The notes beneath the pieces are model-generated. The model was not told where the DNA came from. It worked only from the letters and a program-made list of their open reading frames with translations, and ran no database searches. From Antedon mediterranea (taxonomy: Eukaryota; Echinodermata; Crinoidea; Comatulida; Antedonidae), in the NCBI RefSeq assembly GCF_964355755.1, contig NC_092672.1, positions 32,608,501-32,672,500 on the forward strand: a DNA stretch of 64,000 nucleotides. The letters run 5' to 3'. Shown here piece by piece: positions 1 through 64,000 of this stretch. A program made the position numbers and the translations under genes. The number at the start of each line of letters is the position of its first letter. The stretch's first letter is position 1.

Positions 1-1755
1 CAATTACAAATTATAGCAACAGGTACGTTCTATAAATTAATATCGGATAAGCCGTTGAATTCATCGCCCAACACATGCCAATATTTGTTATAACGAGATA
101 GCCCAACTGTCCACTAGAGAGAGAGTTTATTGAATTACAATATTCTGTCGAAAAATATATGATATACATTTAATTTTGTTAATGTAATATTTCCAGACGG
201 TGACAAATTTTGTCTTGACTATACATCGTACCGTTTTTGAATGTCCGTTTAAAAATAGCAGAGAAATACAGTTTGTTTTAATATAGATATATAGGCCTAA
301 TATGCAGTTTGTCCACCAGAGGGAGTTTTTGGACCTAAGTTCTTTTTTAACTAAATAATTTGTCTGGGTGTGATCGTGTATTTGAGCAAAGGGGGAGGGA
401 GTTCATGTTTGGTCGATATGTTGAACGGGGAGTGGGGGGGGGGGGGGTGATGTATGGTGTGTAGGGATAGGCCTACACCGTGTGTAACCGAATTGTCCGC
501 CAGAGAGAGTTTAAGGGCATCTTTACATAAATTTGTATTTTGTACATTATTATGAATCAATTACAAATTATAGCAACAGGTACGTTCTATATAAACATCA
601 GATAAGCCGTTGATTTCATCTCCCAACAACGTGCCATTATTTGGAATGGAGGGGGTTGGGGGAGGTATAGTGTGAAGGGATAGGCCTACATTTGGCGATA
701 TTCTGTCACCGAAAAAAATATGATATAAATTTAATTTTTAAATGTGATACTTCTAGACTGAGACAAGTCTTGACTATACACATAACACATCGTACCGTAT
801 TTGAATGTCCGTTTAAAAATAGCAGAGAAATGCAGTTTGTTTTAATATAGATATAGGCCTATGCAGTTTGTCCACCAGAGGGAGTTTTTGGACCACCTAC
901 GTTCTTTTTTAACTAAATAATTTGTCTAGGTGTGATCGTGTATTTGAGCTTGGATGGGGAGGGGGGGGGGGGGGGGGTTCATGTTTGGTCGATAATATGT
1001 TGAACGGAGGGGGTGGGAGGGGGTATGGTGTGTAGAGATAGGCCTACACCGTGTGTAACTGAAGTCTCCGCCAGAGAGAGTTTAAGGGCATCTTTACATT
1101 AATTTGTATTTAGTACATTTAGCCTATATGGATCAATTACAAATTATAGCAACAGGTACGTTCTATATAAACATCAGATAAGCCGTTGATTTCATCGCCC
1201 AAAAACGTTCCAATATTTGTTATAACGGTAAAGATAGCCAAACTGTCCACTAGAGAGACAGTTTATTGAATTACGATATTCTGTCACCGAAAAAAATTTG
1301 ATTTATAACATTTAATTTTTTAAATGTGATACTTCCAGACTGAGATAAATTATGAGTCTTGACTAAACATCGTACCGTTTTTTGAATGTCCGTTTAAAAA
1401 TAGCAGAGAAATACAGTTTGTTTTAATATAGATATAGGCCTAATATGCAGTTTGTCTACCAGAGTGAGTTTTTGGACCTACGTTCTTAATAATTTGTCTG
1501 GGTGTGATCGTGTATTTGAGCATGGATGGGGAGGGGGAGAGAGTTGGTCAATATGTTGAACGGAGGGGGAGTGGGATGGTGTGGACGTGAAGGGATAAGC
1601 CTACACCTTGTGTAACCGAATTGTCCGCCAGAGAGTGTTTAAGGGCATCTTTACATAAATTTTTATTTTGTACATTTATATGAATCAATTACAAATTATA
1701 GCAACAGGTACGTTCTATATAAACATCAGATAAGCCGTTGATGTCATCGCCCAAC
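1..1755. repeat. Satellite-like tandem repeat, unit ~552-576 bp, about 3.1 copies
   Basis: The same unit starts at 1, 558, 1134 and 1686, recognised by 'caattacaaattatagcaac' followed by an 'aggtacgttctat' stretch. Unit spacings are 557, 576 and 552 bp. Each unit contains the same blocks in order: a 'gataagccgttga' block, an 'ccagagggagtttttggacc' block, a variable poly-G tract and a 'ccgccagagagagtttaagg' block. The fourth copy stops after about 70 bp near 1755. The array may extend left of the window. No coding sequence was recognised in it. Confidence 0.9.
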
Positions 1756-2330
1756 CGTTTACGTTTATTTATCAATTTAATTTAACGTTGAAATCCAGTC
1801 GAATTTGGTTAAAAGGATATGTTTTCAATGTTGAAAAAAGATTGAAAGAAGTAGTTATAAATTATGCTTTCATGTTTTAACCCCTTTACAGTATTAGGCC
1901 TACGTTTCTTTAGCAATCTTTTTTCAACGTTAATTTAACGTTAAAATCGAGTTGGCATTTTTGGTTAAAATGACAACATGTTTTCATCATTGAATAAAAG
2001 TTGAAATTATGTTTTCATGTTTTAACTCCATTACAGTATTACGTTTCTATATCAATCTCATTTCAACGATAATTTAACGTTATAATCGAGCTGGCTTTTG
2101 GTTAAAATGGCAACATAATTTGAATTGAACATTGTGTTACGTTTATAACACAATATAATGTTAACGTTAATTCAACGTTAAAATCCATTTGGCATTTTTG
2201 GTTAAATGACAACATTTTTTCAACATTGAATAAAGGTTGAAATTACATTGTGTTAACGCCATTATTACGTTTGTTTTTCAATATTATTTCAACGTTAAGA
2301 TGTATTGTCCCTTTGACTAATTCAACAAAA
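1756..2330. repeat. Degenerate tandem repeat with AACGTTAA core, period ~110-150 bp
   Basis: About five imperfect copies of a unit with 'caacgttaatttaacgtta', a 'tggcatttttggttaaaatg' part and a 'cattgaataaaagttgaaa' part occur near 1784, 1933, 2064, 2164 and 2290. The core is itself a short palindrome (TTAACGTTAA). No gene was seen here. Confidence 0.7.
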
Positions 2331-2480
2331 TAAATTTATTTAAAAAAATTAATATTTCGAAAAAAAGTTGGTCATTTTGAAGTATCATAATAGTTATTAA
2401 CTTTCACCAAAAATTAGTCGAAAAAAGTTGATTTAAAATTAAAACAAAACAGTAGACACAAGTATGAATATTTTCATAAC
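2290..2480. mobile_element. Fragment of 'GATGTATTGTCCC' MITE family (family C)
   Basis: The stretch begins with 'aagatgtattgtccc' and contains 'cataatagttattaactttcaccaaaaatt'-like sequence, matching the fuller copies at 16058, 39581 and 44297. Only the left half is recognisable, so the boundary is approximate. Confidence 0.45.
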
Positions 2481-3726
2481 CCAATTTATCCATTTTTAAA
2501 CTTAACCTTATTTTTGCATGCAGATGTCATTTGTCCATTCGTCTACAAGCCTTTCGTTTTACTATTACAAATGTCTTAATTAAATGCACTGTGTTGAAGG
2601 GTACAGTATGTTTGAATTTACAGTTTGTCTGTAATATTTCTGCTACAGTATTCTGTAGTATTTTGAAAGATATGCTACTTAAATTAGGGTGTATTTAAAA
2701 CAATAATCATAATGAAGGTTACATTGGTTAAACATTAAATTATTACCCGAACCTTACTTTCTTAAAAAAAAATACAAATAATAAGTCAATCTATCAATAT
2801 TCATGATAGTTTGCTCCTATGGAATTTATAAATTATCTTATGTTTAGGAAGTCTTTTTTATGTTTTACATTGTAATGTTTAATGTCTTTTGGAAACTCAG
2901 ACCAAAAATCCTTTTTTTTAGATTCCACACATCATTTTTAACAAGGCTTTTTCTTGTAATTTGTTTTATAAAATTGTATGTACTGTGAAACAATAAAAAT
3001 GATATGAAAAATTAATATGATTTTGAAATTATGAAGAATCAGATATACAGTAATTCGGTAAATAATGGCCAATGTAGTACACAGTAGTATAACAATAACA
3101 GTATAATAATGCTGCGCAGGATATAGCTATGCTAGTTAATAATACTAGTATTATATGCAAAGGATGGCCACCGGCGACGGTTTTCAGCCGTTCCTACAAT
3201 ACGGACAATGCAGTTATTTTTTAGGCCTACGTTGTGTGATGTCTAGCATTAATTTGTTTGTTTTAAGGTTGTTATAGTTTTGATGTTATTTTTTAATGTA
3301 TTCATCATGTGGAGATCTAAGATGGGATAAACCACCTGCAAGAAACAGGTTAGATTCACAGAATATTCTACTGATAAAAATATTGTATATAAAAACCGAA
3401 CAGAAAAAATTCGATGTACAAAACACCTCGGATTATGGTCTATCAAACTGCCATTTGGATATGTCGACGCAACTCTAGGAAAAGTGACGCTTTAGTAACG
3501 CAATTTACTTACAGAAACAAAGTACATATAATTTTTCCCTCTAAAAAAATGGTATCGTCAGGAATATGTTCCCCCTGGCAGACATACCGCCTTGCAGACA
3601 TTACAGAAACAAAGTACAGATATTTTCCCTTTAAAAAAAATGGTATCGTCGAGAATGTGTTCCCCTGGCGGACATACCGCCTGGCAGACATACCGCATGG
3701 CGGACAGTCTGCAGCAGGATCTCTAT
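2481..3726. other. Non-coding, no recognised gene; contains a ~92-bp local duplication
   Basis: AT-rich sequence without a supported gene. From about 3508 to 3700 a segment starting 'ttacagaaacaaagtac' and ending in 'gacataccgcctggcagacat' is present twice, head to tail with about 92-bp spacing, plus short 'ggcagacataccgcc' repeats. A 126-codon open frame over this duplication (3414-3794) resembles nothing I recognise and is probably not a gene. Confidence 0.5.
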
Positions 3727-4670
3727 CGTTTTGTGTGGATTGTCGAAATAATCAGCCTTTAGTTTATGGTGTTTTTAATATAGTTTATTACTAAAGAATT
3801 ACGTGTTAAAATTATAGTTTCTATTGATACTATTAGGCCTAATTACTAGTCTCTAAACCCCTGTATATTCTAGTAGTAGTAGCTGTGTGGGTGTGTGTGA
3901 CTTGTGTCTTTGGGCTATGTCCAATTACTACTTAGTTTAATGTTTTGCCTAGCTGTCGATTAGCCTCGACATATTTTGCATAGTGGACGTGTGTGTGAAG
4001 AAGAGTGCGCGAAGGCAATCACGTGAATTGACCTAGAATCCTAGGCCTATTATTGTAGAAAGAATCGTATCGCAGTTGTTGTTCCGTGTGCACCCAAGCG
4101 TTCTTGGACATAGCCCAAAGAAAGCTTAGACCCACAAGAATAAAGAATGTGTATAATTTGTGTACTGTATTTTTTTAATTCTGCTATCAATTATCAAACA
4201 ATATGCAATGTACTCAAAGGAACTTTAAAAATGCGCGTATATGAACACATGAGATGGGAAGATTTGACCCACGAGAATAAAAAATGTATTTTTGTGTAAT
4301 GTTTATTGTTTAATTTTGCTGACTTATTACTCGGATTGTGTCATACCAAAGATAGTGTAACTATCTTTGGTCATACCTAACACACACACACGTCACACAC
4401 ATCCACACAGCTACTACTAGAATAGACATGGGTTTAGAGACTAATAATTAGGCCTAATAGTATTAATAGAAACTATAATTTTAACACGTAATTCTTTAGT
4501 AATAAATTATATTAAAAACACCATAAACTAAAGGCCGATTATTTCGACAATCCACACAAAACGCCGCTATTCTTCAACAGCGGAGATAGGCCTAGAATCG
4601 TACCGCACTTGTGTAATCACTTCTTGTTGCTATACGCTTGGGTGCACACGGAACAAGAAAATTTAACTGA
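3727..4670. mobile_element. Inverted-repeat (foldback-like) element with ~180-bp arms
   Basis: The left arm (3727-3905) reads as the reverse complement of the right arm (about 4383-4562). Shared landmarks include 'gtggattgtcgaaataatca' against its complement near 4540 and the 'agctactactagaata' block. Smaller inverted pairs are nested inside: 'ctttgggctatgtcc' at 3909 against 'ggacatagcccaaag' at 4106, and 'gttccgtgtgcacccaagcg' near 4081 against its complement near 4637. A direct duplication (4121-4192 and 4259-4329) and a 25-nt palindrome at 4346-4370 lie between the arms. No coding capacity was seen, which suggests a non-autonomous element. Confidence 0.7.
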
Positions 4671-4779
4671 TGAATTATTCATGTTTATTTTGTGACGTTT
4701 CATGAGGGGGTCCCCAACTTATGTACGAAAAAAAAAATCGCCACCGGGATAACCAGCTACTCGTCTCGAAAGATGTACT

Positions 4780-4972
4780 AGGTTCTTTAAAGTGCACATG
4801 CGCCAGATGTACACTGGACCTACAGTTTATAGTCCTTATCCGAGAAGACAGTGTTCTACCACCAGAACCATGGAGCAAGTGAGCCTGCCTCGAACCCTTG
4901 CCAATGTTATGGCTATGGATTTCGGTTCCACTGTCTTAACCACTCGGCCACAGTCACTCACTGATTAAATTT
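4780..4972 (-). mobile_element. tRNA-derived SINE (minus orientation)
   Basis: Read on the minus strand, the head contains 'tggccgagtggttaagac' (box A-like) and, about 55 bp on, 'gggttcgaggc' (box B-like), as in Leu/Ser-type tRNAs. The acceptor and anticodon arms do not pair well, so a working tRNA is unlikely. A related fragment occurs near 40400. Confidence 0.6.
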
Positions 4973-5239
4973 AACCATGATATTTTGTCACTTTATAAGT
5001 AAAAAGAATTTTTCGGGTTTTGTTTTCTACGTAAGTTAGAACTACAAAATAGAATATTCAAAGTCTGATTTGATTAATCTTTCATTAAATTGTTTCATGT
5101 TTTTTGGGGTAAAATAAATTTAGTCAGTAGGAGGACTAAGGCACACTAGTGTAGTTTTGAATGAGTATCCACGACAAAGGTGATCGTGTAGGCCTACTCA
5201 TCAATATACTGTAGGCCCACCTCACATTTTATGACATTG

Positions 5240-5425
5240 TCATCCCCCTAATAAGTGGCGCAACGGCTATGAGCGCTCACTGGCTAAACCCAGAGGGGTC
5301 CCGGGGCTTTTGGAGCCCCTTAGGCATTAAAATATGTCGAAAAACGCCCGAGGCCTCCAGGGCCACTTAGGATTCCTAAGCCAAGGGCCTCCGACCTCTG
5401 CGTTACGCCACTGCCTCTAATCATC
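5240..5425 (-). repeat. Interspersed repeat containing 'agtggcgtaacgcag'
   Basis: On the minus strand this begins 'cagtggcgtaacgcagagg', followed by a GC-rich 'ggccct' region with internal inverted parts ('ggggcttttggagcccc'). The motif 'cagtggtgtaacgcag' recurs at about 11495. It stands out from its AT-rich neighbours by composition and is probably a SINE or MITE fragment. Confidence 0.45.
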
Positions 5426-5709
5426 ATCATCATTCTCCTCCTGAACCATTTTCATCAGTCACATTCACCCATCAACACACCGTCATCACCAGTCATACAA
5501 ATATCATTCAAATCATAATAATAAATTAATTCGTCGTAATTATCACCAGATCAATAGTCATCATTTCTAATTAAAATAGTCGCTACCCGTCTTAAAACGT
5601 CGTCGTCATTTGTTTTTGTTTGGTCTCATCACATCCAGGACCGTCATCGTCACTCGTCGTCATTTGTTTTTGTTTGGCCTTATCACATCCAGGGCCGTCG
5701 TCGTCGAAC
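5426..5709. other. Low-complexity CATCAT/CGTCGTCAT stretch
   Basis: The sequence consists of cat/cgt trinucleotide runs with a partly duplicated segment 'gtcatttgtttttgtttgg' (near 5607 and 5661). No gene is visible; it is the 3' flank of the minus-strand NXPE-like gene. Confidence 0.5.
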
Positions 5710-8700
5710 TTAACCACATATTAAAGACAGGAGAACTTTTATTTCTTCTCTGATAACCAGCGGGTGTGGATGAATAACTTCCGGCGTCCTGTGACAGTTG
5801 GTCATGTCCCACACATCAATAACTGTAAGGTTTGGAACGTCACTCATGACCTTCCTCATCTCTACATCCAACAAGAACGCCGGCCAGTCGCCATAGTTAA
5901 CCGAACCTGCGGCTCCACTATATTCCCTCGTGTTTGCACTTTTAAAAAACACTAACGTCTTTGGACTTCGTTTATACAACCTAACAAGAGCAGCCTTTAT
6001 AGTCAGTAATCTGCTTCGATAAACATCAACACTCGTTGGCACAAAATGTGCAAACATATTTATGCAAATGATAACATTCTCGTCTGCTCCGAGTTGATCG
6101 ATTTCATTGGCTGTCCATTTGATGTCTTCTACGCGCATCCAGGTGTTACGTATTGGGAACGCGTGGTGACGATAGAACAGCTTAACTTTGTGAAGCTCAG
6201 AATGGGCAATTAACGGCCCAGCTTTTTTATTTACTCCGGTAATATCGACGCTAGTTGTTTCTGGAATATTAGCAACTAAATATTCATACCATTGTCGAAT
6301 TGTTGAATCTCCGTAGAAATAAAAACGTTTATTTTCTAAGCATTTGTTAGCAACAGCCGAAAATACATCTATATTCTGCAAGGTACACTGGTTGGAGTAC
6401 CAGCTGTCGTTAAAATAAAAACCAGCGGCTAATTCTTCGTTCCCTTTTACTGAATTCTTTACAGGTTGACATGGAATTGATGATTCCTCACATAAGCAAT
6501 TCTCATCTGTAAAAGATAAACATATAATCTATATATTAAACGTGTCTTTAACGACGGTCAATAATTAAAAACAAAACGGTGGGTCCTAAATCTGCAAAAA
6601 GAAGTCCGTTTTAAAGAATATAAGTGAGCCTAAAGAATGGAATACCAAGGCAATCTAACAACAGGAAGCTGAGCTTGCTCTGAGGCTAACAAACTTTGTG
6701 ATCCTCTTGTTTGATTGTCTTGCTCTTACTCAAACCCAGGCTCAACGGAGAATGGAATATGAAAAACATAAGATGCATGACTGTTACCAAGGAAATCTAA
6801 CAACAGGACGCTCTGAGCTCGACTAGCCAAGATAGGCTATCGTAACAAACTTTGTGGTCCTGTTGTTAGATTGCCTTTCTCTTACTCAAACGCGGTCGGT
6901 TCAAACGACTCAAGCCACGGACACAAATCTAATGGTCTTACCTGTACTGTTTACGAATATTCCTTTTACTCCTATTATTGTTTTGGGTCTGAAAAAAAAA
7001 GAATACTCATTAAATCTGGTATTAGTACGAACACATAAATATAAAAAGTGACCATTTTAGTCGCGAGTGTTTGTCATTTTGATATTTTTGAATTGTTGTT
7101 CTTCTCCATTTTTTTAGAGGATAATTTTTGATTATGGAAAGAATAATCTTTAATAATGTCTACATTATCAACCTGTATGTGACAACAAATGTGATGTGCC
7201 CATAGATATGATGATGTCATATCACTATCATATTTAGGAATATCACTACCGTATTTGGGCACATCACACTTTTTTTGTCAAACTAGATTGATAGTGTAGA
7301 CAGAGCTTTAGTCTTAACAATTTATGTGTTGTCATCATTCGTTCCTTTAGTGCACAACTGTGCAATATAATATAGATAACTTACTTGAAGAATAATTGCT
7401 CTTCAACTGTAAACTGTGATGACGTATCGATTCTAGCTCTTTCTAAGTTCCCTTGATGGTACATCAGCGCAGAGCACGGCAAATCTCCAGGCTTCTCACA
7501 AAACCATGGTTCACCAGTTCTCAAATCAGTAAAGTTGCAGATTTCATTGGCAGACGACAATTCGATGTGGCACCTCATTGTGTGGATGATATCTCCCAAT
7601 TGGAACTTTCCATCGTATGCCATCCGAACCGGATACATCTGTTGAACTCTTTTCATAGCCGCGATTGCCTCACTGCTGTGGATCAGTCTTACGTCGATGT
7701 ACATTGGCCCACTCCATCTTAAAGTGAAGTACGCACTGTACGTGCCATTATTATGGTCCACTATCTCACCATCAGTAGACTGACTGGCCAACGAAGCAAC
7801 ACTATACACTTTGCCGCGAAAGTAATCACCCCCGATAGTCTTCTTATTATTGAAGTGATCACGCGCTTCAATCGTGACGTGTATTTTGTCACAGATGTTG
7901 TAAGAGGCCTTTTCGTTTTCGATATAAAATGACGAACGACCAGCGTCCGTGAATATGGCCCGGGGAGGCTCAGTGTATCTGGGTATATACATGTCATTTT
8001 CTGGGAACAAGCCTTGAGTTGGCCTGTACGGAAGCGCGACAAAATTGTGTGAATTATCAAACGGTATTACATGTTCCGTGAGGATTTTCAAAGATAACGT
8101 TCTCTGTAAAAAAAAAAGATTTCGAAATTTATACAATGTTTGACAATGCCAAATCTATCAATTTAAAACTATAAACAATTTAGATTTTAGGCACTTCTTC
8201 AATATTGCAGCACCACATAGGCCTACAACTAGGACTATACCGTCACATAAATGGGAGATGATTTCTGTTTTTGCACTGGGAGTGGAAATAGCCAGACCAA
8301 CTTCTTATCGTCCTATTCGAAGGACGTATACAGAACGTCGTAGTATAGGCGAAGTGCGATTGGTAGCAGAGTAGCTCCTAAGGAGGATTTGGAGTTGTTT
8401 CAAGGCTTTAGATAGACTGTGTCCAAATGACACTTTCACCCTACCGTATATTATCATTATCCGTATATATATAATCATATGGTCATCTCAACCCGTGTGA
8501 AAAGAATATTAAAATGTTTTGAAAACGACTTACAAACATATTATCCACCGGTGAAAGTCTGAGTAAAGAACACATGAGTGACGTCAGAATCACAGAAGTA
8601 AACAGCAGACATACAAACACATTTCTACGTCTAAAATGTGTACAACAACTATGTTGAGGAAGAACCATTATTTTAGGCCTAGCAAGAGAGCAATTTGTAG

Positions 8701-8713
8701 GCCTGGATATCAA
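5710..8713 (-). CDS. NXPE family member-like protein (four coding exons, 580 aa)
   Basis: Minus-strand exons 8713-8534, 8103-7385, 6988-6942 and 6506-5710 join in phase (180+719+47+797 nt) with gt..ag ends at every intron. Exon 1 encodes a short basic N-terminus and one hydrophobic signal-anchor ('VFVCLLFTSVILTSLMC'). Exon 2 encodes the neurexophilin-like beta-domain ('NNGTYSAYFTLRWSG', Cys-rich 'NEICNFTDLRTGEPWFC'). The 47-nt exon 3 links it to exon 4, which carries the PC-esterase-like domain: 'YFYGDSTIRQW' (GDS at about 381-383) and a C-terminal D-x2-D...HPH (about 546-563). The length fits NXPE proteins, which are predicted to be Golgi/secretory type II proteins. An alternative start is the Met 16 codons downstream at 8668. 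The function of the family is poorly known, so no substrate is claimed. The gene lies downstream of NPL on the same strand. Confidence 0.88.
7155..7312. mobile_element. Palindromic MITE, family A, copy 1
   Basis: It has terminal inverted repeats resembling 'gtctacactatcaaactagt' / 'actagtttgatagtgtagac'. The inside is a near-palindrome made of 'tgtgatgtgccca', 'gatgatgtcatatcac' and 'tgggcacatcacac'. It sits in intron 2 of the NXPE-like gene. Relatives are at 10838, 12331/15249, 16974 and 26608. No internal ORF was found. Confidence 0.75.
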
Positions 8714-9791
8714 CTTGTTGAATTAGACAGTTTTCCAGTTGTTATGTTAAAAGGACGAGAGGATCTCACCAGGGCTGGGACTAATTGAATTTGCGGTGAC
8801 TCAAACCTTAGCCGGTGATGACTTAACAACCGGCCGCCGTCCGTATTGGTTGGTTGGTTGTTATTGATAGTTTTCATTGATTGGTTGATTGTATCAATTA
8901 TTTTTTTTGTTTATTTTGAAAAATAAATAAAACGTCAAATAGTTGCAAATACACGTCAAATAAGATCTAAACATATTCGATTATAATAAATAAGTTTACC
9001 AATTTGGTGTATTTTTTGTTTATCTATAAAGTACTTATTTCACAAGTAATGGGGTTTTCTCAATACATTTTCAAAACATTGCAAATACGTTAATTGTTAA
9101 ATTATGTTAAAAAATTAAGTTAAACAACCTTTTGTCCACGCTCCTCTATTATGTTTGTAATTACACCATACGATGTTTGCTCTTCGAAATTAATACAAAA
9201 ACTTTTTGTTTTTAAAATTATTCTTCTCCATTTATCCATGTAAAACTAGACCGTTCATAGGTCTTATATTTGTTGTATGCATGTGCATGTATTATGTATT
9301 AGCGAGTGGAACGTCAAAACTATAGTTGTATTTTTTTTTATAGATTTACCCCGTCAAAGTTGATAGGCCAAAAATACCAGATTATTTGACAAATACACTA
9401 TATTATCAATAAAATATACATATAAACCAAGCTAATGTCAAACCCCTTTGTTCCAAGTATTGTTTCATTTTACCCGAGAAGTAATCAATTAGAGAGAACG
9501 GGCATATCGAAGGAAATAGTTATAATTTGTTCCATCCGCAGTACGTTAACTTTCTTTCTTTCACAAAGCGGCCTATTAAGTATTAAAATATTACAAACGT
9601 TTTAAAGCGATTCTCTAGAATACTTTAATTCTTCGCTTCCGTTGAATGTAAAATTGACCTTGTTAAACCGACTAATTGGTAATTAAATCTGAATTATTTT
9701 ATGTAATTCTTACCAAAACGGTCCACTCATTTACACATTCTGGAGAAGAAACTTTACTACGTAGACTGCTGTATAGTGGAATATTTTAGAG
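8714..9791. other. 5' flank of the NXPE-like gene, no further gene recognised
   Basis: AT-rich non-coding sequence with short simple repeats such as 'ttggttggttgttattgat' near 8850. It should include the promoter of the minus-strand NXPE-like gene, but I could not point to a specific site. Confidence 0.4.
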
Positions 9792-10260
9792 GCTTGGTCC
9801 TTGACTTGAACTCAACGCAACGACGACGTAGCCGCAACGCAAAAGAATTGACCAATCAAAAGCGATGATTATTCCAACTTGTGATTGGCCAATTCGCTTG
9901 CTGCTGCTGGGTGGGAACCAAACTTTACAACGCAACGACGTAGGCGCGCACAACGCAAAAGAATTGACCAATCAAAAGCGATGGATTATTCCAAATTGTG
10001 ATTGGCCAATTCGCTTGCTTCACAATGCAACGACGTAGGGAAGAGACTTGAAACTTTTCGAGCCACTATATTTGATAAAATAAATTGTCGTGATTGGTCA
10101 AAATACGTGCGGTGGGCGGTTCATTGATTGGTTCAACACAAAACAACGTAAGGCACCGTAAGGGATTTGACCAATCACAAGCGATGATTTATTTGGATTT
10201 GAATGTCTCTTTTCATTGGTCAACTCGTGGGAATCAAGTTTTAGGAGTTAAACATAGCAG
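9792..10260. mobile_element. MITE family B ('CAACGCAACGACGTA'), tandem/nested copies
   Basis: Two adjacent copies share 'caacgcaacgacgtag' and 'aaaagaattgaccaatcaaaagc', then 'tgtgattggccaattcgctt'. The inner segment is an inverted repeat (tgaccaatca ... tgattggcca). A weaker third part runs to about 10260. The ends resemble 'ttggttcccagtaggacacaa', which is clearer in the copies at 11547 and 19022. The copies contain CCAAT/ATTGG pairs. Confidence 0.65.
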
Positions 10261-10837
10261 ATAAGTCAATAATTCACAACGGTGAATAAGTTTTAATTGC
10301 TAAGATTTTTTTCATTTTCATCATTAAATAAACATTTAAATATTTATTTGAGCAATATTCTATTAAAATCAATACAAACATCAACTTGTATACGTGCATT
10401 ACATTAATAGGAAACATCTCTAAACAATTATTTTGAAATGTCTATAAGACAGCATCAAAAAAGATTGTCACATGTGATACTGTATTTATGAATTTGCCTA
10501 TAACAAGAAAGCAATATTATGACACTTGACTAGATACACAGGATGAAAAAGAACCCTAACACCATTACCATTCATTACTGTTGTGCTGTTTCCATGTAGG
10601 CTTAATTCATTTATTGCAAAAAAAATTGTAATTAAAAAAAGTATTATTATAGCGGATTTATAATTTAAATTGTCATAACTTGTTGTCATTGTTTGTGTAA
10701 CTAACTAATTGTGAGCAAATGTATGTCAACATGAATTTACCTTTGAACAAATAAAATGAAATATGAAAACTGTTGATGAATGAAATTTCAGAAATGTATG
10801 AAATTAGTATTATATTGGCAGATGACAGTTACAGTGC
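10261..10837. other. No supported gene; small hydrophobic ORF on minus strand
   Basis: A 63-codon minus-strand frame (10689-10498) begins with Met and has a hydrophobic run 'SAIIILFLITIFFAI' like a signal anchor. Its possible donors (AATG|gtaatg) are phase 1, while NXPE exon 2 needs phase 0, so it does not fit as an alternative first exon. I do not call it a gene. Confidence 0.3.
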
Positions 10838-11006
10838 TCAAAGCTCTGTTCACACCATCAAACTAGTTTGACAAAAAAAAGTGTGAAATGCCCAAATATG
10901 GTAGTGATATACCCAACTATGGTATGGTAGTGATATGACATCATTATGTCCATATGTAGGCAGATCACATTTTTTTGTCACATGATAGTGTAGAGAAAGC
11001 TTTAGT
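10838..11006. mobile_element. Palindromic MITE, family A, copy 2
   Basis: It starts 'agctctgttcacaccatcaa' and ends 'gatagtgtagagaaagcttt'. The internal halves 'ccaaatatggtagtgatata' and 'gtagtgatatgacatcatta' match the other family A copies. Confidence 0.75.
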
Positions 11007-11546
11007 TCAGCCAATCAAATAATCCTTATAATATTAATAATCAGCCTCTTTCACAAACATTAAATATATTAATTAATAGAAAAATAAAGAAAATAAAAGA
11101 AGTGATTTCTATTAATTATTTACAATAAATGTACCCTCATTCGTATTAAACATATTGTACTATAATTATCTAAATCTAGTACTGCATGTGCAAAATGTAT
11201 TAAAAAATATAATCAAAATTTAAACAATTCTGTAACACATTCACTTTAAGGTAAGAAGATGATGAGACAATCATATAAATTGAATGTGGCAAAATTAGGA
11301 TTTGATGGTAAATCAAAAAGTCATTAATTTCAATTTCAGGACTTGATTGGCAAAAGTCTTGTTGGCAAAAGAGCAATTAGTGGATAGGGAAGTGAGCCTA
11401 ATATGGGCCAGGTAAAAAGCTTTGGGAGTAGACATACATTGATAAAAGGGGTAGGGATGACCATATGTGGACAGTGGCAAGTGGACAGATGGTAGCCAGT
11501 GGTGTAACGCAGGGAACAAAGGCCCCTGGTTTAGCACTGCTAAAGC

Positions 11547-11690
11547 TTGGTTCCTAGGACACAACGCAATGACATTTGACAGTTGACCAATGACAAGCGA
11601 CAGTTTCAATAATTCATTGCTTCTGATTGGTCTAATCCCTTACGTTGCGTTACGTCGTCGTGTTGCATCCCTAGTGGGTACCACGCATAA
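11547..11690. mobile_element. MITE family B, copy 2
   Basis: The left end is 'cttggttcctaggacacaac' and the right end 'gcatccctagtgggtaccac'. The ends are approximate inverted repeats. The inside has 'gttgaccaatgacaagcgac' and 'cttctgattggtctaatccc', the same inverted CCAAT arrangement as the copy at 9792. Confidence 0.65.
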
Positions 11691-12141
11691 GGGGTCCGCT
11701 CCAACACTAGGTAGTTGCATTGGACTTTCATAATCTGGGGCCACTAGGTTTAGCCATCGAGTGCTCAAAGCCGTTACGACACTGGTGGTAGCGTAGTTTA
11801 TAGTAAAAGATCAGGTGGCTGGATGGTAACATTAACCACATGAAAAACATGGCCTTATTTGGGCCTATGGTAATAAAAGAACAGGTGGTAGCAGAGTTTA
11901 TGGTAAATAAAAAGGTGGTTGGAGGTACCAATGACTTTGGTTGGTAAAAACACCAGAAGGTGTGGCAGCACTGGACAAGTTTTAGGAATATGGTCATTTG
12001 GTATAGGCTGTTCGTAAAGAACAGAATTGGTGGTAGAAGATACAGGCTCATATTTTTTACCTAGGCCATGAAATGGCAATCTCTGAGGAAGTCTACACCT
12101 GGGTTAACTTACCAGTGAATGTGTTACATGTATTTTGTTTT

Positions 12142-15100
12142 TTAAATTTTGTTGAAATAGTCAATTGCTTCTAGTTCTTTCTTGATTTTTTCCTTGTCTT
12201 CGTCACTCGGTTCAACCAACGGATGGCGGGGAGGTCCAAGGTCAAGTCCGGTGATGTTTGCTATAGTTTTGTTAACAGCAACATTTCCGCCTACAAAAAA
12301 AGAGATGAAATTGTCATACAAATCATACACTAAGCCCTGTCTACACTATCAAACTTTATATGACAAAAAAATGTGATGTGCCCATATATGGAAATGATGA
12401 TTATTATTATTATTATTTATTGCCAAAAACCAGATACAAACAAACAAAAACACAGAAACTAAGGGAGTAGGCAGGAACCTAATCACTATAACAAGAGTTC
12501 AGGTTCCGTACTCCCAAAGTAACAACAATCAATGATATATAATAAACTATATAAAAATATTTAAATAACAAATAGACGAATCAACAGTGTCAATATAAAA
12601 TAAACGGATAAAATACATTATAGTCGATTCAACAAAGTCAATATAAAACATGTGATTTAAGTGAATTTAAAAATGTTGGAAAACTGTCTAAAATTAAAGA
12701 ATTTTTAATCATTTCCGGTAATTCTTCCCACAACCTAGGGAATATGTTAATAGCGGAATGATGAAGACAATTGGTTCGAGCATAGTGATGAATGAACTTA
12801 AGTGTATCAAGGTGACGGCCATTAACAACTATAGATTGACGAACACTACTACAATCAACCGTTCCAATAAGTGATTTACAAAAAAAGGATAACAGAAGAT
12901 AATTTCTTCGATTAGATAGTGTAGGCCAATTTAGCTTAGTGAAACGTTCCTCGTATTCCATTTCACCTCTTGTTTGTTTAAGGACAAGCCTAGTAGCCCT
13001 TTGCTGGACTGCCTCGATACGTTCCGTAAGTTTTTTGGTTCGAGGCAACCACGCTGGGACACCATATTCAAGGATGGGGACAATGAGAGCTTTATAGAGT
13101 GAGAAAATAGCTGAAGGGGATGATCCTCCTGCAATACTAGTAATAAAACCCAACATTCGATTTGAACTAGAAATAATTAAGTTTACATGGTCATCCCAAG
13201 TAAGTTCACTATTAATCGTGACCCCCAGATGACAATGACTAGATACGGATTTAATAGGCAAGTCATTTATACGATAAACAGGTCTATACTCTTTCCTTGA
13301 TCTTGTAATGTGGAGAACCTTGGTTTTATTTAAGTTAAGCTCCATTTCATTTAGATCACACCAAGAGGAAAGCCTGATCAGATCGCACTGAAGAACAACT
13401 TCATCGTCTACAGTAAATATATTTCTATAAATTATCGTGTCATCGGCAAACAATGCACATGGAGAAATAATAGATGAGGGAAGGTCATTTATAAATAAGT
13501 TAAAAACAAGGGGTCCAAGTACGCTGCCCTGTGGTATGCCAGAGGTAATTGGGGATGATGGGCTAATGGATCCTTGATACAAGACTCTTTGGGAACGTCC
13601 CAATAGAAATGACTTGATCCATTTCCAGACATTGCCTCTGATATTGAAGTGACTAGCCAGCTTATTTAAAATAATGGTGAGGCAGTTTATCAAACGCTTT
13701 GGCGTAGTCGAGAAAGATAACATCAATTCTGGGGGCTTTAGTTTTATCTAGCGAAGATGCCCAGGAATGAGTTTTAGGTTGGTAAGTTGGGTAACACAGG
13801 AACGGGAGGGAAAAAAACCGTGCTGGACTTCAGTAATTGGACAACTATAAGCAACGTGATCAGATATACTTGAAAACAGTATTTTTTCAAGCAGTTTCGA
13901 ACATATAGGGGTAAGGGATATTGGTCTGTAATTACAAATTGCATTTTTGTCACCAGATTTAAATATAGGAGTGATATGGGACATTTTCCACTTAGCGGGG
14001 ATTTCCCCCATACGCAGGGACAAGTTAAACAAATTAAATAATGGTGGAGCAATAAATTCGGAAGCAGATTTCAATATGTATGGATGCACGGAATCAGGAC
14101 CTGGAGATTTATTAGACGAAAGTCCATTAATCACCTTCTCAACATTGTACACGTTAAAGTTAAGTTGAGAAAGTTCAGGGATTGGGACATTACAAACCGG
14201 AGGTTCACAGCTGGGAATTATGGGTGGGTTAAAAACAGAAACAAAAAAATCATTAAATGAACTAGCAATTACAGGGTGTGACAAAACATTCACACCGTTA
14301 ATATTAAAAGATAACGGTGCTGGTGATCTTCTACGTTCTCTAACAAAACGCCAGAAAGCTTTACGAGTAGTCACTTGTATTGTAAATAATTTGTTGACAT
14401 ATGAATAATACGACTTATTGCATAGACGCTTAACCTTATTACGAATAGACTTATAGTCATCCCATGCTGATACAGAACCAATACGTTTGGCTTTTCTGAA
14501 CAGTCTATGCTTTACGTACCAACAATTTAGAATACGGTTTGGTAAGTAATACGTTAAAGGAAACTGCATGGTGATCACTGATCACTGGGTTATCAATGAC
14601 ATCAAGTGAAATTAAACGGTCTGGCCTGTTTGAAAAAACAAGATCAATTATTGTACCAGATGATGGGACCAAATGATTAGGCCTAGTGATTTCCTCAACA
14701 AGCTGAGTACAATTTAAAGCATTCATAGTGTCAAGAAAAATGGTAGGTATCGTATGTTTAAGATTCCAATTTAAATTAAAATCCCCAACAATATAAATAT
14801 CATCATACTTTGGTAAGTGAGGTAATAAAGGCAGAAGAAAATTGTTACTAAAGTCATTCCAGAAGGAGACTGGAGAGTTCGGTGGGCAGTAACAAACAGT
14901 GAAAAGCATCTTATAATTGTCAATCGAAATAGAAAAACATATAACTTCATGAGGACCAGAGTCCAGCAAATGACAATGAATTGGATTCAGTTCGTTCTTT
15001 ATTGCTGCAAATACACCGCCTCCTTTCTTGTTGGGTCTGTCCTTTCTGATCACCATATAATCTTGAGGAATGCCCAGTGAAGATTTGAAATTTGCGCTTG

Positions 15101-18100
15101 GTAATACTCGGATTGTTTGAACAGTAATTGTGCGATAAGTAGGCATGCTCCTCAACACTATGACTCCAAAAGAGCGATAAAAGGACATGATAAATATAAA
15201 TAATAGTTATGCTCACCATCTTGAATGCAAACAAATCCAAGCGAAATAAGATGTCATATCACTAACATATTTAGGCATATCACTATCATAATTTGGGCAC
15301 ATCACACTTTATTTGTCAAACTAGTTTGATAGTGTAGACAGAGAAGGAAAGACATACACTGCAGAAAGTAATAAAAAAATCATTCAAACCTCAAACTCTT
15401 CCTGGCTACAGAATTGATCCAAGGGGCAGTGAATAATAAAATCATTGTTATAGCGAGAACTTACCATATTTCTTTAATACAGCAATAACTTCATTCATAA
15501 AATTCTATGAAAAATAAAATATAGGAATGTTAAATATGCTGTATATATTCATTCATTATTTTATTTCAGATAAATATCAATTAAATTAAAATTGATCCAA
15601 AGGCAAAATACTGAAAAAACCGACAAAGCTGTGGGTATCAGTTGCTGGATCTCAATACAATACAAAAAAAAAGAAGCAAAAAGCTAAATCAAAACAATAA
15701 AGTAAAACAGCCAGAAAAGTTAGCAGAGCTTTCGGGCAACACCCTAATTAATTAAAGCTACTTGGACAAAGATAGATATATTTTGTTTTATTTCTTTTAT
15801 TCCTGTCCACTCGGACAGCAATAAAAGAAATAAAAGAAATAAAACAAAAGAGGCATAAGGCTGGTGAACAGAGGGTGGAGAACAAAATTAAGATATAAAT
15901 ATATATACCTGCTCTTTCCGTGCCAATTCTATGTTACCGTCATCAAATGCTTTCAATAGTCTATTGACAACTTTTCCCAAGTAATTGTAAGTACTGATAA
16001 ATAAAAAAAAAAAACCTGTACTAATATATTGAACCTTAAAATTTAATTATATTAACGTTAAAGATATATTGTCTCCCTAAAAATATTTTTTTTTTCAATT
16101 TTTTTGTTTAATATGCCATTTTAATGTCACATAATAGTTATTATTCACTTTGACCAAAAGCTGAATCAAAAAAAAAAAATTATTTACCTGAAAAAAGAAA
16201 ACAGGCAAATAATGCCTAAATTGTCTGCCAGACAATGGTTTTTGTTTAAAATTAACCGCCTCTTTTGTCTTTTTATAAGTGACATAATTATTTTTTTTAA
16301 CAGAAGTGAATAACTTTATTAAAACTGCAAAATGGTCTATTTTAAGTCTTTGGTTAATCTTCATTTTTCATGTTTTTGAACATTTAAAGAATGCTTTGTA
16401 TATATTTATGTTCTTGTTCATTGACTATGGACTTGTGCCGTTAAGTGATTGTTTTTATATTTACATACGTTATGTAATTATTATGTGTCATGAGGATGGG
16501 CGACTGTGACAGACCATGGAGGAAATATTCCTTTATGGACAGACTTAGTTGAGTCTCTACCAATTATAGATATCCATTATCCATTTTAACAATCTTTTAA
16601 TGTACAGATTTTATATACCTAACTTGTTGTGAATATTTTATATGTTTATCTTGGTATTTTTTTTCAAGGGCCCTTAATGATCAATTCCTTTACTGGAACT
16701 GGATAGGCCACCTTCATCAAAAATGGTATTACAAAATTATCATCCTCTCATGGTCTCACTATGCAAATAAGATAGATTTCACTTACCTACCAACGCCTCC
16801 TTTTACACCTAGCGTTAAAGATGGTAGAATTTGCTGAAATAAAAAAAATGCAAAAAAATAAGCCATAATTACAAATATATTTTAGAAAATACAACGGCCA
16901 CATTGAGGTAAGATTTAGAAATTGTAAAAACTAAATTCAGATATACTCAGGCAGTAGAAAGCAGGTTAAATAAAGCGCGGCCTACACTATCAAACTTTAT
17001 GTGACAAAAAAATGTGATGTGCCCATTATGGATTTAAGCATATCACTACGATATTTGGAAACATCACACTTTTTTGTCAAACTAGTTTGATAGTGTAGAC
17101 AGAGCTTTAGGTACTTTAACATAAATACAATACTGATACAACTTTTTGACCTCTGACCTGACAAAAAATGTACAAATCAAGCCCGTAGCCAGTAGGGTTC
17201 ACAGGTGCGAGCAATTGAACCCTCCCTGAAATACCCTATTTAAACCAGAGCGTATCCGGATATTCACCCCCTGGACATTTACCCCCCGGACAACTACCCC
17301 CCGGACAACCACCACCTGGACCACTACCCCCTTAGGACAACTACCCCTTTAGGACAACTACCCCCCGGACAAATACCCCCCGGACAACTACCCCCTTAGG
17401 ACAACAACCCCCTTAGGACAACTACCCCCTGGACAACTACCCCCCGGACAATTACCCCCTAGGAACAATTACCCCCCGGACAATTACCCCCCGGACAATT
17501 ACCCCCCGGACAATTACCACCCAGAAAACTATCCCTTTAGAACACCCTAACCACCCAGACCATTCAACAACCTGACTCTGCAACAGTGTATAATAGGAAT
17601 TAATAACTATAATTTAATTCGTTACTTTGACGAATTACTATTCATTGTTGTAAACAAAAGTAAAATATTGAACATAAATATAGCCTGGTATAAACTGAAG
17701 ATTGTCACACATGATCATAGGATAGTCGAACGTATTATATAGTACTCCCTGTATTTACTGTAAAGACTGGGTTCGCTAATAATAATAATAATTTTTGCGT
17801 CAGGACAATGCTTCGATAACCACTGGTCTTAAAAGAATTAATTTTTGTCTCAAATTTGTCATATATGTATTTTTGTACACTTGAAGAATAATATCACTTT
17901 TGATATTTGACCTCAATGTTCACTCACCGAATAAACGTCGATCTTTAAATAAATTCCCCTCAAATAAACGGTGACCATGTCACTCCCATGAAACATCATA
18001 TGGAATAATCGGCGTCTATTTCCATTAGATTATACCCCCTCCCATTGAATAAACAACTTTCTTCCAATAAATGTCCACCTAAAAAATAAACAGCCCAGGC

Positions 18101-21100
18101 CGTTTTTTCAATAAATACGGTACTTTAAATCTAGCACATCTAGGGTCTAGAATAGTCGGTTAAAAACGGGTGTTTCGAAACTAGAGACCCGAGACCAGAG
18201 ACCAGAGACCCGAGACCCAATACGAAAAGGGAGACCTAAATATACGAAAAGGGAGACCCACGTACGAAAAGGGAGACCCCACTATACGAAAAGGGAGACC
18301 CCACTATACGAAAAGGGAGACCCCACTATACGAAAAGGGAGACCCTAATATACGAAAAGGGAGACCTAAATATACGAAAAGGGAGACCCAATTATACGAA
18401 AGGGAGACCCAAATATACAAAATGGGAGACCCAAATATACGAAAAGGGAGACCCACTATAAGAAAAGGGAGACCCACTATAAGAAAGGGAGACCCCACTA
18501 TACGAAAAGAGAGACCACACTATACGAAAAGGGAGACCCTAATATACGAAAAGGGAGACCCAAATATAGGTCTCCCTTTTCGTATTGGGTCTCGTGTCAG
18601 ATCTCTGGTCTCGGGTCTCTAGTTTCGAAACACCCGTTAAAAACAGATGATTTCATTTTTACAGAAACCGGTCCTATATATTTGTCTACTTTTGGATGGG
18701 GGCGGTAGTTGACCGGGGGGTAGTTGACCGGGGGGTAGTTGACCGGGGGGTAGTTATCCTAAGGGGGTAGTTATCCTAAGGGGGTGGTTGTCCGGGGGGT
18801 AGTTGTCCGGGGGGTTGTTATCCTAAGGGGGTAGTTGTCCTAAGGGGGTAGTTGTCCGGGGGGTAGTTGTCCGGGGGGTAGTTGTCCTAAGGGGGTAGTT
18901 GTCCGGGTGGTAAACATCCGGGGGGTAACTGTCTAGGGGGTAGGTGTCCTAGAACCTTTAAACCAGAGACTAGAAGCAACTAGCCTAGATAATGGAGATT
19001 TTTGCCGTTTTTGTGGAACAATGTGCCCTTTTTAGCTTTGTTACCACTAAGACGTAAGCACAACAGAAGTAATTTTTTACCAGTCACAATAGTGAAAGAT
19101 TTATTCAAACTGTCGCTTTTTATTGGTCAATTTGCTTGCATTGTGCTTACTTCCTTGCGTTGTGTCCTACTGGGAACCAATCTTTATGTAAAAAAAAACC
19201 ACTGTAAAAATCCTGGCTACGGGCTTGCATATGTAACGAACCCAACGAGTACGAACCTCATCAACAGCATACAACAAGTTATACTTGTCTGAAGACAATA
19301 ATATGCAACGACTGAGGTCATACAGATTTTCAGAGGTGAATTTTGAACCTCGTAATGTCTTTATGTTAGTACACAGATTTAAGATACTTTCCAATGAAAC
19401 TGAAATGAAAGTTGATAAAAAAGGAAACATGCTGGTGTGTGAAAAAAATGTTATCACATTTTAAGACAATATCTACATATTTACAATAATTGAAATAATG
19501 AATGGATTAACAAAATATAAAATTTTTTAATTTAAAATAAACAGCAAGAATGTGAGACAGCGCATTTGTAGAACATTTACACTATTCTAAAATAAATGTG
19601 ATAACACTAGATTAGTAGATTGTAATAAAACATGAGATTAGATTAGTAGATTAAACTAAAACATGAGATTAGCTTATGATGAAGCATAGGATTAAATTAG
19701 TAGATTATGATAAAACATGAGATTAGATTAGTAGATTATAATAAAACATGAGATTAGATTAGTAGATTATGATAAAACCATGGATTAGATTAGTAGATTA
19801 TGCTCAAACAGGAGATTAGATTATGATAAAGCGTGGGATTAAATTAGTAGATTATGATAAAACATGGGATTAGATGTGTACTGTCTACCTCATCTCTTCC
19901 ATAAAGAATATCAAACTGTCCGCCAGAATGAACCAAACACCGTTGAAGGTCGTAAAGGTCATAAGAGGAATATTTGAGTCCTCGCATGTTAGGAAAGTTG
20001 ACTACCTGATCCAGTAGATGGTTCATAGGAACTACAAACAAAATAAGTGCACCAGATACCATTATACATTAATTATGTGAAGTGTGTATTACAATTAGTA
20101 AAGGAGGGGTGGATATAAGAGATGGGGGTGAAAAGAGTGAGTTTAGTTGTAACAGAGCTATAAAGAGTTATACAAAATATAGACGTGAGACTTGTACAGT
20201 AATTGTCACAAATGAAATCACATCCTGCCAACCATTGGCGGTGAACTGACCCCTTAAATTTGTGCTTAAAGTCTTCTAATGACAGTCACAATTCTTTATA
20301 CAGTATTACTCCCAGTATGACTCACAGAGGTGTTGGGAAGGGATGAAAAGTGTAGGGTTAAGTAGGCCTACAATCTATTATTCATAATGGGTTGCTATTG
20401 ACAATGGGTTCTACATTCTATTGGGGATGTTCCTATGTACTATATTATGGTTCTTCTAACCCCCAGTCAAACCAACACCTCCCGCCCCAAGACTATACTA
20501 CATGTACCCACTTAGAGTATGCTTATGTTATAACTGTATATACTGTATTTGATAACACACCAGTGCGGCCAGTGATGGAAATGAAATTATGCTAGGTGGC
20601 AGCACAAAATTATGCCAAATTATGCATTTACATTTACGGCCAAAATAGCATAAAAACAATGTATTAGAGGGCGGTGTATTTTTTTTTTCGTACCACCAAA
20701 GTGGTTAGCAAAATAAAAAAATTGATTTAGTAAAAATTATGCTAGTTTTTTTAGAAAATATGCTAGATATGCTGAATCGTCTGCCATATTCTGTATCATT
20801 GGGTTTTTCAAATTATGCCAGATTATCTAGATTTCTAAAATTATGCCAGACAGCATAATTATGACAGATTTGGCCACTATTTACCACACGTGCACTGTGC
20901 ACAAACCAATGATGCCCATGTGTCACATGTATCATGCAAATCTTTAGAACACCTGTCAGTATACATTTGCCTAGGTACTGCCCTCTATGGGCAAAAGGAA
21001 GTTACCTTACCAACCAAACAATAGAGGGTGCCATGCTAAAAATCAGATACATTACATTACAAAATAACAATAACAATCTTTGAAAATAGAATCCTCATTA

Positions 21101-24100
21101 AGTAGGCTTTGTATACTTACAATTAACACCAGTCATGTTTGGGTTGTGGTAATAATATAGGGGTATTGTGGGAGCAGCATTGCTAACTTTCTGTAAAAAT
21201 TCAGCAATCACCTCTGAAATAAAATTGAGATTAGAAACTTCATACGATTAGTTTTACAATACGGGCGCTTGTATTGTATAGGTTAGGCGTAGAGGAGCTA
21301 GAGTCTTATATGACCACTATGTGGATATGATAGCTTCACATAGTGTCTGCATAAACTTCTATGTAGTTGCTGCAGTATTTAGAGTGGTTCATATAGCAAA
21401 ATTACTTCAAAATCAATGTACCAGTGCAGAGCTAGAAATAATGATCCACTAGCAACCTTTTCTAGTTCTACAAAAATCTAACAAGCAATTTTGATTTTAA
21501 ATAAAATCTTTCTAGATTAAACTGACTATTAAAAAAAAAATTACAACCAGAAAACATTAACACTGTGGTGACTTATTTCAAGTATTCACATGGAGTCTTA
21601 CTTGGATTCGCTGGTTTAAAGAAAATTGTTGGGATTGTTGAAATAGCATCCGCACCGATGGCTTCAGAATGACGAGCCTACAAAATAACGATCAAATTAT
21701 TTTACAACTTGACTATAATTAATATTTACTACCTGCAGACTTCTTCAGTATGATGACCTTGTTCCAAAACAAACTATTATTATTACATTATGCATATATC
21801 ATATATTTGTATTATAAGGATGTATTGTCCCCCAACAACATGAAAAATGAAGATTAACAAAATTTTGCCCTTTTGGTTGACCAATGGCACTTTAAAAGCT
21901 AACAAAAGTTGAAAACACAAATGAGTATGAGGGGATTAGGTTTGAGCCTACTGCAGCCTGTGCCATATTGTGTCCTTAGGCAGGATGCTTTACTCACATT
22001 GCCTCATCCTTTGGATGGGATGTAAAGCCAATGGTCAATGTGTACATATAGTGCATGTTGGTACAATATTCATAGGGGTGTAGGAAATTACCTCCCGGTA
22101 TGTTGGTACACTATTTGAAAACAGTAGGGGATCGTCTCCTTTTGTGTTGATCTTGGTAGGCGCTGCACTGCTGGCTGCCGTGGATGCATAGAGGGCCTAT
22201 TCCGAATTTTCTCAGTTTGTATATCTAAACTTGAACTAATATAGTAGCTGTATACATCATTATCATGATGATATGCAGATGCATTTATGCAGTGTATAGT
22301 TACTATAATCTATTCCTAACATTATTTTTTTCCATTGTGTATACTGTATTAAAATTTAAATTCATTCTCAGTCTTTGTATGACAGACAACCGGCCTTGAA
22401 TTGTTTTATGTAAATTTCTTATGTGTATTGGCTTTGTCCCTTTTCATTGTCAGTATTTTTTTTAGTATTTTATAGCTATTTTTAAAATTCATTGTTGTAA
22501 ATGGAAATTCAGTTTTACTAAAAAGATGATTTTAACAAAAATACCATTAATAAATGGAAGAAAGCAAAACCAATGTAATGAAAATGCAGTAAGTGTACAG
22601 TAACGGCTAAACAATAAACACTAGAAAAACAACCGTTTTTTTTGTGTGTTTTACTGCAAAGATGATTTTATCAAATATACCATTAATGAATGGAAGTAAA
22701 AAAATCAACGTAACAAAAAATCAAAGTACAGAAAAGCTAAACAATAAACAACATTTATGGTTAGATTATGGTGTGACCTTTCCTCCATGGTGTGACCTTT
22801 ACATTATGGTGTGACCTTTACATTATGGTGTGACCTTTCCTCCATGGTGTGACCTTTCCTCCATAGTGTGACCTTTCCTCCATGGTGTGACCTTTACTCT
22901 ATGGTGTGACCTTTCCACCATGGTGTGACCTTTACTCTATGGTGTGACCTTTCCTCCATGGTGTGACCTTTCCTCCATGGTGTGACCTTTACTCTATGAT
23001 GTGACCTTGGGTAGTGTTCCAATATGTATTCTTTCCTTTATTTTCCTTTTAAGGATCCCTGATTTCAGCGTGTTTTTGTGGTATTGCAATCATTTATGAA
23101 CTAAAGAATGATCGCAAACAAAATATAAACTCACTAATTCTTCCACTTCCTTCAGATTACCAGATCCAACTTGAACAATGATCGCCTTAAACCTTCATGG
23201 GACAGAAACCAGAAAATAAATTGAATTAATGCTTGAAAAACAAAGAAAGATTAGGCAAATATACTTGTTAAGCGTCACCGTCCGCCCTTCCCTGATTTTG
23301 AGCCACCTCCAGTTTTTTTTCAATGAAAAAAACAACTAAAAAGTGTACATAGACAAATTTTATTGCATTAAATGGTTTTCTTGAAGTTGAAATGTTCATT
23401 TTAAAATGTTTATGATTGGTGTCAGTATATTTCAAAATGGTAGCATGAATAAATGTACAGTACAGTAGTACAAAAAAAAAGTATTCAGAGGTTATTTAAG
23501 TATATTTTTCTATTTGGGCTTATAATTATATATATTTATTTTAGACACAGCACAAGTTTAATAGTGCGTACTATTGCACGCCATGTGACCCACAATCGTT
23601 CAATCAAATAACAGTGAGGGCGTGTGGCGCAGGGTGTTGGACGTTGGACTACTGATCGTGAGACCGAGGTTCGAATCCAACTCTTGCCACATTGCTTGTA
23701 TCCTTAGGGAAGATACTTTACTTACGTTTGCCTCTCTCCACCCAGGTGTGTAAATGAGTACCCGGTTAGATCAAGACACAACTTTGCGCTGATTACTAGC
23801 TGCATTATGGGAGTATGTTTCCATATGTGTTTGATGCAAAAAATGACTGGGGTAATAATGTTCAGCGCTTAGAGAAGCTTGCTTGTAGAGCGCTATATAA
23901 GAATGATCTATTAACAGGAATTTATTTAGGTGTTATAGTGATGTGATAACAAAACAATATACTATGTACAAACCTTCCGTCGGCGGCTTTAACCCATTTT
24001 TCGGCAACTTTTTTCCTTTCGTCTATTGTTAATGACGGACCTTCTCCGGTGGTACCACAGACTGAAAATTCAAGAAAAAAAGTAATAAATACATTAGTAA

Positions 24101-26894
24101 TCTGCAATTCAATCATGGTATGTAAATCTATCAACTTTTTTTCGAGGGGGCTGTTTATTCAACGTGGGGCGCTTATTCAAATAAATATGGTAATCAGATT
24201 TTAATGAAATATTCAAAAGTAAAATTTATTTTCTTACTGTAAACATTCTTAACTCCGTTTGCAAGGAGATGTTCAATATATGGATCAATTTTTTCAAGAG
24301 CCAATTCTCTAAAAAAAAATAATTTAAAAATACATCAATTGATATTGAATATACAATATAGAATGTTTGAGATGCTACATGCAAATGTCCAACAATCAAT
24401 ATCGGATCACTCTAGCTGCACCTGATTCATCATAGCAAAATTCTGTAATACAGCAATACATGTGTTTCACATGGATCGCCTAATCACTCTTAACATAACC
24501 ATATGGTATACAGGTATATGGAATTTTCCTACAACACTGGGTAAATGTTGTTGTACTGTATGTGGAGATACAGCTCTGAGAATTGGGTACTAGCTGTAGC
24601 CATTATTTTTCTTTTGTGTGGAGAGTAGGAGATTAGTTTTTTATCATTAGTAGGTGATAAAGTACAGTACAGTACCTTTATTCCTCCATTGCCACAACAG
24701 TCAAAGAGTTTCAAAAACTTCAGTCAATACATTTACACAACCCTTAAAACTGCACTCCTTTTTGTATTCTAAGGGATCATGTCCAAATATTCTACTGCAG
24801 TTACTGCAATAATTGCATTTTTTTCCTCCAAAAACATGATGTTATATTGTTTCAATTTAGGAGTTTATAAGTCAGTGTGTATGATTACACAAAAGGGGCT
24901 TGCTAAATAATAATAATTATTTATTGGAAAACTTCACTTTTACAACAGTGGCACACTTTGATGATAAAGGTGCGTCCAAGTAAAAACTTAAAATGAAACA
25001 AAATAAATGTTGTGTGAAATACAGCATACAAGAATAAATAAAATTATTAACTTAAAAATAGAATTTAGCGTGAAATACAAAACGTTAGGCATACACTAAT
25101 AAAAATAATAAAAAAAAATTAAAATGAAACCAAAATAAATAAAAATGAATGAATGAATAATCAGAAACTGAGTTATGATAAGCAAATTGTGAACCCCTTT
25201 TGGTTTGTGTTACTGGATGTACTATGATGACCATTGAAAGACTGATTTGTGGACTAAATGATATATTTTAGTAACTTGTTTGGTTTGTGTTACTGGATGT
25301 ACTATGATGACCATTGAAAGACTGATTTGTGACTATGACATATTTTAGTAACTTGTATGGTTTGTGTTTACTGGATGTACTATGATGACCATTGAAAGAC
25401 TGATTTGTGGACTATGACATATTTTAGTAACTTGTATGGTTTGTGTTTACTGGATGTACTATGATGACCATTGAAAGACTGATTTGTGGACTATGACATA
25501 TTTTAGTAACTTGTTTGGTTTGTGTTATACTATGCTTTTTTTTCCTTTTTTTTTTTCTTTGATAAAGTTTTTTAAATATTTAATGTCAACTTCATCACTG
25601 TTTACTGGATGCAATAAAGGAGAAAGAAATAGAAATAGAAATAAAAGGCATATATAAATAAAATTAATTTCATGGAGTAAGTGTATGTAATACACAACAC
25701 TAAAGCTTTATGCCTTATTATTTTAAGATATGTTTGTTTTTAAGATACTGTACTTAAAAACTTGTCAACATTATTACAAGTTGAAGAGTAAAGAAATGTA
25801 GTTATTGCAGTGTAACTGCAGTAGAATAATTTGAATAAAAGATGCTTTATTTACCCATCACTATCAAAAGGTGTAAACGGTGCTGCAACAACTCCTGTTA
25901 TTTTGAAATCTTTTAAATCCTAAAAAAAAAAAAACTTTGCGAGGTCACTCCTTCTTTCATAGTTTTAAAGGCAATTTCCAGGAGAAATTTTTTGGGGAGT
26001 TAAGGGGTGAGATGTTGGGGTCAAGGAGTGAGCTATTTGGGGTCAAGAGATGGAATATTTGTGGAGGGGTGGGGTGTGCCAATTGATAAGTTATTGGGGG
26101 ATCAAGGGGTGAGATGTTGGGATCAAGGAGTGAGCTATTTGGGGTCAAGAGGTAAAGTGTTTGTGGAGGGGTGGGGTGTGCCAATTGATTAGTTATTGGG
26201 GGGTCAAGGGGTGAGATGTTGGGGTTAAGGAGTGAGCTATTTGGGTCAAGTGATAAAATATTTGTGGAGGGATCACGTTTGTAGAGGCTTAGATTAGAGG
26301 GAATCTAGAAAAATATATTGTAGTTAATGTGGTGGCTTAAATTAAAACAAAAACAGATGTTAAAAATCTCACGGATAAAGAGACTCCGAAATAAGCCTAC
26401 ATGATATTAGTTGATTCAAAACTACAAGGTTAAAACAATTCAACATATGGAATATGATACAAACTAACTTTTGAATGGCGTGAACATTTATTACTCACTA
26501 CAATGTTTTCAATGTTTAAGAAAAATAAATACATTCTTTATAGAAAGATGATCCATATAATAGATAAAACAATAGTTAATTTCATCACTTCTTTTTAGTA
26601 TGTTTTAAGCTCTTTCTATACTATAAAAAAAAAATGTGCCCATATATGGACATGATGATATCATAAATAGTACCATATTTGGGCACGTATCACACTTTTT
26701 GTCAAACTAGTTTCATATTTTAGACAGAGCTTCAGCAGGCCCTAGGTCCTCCAAAATCCTGCAACTGTTTCAGAATAATCATTGCAAAATAATAATATTC
26801 TTTTAAAGATAATATTCTTTTTTCCTAATAATATTCTAATATAAAAATCAATGACCAAACTTACCTGAGATCCCATTGTGTGATGTGGCAAGAT
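12142..26894 (-). CDS. NPL: N-acetylneuraminate lyase (sialic acid aldolase), 12 coding exons, 308 aa
   Basis: The enzyme splits N-acetylneuraminate into N-acetylmannosamine and pyruvate in the cytosol; it is a DapA/NAL-type class I aldolase. Minus-strand exons: 26876(ATG)-26865, 25919-25855, 24308-24238, 24061-23974, 23192-23135, 21677-21602, 21213-21121, 20031-19889 (8a) or 19399-19257 (8b), 16833-16787, 15993-15909, 15504-15465 and 12290-12142. All have ag/gt borders, and the phases sum to 927 nt. Landmarks are 'GTTGEG' (about 52-57), '[10 protein letters not shown]' (catalytic Tyr about 143-145), the Schiff-base Lys in 'MRGLKYSS' (about 174), 'STYNYLG' and the C-terminal 'LGPPRHPL'. Human NPL is about 320 aa. 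HOGA1 is the nearest alternative, but YYYH..P..TG and STYNYLG favour NPL. Exon 1 has 18 nt of 5'UTR after an acceptor at 26895, so a non-coding first exon lies upstream. Confidence 0.93.
12331..12398. mobile_element. MITE family A, copy 3, left part (split by LINE)
   Basis: 'gccctgtctacactatcaaa' through 'gatgtgcccatatatgg' is the left half of a family A element. Its right half resumes at 15249, beyond the LINE insertion. Confidence 0.75.
12398..15249 (-). mobile_element. Non-LTR retrotransposon (LINE, CR1/L2-like), degenerate, inside the last NPL intron
   Basis: On the minus strand, an apurinic-type endonuclease (15188-14505; '[12 protein letters not shown]', '[10 protein letters not shown]', '[10 protein letters not shown]') precedes a reverse transcriptase (14578-13748, then 13726-12638) with 'SNKSPGPD', '[10 protein letters not shown]', '[13 protein letters not shown]' and the catalytic 'LFADDTIIY'. 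The element ends at the low-coordinate side in an (ATA)n-type tail, as in CR1/L2-like LINEs. The endonuclease and RT are in different frames (shift near 14505-14578). The RT is broken again between about 13690 and 13780, where the 'FLDYAKAFD' part lies in a third frame. No upstream ORF1 was seen, so it is likely 5'-truncated and inactive. Clade assignment is tentative. Confidence 0.88.
15249..15345. mobile_element. MITE family A, copy 3, right part
   Basis: 'atgtcatatcactaacatat' to 'actagtttgatagtgtagac' continues the element that starts at 12331. The short 'gatg' at both LINE borders may be a target-site duplication. Confidence 0.75.
16058..16330. mobile_element. MITE family C, copy 2
   Basis: It begins 'ttaaagatatattgtctccc', with internal 'taatatgccattttaatgtc', 'ctgccagacaatgg' and 'gtgaataactttatt'. 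It aligns with the copies at 39581 and 44297. It lies in an NPL intron. Confidence 0.6.
16974..17110. mobile_element. Palindromic MITE, family A, copy 4
   Basis: 'ggcctacactatcaaacttt' to 'actagtttgatagtgtagac'. It lies in the NPL intron between exon 9 and exon 8b and has the same internal halves as the other copies. Confidence 0.8.
17265..17550 (+). repeat. Minisatellite 'ccccccggacaactac', ~15-16 bp unit
   Basis: About 17 copies of 'ccccccggacaa(t/c)ta' and the variant 'ccccttaggacaactac' follow head to tail. The reverse complement of this array is present at 18700-18950, so the two arrays form arms of a larger inverted structure in the NPL intron. Confidence 0.9.
18160..18640 (+). repeat. 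Minisatellite 'gaaaagggagacccaaatatac' (~20-22 bp) with inverted ends
   Basis: About 16 copies of a 'tacgaaaagggagacc' unit run from 18222 to 18567. The left border, 'acgggtgtttcgaaactaga', is repeated inverted at the right border ('tctagtttcgaaacacccgt', near 18617), and 'gagacccaatacgaaaaggg' is mirrored by 'cccttttcgtattgggtctc'. The block is therefore a hairpin whose loop is the minisatellite. Confidence 0.9.
18690..18955 (-). repeat. Inverted copy of the 17265 minisatellite
   Basis: Repeats of 'ggggggtagttgtccg' and 'taagggggtagttgtcc' are the reverse complement of the array at 17265-17550. The two arrays flank the 18160-18640 hairpin symmetrically. Confidence 0.9.
19022..19185. mobile_element. 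MITE family B, copy 3
   Basis: The left end is 'tttgttaccactaagacgta' and the right end 'ttgtgtcctactgggaacca'; the ends are approximate inverted repeats. It lies about 70 bp past the donor of NPL exon 8b. Confidence 0.6.
19257..19399 (-). CDS. NPL: NPL alternative exon 8b (143 nt)
   Basis: The exon is preceded by 'aactttcatttcag' and followed by a weaker donor 'gttcgt'. It is exactly 143 nt, opens with the same 2-nt split codon and closes in phase 0, like exon 8a. It encodes 48 residues aligned without gaps to 8a (roughly 18 identical by eye). The shared residues include the lysine in '[14 protein letters not shown]', equivalent to the aldolase Schiff-base lysine, and the end 'AVDE' (8a: 'GRDE'). 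See exon 8a and the finding on mutually exclusive splicing. It could alternatively be a decayed duplicate, though no stop or indel is present. Confidence 0.75.
19600..19872 (+). repeat. Minisatellite 'agattagtagattatgataaaacatgag' (~30-34 bp) between NPL exons 8a and 8b
   Basis: About eight imperfect copies of 'gattagattagtagattat' plus 'gataaaacatg(a/g)ga' fill most of the 489-bp spacer between the two alternative exons. Confidence 0.85.
19889..20031 (-). CDS. NPL: NPL exon 8a (143 nt, catalytic-lysine exon)
   Basis: Acceptor 'tttgtag', donor 'gtagac'. It encodes 48 residues from the split codon, including '[20 protein letters not shown]', where the lysine matches the Schiff-base Lys of NPL ('GLKFSD' in mammals), and it ends 'LYGRDE'. 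It resembles vertebrate NPL more than exon 8b does and is likely the default exon. Confidence 0.88.
20060..21110. other. NPL intron; dispersed 'aaattatgcca' repeat region, no gene
   Basis: From 20575 to 20880 there are many 'aattatgccaga / aattatgctag' words in both orientations, which looks like a decayed interspersed repeat. The rest shows nothing recognisable. Confidence 0.4.
21930..22190 (+). mobile_element. SINE-like fragment
   Basis: 'tgtgtccttaggcaggatgctttactcac' corresponds to the 'tgtatccttagggaagatactttacttac' segment of the SINE at 23610, followed by 'aatgtgtacata' and 'gtaggaaattacc'. The tRNA-like head is missing. It lies in the NPL intron between exons 6 and 5. Confidence 0.5.
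22757..23010 (+). repeat. Minisatellite 'atggtgtgacctttcctcc', 19 bp, about 13 copies
   Basis: Head-to-tail copies with third-part variants ('ctttacatt', 'ctttactct', 'ctttcctcc', 'ctttccacc'). It ends about 125 bp before the donor of NPL exon 5. Confidence 0.92.
23610..23915 (+). mobile_element. tRNA-derived SINE, near full length
   Basis: The head 'gtgtggcgcagggtgttgga' (box A-like) is followed by 'gaggttcgaatccaactc' (box B). The tRNA-unrelated body contains 'cctttagggaagatactttac'-type sequence and 'caggtgtgtaaatgagtacc'. The tail is 'cagcgcttagagaagcttgc...gagcgctatataagaa', a form I associate with SINEs of invertebrate deuterostomes. It is inserted in the NPL intron between exons 5 and 4. 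Confidence 0.85.
24905..25190 (-). mobile_element. 3' end fragment of a LINE (minus orientation)
   Basis: 'aataataataattatttatt' followed by 'ggaaaacttcacttttacaacagtgg'-type sequence resembles the (TAA)n-tailed 3' end of a non-LTR element read on the minus strand, as at 12398. It has no coding part. Confidence 0.45.
25190..25530 (+). repeat. Tandem repeat, ~85-bp unit, about 4 copies
   Basis: The unit 'tggtttgtgttactggatgt' + 'actatgatgaccattgaaag' + 'actgatttgtggac' + 'atattttagtaacttg' repeats at about 25200, 25280, 25358 and 25435. It lies in the NPL intron between exons 3 and 2. Confidence 0.92.
25985..26280 (+). repeat. Tandem repeat, ~120-bp unit, about 2.5 copies
   Basis: The unit contains 'ggggtgagatgttggggtca', 'aggagtgagctatttggggt' and 'gtggaggggtggggtgtgcc'. 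It is G-rich on the plus strand and lies between NPL exons 2 and 1. Confidence 0.9.
26608..26735. mobile_element. Palindromic MITE, family A, copy 5
   Basis: 'agctctttctatactataaa' to 'actagtttcatattttagac'. It is the most diverged copy. It lies in the NPL intron between exons 2 and 1. Confidence 0.7.
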
Positions 26895-27519
26895 CTACAA
26901 TACAATGTTAAAAAAAAACCAATTAATAGCTGTAAAACAGAAACAGACCACAAAAATAATCAAATAAGCAATTCTTAGCGAAAATAGTGACACAGTTGAT
27001 TAATTATCATATTGTGTATTCACAAAGCACCACAAACAAATCACAACACCTCACTAAAGGCTAAAGCAACACAGTTGAATTCAAAGTGCAGCATATTTTT
27101 CCACTAATCACCACAAACAAAATTAATAAGCAGGCTACATCACCTTTACTATAATATTAGGATTAAATATGAACTGTGAAAAAGCCTGTTTTTACCTGTA
27201 GGAATAATGAGTGCATACTAATTACTGGCAATTTATTGATGTCCATATAAATACATACTGTATCAGGACATTTTTTAGTTTATCAAAAATATCAAGGGAG
27301 AAATTTCATTTTATTTTATCGTCGGGAGAGCGAGATTACTCGAGAACTATAACTTGGCTTACACAAATACTAAAGTTTGCGTTAAAAAAATGTTAATGCC
27401 TTTATCGATAGCAAGAAAGACAATGGCCTTCAAATAAAATAAATAATTGTCAATTTTGGCGTACCATGGTTTTGGGCGTTCCATACTTGGCGACCGAAAA
27501 ATCGGCAGCAGCAGCGTAC

Positions 27520-28210
27520 ACGTTTTGTATGGTATACTTTCCAGGAATACAGATCACTCCGGCCGCGCTTAAATCCGGCCGCGATTCTTTCCGGCCGGAG
27601 CTATGGAGCGCCCAATGAGTCTTTTACAACCGAGACACGTTTTTTGTAGAGAATCAAAATAAACAATAATTAGACGTGACGGATATTTGATTTGAAATAA
27701 ATTAACTAATATTTTACATATTGTTATTAACTATATTTAGTAAGTATGGGTACTGGCAAGATAAAGTGTTATAAAAATAAGGTTTTTAACTAATTTTTAA
27801 TGTCAATGTAAAGCTATAAAATGTACATAGAAAGAAATTAAATTAGACGGGTATTTGATTATTTGAAAAGAAAAAGTTAAGTTTAGTTTGAAAGAAAAAG
27901 CAGTTCCTTCTTTGAATGTTAATGAAAAAAGTAAAATTGTTGCTAATAAATATTCAACTCGTTCCATTTAAATTCTTTTTTCTTTTAATTCTTTTGGTCA
28001 CCAAGAATTTGTTATAACACTGAACAGTATAGAAAACGTAGATATGGGCGCTCCATACTAACGGCCACTTTGCACAGGGGAGTCAAATTGAATAGCGGCC
28101 GGAGTGCATAACATCGCGCTAAACTGCTGATACGGCGGCCGGAGTGAAGCGCGGCCGGAGTGATCGGCTTCCCTTTCCAGTAATCAGTATGGTCATCAAA
28201 ATCGGTCATT
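27520..28210. mobile_element. GC-rich terminal-inverted-repeat element ('GCGGCCGGAGTGATC')
   Basis: Left arm at about 27525-27615 ('gtatggtatactttccagga', 'gatcactccggccgcgctt', ending 'atggagcgccca'); right arm at about 28046-28200 ('tgggcgctccata', 'gcgcggccggagtgatcgg', 'ctttccagtaatcagtatgg'). The right arm repeats 'cggccggagtg' three times. The middle is AT-rich without an ORF. It sits upstream of NPL coding exon 1, possibly in its 5' intron or promoter. Confidence 0.7.
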
Positions 28211-28427
28211 TAATTAATGTCAATGTTTCTAATACTTACAGTATCAAAAAAACAAATATCTGTGTTAAAATGTGCAATTGGTAACAACTATCTCTAATGT
28301 ATCCGTCTGTAACGCTGAAATGATGATTAGTTTAAAAATCGATGGTCCCACTGCCTGCACTCTGTGAAGTCTTTCTAGTCTGTGCAGGCTTTATGGAAAA
28401 CATGCAACATAAACAACAATAACTGTT

Positions 28428-28490
28428 GATTACGTCATAATCCTCAGACTTTATTATTGCGGTTTGTTTTGTGTTGCTTGATTGGTCACG
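28428..28490. promoter_or_regulatory. Candidate shared promoter motifs: CRE-like and CCAAT box
   Basis: 'gattacgtcataatc' (28428-28442) contains a CRE/ATF-like TTACGTCA core, and 'attggtca' (28481-28488) is an inverted CCAAT box. They lie between the divergent NPL (-) and SLC35E2-like (+) genes, where a bidirectional promoter could be. Assignment is by position and motif only. Confidence 0.3.
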
Positions 28491-29408
28491 GGAAACCTAC
28501 GCATAATTATTAATGATAATATTAACTTTGAATGAAACATCATGGAGGACGTATACCTATTAAATAAATAAACTAATTGATTTAAAATCATAGATGCGTG
28601 CCGCTGAAATTGTTCTTTAAATTAAAAAACGTTGATTGATTATGTTTTGGTTGTAGCTTAACATAGAGGGGGCTATAATCAAAATAATGTACACGTTGAT
28701 GGTTGGTGGCACGACGGCAGCTAGCAGCAGTCGTGGTTTTGTAATCTCTGGTGGCTGTACTTTTTCACACGTTAAACGGACACGAGTTGCTTCGCCTGGG
28801 CTGGCTCGACTCGGATGTTGCTTTCATGGCCTAAAAAAAACCCATTCTATAGGCCTAGTAGAGATGTGTGCTACCTAGACTAAGTTTTCTCTTATATTCT
28901 TAAGCCTATAATTTGTACGATTATTTGGTTATCAGGTAACTGATTCAGTGAAGAATAATTTGTTAATGCATGTGTTTTTTGTCAGGCCGGAGAGCCTAAA
29001 AAAAAGGCCGGCGCCAAAAGGCCTACCTAGTAGCTAGGGCTCTAGCTAGTTTTCTAGAGGAGGGGCCTGTGTGTGTACTTAGGCTTTCCATAGCCTAGCC
29101 CACAGGTAGTGTAGTATGCTAGGCCTAGCTAACCAAGTAAGTAAGGTAGGGTAATAGTTGACGCTCTCGAAATAGTCAAATCATACCTTCTCGCAACGAG
29201 TAATAAACCATTGGAACAGTTATACCAGCCAATGTTGTCAATTCTGAGACCACTATTCTAACACCTTCAAGAAACGCATCGACACAATGTAGTTGATATA
29301 GGGTTAAAAAGGCATCGCCTAAACTTTCCTAAACTAAACTGATTAAAATTTTTATTCTTTTGCCAACAGTTTCTTGAGATCCTTTTTTTAAAATAAATAT
29401 TTTTTCAG

Positions 29409-37527
<8,119 letters not shown>

Positions 37528-38429
37528 TTTTAAAAATTTCAGGTTTTTTGAAACTTTATTTATAAGAACAATTTAAATTTTGTTATGACTACTAAGTGAT
37601 ATGCAATACTATGGTAATGTTTATTGATTTCAATTCTTTCTTGATTGTCTCTGTTTTTAGGGGTCTGCATGCATTTATTTTAGGAAGGAGGGTGGGTTTG
37701 AGAGGTTGTTCGGCTGTAGTAATTTGTGTTACTATGTAATAGGAATTCATAATAACTTTCTTGGGTTATCCTCAGTTCATTCAGTTAAAATTGTTTTCTG
37801 TAAAATTGAATGAACTGAATTAAAATGAAATGAAATGAAACGTATCAATAACCAATTATAGGTTAATTTGAATTCTTTATCAAGACTTGGCAGGTGCCAT
37901 CTCTTCCCACCCAGCTTCATTGTGCACATGCCCCGTGTATTACCTCTTAACTACAGTACTTATCCAACGAGTTCTAAATAACTCGCATTTTAAACAGTTT
38001 TATGAAAATATATCTATATATTTTTTTTTCATATATTTTATATTTACATTTTTGAGTTATAGTTTTATTTATATGCCTGGAGTGTCGACAATCTCAACCT
38101 CAGGTTCCTGATTTGAATTAATTCAGATTTCTTGCACAACAAATCTGTTTGGTCAAATGCAAGACCGATTCTTATTCGCTGTACAATATGTCTATCTTGC
38201 ATATAGAATCAACAGCTGAAGTCTCATCCGAAGGGCAGTGGTTGAAATTCTGAACTAGGAATTATTGCATTAAAATAACAGGCAGATCAACTTTGTGGAC
38301 AATTTTAAGATCAATATTTATTAACTGATATGTCTCTTTACAATATGTCCATGTATATGGAACCAACAGCTGAATATCTCATCCGAAGGACGGTGGATAA
38401 TACTTTGGATCTTGAATTACCGCATGAAA

Positions 38430-38880
38430 TTTTGAAACATTAACTTGCTGGGCAAGTGTAACAAAACATTAATGTCTTAATCAATGGTATACCTCAATTA
38501 ATGTTTTCAATATTTTATTGTTTAATTTATTATTCTTTTTTGCATGTATGGACAATCATTGATGCACGGTTGACGGTATATTTTCAATAGGGTGCCGTTT
38601 ACAGAAACAATTTAGAAACATATTTGTGACTTTTGTAAAAATGATTTATTATATTCTCTGTGTATAAATACAAAATATATTTGTATAAAAGATTTTAGTA
38701 AACTTAATATAAATACCGGAAAACAATGCATGTTAGGCGACTATACAGAATTATGTGAACTATATAACATGATTATAATATTAAAGTATAATAAATAATA
38801 TGTTTTAATATTAAATGATTTGAAAAGAGTTGCACAGTTGAATTGTCCTTCTTATCATTGTTTACCATTAATTTTTTTTT
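38430..38880 (+). repeat. Dispersed repeat E, copy 1 (3' of SLC35E2)
   Basis: 'cttgctgggcaagtgtaaca', 'caatggtatacctcaattaa', 'gcatgtatggacaatcattg', 'cttttgtaaaaatgatttat', 'caatgcatgttaggcgacta' and 'gcacagttgaattgtccttc' occur in this order and again at 61110-62050 downstream of the PARP-like gene. Confidence 0.8.
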
Positions 38881-38889
38881 TTAAAACCA

Positions 38890-39100
38890 TATTTAATGAG
38901 GGTGATCCATCCAGCTATTGCTGATCATTAGGGACCCTCAGAGGTTCACAAGATGCTCTACATAAACAAATTCTTATTACAAGTCTTTGGGAGTGAAGTA
39001 ATTTGGTACTTAGAAAAAATCCTGACATGTGATGGGACTTGGACCTTGGAGTGGTAGCCAGGCATCATAACCACCAAGCCACAACTTCACTCATTATTAG
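38890..39100 (-). mobile_element. tRNA-derived SINE (minus orientation)
   Basis: On the minus strand, 'gaagttgtggcttggtggtt' and, downstream, 'ccaaggtccaagtccc' sit where box A and box B would be. The body contains 'agaggttcacaagatgctct' (plus strand). The tRNA boxes have decayed. Confidence 0.45.
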
Positions 39101-39580
39101 GACTAGATTATTTACTAGCACACAAGGGGCTATATATTCCCCTTTTAAAAACCTTTCAGGGCTATATTATACCTGTGACTGAAAAAATGCTTAACATTTT
39201 TATTTCAATCATTCACAGCAGATCAGTCTTGGTTTAAGTTTCATGCATGAGTGATTTTTCTATAGCGCCCTCAATTTTTATTGAAGATTTAGGCCTAGTA
39301 CTGTACTATTTTTTTGCCAAAGAATTCATATTTAGACCTATATATATCATACAAAAATCAGCTAAAATTTTATTTAAAAAAATGTATATATCTGACCAGC
39401 CCTGTTTTTTAATTGATGATGTGCTTATTTACTAACGTGTATTCACAAAACAAAAATATGCGTAAACAAAAGTTCAGATACAAAGTTGAAATAGGCCTAA
39501 CATTATTATGATCATTGTGTTTATGGCTTCCCACAGAATACATTGGAACTGTTTCATATTGATACCCATAACATACTCTC

Positions 39581-39932
39581 TTAAAGATATATTGTCCCCA
39601 ACAAAAATGTTTATTTTTAAATTTTTGTTTAATATGCCATTTTAATGTCACATATTAGTTATCAACCTTGACCAAAAATTGGATTGAAAAAAAATTGATT
39701 TACCTGAAAAAACTTTAATTTAAAGCAAAAAAAATAGTAAAATTGGCTGCCAGCCAATGGGATTTGGTTTAATTTGAAAACCTTATTTTTCCTGTTTTTT
39801 TTCTACATAAGTGATTAACTTTATTAACAAAATAACCTATTCAAAGTCTGATTTAATGAATCTTATAGTCATGTTTTTTTTTTTGGGGGGGGGGGGGATG
39901 GAGGAGGGGGGGGGGGGAAATACATCTTTAAG
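39581..39932. mobile_element. MITE family C, copy 3
   Basis: Ends 'ttaaagatatattgtccccaac' and 'aaatacatctttaa' are inverted. The inside has 'taatatgccattttaatgtc', 'ggctgccagccaatgg' and a long poly-G tract near 39884-39917. Confidence 0.7.
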
Positions 39933-40394
39933 CCTAGCTTTTGACTTCAACGTTGAATATTGAGTTTCTTGAATATTTAGTTAATTTCAAATGTTTCTTA
40001 AATACTCAACGAACAAACCTGGTTAATACTATTAATAAATCAAGTAATTTTTGTTGACAACAAATGTTACACTAATACCAATATTTTAATGGAAAACCTG
40101 TAAAGTAGCCTACAGTTGGTGTGAAATGTTTTCATAATTCTCATCTTTATGTTTTTATCAATCTGTTATTTTTTTTTCATTTCAGGAAGAATGTGTTACA
40201 AGATTGAAGAATGATTGATAAACTACCAAATCTTAATAACATTTCAAAATTGATTTCTAAGATTAAAAAAATACGGCAAATGGTCTATTGTTTTAATAAC
40301 TAGATAAATAAATACATGGTTTCAAATTGTATATATTGAAATTATTAAAATGTACAAAATATGGGAAATTTTTAATGTAATGGAATTACCTTGT

Positions 40395-40500
40395 CCGATA
40401 AGACTACCAACAGAACCATGGAGCAGGTGAGGCTTGATAAGATATTACGGCGATGGATTACGGTTCCTCTGCACTGTCTTGACCGCTCGTAACACAATTA
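40395..40500 (-). mobile_element. SINE fragment, same family as 4780
   Basis: 'gaaccatggagcaggtgagg' and 'ggattacggttcctctgcac' parallel the SINE at 4860-4950, again with 'tgtcttgaccgctcg' at the tRNA-like end. Confidence 0.45.
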
Positions 40501-40739
40501 TAAAAAGGTTTTTTTAACATTATTCACTGCAACGGTGCTGCTGGCCAGGTTTGCTTACAATGTTGATTATCTATGTATACCATTAGAAATCGGAGACATT
40601 TGGAAGTTACTAGCTGTAGAGGAATGTCCATTTGCTTCAGACTTTGCTTGTCTTGTTATCAATACAAATGTTAATTGGAATGTTGTTGTCATGTATGCCG
40701 TTGTTACAGTACTGGTATGATCTACACTAGTACAGTAGT
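40501..40739. other. Short intergenic stretch with no recognised gene
   Basis: Non-repetitive sequence between a SINE fragment and the minisatellite; a 61-codon frame here shows no family features. Confidence 0.35.
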
Positions 40740-42850
40740 AGATGGATCATTTGTTGGTAGTTGTATGTTTATGGTCTTTTGTTGGCAATGTGGTGGTCTT
40801 TCAGAAATTTGTTGGTAAGATGGTGGACTTGGTTGCCAATTTGGTGGTCTTTTGTTGGCAATTTGGTGGTCTTTCTTGCCAATTTGGTGGTCTTTGGTCA
40901 TTTGTTGGCAATCTGGTGGTCTTTGTTGCCAATTTGGTGGTCTTTCGGTCAATAATTGTTACCAATTTTGTGGTCTTTCGCTCATTTGTTGCTAATATGG
41001 TGGTCTTTCGGTCTTTTGTTGGCAATGCGGTGGTATTTGTTGCCAATTTGGTGGTCTTTCGGTCATTTGTTGGTATGATGGTGGACTTTGTTGCCAATTT
41101 GGTGGTCTTTTGGTCATTTGTTGCCAATTTGGTTGTCTTTCGGTCATTTGTTGGCAATGCTGTGGTCTTTGTTGCCAATTTGGTGGTCTTTCGGTCATTT
41201 GTAACCAATTTGGTGGTCTTTTGGTCATTCGTTGCCAATATGGTGGTCTTTCGATCTTGTGTTGGCAATGCGGTGGTCTTTCGGTTAGTTGTTGGTATGA
41301 TGGTGGACTTGGTTGTCAATTTGCTGGTCTTTTGGTCATTTTTTGCCAATTTGGTGGTCTTTTGGTCATTTGTTGGCAATGCTGTGGTATTTGTTGCCAA
41401 TTTGGTGGTCTTTCGGTCATTTGTAACCAATTTGATGGTCTTTCGGTCATTCGTTGCCAATATGGTGGTCTTTCGGTCTTGTGTTGGCAATGCGGTGGTC
41501 TTTCGGTTAGTTGTTGGTATGATGGTGGACTTTGTTGTCAATTTGCTGGTCTTTTGGTCATTTTTTTCCAATTTGGTGTTCTTTTGGTCATTTGTTGGCA
41601 ATGCGATGGTCTTTGTTGCCAATTTAGTAGTTTTTTTGTCATTTGTTGCCAATTTAGTGCTCTTTCGGTCATTTGTTGGCAATGCGGTGGTGTTTCGGTC
41701 ATTTGGTGGTCTTTCGGTCATTTGTTGGCAATGATGTGGTGGTCTTTCAGTAATTTGTTGCCAATGTCGTGGTCTTTCGGTCATTTGTTGGCAATGTGGT
41801 AGTCTTTGTTGCCAATTTGTTGGGTTTTCGGTCATTCGTTGGCAATGCGGTGGTCTTTGTTGCCAATTTTGTGGTTTTTGTTGCCAATTTGTTGGGTTTT
41901 CGGTCATTTGTTGGAAAAGCGGTGGTCTTTGTTGCCAATTTGTTGGGTTTTCAGTCATTTGTTGGCAATGCGGTTGTCTTTGTTGCCAATTTTGTGGTTT
42001 TTGTTGCCAATTTGTTGGGTTTTCGGTCATTTGTTGGCAATGCGGTAGTCTTTGTTGCCAATTTGTTGGTTTTTCGGTCATTTGTTGGCAATGCGGTGGT
42101 CTTTGTTGCCAATGTTGTGGTTTTTGTTGCCAATTTGTTGGGTTTTCGGTCATTTGTTGGCAATGCGGTAGTCTTTGTTGCCAATTTGTTGGTTTTTCGG
42201 TCATTTGTTGGCAATGGGGTTGTCTTTGTTGCAAATTTTGTGGTTTTTGTTGCCAATTTGTTAGGTTTTCGGTCATTTGTTGGCAATGCGGTAGTCTTTG
42301 TTGCCAATTTGTTGGTTTTTCGGTCATTTGTTGGAAATGCGGTGGTTTTTGTTGCCAATTTGTTGGGTTTTCGGTCATTTGTTGGCAATGCGGTTGTCTT
42401 TGTTGCCAATTTTGTGGTTTTTGTTGCCAATTTGTTGGGTTTTCGGTCATTTGTTGGCAATGCGGTGGTCTTTGTTGCCAATTTGGTGGTCTTTCGGTCA
42501 TTTGTTGCCAATTTGGTGGTCTTTGTTGCCAATTTGGTGGTCTTTCGGAAATTTGTTGCCAATTTGATGGTCTTTCGGTCATTTGTTGGTAATGCGGTGG
42601 TCTTTTGGTCATTTGTTGGCAATGCGGTGGGTTTTCGGTCATTTGCTGGCAATGTGGTGGTATTTTGGTCATTTTCTGGCAATGCGGTGGTATTTGTTGC
42701 AAATTTGGTGGTCTTTCGGTCATTTGTTGCCAATTTGGTGGTCTTTCTGTCATTTGGTGGTATGATGGTGGTCTTTGTTGCAAATATGGTGATCTTTCGG
42801 TTATTTGGTAGGTAAGTGGTTGGCCAACGGAAGTATATTGTTGCCTAATG
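40740..42850. repeat. Complex minisatellite (30-, 51- and 72-bp units) forming the 3' part of a minus-strand ORF
   Basis: Built from 'ttgttggcaatgcggtggtc' and 'ttgttgccaatttgttgg' blocks joined by 'ttttcggtcat'. Between 42024 and 42321 the 'cggtcatttgttggcaa' motif is spaced 51, 72, 51, 72 and 51 bp, a higher-order 123-bp unit. All these spacings are multiples of three. At 40740-41750 the units are mostly ~30 bp. Most frames on both strands are open through the array. Confidence 0.95.
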
Positions 42851-43815
42851 ATGTTGGAATTTCTCCAGTCACTACATGAATTGTAAATTGAACCAGACGA
42901 CGTGCCTTGTGAATATTGTACAGGTATCTGAGCACTCTTTCGCCATAACATACATTTTACTCGTAGATTACGCTGTGACCTGAAGTCAAACAATTGGGAC
43001 AACTCTTTTATAGATTGTTCTGCCATGGGTAGCTGATACTGATTCTCTTCACCTCGATCAATAGTAGCAACCTCAAAAAAGTTGGCCTGTCGAGCAACAG
43101 AACTAAAAAACTCTGTGTTTCCACCTTTTGAATTTCCCAAATAGAATAGATAGGCACCGGGTTTAGCATGGTTTAGTAGGTCTCTGAGTGTCTCTTGTGA
43201 ACGAGGTAGTGCCTTTATAGCCGATATAAACTTACTACATGTTATAAGATCAGCCTTCGATATTGCTTGTCGGTGGTCATGTAGTATGGACTGACTGACT
43301 TCAAAATGAAGATAGTTAGCTGATAGGTTTCTTTGTTGTTGATTTAAACTTGATTGTAAACAATAAAAAGCAATTTTCCAATCTAGATGTCTATCTAGAA
43401 CTGTTGCAGTAATATGCATATCTTCGTGACCTTTACTGTTGAGAAACATCCTGACACCAAACAAGTCTGTACCGGGTCCTCCACCCAAAGCGCAGACATT
43501 CAGACAGCCACGAAGTGAAACATTTTCAAATAGTGCGTATAAATTACCGTTTTGATAGAATTGTTGTAGACTGTCGAAGATACCATAGCATAATACGGGA
43601 AAATAGAGAAACACGTAACAGGCTTGGTACGCAGGGTCGTCAAAATTTACATCTCCAAGACCATATTTGAGAGAAGGTCCTTCATAGCAATTCAAAAGTT
43701 CCTTAATACGGTGTGCCAGTTCATGTTTTCTGTTTGTATACATTAATATACCGTGTATTCCATGTCTTGTCAGTAGCATAATCGGTTGTCCAAGAACCCA
43801 ACTATGGCAATCCAT
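40801..43815 (-). CDS. Rossmann-fold methyltransferase-like protein with repeat-encoded Q/N/P/T-rich tail
   Basis: One uninterrupted minus-strand frame of 1004 codons. The N-terminal ~300 residues form a globular domain with a SAM-binding-type glycine loop 'CLNVCALGGGPGTDLFGV' and a following 'TATVLDRHLDWKIAF', where the acidic residue of motif II would be. Further conserved blocks are 'YGLGDVNFDDPAYQACYVF' and 'NSKGGNTEFFSSVARQANF'. The remaining ~690 residues are encoded by the minisatellite: 'HCQQMTENPTNWQQ'-type repeats, changing near 41750 to another frame's 'NDRKTTKLATK' repeats, so the array is not phase-locked throughout. The true stop may therefore be earlier or alternatively spliced. 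The paralogue at 46594-47487 ends right after the globular domain. It is intronless, and no specific substrate can be named. Confidence 0.72.
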   Translation of the reverse strand: MDCHSWVLGQPIMLLTRHGIHGILMYTNRKHELAHRIKELLNCYEGPSLKYGLGDVNFDDPAYQACYVFLYFPVLCYGIFDSLQQFYQNGNLYALFENVSLRGCLNVCALGGGPGTDLFGVRMFLNSKGHEDMHITATVLDRHLDWKIAFYCLQSSLNQQQRNLSANYLHFEVSQSILHDHRQAISKADLITCSKFISAIKALPRSQETLRDLLNHAKPGAYLFYLGNSKGGNTEFFSSVARQANFFEVATIDRGEENQYQLPMAEQSIKELSQLFDFRSQRNLRVKCMLWRKSAQIPVQYSQGTSSGSIYNSCSDWRNSNIIRQQYTSVGQPLTYQITERSPYLQQRPPSYHQMTERPPNWQQMTERPPNLQQIPPHCQKMTKIPPHCQQMTENPPHCQQMTKRPPHYQQMTERPSNWQQISERPPNWQQRPPNWQQMTERPPNWQQRPPHCQQMTENPTNWQQKPQNWQQRQPHCQQMTENPTNWQQKPPHFQQMTEKPTNWQQRLPHCQQMTENLTNWQQKPQNLQQRQPHCQQMTEKPTNWQQRLPHCQQMTENPTNWQQKPQHWQQRPPHCQQMTEKPTNWQQRLPHCQQMTENPTNWQQKPQNWQQRQPHCQQMTENPTNWQQRPPLFQQMTENPTNWQQKPQNWQQRPPHCQRMTENPTNWQQRLPHCQQMTERPRHWQQITERPPHHCQQMTERPPNDRNTTALPTNDRKSTKLATNDKKTTKLATKTIALPTNDQKNTKLEKNDQKTSKLTTKSTIIPTTNRKTTALPTQDRKTTILATNDRKTIKLVTNDRKTTKLATNTTALPTNDQKTTKLAKNDQKTSKLTTKSTIIPTTNRKTTALPTQDRKTTILATNDQKTTKLVTNDRKTTKLATKTTALPTNDRKTTKLATNDQKTTKLATKSTIIPTNDRKTTKLATNTTALPTKDRKTTILATNERKTTKLVTIIDRKTTKLATKTTRLPTNDQRPPNWQERPPNCQQKTTKLATKSTILPTNF

Positions 43816-44296
43816 TCTTCTTTTTTGTACTTTAAAATGTAAATTTCTACTTAAAAATGTTATTTCCTTGTCTATTTTTTAACTCAGTGTATGCCTACCT
43901 TTGTAAGTAAACGACAAGTCAATATCACTTTCAGATTTCAAAACTGGATTTTCCAAATGTCAGTCACTTCCTGTGCGCCATGTGATTCACTTTTAATTGC
44001 CATCAGACTTGATACATCCGCACACAGACAAAGCAGTTAAAAACAATAAAAATATTCTAGACTTACATAATAATAATAATAATAATAATAATATTTATTA
44101 AACAGTTTATAATTATTATCTTCACTTATCAATTGGTGATTATAATAATGTTGTTGATTCAACCAAGTGTAATGTCTAGTATTAAATAAACAAAATGTAT
44201 AATATCTAGACTAGATAATTGATTTGAACCCTCTTGACACACAATAACGTTGGTCATTTTATGCTATACCCTTACCTACATCAATCTTTCTTGTAT

Positions 44297-45151
44297 TTTA
44301 AACATGTATTGTCCCCCCAAACATGACAAATATAGTAAAATCACACTTTGAATATATTATTTTGTATCTTTTTCAATATAAAATTTAATGACAAAAAGAG
44401 AGATCGACGTTTCGGTACCATCATAGAACCATTTTCAAGATCAAGTGAATACAAAACAATAATAATTATGTGCACTAAGCACCAAAGTTGGTGACAGGAA
44501 ATGCTAATTGAGGGCTAATTAAGTAATTAGCTCCTCCTACTGAGTTAGATAAACAATTTAGCTTTGATGGAATCCGATTGTTTATTGAGTGTAGGTTTTA
44601 TCTCTTTGATCCACAACATCTCCTTAATTAGGCAATCAAACTTATTGTTACATTTAGATAAGACTCTAAAGTATTCTGAGATATCACCAGTTATGCCATG
44701 TTGTTTTAGATGATCGCCTATAATACTTTTGTTATGTTCATTAATGCATTTATAAAGGTGTCGGCAAGTGTAACCGACATAGTTTGTATCACACAAACCA
44801 CATTGAAATTTGTACACAACGCATTGTGAATTAATGATTCTGGGTTTCATTTCTTTAGGTTTTGTATCTTTTTAATAAAGTTAATCACTTCCGTGGAAAA
44901 AAAACCCGGAAAAAATTAATGTTTTCACTTATAAAATGACAAAAAATAAATGGTTAAATTCAACCAAAAATCCATTTCCTGGCAGCCAATTTGACTATTG
45001 TTTGGTTTAAATTACAGTCTTTCAGGTAAATACATTTTTTTTCGATCCAATTTTTGTTCAAATTGGATAACTATTAGGTGACATTAGAATATATACATAT
45101 TCAAAAAACATTTTTAAGAATTATTTTTTCAGGGAGACAATACATCTTAAA
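44297..45151. mobile_element. MITE family C, copy 4, interrupted by a Penelope fragment
   Basis: The left part 44297-44373 ('aacatgtattgtcccccc') and the right part 44860-45151 (ending 'cagggagacaatacatctta') are the inverted ends. The inside has 'tttcctggcagccaatttga', as in the other copies. The Penelope-like insertion occupies 44374-44859. Confidence 0.7.
44374..44859 (-). mobile_element. Penelope-like element, 3' fragment with GIY-YIG domain
   Basis: The minus-strand frame 44850-44545 encodes a GIY-YIG endonuclease-type start: 'VVYKFQCGLCDTNYVGYT', then 'CRHLYKCINEHNKS', the pattern of the Penelope C-terminal nuclease. Downstream, 'TTGAAAATGG' and 'GGTACCGAAACGTCG' resemble the Penelope terminal/hammerhead region. 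The fragment is flanked by the same 14 bp, 'ttttgtatcttttt', at 44360-44373 and 44860-44873, a target-site duplication. The reverse transcriptase part is missing, so it is 5'-truncated and inactive. Confidence 0.82.
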
Positions 45152-46593
45152 ACGTACCTTAAAATGTATTTTATCTGTATTTTACAACATTTTAACATTT
45201 TTAAACTCATTTTTATAATTTTATGTGAACGTTTAACTTTGAACAAACGAAACTACTATACTATTTTTTACTGCGTTTGATCATGAATAAATGAAATGAA
45301 ACAGTTTTATTCTATCGTAGCGTTTCAGTGGAAAAAAAAATAAATCCATTTATTTTCAATTTGAAGAATATGTTATGAATTTAAGAATAAAGAATAATTG
45401 ATAAACTACCATTTATAAAAACAACAAAATCTTTATACAATTATGAATCTATCTATTTTCGAAACCTATCAATTCCTTACATGGGAACAACCGGAGGGTT
45501 GGGCCATCTTGAGCGGGTAAGTTCAGAGAGCGCTCTTAATGTTATAAACATATACACAGTATTGACCTGCATCAATCCAATTGTATTTATCTAATATATA
45601 TCCGATTCAGATTCAGATAATATTTATTTAGATAATAATGAATGAATATATACAAAATAGAAAAAAGATATTAAAGTGAACATAGATAAAGCAGTCATTG
45701 GTAGTCATTATTATCATGGATCCCTTCTAGAAGTTAAAAACTTGTCTCGTAGGGACCACAACAAAACACATTACTAAAAAAATAATAATAAACCTAGAAT
45801 ATATAATTATATAATTTAGGATAAAAAATTACAGTATAATAACATAACTAACATATTCTTTATAAAAATCATTTAAATTATATTTCAATAGTTTCATATT
45901 AAACATATAGATATGAATAAGATAAATCATGAATGATTCCACCGAACGTTCGAGTTAAAATAACTATAGTGAGACATTAAATTTTAATGAATAGGCAAAC
46001 TGCCTTAAAATGTGACATGTTTCGAGAAACTATTCTCATCATCATTCATTCATTAAATGTCTCATTATAGTTATTTTAACTCGAAAGTTCGGTGGAATCA
46101 TTCCTGATTTATCTAACAATACAGAGGCCAACTACTAATGAATAAGATAACAGTTATATTACAACTATTATATTAAAATTCTTTAAAAATGCAGGATAGT
46201 GGATGGGTATGCAAAGGGAGGTATCAGGATGGCTTAGATTGGTGTCATCAGTTCCTCTTGCTGCCGCAACCATGCTATCGATCCAGTGTGATACACTTTG
46301 GAATACCAGTGTTGGTTCTCTGTTGGTAAAATGAACGTCGCTCTTTGCATGCAGACTTGGTGGTGGTGGTTATAGATGGTTCTTTTAATCCTACTTGTTT
46401 TTGTTCAAAAGTGTTTGGAGTTGCATGAAGTACTGTACAACTTGTTTGAACATCACGTGGTGGCTGCCTTGCAGAAATATCATGAGAAGGCTTGTGTGGC
46501 TGGGATTTCCCAAATCACCGAAGATGGACGTGGCCTCAGAATACGGTTCTATTTTGCTATTTTTAGAATGACTTGTGGATAGTTTACAGCAGT
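45152..46593. other. Intergenic; LINE tail and hairpin repeat, no gene
   Basis: 45608-45800 has an AT-rich LINE-3'-end look ('agataatatttatttagata'). 45930-46105 is a hairpin element described separately. Two short overlapping frames near 46376-46618 are not recognised. Confidence 0.4.
45925..46110. mobile_element. Hairpin element with hammerhead-like centre
   Basis: The arms 'gattccaccgaacgttcgag' + 'ttaaaataactatagtgaga' and their complement near 46055-46100 pair almost fully over about 45 bp. Between them the minus strand reads 'gatgatgagaatag' then 'tttctcgaaacatg', reminiscent of the CTGATGA...GAAAC parts of Penelope-associated hammerhead ribozymes. Confidence 0.5.
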
Positions 46594-47487
46594 CTAAATC
46601 TTTCGCCATAACATACATTTTACTCGCAGGTTACACTGGGTATTAAAGTTAAACAAGTTAGATAATGCATACGCATGCCATGGTTGTTCATTTTGCGGTA
46701 ACTTATATGGATTTTTCTCACCTCTATTGATGTTAGAAACCTCAATAAAATTTGCTTTTCGAGCAACAGAACTAAAAAACTCTGTGTTGCCACCATTTGA
46801 ATTTTCCAAATAGAATATATATGCACCAGGTTTAGCGTGTTTTAGTAGCTGTACGAGTGTTTGTTCCGAGTTTTTTAGTGCTTTTATAGCCGAAATAAAT
46901 TTGTTACATGTTATTATATCTGCATTCGCGATCGCTTCCAGATGGCCATATAGGATTGAATTCCCTGCTTCAAAATGAACATATTTAGCTGATAAATTTC
47001 TTGTTTGTTTATTCATATTTAAGCGTAAACATTCAAAAGCAATTTTCCAAAGAGGATGTCGATCAAGAACTGTTGCAGTAATCCGAATATCTTCATAACC
47101 TCTACTGTTGAGAAACATCCTGACACCAAACAAGTCTGTACCAGGTCCTCCACCCAAAGCGCAGACATTAAGACAGCCACGAAGTGAAACTCTTGCGAAT
47201 AGAGTGTTTAAATGCATTTCGTTGTAAAATTGCTGTATACTGTTAAAGATACCATAGCATAAGGCGGGAAAATAGAGAAACACATAACAGGCTTGGTACG
47301 CAGGATCGTCAAAATTAACATCACCAAGACCATATTGTAAAAATAATCCTTTATACGAGAAAAAAAGTTCCATAATACAATAAGGCAGTTTATCTTTCTT
47401 GTCCGTAAGCAACAATAAAATGTCCACACTATTCTTCATGAGAAGCAGAACGGGTTTACCCAGAGGCCAAATCTGATAATTATTCAT
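46594..47487 (-). CDS. Rossmann-fold methyltransferase-like protein, paralogue without repeat tail (297 aa)
   Basis: A single-exon minus-strand ORF starting with Met at 47487. It aligns end to end with the first ~300 residues of the protein at 43815: shared 'YGLGDVNFDDPAYQACYVF', glycine loop 'CLNVCALGGGPGTDLFGV', 'RITATVLDRHPLWKIAF', 'ITCNKFISAIKAL', 'NGGNTEFFSSVARKANF' and the end 'LRVKCMLWRK'. It stops two residues past that point, which defines the domain edge. The GGGPGTD loop and following acidic residue suggest SAM binding, but the rest of the fold was not checked and catalysis is inferred. Same strand as its paralogue, about 2.8 kb apart: a tandem duplication. Neither copy has introns. 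Confidence 0.82.
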   Translation of the reverse strand: MNNYQIWPLGKPVLLLMKNSVDILLLLTDKKDKLPYCIMELFFSYKGLFLQYGLGDVNFDDPAYQACYVFLYFPALCYGIFNSIQQFYNEMHLNTLFARVSLRGCLNVCALGGGPGTDLFGVRMFLNSRGYEDIRITATVLDRHPLWKIAFECLRLNMNKQTRNLSAKYVHFEAGNSILYGHLEAIANADIITCNKFISAIKALKNSEQTLVQLLKHAKPGAYIFYLENSNGGNTEFFSSVARKANFIEVSNINRGEKNPYKLPQNEQPWHAYALSNLFNFNTQCNLRVKCMLWRKI

Positions 47488-47828
47488 TCTTACAATTGTG
47501 TTTTCTTGTGTGTTGTCTAATAACTTAATTGTTATGATGGAGAAAATAACTGAATAGAAGTATATATAATTTGTAATGTTGGAAATTCCATTTCTAATTT
47601 ATTAGTTAATTATTAAATATAGTATAATTATTTTTAAACTTGCGGAATTTCCAATACTTAGTCCTCTTATCTGTGTTGTGTGTATCTAATTTGTCATGGC
47701 AACAAGTCATCTGATGCATGCAAATTAACAATTTTAGCATTCACAAAATCAGAATAAACATCGCCCGATTCTGAAATGAACACGACATTTAACCGTAGCA
47801 TTGTGTAGATTAGTTTTCTTTTTATGCT
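47488..47828. other. 5' flank of the shorter methyltransferase-like gene
   Basis: AT-rich; it should contain the promoter of the minus-strand gene starting at 47487. No clear TATA box or other site can be assigned with confidence. Confidence 0.35.
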
Positions 47829-49279
47829 TCTATATATAAATTTACGTAAGGGCAAAATTCGGTAAATCGCGCGTTATTTCTAGAATGTTTACTCGATGGT
47901 ATATAAAGTTGGTTAGAATCTCGGTACTGATTTAAACCACCTGATGTAACCCTGTTTACTAATTAAATTGAGTTCGATAATTAGTTATTGACAATTAAAA
48001 CAAATTTAGGTTCAACGATTTGCCCCAAATAGGGGTGTTTTTCGATCGTGGTATACACTGTCTAATGGATGTCCATCTTGAAAAATACCCACAGACAATA
48101 ATACGAGGATGCTTCGCATTTTCCTATCTCCTCCTACGATAATGGTTTTTAATGGCTGAAAACCAGTTGAACAGCTCGAATACAGCATCATAATGTTGAA
48201 GACAGGCCGATTTTCTTTAAAAAATACTATTTTGATAAATTTAATATACGTTTATACAAATGTATTGACTTGCGATGAATGGAACATTCCAATCTCTGTT
48301 CCACAATTCAAGTGTCTATTCCCTCAGGCGTCGTAAAGGCAAGTACTGTATACTCATAACAGAAATTTGATCCATTTTTTTTTCAATCTGTACTGCAGAG
48401 GTTGGATATAGATTTTTTTTTAACGGATAATGAACTAGCGTTTTCAGTCGCCGTATATATTATGTACAAATATTTATTATTGCAGTTAAACCACCCACAT
48501 CATCACCCTTCCCTCACTGGCACGAGTAGCGTTGTAAAGCCAGTAGAGGATAGGCCTACGGTGCATCACATGCCCTAAACGCAGAACAACTTTGGTGGGT
48601 AGGGTAGGAACCAACTTAAAGTATGATTGGCTCTAAGAAACAATTGAAAACCATTAGGCCTACTAATTAAGTTGAGTTAGATAATTTAATATTTATTGAC
48701 GATTAAATCGAATTTATGATTTGCCCCGAATAGAGGTGGTTTTCACAAATTGTTTTACATTATATAAACATATACACGTCGTATTGATGTATCGTTACAT
48801 ATACTGTACAGTTTCAATTGACTAGGACGGTGATCATTTCAACAAAGTATTACATCGCAATGTTTTACTGTGTTTAGTGGTATATTATTTGTAAAACATG
48901 AAAACAATTAATATTTCGTTACTAAATGGATAAAGAATATATTTAAAAATTGTTCCTCTTTGCACCCATCCTCTTCCCCATCCCTCAACCCTAATGTTAC
49001 ATACAAAACACAAATTATTAAGTTTGTTTAAATTTGACTTAAACAATTGGTCTCATTTTTTGACAAGTTTCTCTTTCGGAAGTAATTCCCAGGGTGCTAT
49101 TTTTAGTTGAGTACATAAATCACATTGTCTATTTATTCGTTGCTGTAAACGACATGTATTTGTCCTGCGGTACGTACATTTGAAATCGCCAGTTTTTTAA
49201 CGCTGAAATTATTATGTATTCGAGAACCATCTGTGGGCACGACCTAGATGGTACGCGAGCGAAGCGAGCGTACCATCTA
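47829..49279 (+). mobile_element. Non-autonomous Helitron-like element (copy 2, ~1.45 kb)
   Basis: The 5' end 'tctatatataaatttacgta' + 'agggcaaaattcggta' and the 3' end 'catttgaaatcgccag...acgacctagatgg' match copy 1 (30875). The 3' terminus has a strong 12-bp-stem hairpin, 'ggtacgcgagcg/cgagcgtacc', followed by 'atCTAG', the Helitron CTRR signature. The next base starts another 'tctatataaatgtacgtaag' head (49280-49316), so two elements abut head to tail. Unlike copy 1, the base before the 5' TC is T, not A. No Rep/helicase ORF was found. Confidence 0.6.
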
Positions 49280-49316
49280 GTCTATATAAATGTACGTAAG
49301 GGCAAAATTCGATTTG

Positions 49317-50579
49317 AAAAAATACAAAAATGTAATCATGCATTATGGCTAGAAATGTTCTTAGTATCGTTATAGTAGTGTGATTGTTTGTATATTTTTG
49401 CATGGGTGTAGTTTCAAAGGCTTTTGTACTGGTATAACAATACTTTCTTTTATTTCCGTTGGACAATTTGCTATGTCATTGAAAATGTCTGCGATATGCG
49501 CGTGGGTAGTGTGGGTTCCAGACGGAGATTTGACTTAATATTATTTCAGTCTGTTTGGCGCGTGTTTAATTGTCATTATGATCAATATTAGTCATGTTAC
49601 AATTTATTTTATTTCAACAATATTGAAGGTATAATAAGGCCCCTTTACCAACACAATTAATATTAATTATCTTGTACCATATAGGCCTAATCAAATATGT
49701 CTACGGTTGCTTATCTGAATTGGCAGCTTATTCAAATATGTTGATAGGCCTACTATGATAAATTAATATATTTCGAGCATGGTATGTTTGTTCCTAAATA
49801 TAATAAGTCTCAGTCTATTGATTCACGAAAGTAGAATAAATGGTTTTGGAATTTCCCGGTTATTACTATATCCGAAGGCGGAAGGGTCAATAAGACTGAC
49901 ACCCATTACCATGTCAACTTTTTGGAGAGTTTTTTGAGAAAGGTAGGTTGGTATTATAATTTTTATTTTATTTTATTCAATCGAAACCAACAGCGATAAT
50001 TACCGCCACTAACAGGTTTGATACAAACAAAGCCAGGACTGTTTAAACCACCTTGTTTGTATTTATGATATATATTTTTACAGTATGCTTACAGAAACAA
50101 AGGCCTAATAGTAGTACAACATTATGGGATTCTCATTATATAGAAGTATGCTTTACGGAAGCCATCGGAGGTGACAAACGTCCTGGCCAGCAAAGCGTAA
50201 ACAAACAACTATAACATAGTGTTTTCAGGGGATTCAGGACACCACAATTACCTTGGTTTATTTTGATTTACAAGACTACCTCTTGCTTAATCATCTTGGC
50301 ATATTCTTCAGATACATACGGGTTGAACTCTAGTTAGTGGCCAGACCAGTTTATTCTATTCAGCTCAGATCACTTGCCATTTACGATTTTATTTTGGAAG
50401 CGCCGCTTCAATCGTAAACATCGTCAATGTTAATATAACAATCCTGAAAAGGGTCTAAGGTACAACCATGGAGAAATAAGTTAGTTAAATAACTTATTTC
50501 TTCATGGTACAACTGATTGCGGACGGGTTTATGTAATATTATTAATATATACTATATATTCTAATTCCTTATTAAAGCA
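49317..50579. other. 5' flank of the PARP-like gene
   Basis: No gene was recognised. A near-perfect 18-bp-stem hairpin lies at 50467-50508 ('ccatggagaaataagtta' / 'taacttatttcttcatgg'), ending about 70 bp before the proposed start codon. It could fall in the promoter or 5'UTR. Confidence 0.45.
50467..50508. other. Hairpin upstream of PARP-like start codon
   Basis: 'ccatggagaaataagtta' pairs with 'taacttatttcttcatgg' (one mismatch) around a 6-nt loop. It could be a transcript-level stem if within the 5'UTR, or a small foldback. Confidence 0.6.
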
Positions 50580-52663
50580 ATGGATGACAAAAAAAGAACT
50601 CGACGTCGTGGTGGTCGTGGTAAAAAAAATAAACACAAATGTTTAACAAGCAAATCGCATGTGACAGAGAAAGCTTTGAAAATTGTCTGTCAAAATGGTG
50701 GTAGAATTTCCTTACAAGATCTTGAGGAGAAAATTGGAAAGGTTTCACCCGATCTAGGAAGTTTGGAAAACATCATATCAGACCTCGATCATGAGAATTA
50801 CCATTTTAAGTTCATAGACTATGAAGATGGTAATGTTGATATCGAAGTGTACACTCAAGTCAAGATCTGTCAAACATATCAAAAGAATGAATGCACCGAT
50901 GACTGCACTGATTTACACCTGTGTGGTTACTTTGCAACAGGTACACATTCTTTAAATTGTATTAAAAAAAACAATGTGGAAAACAAATTATATGATTTGT
51001 TTTAATCTGAAAAACAAAACAAACAAAGTACAGTACAGTGCAAACATTATTACAGTTTGAGTAGGTTTTCTATTTTAAAAGACACTAGCCTAGGCCTGAA
51101 GGCTAATTCGATCATTTATGATTTTAGCAGTAGTTAGTTAAACCTAGCCTGTACAGTGCAATGATATGAAAGGTCTTCCATTCTCTGCTACAGCTGGTTC
51201 GGATGGAGCATACAGTACATACTGAATATTTGCCATCACAATTTTTTATCTACCGACCTCTCAATTTAAAATTCGAAAACAACTTTTGTTAAGCCTAATA
51301 ATATTTTAATATATTTTATTTTCTAAAATAGCTGTTGCTGAACGGCCCAACTCACAAATCATTACAAATACAAATCCGGTACATGCAGATAACACCACCC
51401 TCAATTCAAACCCAGCAAACCAGAAACATATTTATTGTGTATTGAATTATTTTATATTGTGTATTATACAATAGGCCATAAATGAGACAATCTGTCACCG
51501 TTGAAATAAGTGTCACATTTTTCTTAAACCGCGAATGATTGAACATAATAAAATTATGATAACTTTTTCATTATTTTAAAATTCAAGGTTCTTTCTGCCC
51601 ATGGTTTGAAAGTCAAGGCTGTAAAAAAATGCATCAGTATTTATCAGAACACAACAAAAAAGTGCTAAAGAACTTTAAAATTGCCTTTTTGTCTCAAGAA
51701 CATGCATGTACGTTATTTCGATGGGCCTGGCCACAGTTTACAGTTCCCGATTTCTGCATTCAATACCAAACAAATACAGGTTGTAACAAGCAATGTTGCA
51801 GATTTCTACATCTTTGCAAGTAAGAATATATACTGAGTTTGTCAATAGTTGGTAGAAATTAGTCCTTCCCGCAATTTTCTAGAACGACTGAACAATTGTT
51901 GTTATATACAGTTGTTCTAAACTGGGTGACAGTTCTTGTGTTGGTGTACATCGTCACTCAATTTAATTCTTCCTTGAACATCTGATATTATGCAGCATTC
52001 ACTTTTAACATTGTTAAAGGAAATTACAAAAGTACAGAAATTTATTAATTACTTTTTAAAATAATTAAATTGCTGTAAATCATATGCATTTTTGTCTTAA
52101 CGTCTCTATTTTTTTTCTTCTTTATCTTCGTTTCAGAAATTATGTAATGGAAACTTGCAAATATGGAACTCAATGCAAGTTTGCTCATGATATTAATGAT
52201 GAAGAATCAAACATTCAGTTACTGAACCAGTTTAAAATTACACTTTGCCGTTCTGATGATATATTCCTCCTGATTAGAGAACGCCGTCAAGGATTTTATC
52301 GTCCTGATGTTGAAGTGTTTCAGGAAAGCAGTGATACAGAAGGAAGTGAATACAGTCAGGAAGAAGGCAGTGACACAGAAGAAAGAGAATACAGTCAGGA
52401 AGAAGGCAGTGATGCAGAAGAAAGAGAAAACAGTCAGGAAGAAGGCAGTGATGCAGAAGAAAGAGAAAACAGTCAAGAAGAAGGCAGTGATACAGAAGAT
52501 AGAGAATATAGTCAGGAAGAAGGCAGTGATAGTGAGGAAAGAGAATACATTCAGAAAAAAGGCAGTGATAATGAGGAAAGTGATAGGCAAAATGAAGACA
52601 CTTATCATGGGAAAGGTTTTAGTTCTACTAACAAATCATATCAGGGAGCAAGCCAATCCAAAA
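50580..52663 (+). CDS. PARP12-like: PARP-like gene, ZAP module 1 (exons 1-3)
   Basis: Exon 1 has a basic start ('KKRTRRRGGRGKKNKHKC'), a winged-helix-like segment and finger 1 ('ICQTYQKNECTDDCTDLHLC'). Exon 2 has finger 2 ('CGYFATGSFCPWFESQGC' across the junction, then KKMH) and finger 3 ('FCIQYQTNTGCNKQCC' then RFLH). Exon 3 has finger 4 ('ETCKYGTQCKFAHD') and an acidic linker of ~13-residue repeats ('SDTEEREYSQEEG'). The exon 3 donor 'AAAA|gtatgt' is used so that the split codon fits exon 4. Without it the frame ends at 52692, which would give a short ZAP-like isoform without the PARP domain. Confidence 0.8.
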
Positions 52664-55600
52664 GTATGTTATGCTATCATTTTACCAAATAAAACAAATT
52701 TGAGAAAAACACCACATTAATTATGTAATTCAATAAGAAAGTACCAAATAATGCAAACAAATATACAAATGCTATACAAATTTATATTATATTACAGTAT
52801 TTAATTTAGTAATTTAGTAATTTTGAATTACTCTATTAGTAATGAAAGATTCCAATGCCAGAAAGAGATACCCACCACGTTTTCGTCACAATCATAGTCG
52901 AAGAAAAAAACAAGAATGTTTAACAAGTAAATATATAGTGATTGAGAAAACACTGCAAGTGGTCTGTCAAAATGGTGGTAGAATTTCTGTTGAAGACCTT
53001 AAAGAGGAAGTTGGAAAGATTTCACCTGATCTAGGAAGTTTGGAAAACATCATATCACACATGGATCATGAGTATTACTATTTCAAGTTTGAGTACAAAG
53101 ATGGTAATGTTGAAGTGTACACCGATCTCAATATCTGTCAGTCATACCAAAATAATGAATGCACTTACGATTGTCCAGATTTACACCTGCGTGGTTACTA
53201 TGCTACAGGTACAGTTGCCAGAGCAAAAATATATACTTCACATTTTGGTATATTACATATGTATAATATATATATATATATATAATACTATGTATAATTA
53301 TTAAGAATAAGTTTTACAAGATATGAGTACTCACCATTAATTTCATTGACATTACTGTATACCTAATTAGTAACAGTATATGCTAGTTAAAATTCTATTT
53401 AATACAGCATTTGGCAAAGATGTTATAACTTTGTTATTAAATGTGTCTTTTTATTATAAGGTTCTTGTTGCTGGTTTGGTCAAAACTGTAAAAAAAGTCA
53501 TGAATATCAATCAGAACACAAAGTTTTAAAAAACTTTGGCATTGCTTTTCTAAGACATGAGGAGTTGAAAACTCTACTTCGATGGAAGTGTCCACAGTTT
53601 ACAGTTCCCGATTTCTGCATTCAATACCAAACAAATACAGGTTGTAACAAGCAATGTTGCAGATTTCTACATCTTTGCAAGTAAGAATATATACTGAGTT
53701 TGTCAATAGTTGGTAGAAATTAGTCCTTCCCGCAATTTTCTAGAACGACTGAAAAATTGTTGTTATATACAGTTGTTCTAAACTGGGTGACAGTGCTTGT
53801 GTTGGTTCACATCGTCGTTTAATACTTCCTAGAACATCTACTGACATTATTAATTACCTACTGCTGTTATCAAAATCCTATGCAATTTTTGTCTTAATGT
53901 CTCTATTGTTTTCTTCTTCATCTTCGTTTCAGAAATTATGTAATGAAAACTTGCAAATATGGAACTCAATGCAAGTTTGCTCATGATATTAATGATGAAG
54001 AATCAAACACTCAGTTACTGAACCAGTTTAAAATTACACTTTGCCGTTCTGATGATATATTCCGCCTGATTAGAGAACGCCGTCAAGGATTTTATCGTCC
54101 TGATGTTGAAGTGTTTCAGGAAAGCAGTGATACAGTAGGAAGTGATTATAGTCAGGAAGAAGGCAGTGATACAGGCGAATATAGTCAGAAAGAAGGCAGT
54201 GATACAGACGCAAGAGAATACAGTCAGGAAGAAGTCAGTGATACAGAAGAAAGAGAATACAGTCAGGAAGAAGTCAGTGATACAGAAGAAAGAGAATATT
54301 GTCAGGAAGAAGGCAGTGATAGAGAAGATAGAGAAAACAGTCAGGAAGAAGGCAGTGATACAGACGCAAGAGAATACAGCCAGAGAGAACGCAGTGATAA
54401 TGAGGAAAGTGATAGGCAAAAGGAAGACACTTATTATGGGAAAGATTTTAGTTCTATTAACAAATCATATCATGGAGCAAGCCAATCCAAAAGTATGTTA
54501 TGCTATCATTTTACCAAATAAAGCAAATTTGAGAAAAACACCACATTAATTATGTAATTCAATAAGAAAGTACCAAATAATGCAAACAAATATACACATA
54601 CTATATACATTTATATTATATTACAGTATTTAATTTAGTAATTTTGAATTACTCTATTAGTAATGAAAGATTCCAGAGCCAGAAAGATATACCATTACCG
54701 ACCGCGTCGTCACAATCATAATCGAAGAAAAAAACAAGAATGTTTAACAAGTAAATCTGTAGTGGTTGAGAAAACACTGCAAGTAGTCTGTCAAAATGGT
54801 GGTAGAATTTCAGGGCAAGACCTTAAAGAGAAGGTTGGAAAGATTTCACCAGATCTAGGAAGTTTGAAAAGCATCATATCAGACATCATGGATCATGAGT
54901 ATTACTATTTCAAGTTTGAGTACAAAGATGGTAATGTTGAAGTGTACACCGATGTCAATATCTGTCAGTCATACCAAAATAATGAATGTACCTACGATTG
55001 TCCAGATTTACACCTGTGTGGTTACTATGCTACAGGTACAGTTGCCAGAACAAATATATATATATATTTCACATTTTGGTATTATATTACATACATAATA
55101 ACCTTTTAAAATACTATATAGAACTATTAAGAATAATTTTTAGAAGATATGAGTAGTCAACATTAATTTAATTGACACCTAATTAGTAACAGTATATGTA
55201 GTTGAAATGTTAGTTAATACAGCATTTGGCAAAGATGTCATACTTTGTTGTTAAATGTGTCTTTTTATTATAAGGTTCTTGTTGCTGGTTTGGTCGTCAA
55301 AACTGTATGAAAAGCCATGAATATCAATCAGAACACAAAGTTTTAACAAACTTTGGCATTGCCTTTCTGAGAAATAAGCAGTTGAAAACTCTACTTCGAT
55401 GGAAGTGTCCACAATTTACAGTTCCTGATTTCTGTAGACCATACCGTGGTACCAGTGGTTGTTGCAAGATATCCTGTAGATTTTTGCATATATGCAGGTA
55501 AGTGGCTGATAAAGAAATTAAATAAGTTTTTGTACTATCTCATTGTTCTTCACAGAATTAATTTTAATTATTTAATTGTACGTACGCGTCGTGACGTTTG

Positions 55601-58600
55601 CTCCTAATCACTTCCCATCATACATTGTGCAATGACGTTCCTTATTGCCAGTATTGAACGATACTTTGTTATTTGTTATTATTGAGAGAATATGAAATGA
55701 TGACATTTCTATTTTACTACATTGGTTAAATTATATTTGCATTTCAGAAATTACGTTATGAAAACTTGTAAATTTGGAACACGATGTAAATTTGCCCATG
55801 ACATTTATCAAATAGAGTCTAATGTGGAAATACTGAAGAGGTTTAAAATTAGTCTTGAATATCAATCGGATGATGTCATCCGCTTGATCAAAGAGCGCCA
55901 TGCTGGTTTCTATCGCCCTGATGTTGAGGTCTTGGAGGGTGATGGAGAAGATAGCCATTGTAGTCAGGAAGATGTTATCAAAGAAAGAAAAGAAATCAGG
56001 CAACTCCAAGCATTACCTAGGCAAGTTCAGAAACTACCTCAGCAAGTCCCGAAATTGTCTAAGCAAGTCCAGATATTACCTAAACAAGTTCAGGCAATGC
56101 CCAGTAGCAAAGAAGAAAGAGGTACTAGCAAACCAGCAAAGGATGCACTTCAAGGGAAAATGAGAGATCTTTGCAAAGATTACCTGAAAGGAAACTGCAT
56201 TAATGGCAGTATGTGTCAAAAAAAGCATTGCAATCTTCCTTACCAGTGGCAGTTGTATGTTTATGGTAAAGGGTGGATTGATGTTGGTGATAAACCAAAT
56301 CTTAAATTAGAAGGCGGATTTTGTAGGAATGTCAATGATTCTGCTCGGTTTCCATTGAATTCTACTTGGTAAGTTTTGACCACTTTCTTTTGCTGAGATT
56401 ATAGTTGGAATTTGATTATTTTCACTTTGGCAAAATTCACTTAAAAAAACCATGTTTAGTGAAGTCGGTTTACAGTGCCATCATGGTTAGTCAATTACAT
56501 GTTGTACATCAACAAAAACAATAGTTTTTCCCATGCGTTACTTTTTTGCTAGGTTCATAGGTTAAATTTATTTTATTAATCTTACTCTCTCATTACTTTT
56601 TTTTAAAGGAATGTGTGCTTTGAAGACATGGTTGCATTTGAAGGGTTGAATGTTTTTTCACTTGAGCGTATTGAGGTCAAAGGTGATGAAGATATATCTG
56701 ATGCTTATTTGATATCTCCTTGGTCATGGTATTATAAAGATGAACACGGAAATTGGATTGAATATGGTGAAAAGGTAAGTAACAGGAAAATGTGTCGACA
56801 AACTTGAATCTTTGAGGAGATCACCAAGCTATTCTTGTTTTTAAATGTTGGCGTAAAATTGTGAATGTTCATTTTTCACCAGAACACAAAGCAGACATAA
56901 ACAGTTCAGATATTGAAAGTTTGTTTAAAGGTTATAAACATGGAAGATCCACCATTAAATTTAAAGCAGGTAATAAACACTATACTTTGAACTTCTCTAC
57001 TATGAGCCAAACCAACGATGTATCTGGTACCAGAAGACCTGTTCGTCGAAGGCCAGTGGAACAGATAAAGCCAGAAGATGTTAGGAAGTACAGAGAAGAT
57101 AAACCTTGGTAAAATATTCTTTCATGTCTTTTTCTGCCTGGTGATTAATATTTATTGGTGTATTCATAAAAAAACGTTTGGCCTACGGGATACAATGTAA
57201 CGCTAATAGTCTAAAAATAAAACTGGCACAGATGACCAGAAAGTGTTCCAATTCAGGCCACTGCGATCAAAATACAAATTTGCATCGTATGATACTGAAT
57301 TTCACAGTGTGATTCCTTCCCAGCTTGAAACTTAAAAACACACAGACTATAAAATCAATTGGTTAGATGTTTACTTTACGTTTAATCTCAGCCATGCCTT
57401 AACACTCTATTGTCATGTTTATTTTATTTTCTGTTAGGCCAAACTGTCTTACTACATTTTAAAAACGCTAAATTCAACCAATCAGTATTATTGTGCATTA
57501 ATTTGTATATGTATATAACGTAAGACGGGTATTTTAATCATAAACAAACAAAAAGTAAATAAAAGAAAACAAAATGTATTGTTCAATATAATTAAAAGTA
57601 CGACCTAGCCAATTATATAGCATTTTTAAAATCTAACAATCAATAGTTGATTATAGTATTAGTAGTACTCCAGACTTTTCTTCTTATCTTGTTTAAATCA
57701 ATTTCTTTCTCCCAATCGGTAATGTACTCGCTTTTAAAACAGCATATCTAATCTATTTGCAGGCTACACAGTTATACTTTCCCACGGACTTGGGATATGA
57801 CAGCAAAACCAGACCGTCTTGTAATAGTAAGGAAAGAAACAAATCGTAAAGAATACAAAGAAATACACAAATTCTTTAAAAGTACACTCCCAGATGGAAA
57901 AATAAGAAAAGTTGAACGAGTTCAAAATGAGATTTGCTGGGAAACATTTGTACGGTAAATACATTATTATTTGAATTTTGCTAGAAATTTACTAATTTAG
58001 CAGATTTTTTTTGTTTACTATTATTAATTATTAACACATTTTAGTGTATTCTTTGTCATTTGATTGGTTAATTCGTATCACATGATCTTCATTATTAGTT
58101 CTATTTAACAGAAATGTGATATTGGTGATGGTGATATTCAACGATACTATTGAATGTACAGCTTTTTAAATGTTAGAATATTGTGTAATGCAAATGGTGT
58201 AACTATTGGTGATCCTGCTGAAACCATCACTCAAGATCATAAATTCTTCCTTGCTATGTATGCTACTACTTCATAAATGTTATAAAATGCTTTTTTTTTT
58301 CTTATAAGGCAAAAGGAAACGATGATGAAGAAAAATTCTTGTAGAAAAGTTAAAGAACTCCAACTGTTTCATGGAACAACGCAAGATAAAGTTGATGATA
58401 TCTGTCGCGATAATTTTGACTTCCGCTTGAGGGGTATTGCTAAACACCGCAAACCCCGCAAACCTCCAAAAAAACATAGCAAACCCCATCGAACCAACAT
58501 AAAAGTGATTGAATCATGTAGTGTACAACCTACTGGGTATATCCATGTAAAAAAAAAATTAAATTTCTACTGTTAACAACTTATTTTTGGGGTAAAACAT

Positions 58601-60894
58601 CATTTTTTGGTCAAAAATGATTGCTAAACCCCGCAAACCTCCAAAAAAATATAGCAAACCCCACCGAACCAACATAAAAGTGATTGAATCATGTAGTGTA
58701 CAACCTACTGGGTATATCCATGTAAAAAAAATATTAAATTTCTACTGTTAACTATTTATTTTTGGGGTAAAACATCATTTTTTGGTCAAAAATGATTGCT
58801 AATTTTTAACCAAAAAATGATGTTTTATCCGCAAAAAAGTAGTTAACAGTAGAAATTTAATATTTATATACCCAGTGGGTCGTACACTACATTATTCAAT
58901 CACTTTAATGTTGGTTCGGTGGGGTTTGCTATGGTTTTTTGGAGGTTTGCGGGGTTTAACAATCATTTTTGACCAAAAAATGATGTTTTACCCCAAAAAT
59001 AAGTTGTTAACAGTAGAAATTTAATATTTTTTTTACATTGATATACCCAGTGGGTTGTACACTACATGATTCAATCACTTTTATGTTGGTTCGGTGGGGT
59101 TTGCTATGTTTTTTTGGAGGTTTGCGGGGGTTTGCGGGGTTTGCGGTGTTTAGCAATACCCCGCTTGAGCGGTACACGAGTTGGTCATGTTTATGGCAAA
59201 GGAGCTTATTTCGCAAGGTCAGCAAAGTATTCCAATAAGTTCGCTAAACAAGATAGTGCTGGTAAAAAGAGAATGTTTGTTGCAAGAGTTCTGGTTGGTA
59301 GCTACACAGTTGGTACAAAGGATACGTGCCGTCCCCCATATAAAGACCCCACAAATAAGGAAAAGGGGTCGTATAACTCTTGTGTTGATAATATAACTAA
59401 TCCAAGTATTTTTGTAGTGTTTGATAACAATCAGGTTTATCCAGAATATCTGATCACATATACAGTTTCATCGGATTGTGAAACTTTTAATATGGCATCA
59501 TACATGCAATTGTATTGTGGTAGCAGCCAAAATGTAGCAAGCATACCGATCAGTCGACCATCAAGTCTTGTTCCAACTGCTAGTCATCCATTGTCCAGTA
59601 ACACAAATTCAGCAAGCAAGGTCAGTTCACCTACCACTCGATTTTCAAGACTTGCTTCAGGCGATAATTCATCTTTCAGTAGTCCAAGTTCAACCAGCCT
59701 ACATACTATTCGGTCTTCACAAACTCCTTCAAGTACAAACCAAACCAACAGTAGCCAAAGTTCTATTGCAAATATCCCACATACTAGTCGGTTGTCAAGA
59801 AGGGCTTTAAGTACAATCAACCATCTAACAGTAGCAAAAGTTCTATTTGGAATATCCCAAGTTCTGTTGGGAATATCCCAAGTTCTATTGCAAATATCCC
59901 GCCTACTAGTCGGTTGTCAAGAAGTGCTTCAAGTACAAATCAACCATCTAACAGTAGCAAAAGTTCTATTTGGCATATCCCAAGTTCTGTTGGGAATATC
60001 CCAAGTTCTGTTGGGAATATCCCAAGTTCTATTGCAAATATCCCACCTACTAATCGGTTGTCAAGAAGTGCTTCAGGTACAAACCAACCATCTAACAGTA
60101 GCAAAAGTTCTATTAGGAATATCCCAAATTCTGTTGGGAATATCTCAAGTTTTATTGCAGATTTTCCGCCTACTAGTCGGTTGTCAAGAAGTGCTTCAGG
60201 TACAAACCAACCATCTAACACTAACAGTATCCCAAGTTATATTGGGAATATTCCAAGTTCTGTTGGGAATATCCCAAGTTCTATTGCAAATACCCCACCA
60301 ACTAGTCGGTTGTCAAGAAGTGCTTCAAGTACAAATCAACCATCTAACAGTAGCAAAAGTTCTATTTGTAATATCCCAAGTTCTGTTGGGAATATCCCAA
60401 GTTCTATTGCAAATATCCCGCCTACTAGTCGGTTGTCAAGAAGTGTTTCAAGTACAAATCAACCATCTAACACTAACAGTATCCCAAGTTATATTGGGAA
60501 TATCCCAACTTCTGTTGGGAATATCCCAAGTTCTGTTGGGAATATCCCCAGTTCTATTGCAAATATCCCACCTACTAATCGGTTCTCAAGAAGTGCTTCA
60601 AGTACAAACCAACCATCTAACAGTAGCAAAAGTTCTATTTGTAATATCCCAAGTTCTGTTGGGAATATCCCAAGTTCTATTGCAAATACCCCACCAACTA
60701 GTCGGTTGTCAAGAAGTGCTTCAAGTACAAATCAATCATCTAACAGTAGCCAAAGTTTTATTGGGAATATCCCAAGTTCTATTGCAAATATCCCACCTAC
60801 TAGTCAGTTGTCAAGAAGTGCTTCAAGTACAAATCAACCATCTAACACACAAGACAGCAAACCAAATAACAACACAAGATGTATCTGTATGTAA
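50580..60894 (+). CDS. PARP12-like: ZAP/PARP12-like protein: three CCCH modules, two WWE domains, PARP catalytic domain, repeat tail
   Basis: Exons, all gt/ag with matching phase: 50580-50940, 51588-51819, 52137-52663, 52840-53208, 53461-53680, 53933-54492, 54661-55035, 55275-55497, 55748-56368, 56609-56778, 56883-57108, 57763-57954 and 58309 onward, the last interrupted by a MITE at 58432-59161 and resuming at 59170. They encode three modules of winged helix ('VCQNGGRIS') plus four CCCH fingers, a fifth finger ('LCKDYLKGNCINGSMC'), two WWE domains ('LPYQWQLYVYGKGWIDV'; 'WSWYYKDEHGNWIEYG') and an ADP-ribosyltransferase domain ('LQLFHGTT', 'YGKGAYFAR', 'SCVDNITNPSIFVVFD', 'VYPEYLITY'). This order matches vertebrate ZC3HAV1/PARP12, which bind RNA, but those have one module only. 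His and Tyr of the triad are present. With the MITE absent or spliced out, the protein would exceed 1,900 residues. The last exon's end is uncertain. Confidence 0.85.
52840..54492 (+). CDS. PARP12-like: PARP-like gene, ZAP module 2 (exons 4-6)
   Basis: Repeats the exon plan of module 1, with introns at the same codons and in the same phases. Exon 4 enters at 'ctctattag|TA' in frame with exon 3. Exon 5 has finger 2 ('CCWFGQNCKKSH') and then 'FCIQYQTNTGCNKQCC', identical in sequence to module 1 exon 2 at its 3' half, including the following ~140 bp of intron. Exon 6 repeats finger 4 and an acidic linker ('SDTEEREYSQEEV'). An internal Met (52842) at the exon start may allow separate initiation. 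Confidence 0.8.
54661..56368 (+). CDS. PARP12-like: PARP-like gene, ZAP module 3 and fifth CCCH/WWE start (exons 7-9)
   Basis: Exon 7: winged helix and finger 1 ('ICQSYQNNECTYDCPDLHLC'). Exon 8: fingers 2 and 3 ('FCRPYRGTSGCCKISC', RFLH), the most diverged version. Exon 9: finger 4 ('KTCKFGTRCKFAHD') and a different linker with 'LPxQVQ' heptad-like repeats instead of the acidic repeats. It then has a fifth CCCH ('LCKDYLKGNCINGSMCQKKH') leading directly into WWE 1, as in ZC3HAV1. Module 3 is the one continuous with the conserved C-terminal half and so is probably the ancestral copy. Confidence 0.82.
57110..57762. other. PARP-like gene intron, nothing recognised
   Basis: AT-rich intron between the exon ending WWE 2 and the first PARP catalytic exon; no repeats or ORFs of note. 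Confidence 0.4.
58432..59161. mobile_element. PARP12-like: Foldback/hAT-like MITE, family D, copy 2, in the PARP catalytic exon
   Basis: Terminal inverted repeats 'gggtattgctaaacaccgca' and its complement bound a 730-bp block made of alternating inverted 'gcaaacctccaaaaaa...actgggtatatccatgtaaaa' units. Exactly 8 bp, 'cgcttgag', are duplicated at 58424-58431 and 59162-59169, the TSD length of hAT elements. Removing the element and one TSD rejoins '...NFDFRL' to 'SGTRVGHVYGKGAYF' in frame, so it is a clean insertion into coding sequence. No transposase is encoded. A relative is at 32220-32756. Confidence 0.93.
59690..60885 (+). repeat. PARP12-like: Tandem repeats encoding 'SVGNIPSSIANIPPTSRLSRSASSTNQPSN' type units
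   Basis: A ~120-150-bp higher-order repeat with a 24-bp subunit ('agttctgttgggaatatccca') follows the PARP catalytic domain. The domain frame changes near 59805-59815, where 'aagtacaatcaacc' lacks one A found in the other copies ('aagtacaaatcaacc'). As written, the domain continues into a hydrophobic frame ('SQVLLGISQVLLQISRLL') open to 60910. With the A present it continues into the Ser/Asn-rich frame that ends 'RCICM' at 60894. Confidence 0.88.
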
Positions 60895-61109
60895 TATATT
60901 TTTTATTTGAACACACTCTGCTTGTTTAGCAGCTTTGATCGATCATTTAAGTTTGGTTTGTCTTTTGACATGTATACAATTAGCCTAGTTTTAGAACGTC
61001 TTATTATTCAGAAATACAAACAACTACAACGTGACTGATTGTTTGAAAAGATAAGTGTAAAGCACGCGCATAATTAATTTTCTTAATTTTTAAAATTAAA
61101 TCGTATGAC

Positions 61110-62050
61110 CATTTAGCTTGCTGGGCAAGTGTAACAATACATTAATATATTAATGTCTTAATCAATGGTATACCTCAATTAATGTTTTCAATATTTTACT
61201 GTTTTATTTATTATTCTTTTTTGCATGTATGGACAACCATTGATGCACGGATGACGGCATTTTTTTAAAGGAAAAAAATAGAAACATATTTTTGACTTTT
61301 GTAAAAATGATTTATTATATTCTCTCTGTATAAATACAAATATATTTGTATAAAAGTAGATTTTTTGTGTCTTACTTGGGTTCATCCCACTTTTATTGAC
61401 ATAAATACATATATATTGTACATTACATTTCTGTTGTACACATCACTTTATATGTTCTGATCCATTGTGTTTTTAAATTACGTTTACATATATCTTAGCT
61501 TATATACTTTAATATACTTTATTATTAACTATTTCTTATAAAAAAAACAGTAATCCATTAACATGTATATTTATCCTATTAACATTTGTTTTTAATCATG
61601 CATATTTGCTTTCTTTTTGAGTTTATCTTTTTCATTATTATCTTTTAACACTTAACTTTTTTATAGAGTTAAACATTTTGTGTTTAGAGTATTTAACTTT
61701 TTTTAAACCCATAATTTATTTTCCAACTAAATACATAATTTATTTTCCAACTAAATATATAATTTATGTTCAACATACATTTCAAGTAATTTTATTCCAT
61801 TTACATATATTTTATCTTGTTTGTATCATGATGTATGATACAAAAGTAGATTTTAGTAAACAATGCATGTTAGGCGACTATATATTCTGTTTACCATCGA
61901 TAGAAAATTAATAAATGTTGAATTTTAAAGAATTATGTGACCCAGAACATAATTATAAAAAGTATAATAAATAATATGTTTTAATATTAAATGATTTGAT
62001 AAAGTTGCACAGTTGAATTGTCCTTTTTATCGTTGTTTACCATTAATTTT
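61110..62050 (+). repeat. Dispersed repeat E, copy 2 (3' of the PARP-like gene)
   Basis: Colinear with 38430-38880: 'cttgctgggcaagtgtaaca', 'caatggtatacctcaattaa', 'gcatgtatggacaaccattg', 'caatgcatgttaggcgacta' and 'gcacagttgaattgtccttt'. About 500 bp of AT-rich sequence is inserted in the middle (around 61380-61840). Its nature is unknown. Confidence 0.8.
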
Positions 62051-62280
62051 CAACACATTGTCAGGACTACATTGTTTGGTTCTTATTTGTTCATTTCAAG
62101 TACATAGGCCTTTGGACTTAAATACTAAAAACATAACTAAGACTATAACCTAAGATAACTACATATTTCGTCTTTCATAAGCAAAATTGTCTTAAACTAT
62201 AAGAAAAGTTTGTGTTTGAAAACATAACTAACAGATAAACTAAAGATAAACATAAATAAATGTTAGTATAAACTTGTTTC

Positions 62281-64000
<1,720 letters not shown>

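Follow-up and report, generated by a model that had tools for sequence, protein, structure and literature searches.

A crinoid PARP12-like gene with a probably multiplied N-terminal RNA-binding exon triplet and a hybrid module

The locus described here raises the question of whether several RNA-binding modules of the ZAP type can be joined in front of one PARP domain. According to the excerpt of PMC8102003, ZAP and PARP12 are described with a single N-terminal RNA-binding module. The window, a 64,000-nucleotide stretch of the Antedon mediterranea contig NC_092672.1 (positions 32,608,501 to 32,672,500), contains three consecutive exon triplets (modules M1, M2 and M3; Table 1) followed by WWE and PARP exons. 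Our reading is that this is probably a single PARP12-like gene carrying several copies of its N-terminal RNA-binding exon triplet.

As proposed in the first-pass annotation, introns 1 and 2 lie at matching positions and phases in M1, M2 and M3. M1 encodes a winged-helix segment, four CCCH fingers and acidic 13-residue repeats, and the M3 triplet extends into finger 5 and the beginning of WWE1. The gene model comprises 12 exons (nine module exons and exons 4–6), with GT at 12/12 donors and AG at 11/11 acceptors; exon 1 was modelled from its ATG, and an AG is also present two bases upstream. None of the nine module exons contains a stop codon. The ZAP/PARP12-type identity of the modules was borne out by Pfam, where zf-CCCH_PARP12 (PF25261) scored over the cut-off in 3/3 modules (E 4.1e-15 for M1, then 6.8e-12 and 8e-14), and by a seven-module profile that matched PDB structures of the RNA-binding domain of ZAP (6l1w, 2.1e-19; 6uei, 2.4e-19; 3u9g, 9.3e-18). 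The profile was required for this match, as a PDB search with the single M3 sequence returned generic CCCH fingers only. The winged-helix part is weaker: WH_PARP12 stays under the Pfam cut-off in M1 and M3, and M2 has no listed hit. The proposed content of a winged helix and four CCCH fingers per module stands, except that M2 falls short of four complete fingers, Arg replacing the first zinc ligand of finger 2. A genome search with PF25261 gave only two weak places, both under the cut-off; as it failed to find even the modules of the window, it is uninformative on module numbers. Rfam listed nothing within the window, and AlphaFold modelled the first exon of each window module at low confidence only (mean pLDDT 34).

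Table 1 Features of the window locus (window positions).
Feature	Positions	Strand	Remarks
Module 1 (M1, A type)	50580..52663	+	exons 50580-50940, 51588-51819, 52137-52663; open; A clade
Linking intron 1	52664..52839	+	176 nt, phase 1, gtatgt...ttag; donor and acceptor align with P1-P3
Module 2 (M2, hybrid)	52840..54492	+	exons 52840-53208, 53461-53680, 53933-54492; open
CGT (Arg) replacing TGT (Cys)	53190..53192	+	first zinc ligand, finger 2 of M2; M3 has TGT
Recombination breakpoint, M2 exon 2	53591..53597	+	single-break fit of informative sites
Linking intron 2	54493..54660	+	168 nt, phase 1; almost a duplicate of linking intron 1
Module 3 (M3, B type)	54661..56368	+	exons 54661-55035, 55275-55497, 55748-56368; open; B clade
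Exon 4 (WWE1 end, WWE2 start)	56609..56774	+	tandem donors GT at 56775, 56779
Exon 5, WWE2	56883..57108	+	226 nt vs 245 in P1 (19 nt shorter)
Exon 6, between WWE2 and PARP	57763..57954	+	homologous to P1 exon 100369-100566
PARP exon, 5' part	58309..58431	+	contains HGT motif
Palindromic transposon	58432..59161	.	730 bp; 8-bp target duplication CGCTTGAG at 58424-58431 / 59162-59169
PARP exon, 3' part	59162..59500	+	Pfam PARP E 5.6e-15 on 59042-59500
Repetitive C-terminal tail	59501..60894	+	1-nt shift near 59815

The split-codon junctions that had been predicted between modules, A|TA at 52663^52840 and 54492^54661, fit as stated and, when joined, read ATA ATG AAA (Ile-Met-Lys) in frame; without splicing of linking intron 1, the frame ends at the stop at 52690–52692. 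Each triplet opens with an acceptor that precedes a codon by two bases and closes with a phase-1 donor, so that added copies remain in frame. The same gaps could also be read as boundaries between three separate short-range genes, of which M1 and M2 would be module-only (ZC3HAV1L/ZAP-S-like) while M3 would start its own PARP12-like gene, or as sites where alternative polyadenylation yields short as well as fused forms. This reading, which we consider unlikely, would account for the ATG immediately after the acceptor of M2 and M3 and for an AATAAA in both gaps (52688 and 54517), each overlapping a stop (52690–52692 and 54519–54521). It would also fit the weak linking splice sites of the window: when scored by a small matrix built from module introns of the same cluster (7 distinct donors, 13 acceptors), the two linking donors fall only within the best 11.5% of all sites and the two linking acceptors within the best 59%. 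A module-only human gene, ZC3HAV1L, does exist according to the excerpt of PMC8102003. The distance from stop to next ATG, however, is just 149 and 141 bp.

The best evidence for a single gene comes from three paralogous loci downstream in the same cluster (P1–P3), each with two modules, A and B, before one WWE-PARP part. In 3/3 loci, exon 1 of the second module contains no in-frame ATG, and an in-frame stop lies three codons upstream of that exon, which makes a gene start there impossible. The first module ends in each case at a matching phase-1 donor, and the acceptor of B exon 1 aligns with the window acceptor. By the same cluster-trained matrix, the donor of A exon 3 is strong in these loci (best 0.4–0.7% of all GTs in 80 kb), and their linking acceptors are within the best 20% of all sites. 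The gap in P1 (94859–95585, window numbering) contains 16 ATGs, so that a separate first exon there is possible, but no AATAAA, which argues against separate genes; the P2 gap has an AATAAA at 109354, a point in favour of them. Spliced-leader trans-splicing of an operon was also considered, and would suit the short gaps and the acceptor beside an ATG in the window, but the first exon of module B in P1–P3 has no in-frame ATG. Taken by sequence, these loci uphold the first-pass view of one gene rather than three.

Only P1 (93.4–101.7 kb in window numbering) is open throughout among the three paralogues, with a reading of 1,379 codons in 10 exons; of the site combinations tried, 8 were open, and this is the first of them. 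Pfam places PARP, zf-CCCH_PARP12 (four stretches), WWE (E 3.7e-17) and WH_PARP12 (E 3.6e-7) over the cut-off in this reading, the winged helix reaching it in P1 only. The best PDB match of the C-terminal half is human PARP12 (5.9e-49; ZAP 4x52, 1.1e-24), and the finger 5-WWE part, whose exons are homologous to those of the window, matches the ZAP central domain (7kzh, 2.5e-24; 7sz2, 9.5e-21). Both P1 and P2 end in CICM, which is CaaX-like by sequence alone. In P2 and P3 alike, an A-run in the first module is shifted by 1 nt, and P3 is damaged further by a frame change in exon 3 of B and a TAA in the PARP piece. A diverged pair elsewhere in the genome (the C1 pair) has one module each.

It had been suggested that module 3 is ancestral and modules 1 and 2 are later copies. 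This was not supported: in DNA trees of the module exons, the A and B clades are both common to the window and its paralogues, with M1 in the old A clade, M3 in the old B clade and M2 alone recent. The 5' part of M2 resembles M3 and its 3' part resembles M1; one break in exon 2 fits 634 of 685 informative sites, a value equalled by 0/10000 shuffles. The tree of the whole exon 2 places M2 with B; when the exon is split at the breakpoint, the 3' part joins M2 to M1 and the A clade, support being modest (87/84). The two-module state (A, B) is old, and M2 is a recent A/B hybrid. The exon-3 protein tree leaves M3, P1A and P2A unplaced relative to one another. The two halves of M2 differ in age (left, M2–M3 dS 0.137; right, M1–M2 dS 0, with 0 of 56.8 sites), so that one exchange with no conversion afterwards does not account for the whole pattern. 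By tblastn, exon 1 of M1 matches P1B (84%) better than P1A (69%), and the DNA tree nonetheless groups it with A, a conflict that points to further conversion. Pairwise dN/dS among six modules (P2A, P3A and P3B left out) was 0.21–0.44 in 15/15 pairs.

Such a sharp single breakpoint might be expected if reads of M1 and M3 had been joined in assembly, which would make M2 an artefact. We regard this as very improbable, given that 12 synonymous and 23 nonsynonymous changes in 165 codons separate the left part of M2 from M3 and that exon 3 of M2 (560 nt) and exon 3 of M1 (527 nt) are unlike in length and repeat sequence. With these differences, M2 copies neither neighbour.

The hybrid module also carries the Arg noted above, at the position of ZAP C88, the site of the C88R binding mutant. 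ZAP residue numbers were placed on the chain with a C88/H86 anchor, and the assignments presume this placement. At the K89 position all five modules compared (M1, M2, M3, P1A and P1B) have Gly; in the same order, the Y108 position reads K, K, K, Q, K and the K107 position K, K, M, R, R. Y98 has no certain alignment in the five. According to the excerpt of PMC8102003, K89, Y98, K107 and Y108 are the CpG contacts of ZAP.

The C-terminal half of the window gene differs from that of P1 in several ways. After the usual donor at 56775, the shortened exon 5 is out of frame and meets a stop (TAA, 56898–56900); after the donor four bases downstream (56779) it is in frame. A transposon interrupts the PARP exon, and among the matches listed its copies lie on C1–C11 only. 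With this insertion and the out-of-frame WWE2 exon, canonical splicing of the window gene gives a predicted 1,223 residues without PARP. The shift in the tail leaves the CaaX-like CICM out of frame with PARP. In the assembled haplotype, the window copy probably no longer yields an active PARP. The idea of a multivalent RNA reader before a PARP domain is weakened by the missing zinc ligand in M2, by the non-conservation of the CpG contacts and by the transposon and out-of-frame pieces that break the PARP half in this assembly.

A more far-reaching reading of these lesions, together with the lost zinc ligand in M2, is that the locus is a decaying pseudogene without a working protein, the third module and the transposon being marks of relaxed selection. 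We hold this to be rather doubtful; it is compatible with a fused-gene ancestor. All nine module exons are open with intact GT and AG ends, the downstream tandem donor restores the WWE2 frame, and GT-AG splicing within the transposon ends would retain only 18 nt, in frame.

Among known systems, PARP12 of vertebrates and PARP12-like genes of invertebrates have in common with the cluster the winged helix, the CCCH fingers, finger 5, the WWE part and, as seen in P1, the PARP12-type catalytic domain. Human PARP12 likewise lacks the CpG residues of ZAP, and it has no CaaX motif, unlike P1 and P2, whose ends are CaaX-like (excerpt of PMC8568172). Described PARP12/ZC3HAV1 members usually have one module per protein (excerpt of PMC8102003), which is a common trait rather than a strict definition; if spliced together, there are two in P1–P3 and three in the window. 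The module, by profile, and the finger 5-WWE part resemble ZC3HAV1/ZAP (PARP13), and the C-termini of P1 and P2 are CaaX-like by sequence, ZAP-L also having such an end. Unlike in ZAP, K89 and Y108 are kept in none of the five modules, module number differs and the P1 catalytic domain is nearer to PARP12. Under canonical splicing, the window copy is predicted to be like ZC3HAV1L and ZAP-S in having modules without an active PARP; unlike these, it retains three modules, finger 5 and WWE1, and would owe its PARP loss to a transposon and a frame change.

In the single-gene reading that we favour, the ancestral gene would already have had two triplet copies, A and B, and the third window copy, M2, would have arisen as a B/A hybrid via unequal exchange or gene conversion between adjacent modules. 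The modules would be spliced into one mRNA and, carried on acidic linkers (~113 and ~124 residues), may bind several single-stranded stretches of one RNA together. In P1, the protein once bound would place on the RNA its WWE part together with an ADP-ribosyltransferase of the PARP12 type and a membrane anchor (CICM, CaaX-like); the window copy would be similar to ZAP-S, the form without PARP, but longer. Avidity of this kind seems to fit the open two-module P1 better than the window gene.

We suggest, tentatively, that this lineage may adjust its RNA sensors through recombination of an exon cassette that is neutral to the reading frame: PARP12-type genes with 0–3 ZAP-type modules would coexist in one genome, exchange between neighbours would make hybrids, and some members would combine polyvalent RNA binding with a prenylated, membrane-bound ADP-ribosyltransferase. 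With module number varying up to three, open frames and in-phase junctions, the cluster would offer a natural experiment on whether the valence or the specificity of RNA binding matters. P1, with two modules, a full PARP and a CaaX-like end, is suited to direct expression and testing, and M2 is a natural counterpart of the ZAP C88R binding mutant, set beside modules with complete fingers.

The three exon triplets of the window encode one module each (M1, M2 and M3; a winged helix plus CCCH fingers). As the first-pass annotation had proposed, intron positions and phases agree among M1, M2 and M3, and each triplet carries a ZAP/PARP12-type module, with Pfam zf-CCCH_PARP12 over cut-off in 3/3. 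A profile of seven module rows matched the ZAP RNA-binding domain in the PDB (E ~2e-19), and finger 5 and the first WWE domain (WWE1) continue on from M3. The split codons claimed for the linking junctions (52663^52840 and 54492^54661) were also right, reading across as Ser-Lys-Ile-Met-Lys.

A finger-4 fragment matched nine places in the genome, all inside 73 kb of C3, and scanning 70 kb more of C3 with tblastn yielded three paralogous two-module loci, P1, P2 and P3 (module A first, B second). At each of these loci, B exon 1 starts at TTCTAATTAG/CT (slash, exon boundary), which aligns with CTCTATTAG/TA in the window; it has no in-frame ATG (3/3 loci), and a stop codon lies three codons upstream. 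The last exon of A ends on a phase-1 donor (GCAG/GTATGT in P1, GCAG/GTAAGT in P2 and P3) scoring within the top 0.4-0.7% of all GTs across 80 kb, and the A-B junction codon, G/CT, gives Ala with the frame kept. Given the missing ATG, the upstream stop and the phase-1 donor, B is predicted to be reached by splicing, most simply from module A; B could also possibly be spliced from a separate first exon within the A/B gap, where P1 offers 16 ATGs. With splicing from A, P1 can be read as a single open frame of 1,379 codons in 10 exons (the first of 8 open site combinations). In exon 1 of module A, P2 and P3 share an A-run altered in length by one base (107639-108021 and 121724-122106, extended coordinates); the change is either real or a sequencing problem common to both.

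Several features of the window would instead suit separate or alternatively ended transcripts. Under the same splice-site scoring, its linking donors rank poorly (best 11.5%), as do its linking acceptors (best 59%, versus best 20% in P1-P3); an ATG beside the acceptor is retained in M2 and M3; and AATAAA overlaps each alternative stop. We judge the scoring matrix harsh because it is small and its training set consisted of other introns from this cluster, but the poor scores still count against a single gene. Weighing P1-P3 against these features, we consider that M1-M3 probably form one gene and that separate or alternatively ended transcripts are unlikely.

Trees built from the DNA of exon 1, the two parts of exon 2 on either side of the breakpoint, and exon 3 (P3B absent from the last) separated an A clade (M1, P1A, P2A, P3A) from a B clade (M3, P1B, P2B, P3B). 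M2 grouped with M3 for exon 1 and for exon 2 up to the break; past the break it grouped with M1, with modest support in the rest of exon 2 (87/84) and with 100/100 in exon 3. A single break between 53591 and 53597 accounts for 634 of the 685 informative sites (those where M2 agrees with one neighbour only), a fit equalled by 0/10,000 shuffles. Since dS is greater for P1A-P1B (0.85) than for M1-P1A (0.55) or M3-P1B (0.57), modules A and B appear to have duplicated before the window gene and P1 separated. By contrast, dS values of 0.14 between the left part of M2 and M3, and of 0 between its right part and M1, make M2 recent; the unequal ages of its halves imply either subsequent conversion or two events. 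The module cassette is flanked by a phase-1 intron on each side, which keeps added copies in frame. Among the six modules compared, dN/dS was 0.21-0.44 in 15/15 pairs.

The claim that the modules stand in front of a PARP domain holds for ancestry but not clearly for the product, owing to a palindromic element, the exon-5 frame and a shift in the tail. The PARP exon of P1-P3 is unbroken at the element's insertion point, and in the window the reading frame entering the element hits a stop. Exon 5, which carries WWE2, measures 226 nt in the window versus 245 in P1, so the usual donor yields a protein of 1,223 residues; a second GT four bases further would bring WWE2 back in frame. A 1-nt shift in the tail has parted the PARP frame from the frame ending in CICM (end 60894). 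A 130-bp piece of the element gave 84 matches from 40 scored of 560 candidate places in the genome. Both ends and a perfect 8-9 bp duplication were found in five of ten other copies, and the end search gave no pair of ends in the other five. In the window element, a GT lies two bases in from one end, and an AG sits eight bases short of the opposite end. If this pair served as splice sites, 18 nt would be retained (2 + 8, plus 8 of target duplication), and the frame would be kept wherever the element makes an 8-bp duplication. The element may function in the manner of an introner.

Features of the window and its surroundings. Values beyond 64,000 continue the window numbering downstream (extended coordinates).
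Feature	Position	Strand	Remarks
Window	C3:32608501-32672500		354-Mb genome assembly
NXPE4-like gene	5713-6528	-	E 8.3e-67
Reverse transcriptase	12641-13747	-	RVT_1, E 1.4e-15
GGGPGTDLFGVRMFLNS family, window	40807-43878, 46597-47598, 62832-64000 continuing to 68801	-	
M1-M2-M3 exon triplets, consecutive	50580-56368		GT donors, AG acceptors
Palindromic element, 730 bp	58432-59161		inside PARP exon; 8-bp target duplication
Two RRM stretches	62284-62874	-	
GGGPGTDLFGVRMFLNS family, extended	72072-73817, 84823-86784, 89667-90905	-	
P1	93.4-101.4 kb		modules A + B, then one WWE-PARP part; tblastn
P2	107.7-114.7 kb		modules A + B, then one WWE-PARP part; tblastn
P3	121.8-128.6 kb		modules A + B, then one WWE-PARP part; tblastn
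CICM C-termini, CaaX-like	P1 end 101727, P2 end 115059		
DED-like frame upstream of P2	L005:1270-1839		PF01335, E 2.3e-4, under cut-off
DED-like near-copies before P3 and P4	118858-119427, 130867-131439		
P4, P5	128600-133600; L011 and L012		P4 keeps exon 6 + PARP; P5 finger 5, WWE, PARP

Searching the genome with a catalytic (PARP) fragment gave 13 places. On C1, each member of a diverged pair carries a single module whose intron positions are, by eye, the same, and no RNA-binding module was found upstream of P4 or P5 within the 5.0 and 6.3 kb searched (modules were recovered in both control stretches). Taken together with P1-P3 and the window, this genome appears to hold loci with 0 (within the stretch searched), 1, 2 and 3 modules. 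Invertebrate genomes are described as typically having one ZAP/PARP12-related gene, and the proteins as having five fingers each (PMC8102003). PARP12-like genes have expanded by duplication (PMC4245714), and the accessible part of that paper does not mention multiplication of the module within a gene. In a literature search that reached a minority of subscription journals, none of the titles and abstract beginnings listed pointed to a protein with more than one module. Minus-strand long open frames of one family with the motif GGGPGTDLFGVRMFLNS are interleaved with the PARP12-like genes. By eye they seem methyltransferase-like; Pfam scans of two members gave no match at E 0.01, and a PDB search with one member gave none either.

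With regard to function, P1 is a better guide than the window copy. It carries modules A and B, a long linker, finger 5, the WWE part and a PARP domain whose closest PDB match is human PARP12 (5.9e-49), and it ends in CICM. The C-terminal CaaX box of ZAP-L is reported as required for its activity, and PARP12 as having neither ZAP's CaaX box nor its CpG residues (PMC8568172). Since the ZAP CpG contacts K89 and Y108 (taken from PMC8102003) are kept in 0/5 modules compared, CpG reading in the manner of ZAP is unlikely. In finger 2 of M2, Arg replaces the first Cys; at the equivalent position of ZAP, C88R strongly reduces RNA binding (PMC9253567). A second Cys, present in M2 and M3 within the stretch GSCCWF, might partly replace the lost ligand. 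We infer that the modules, carried on flexible acidic linkers, would most likely provide polyvalent binding of single-stranded RNA.
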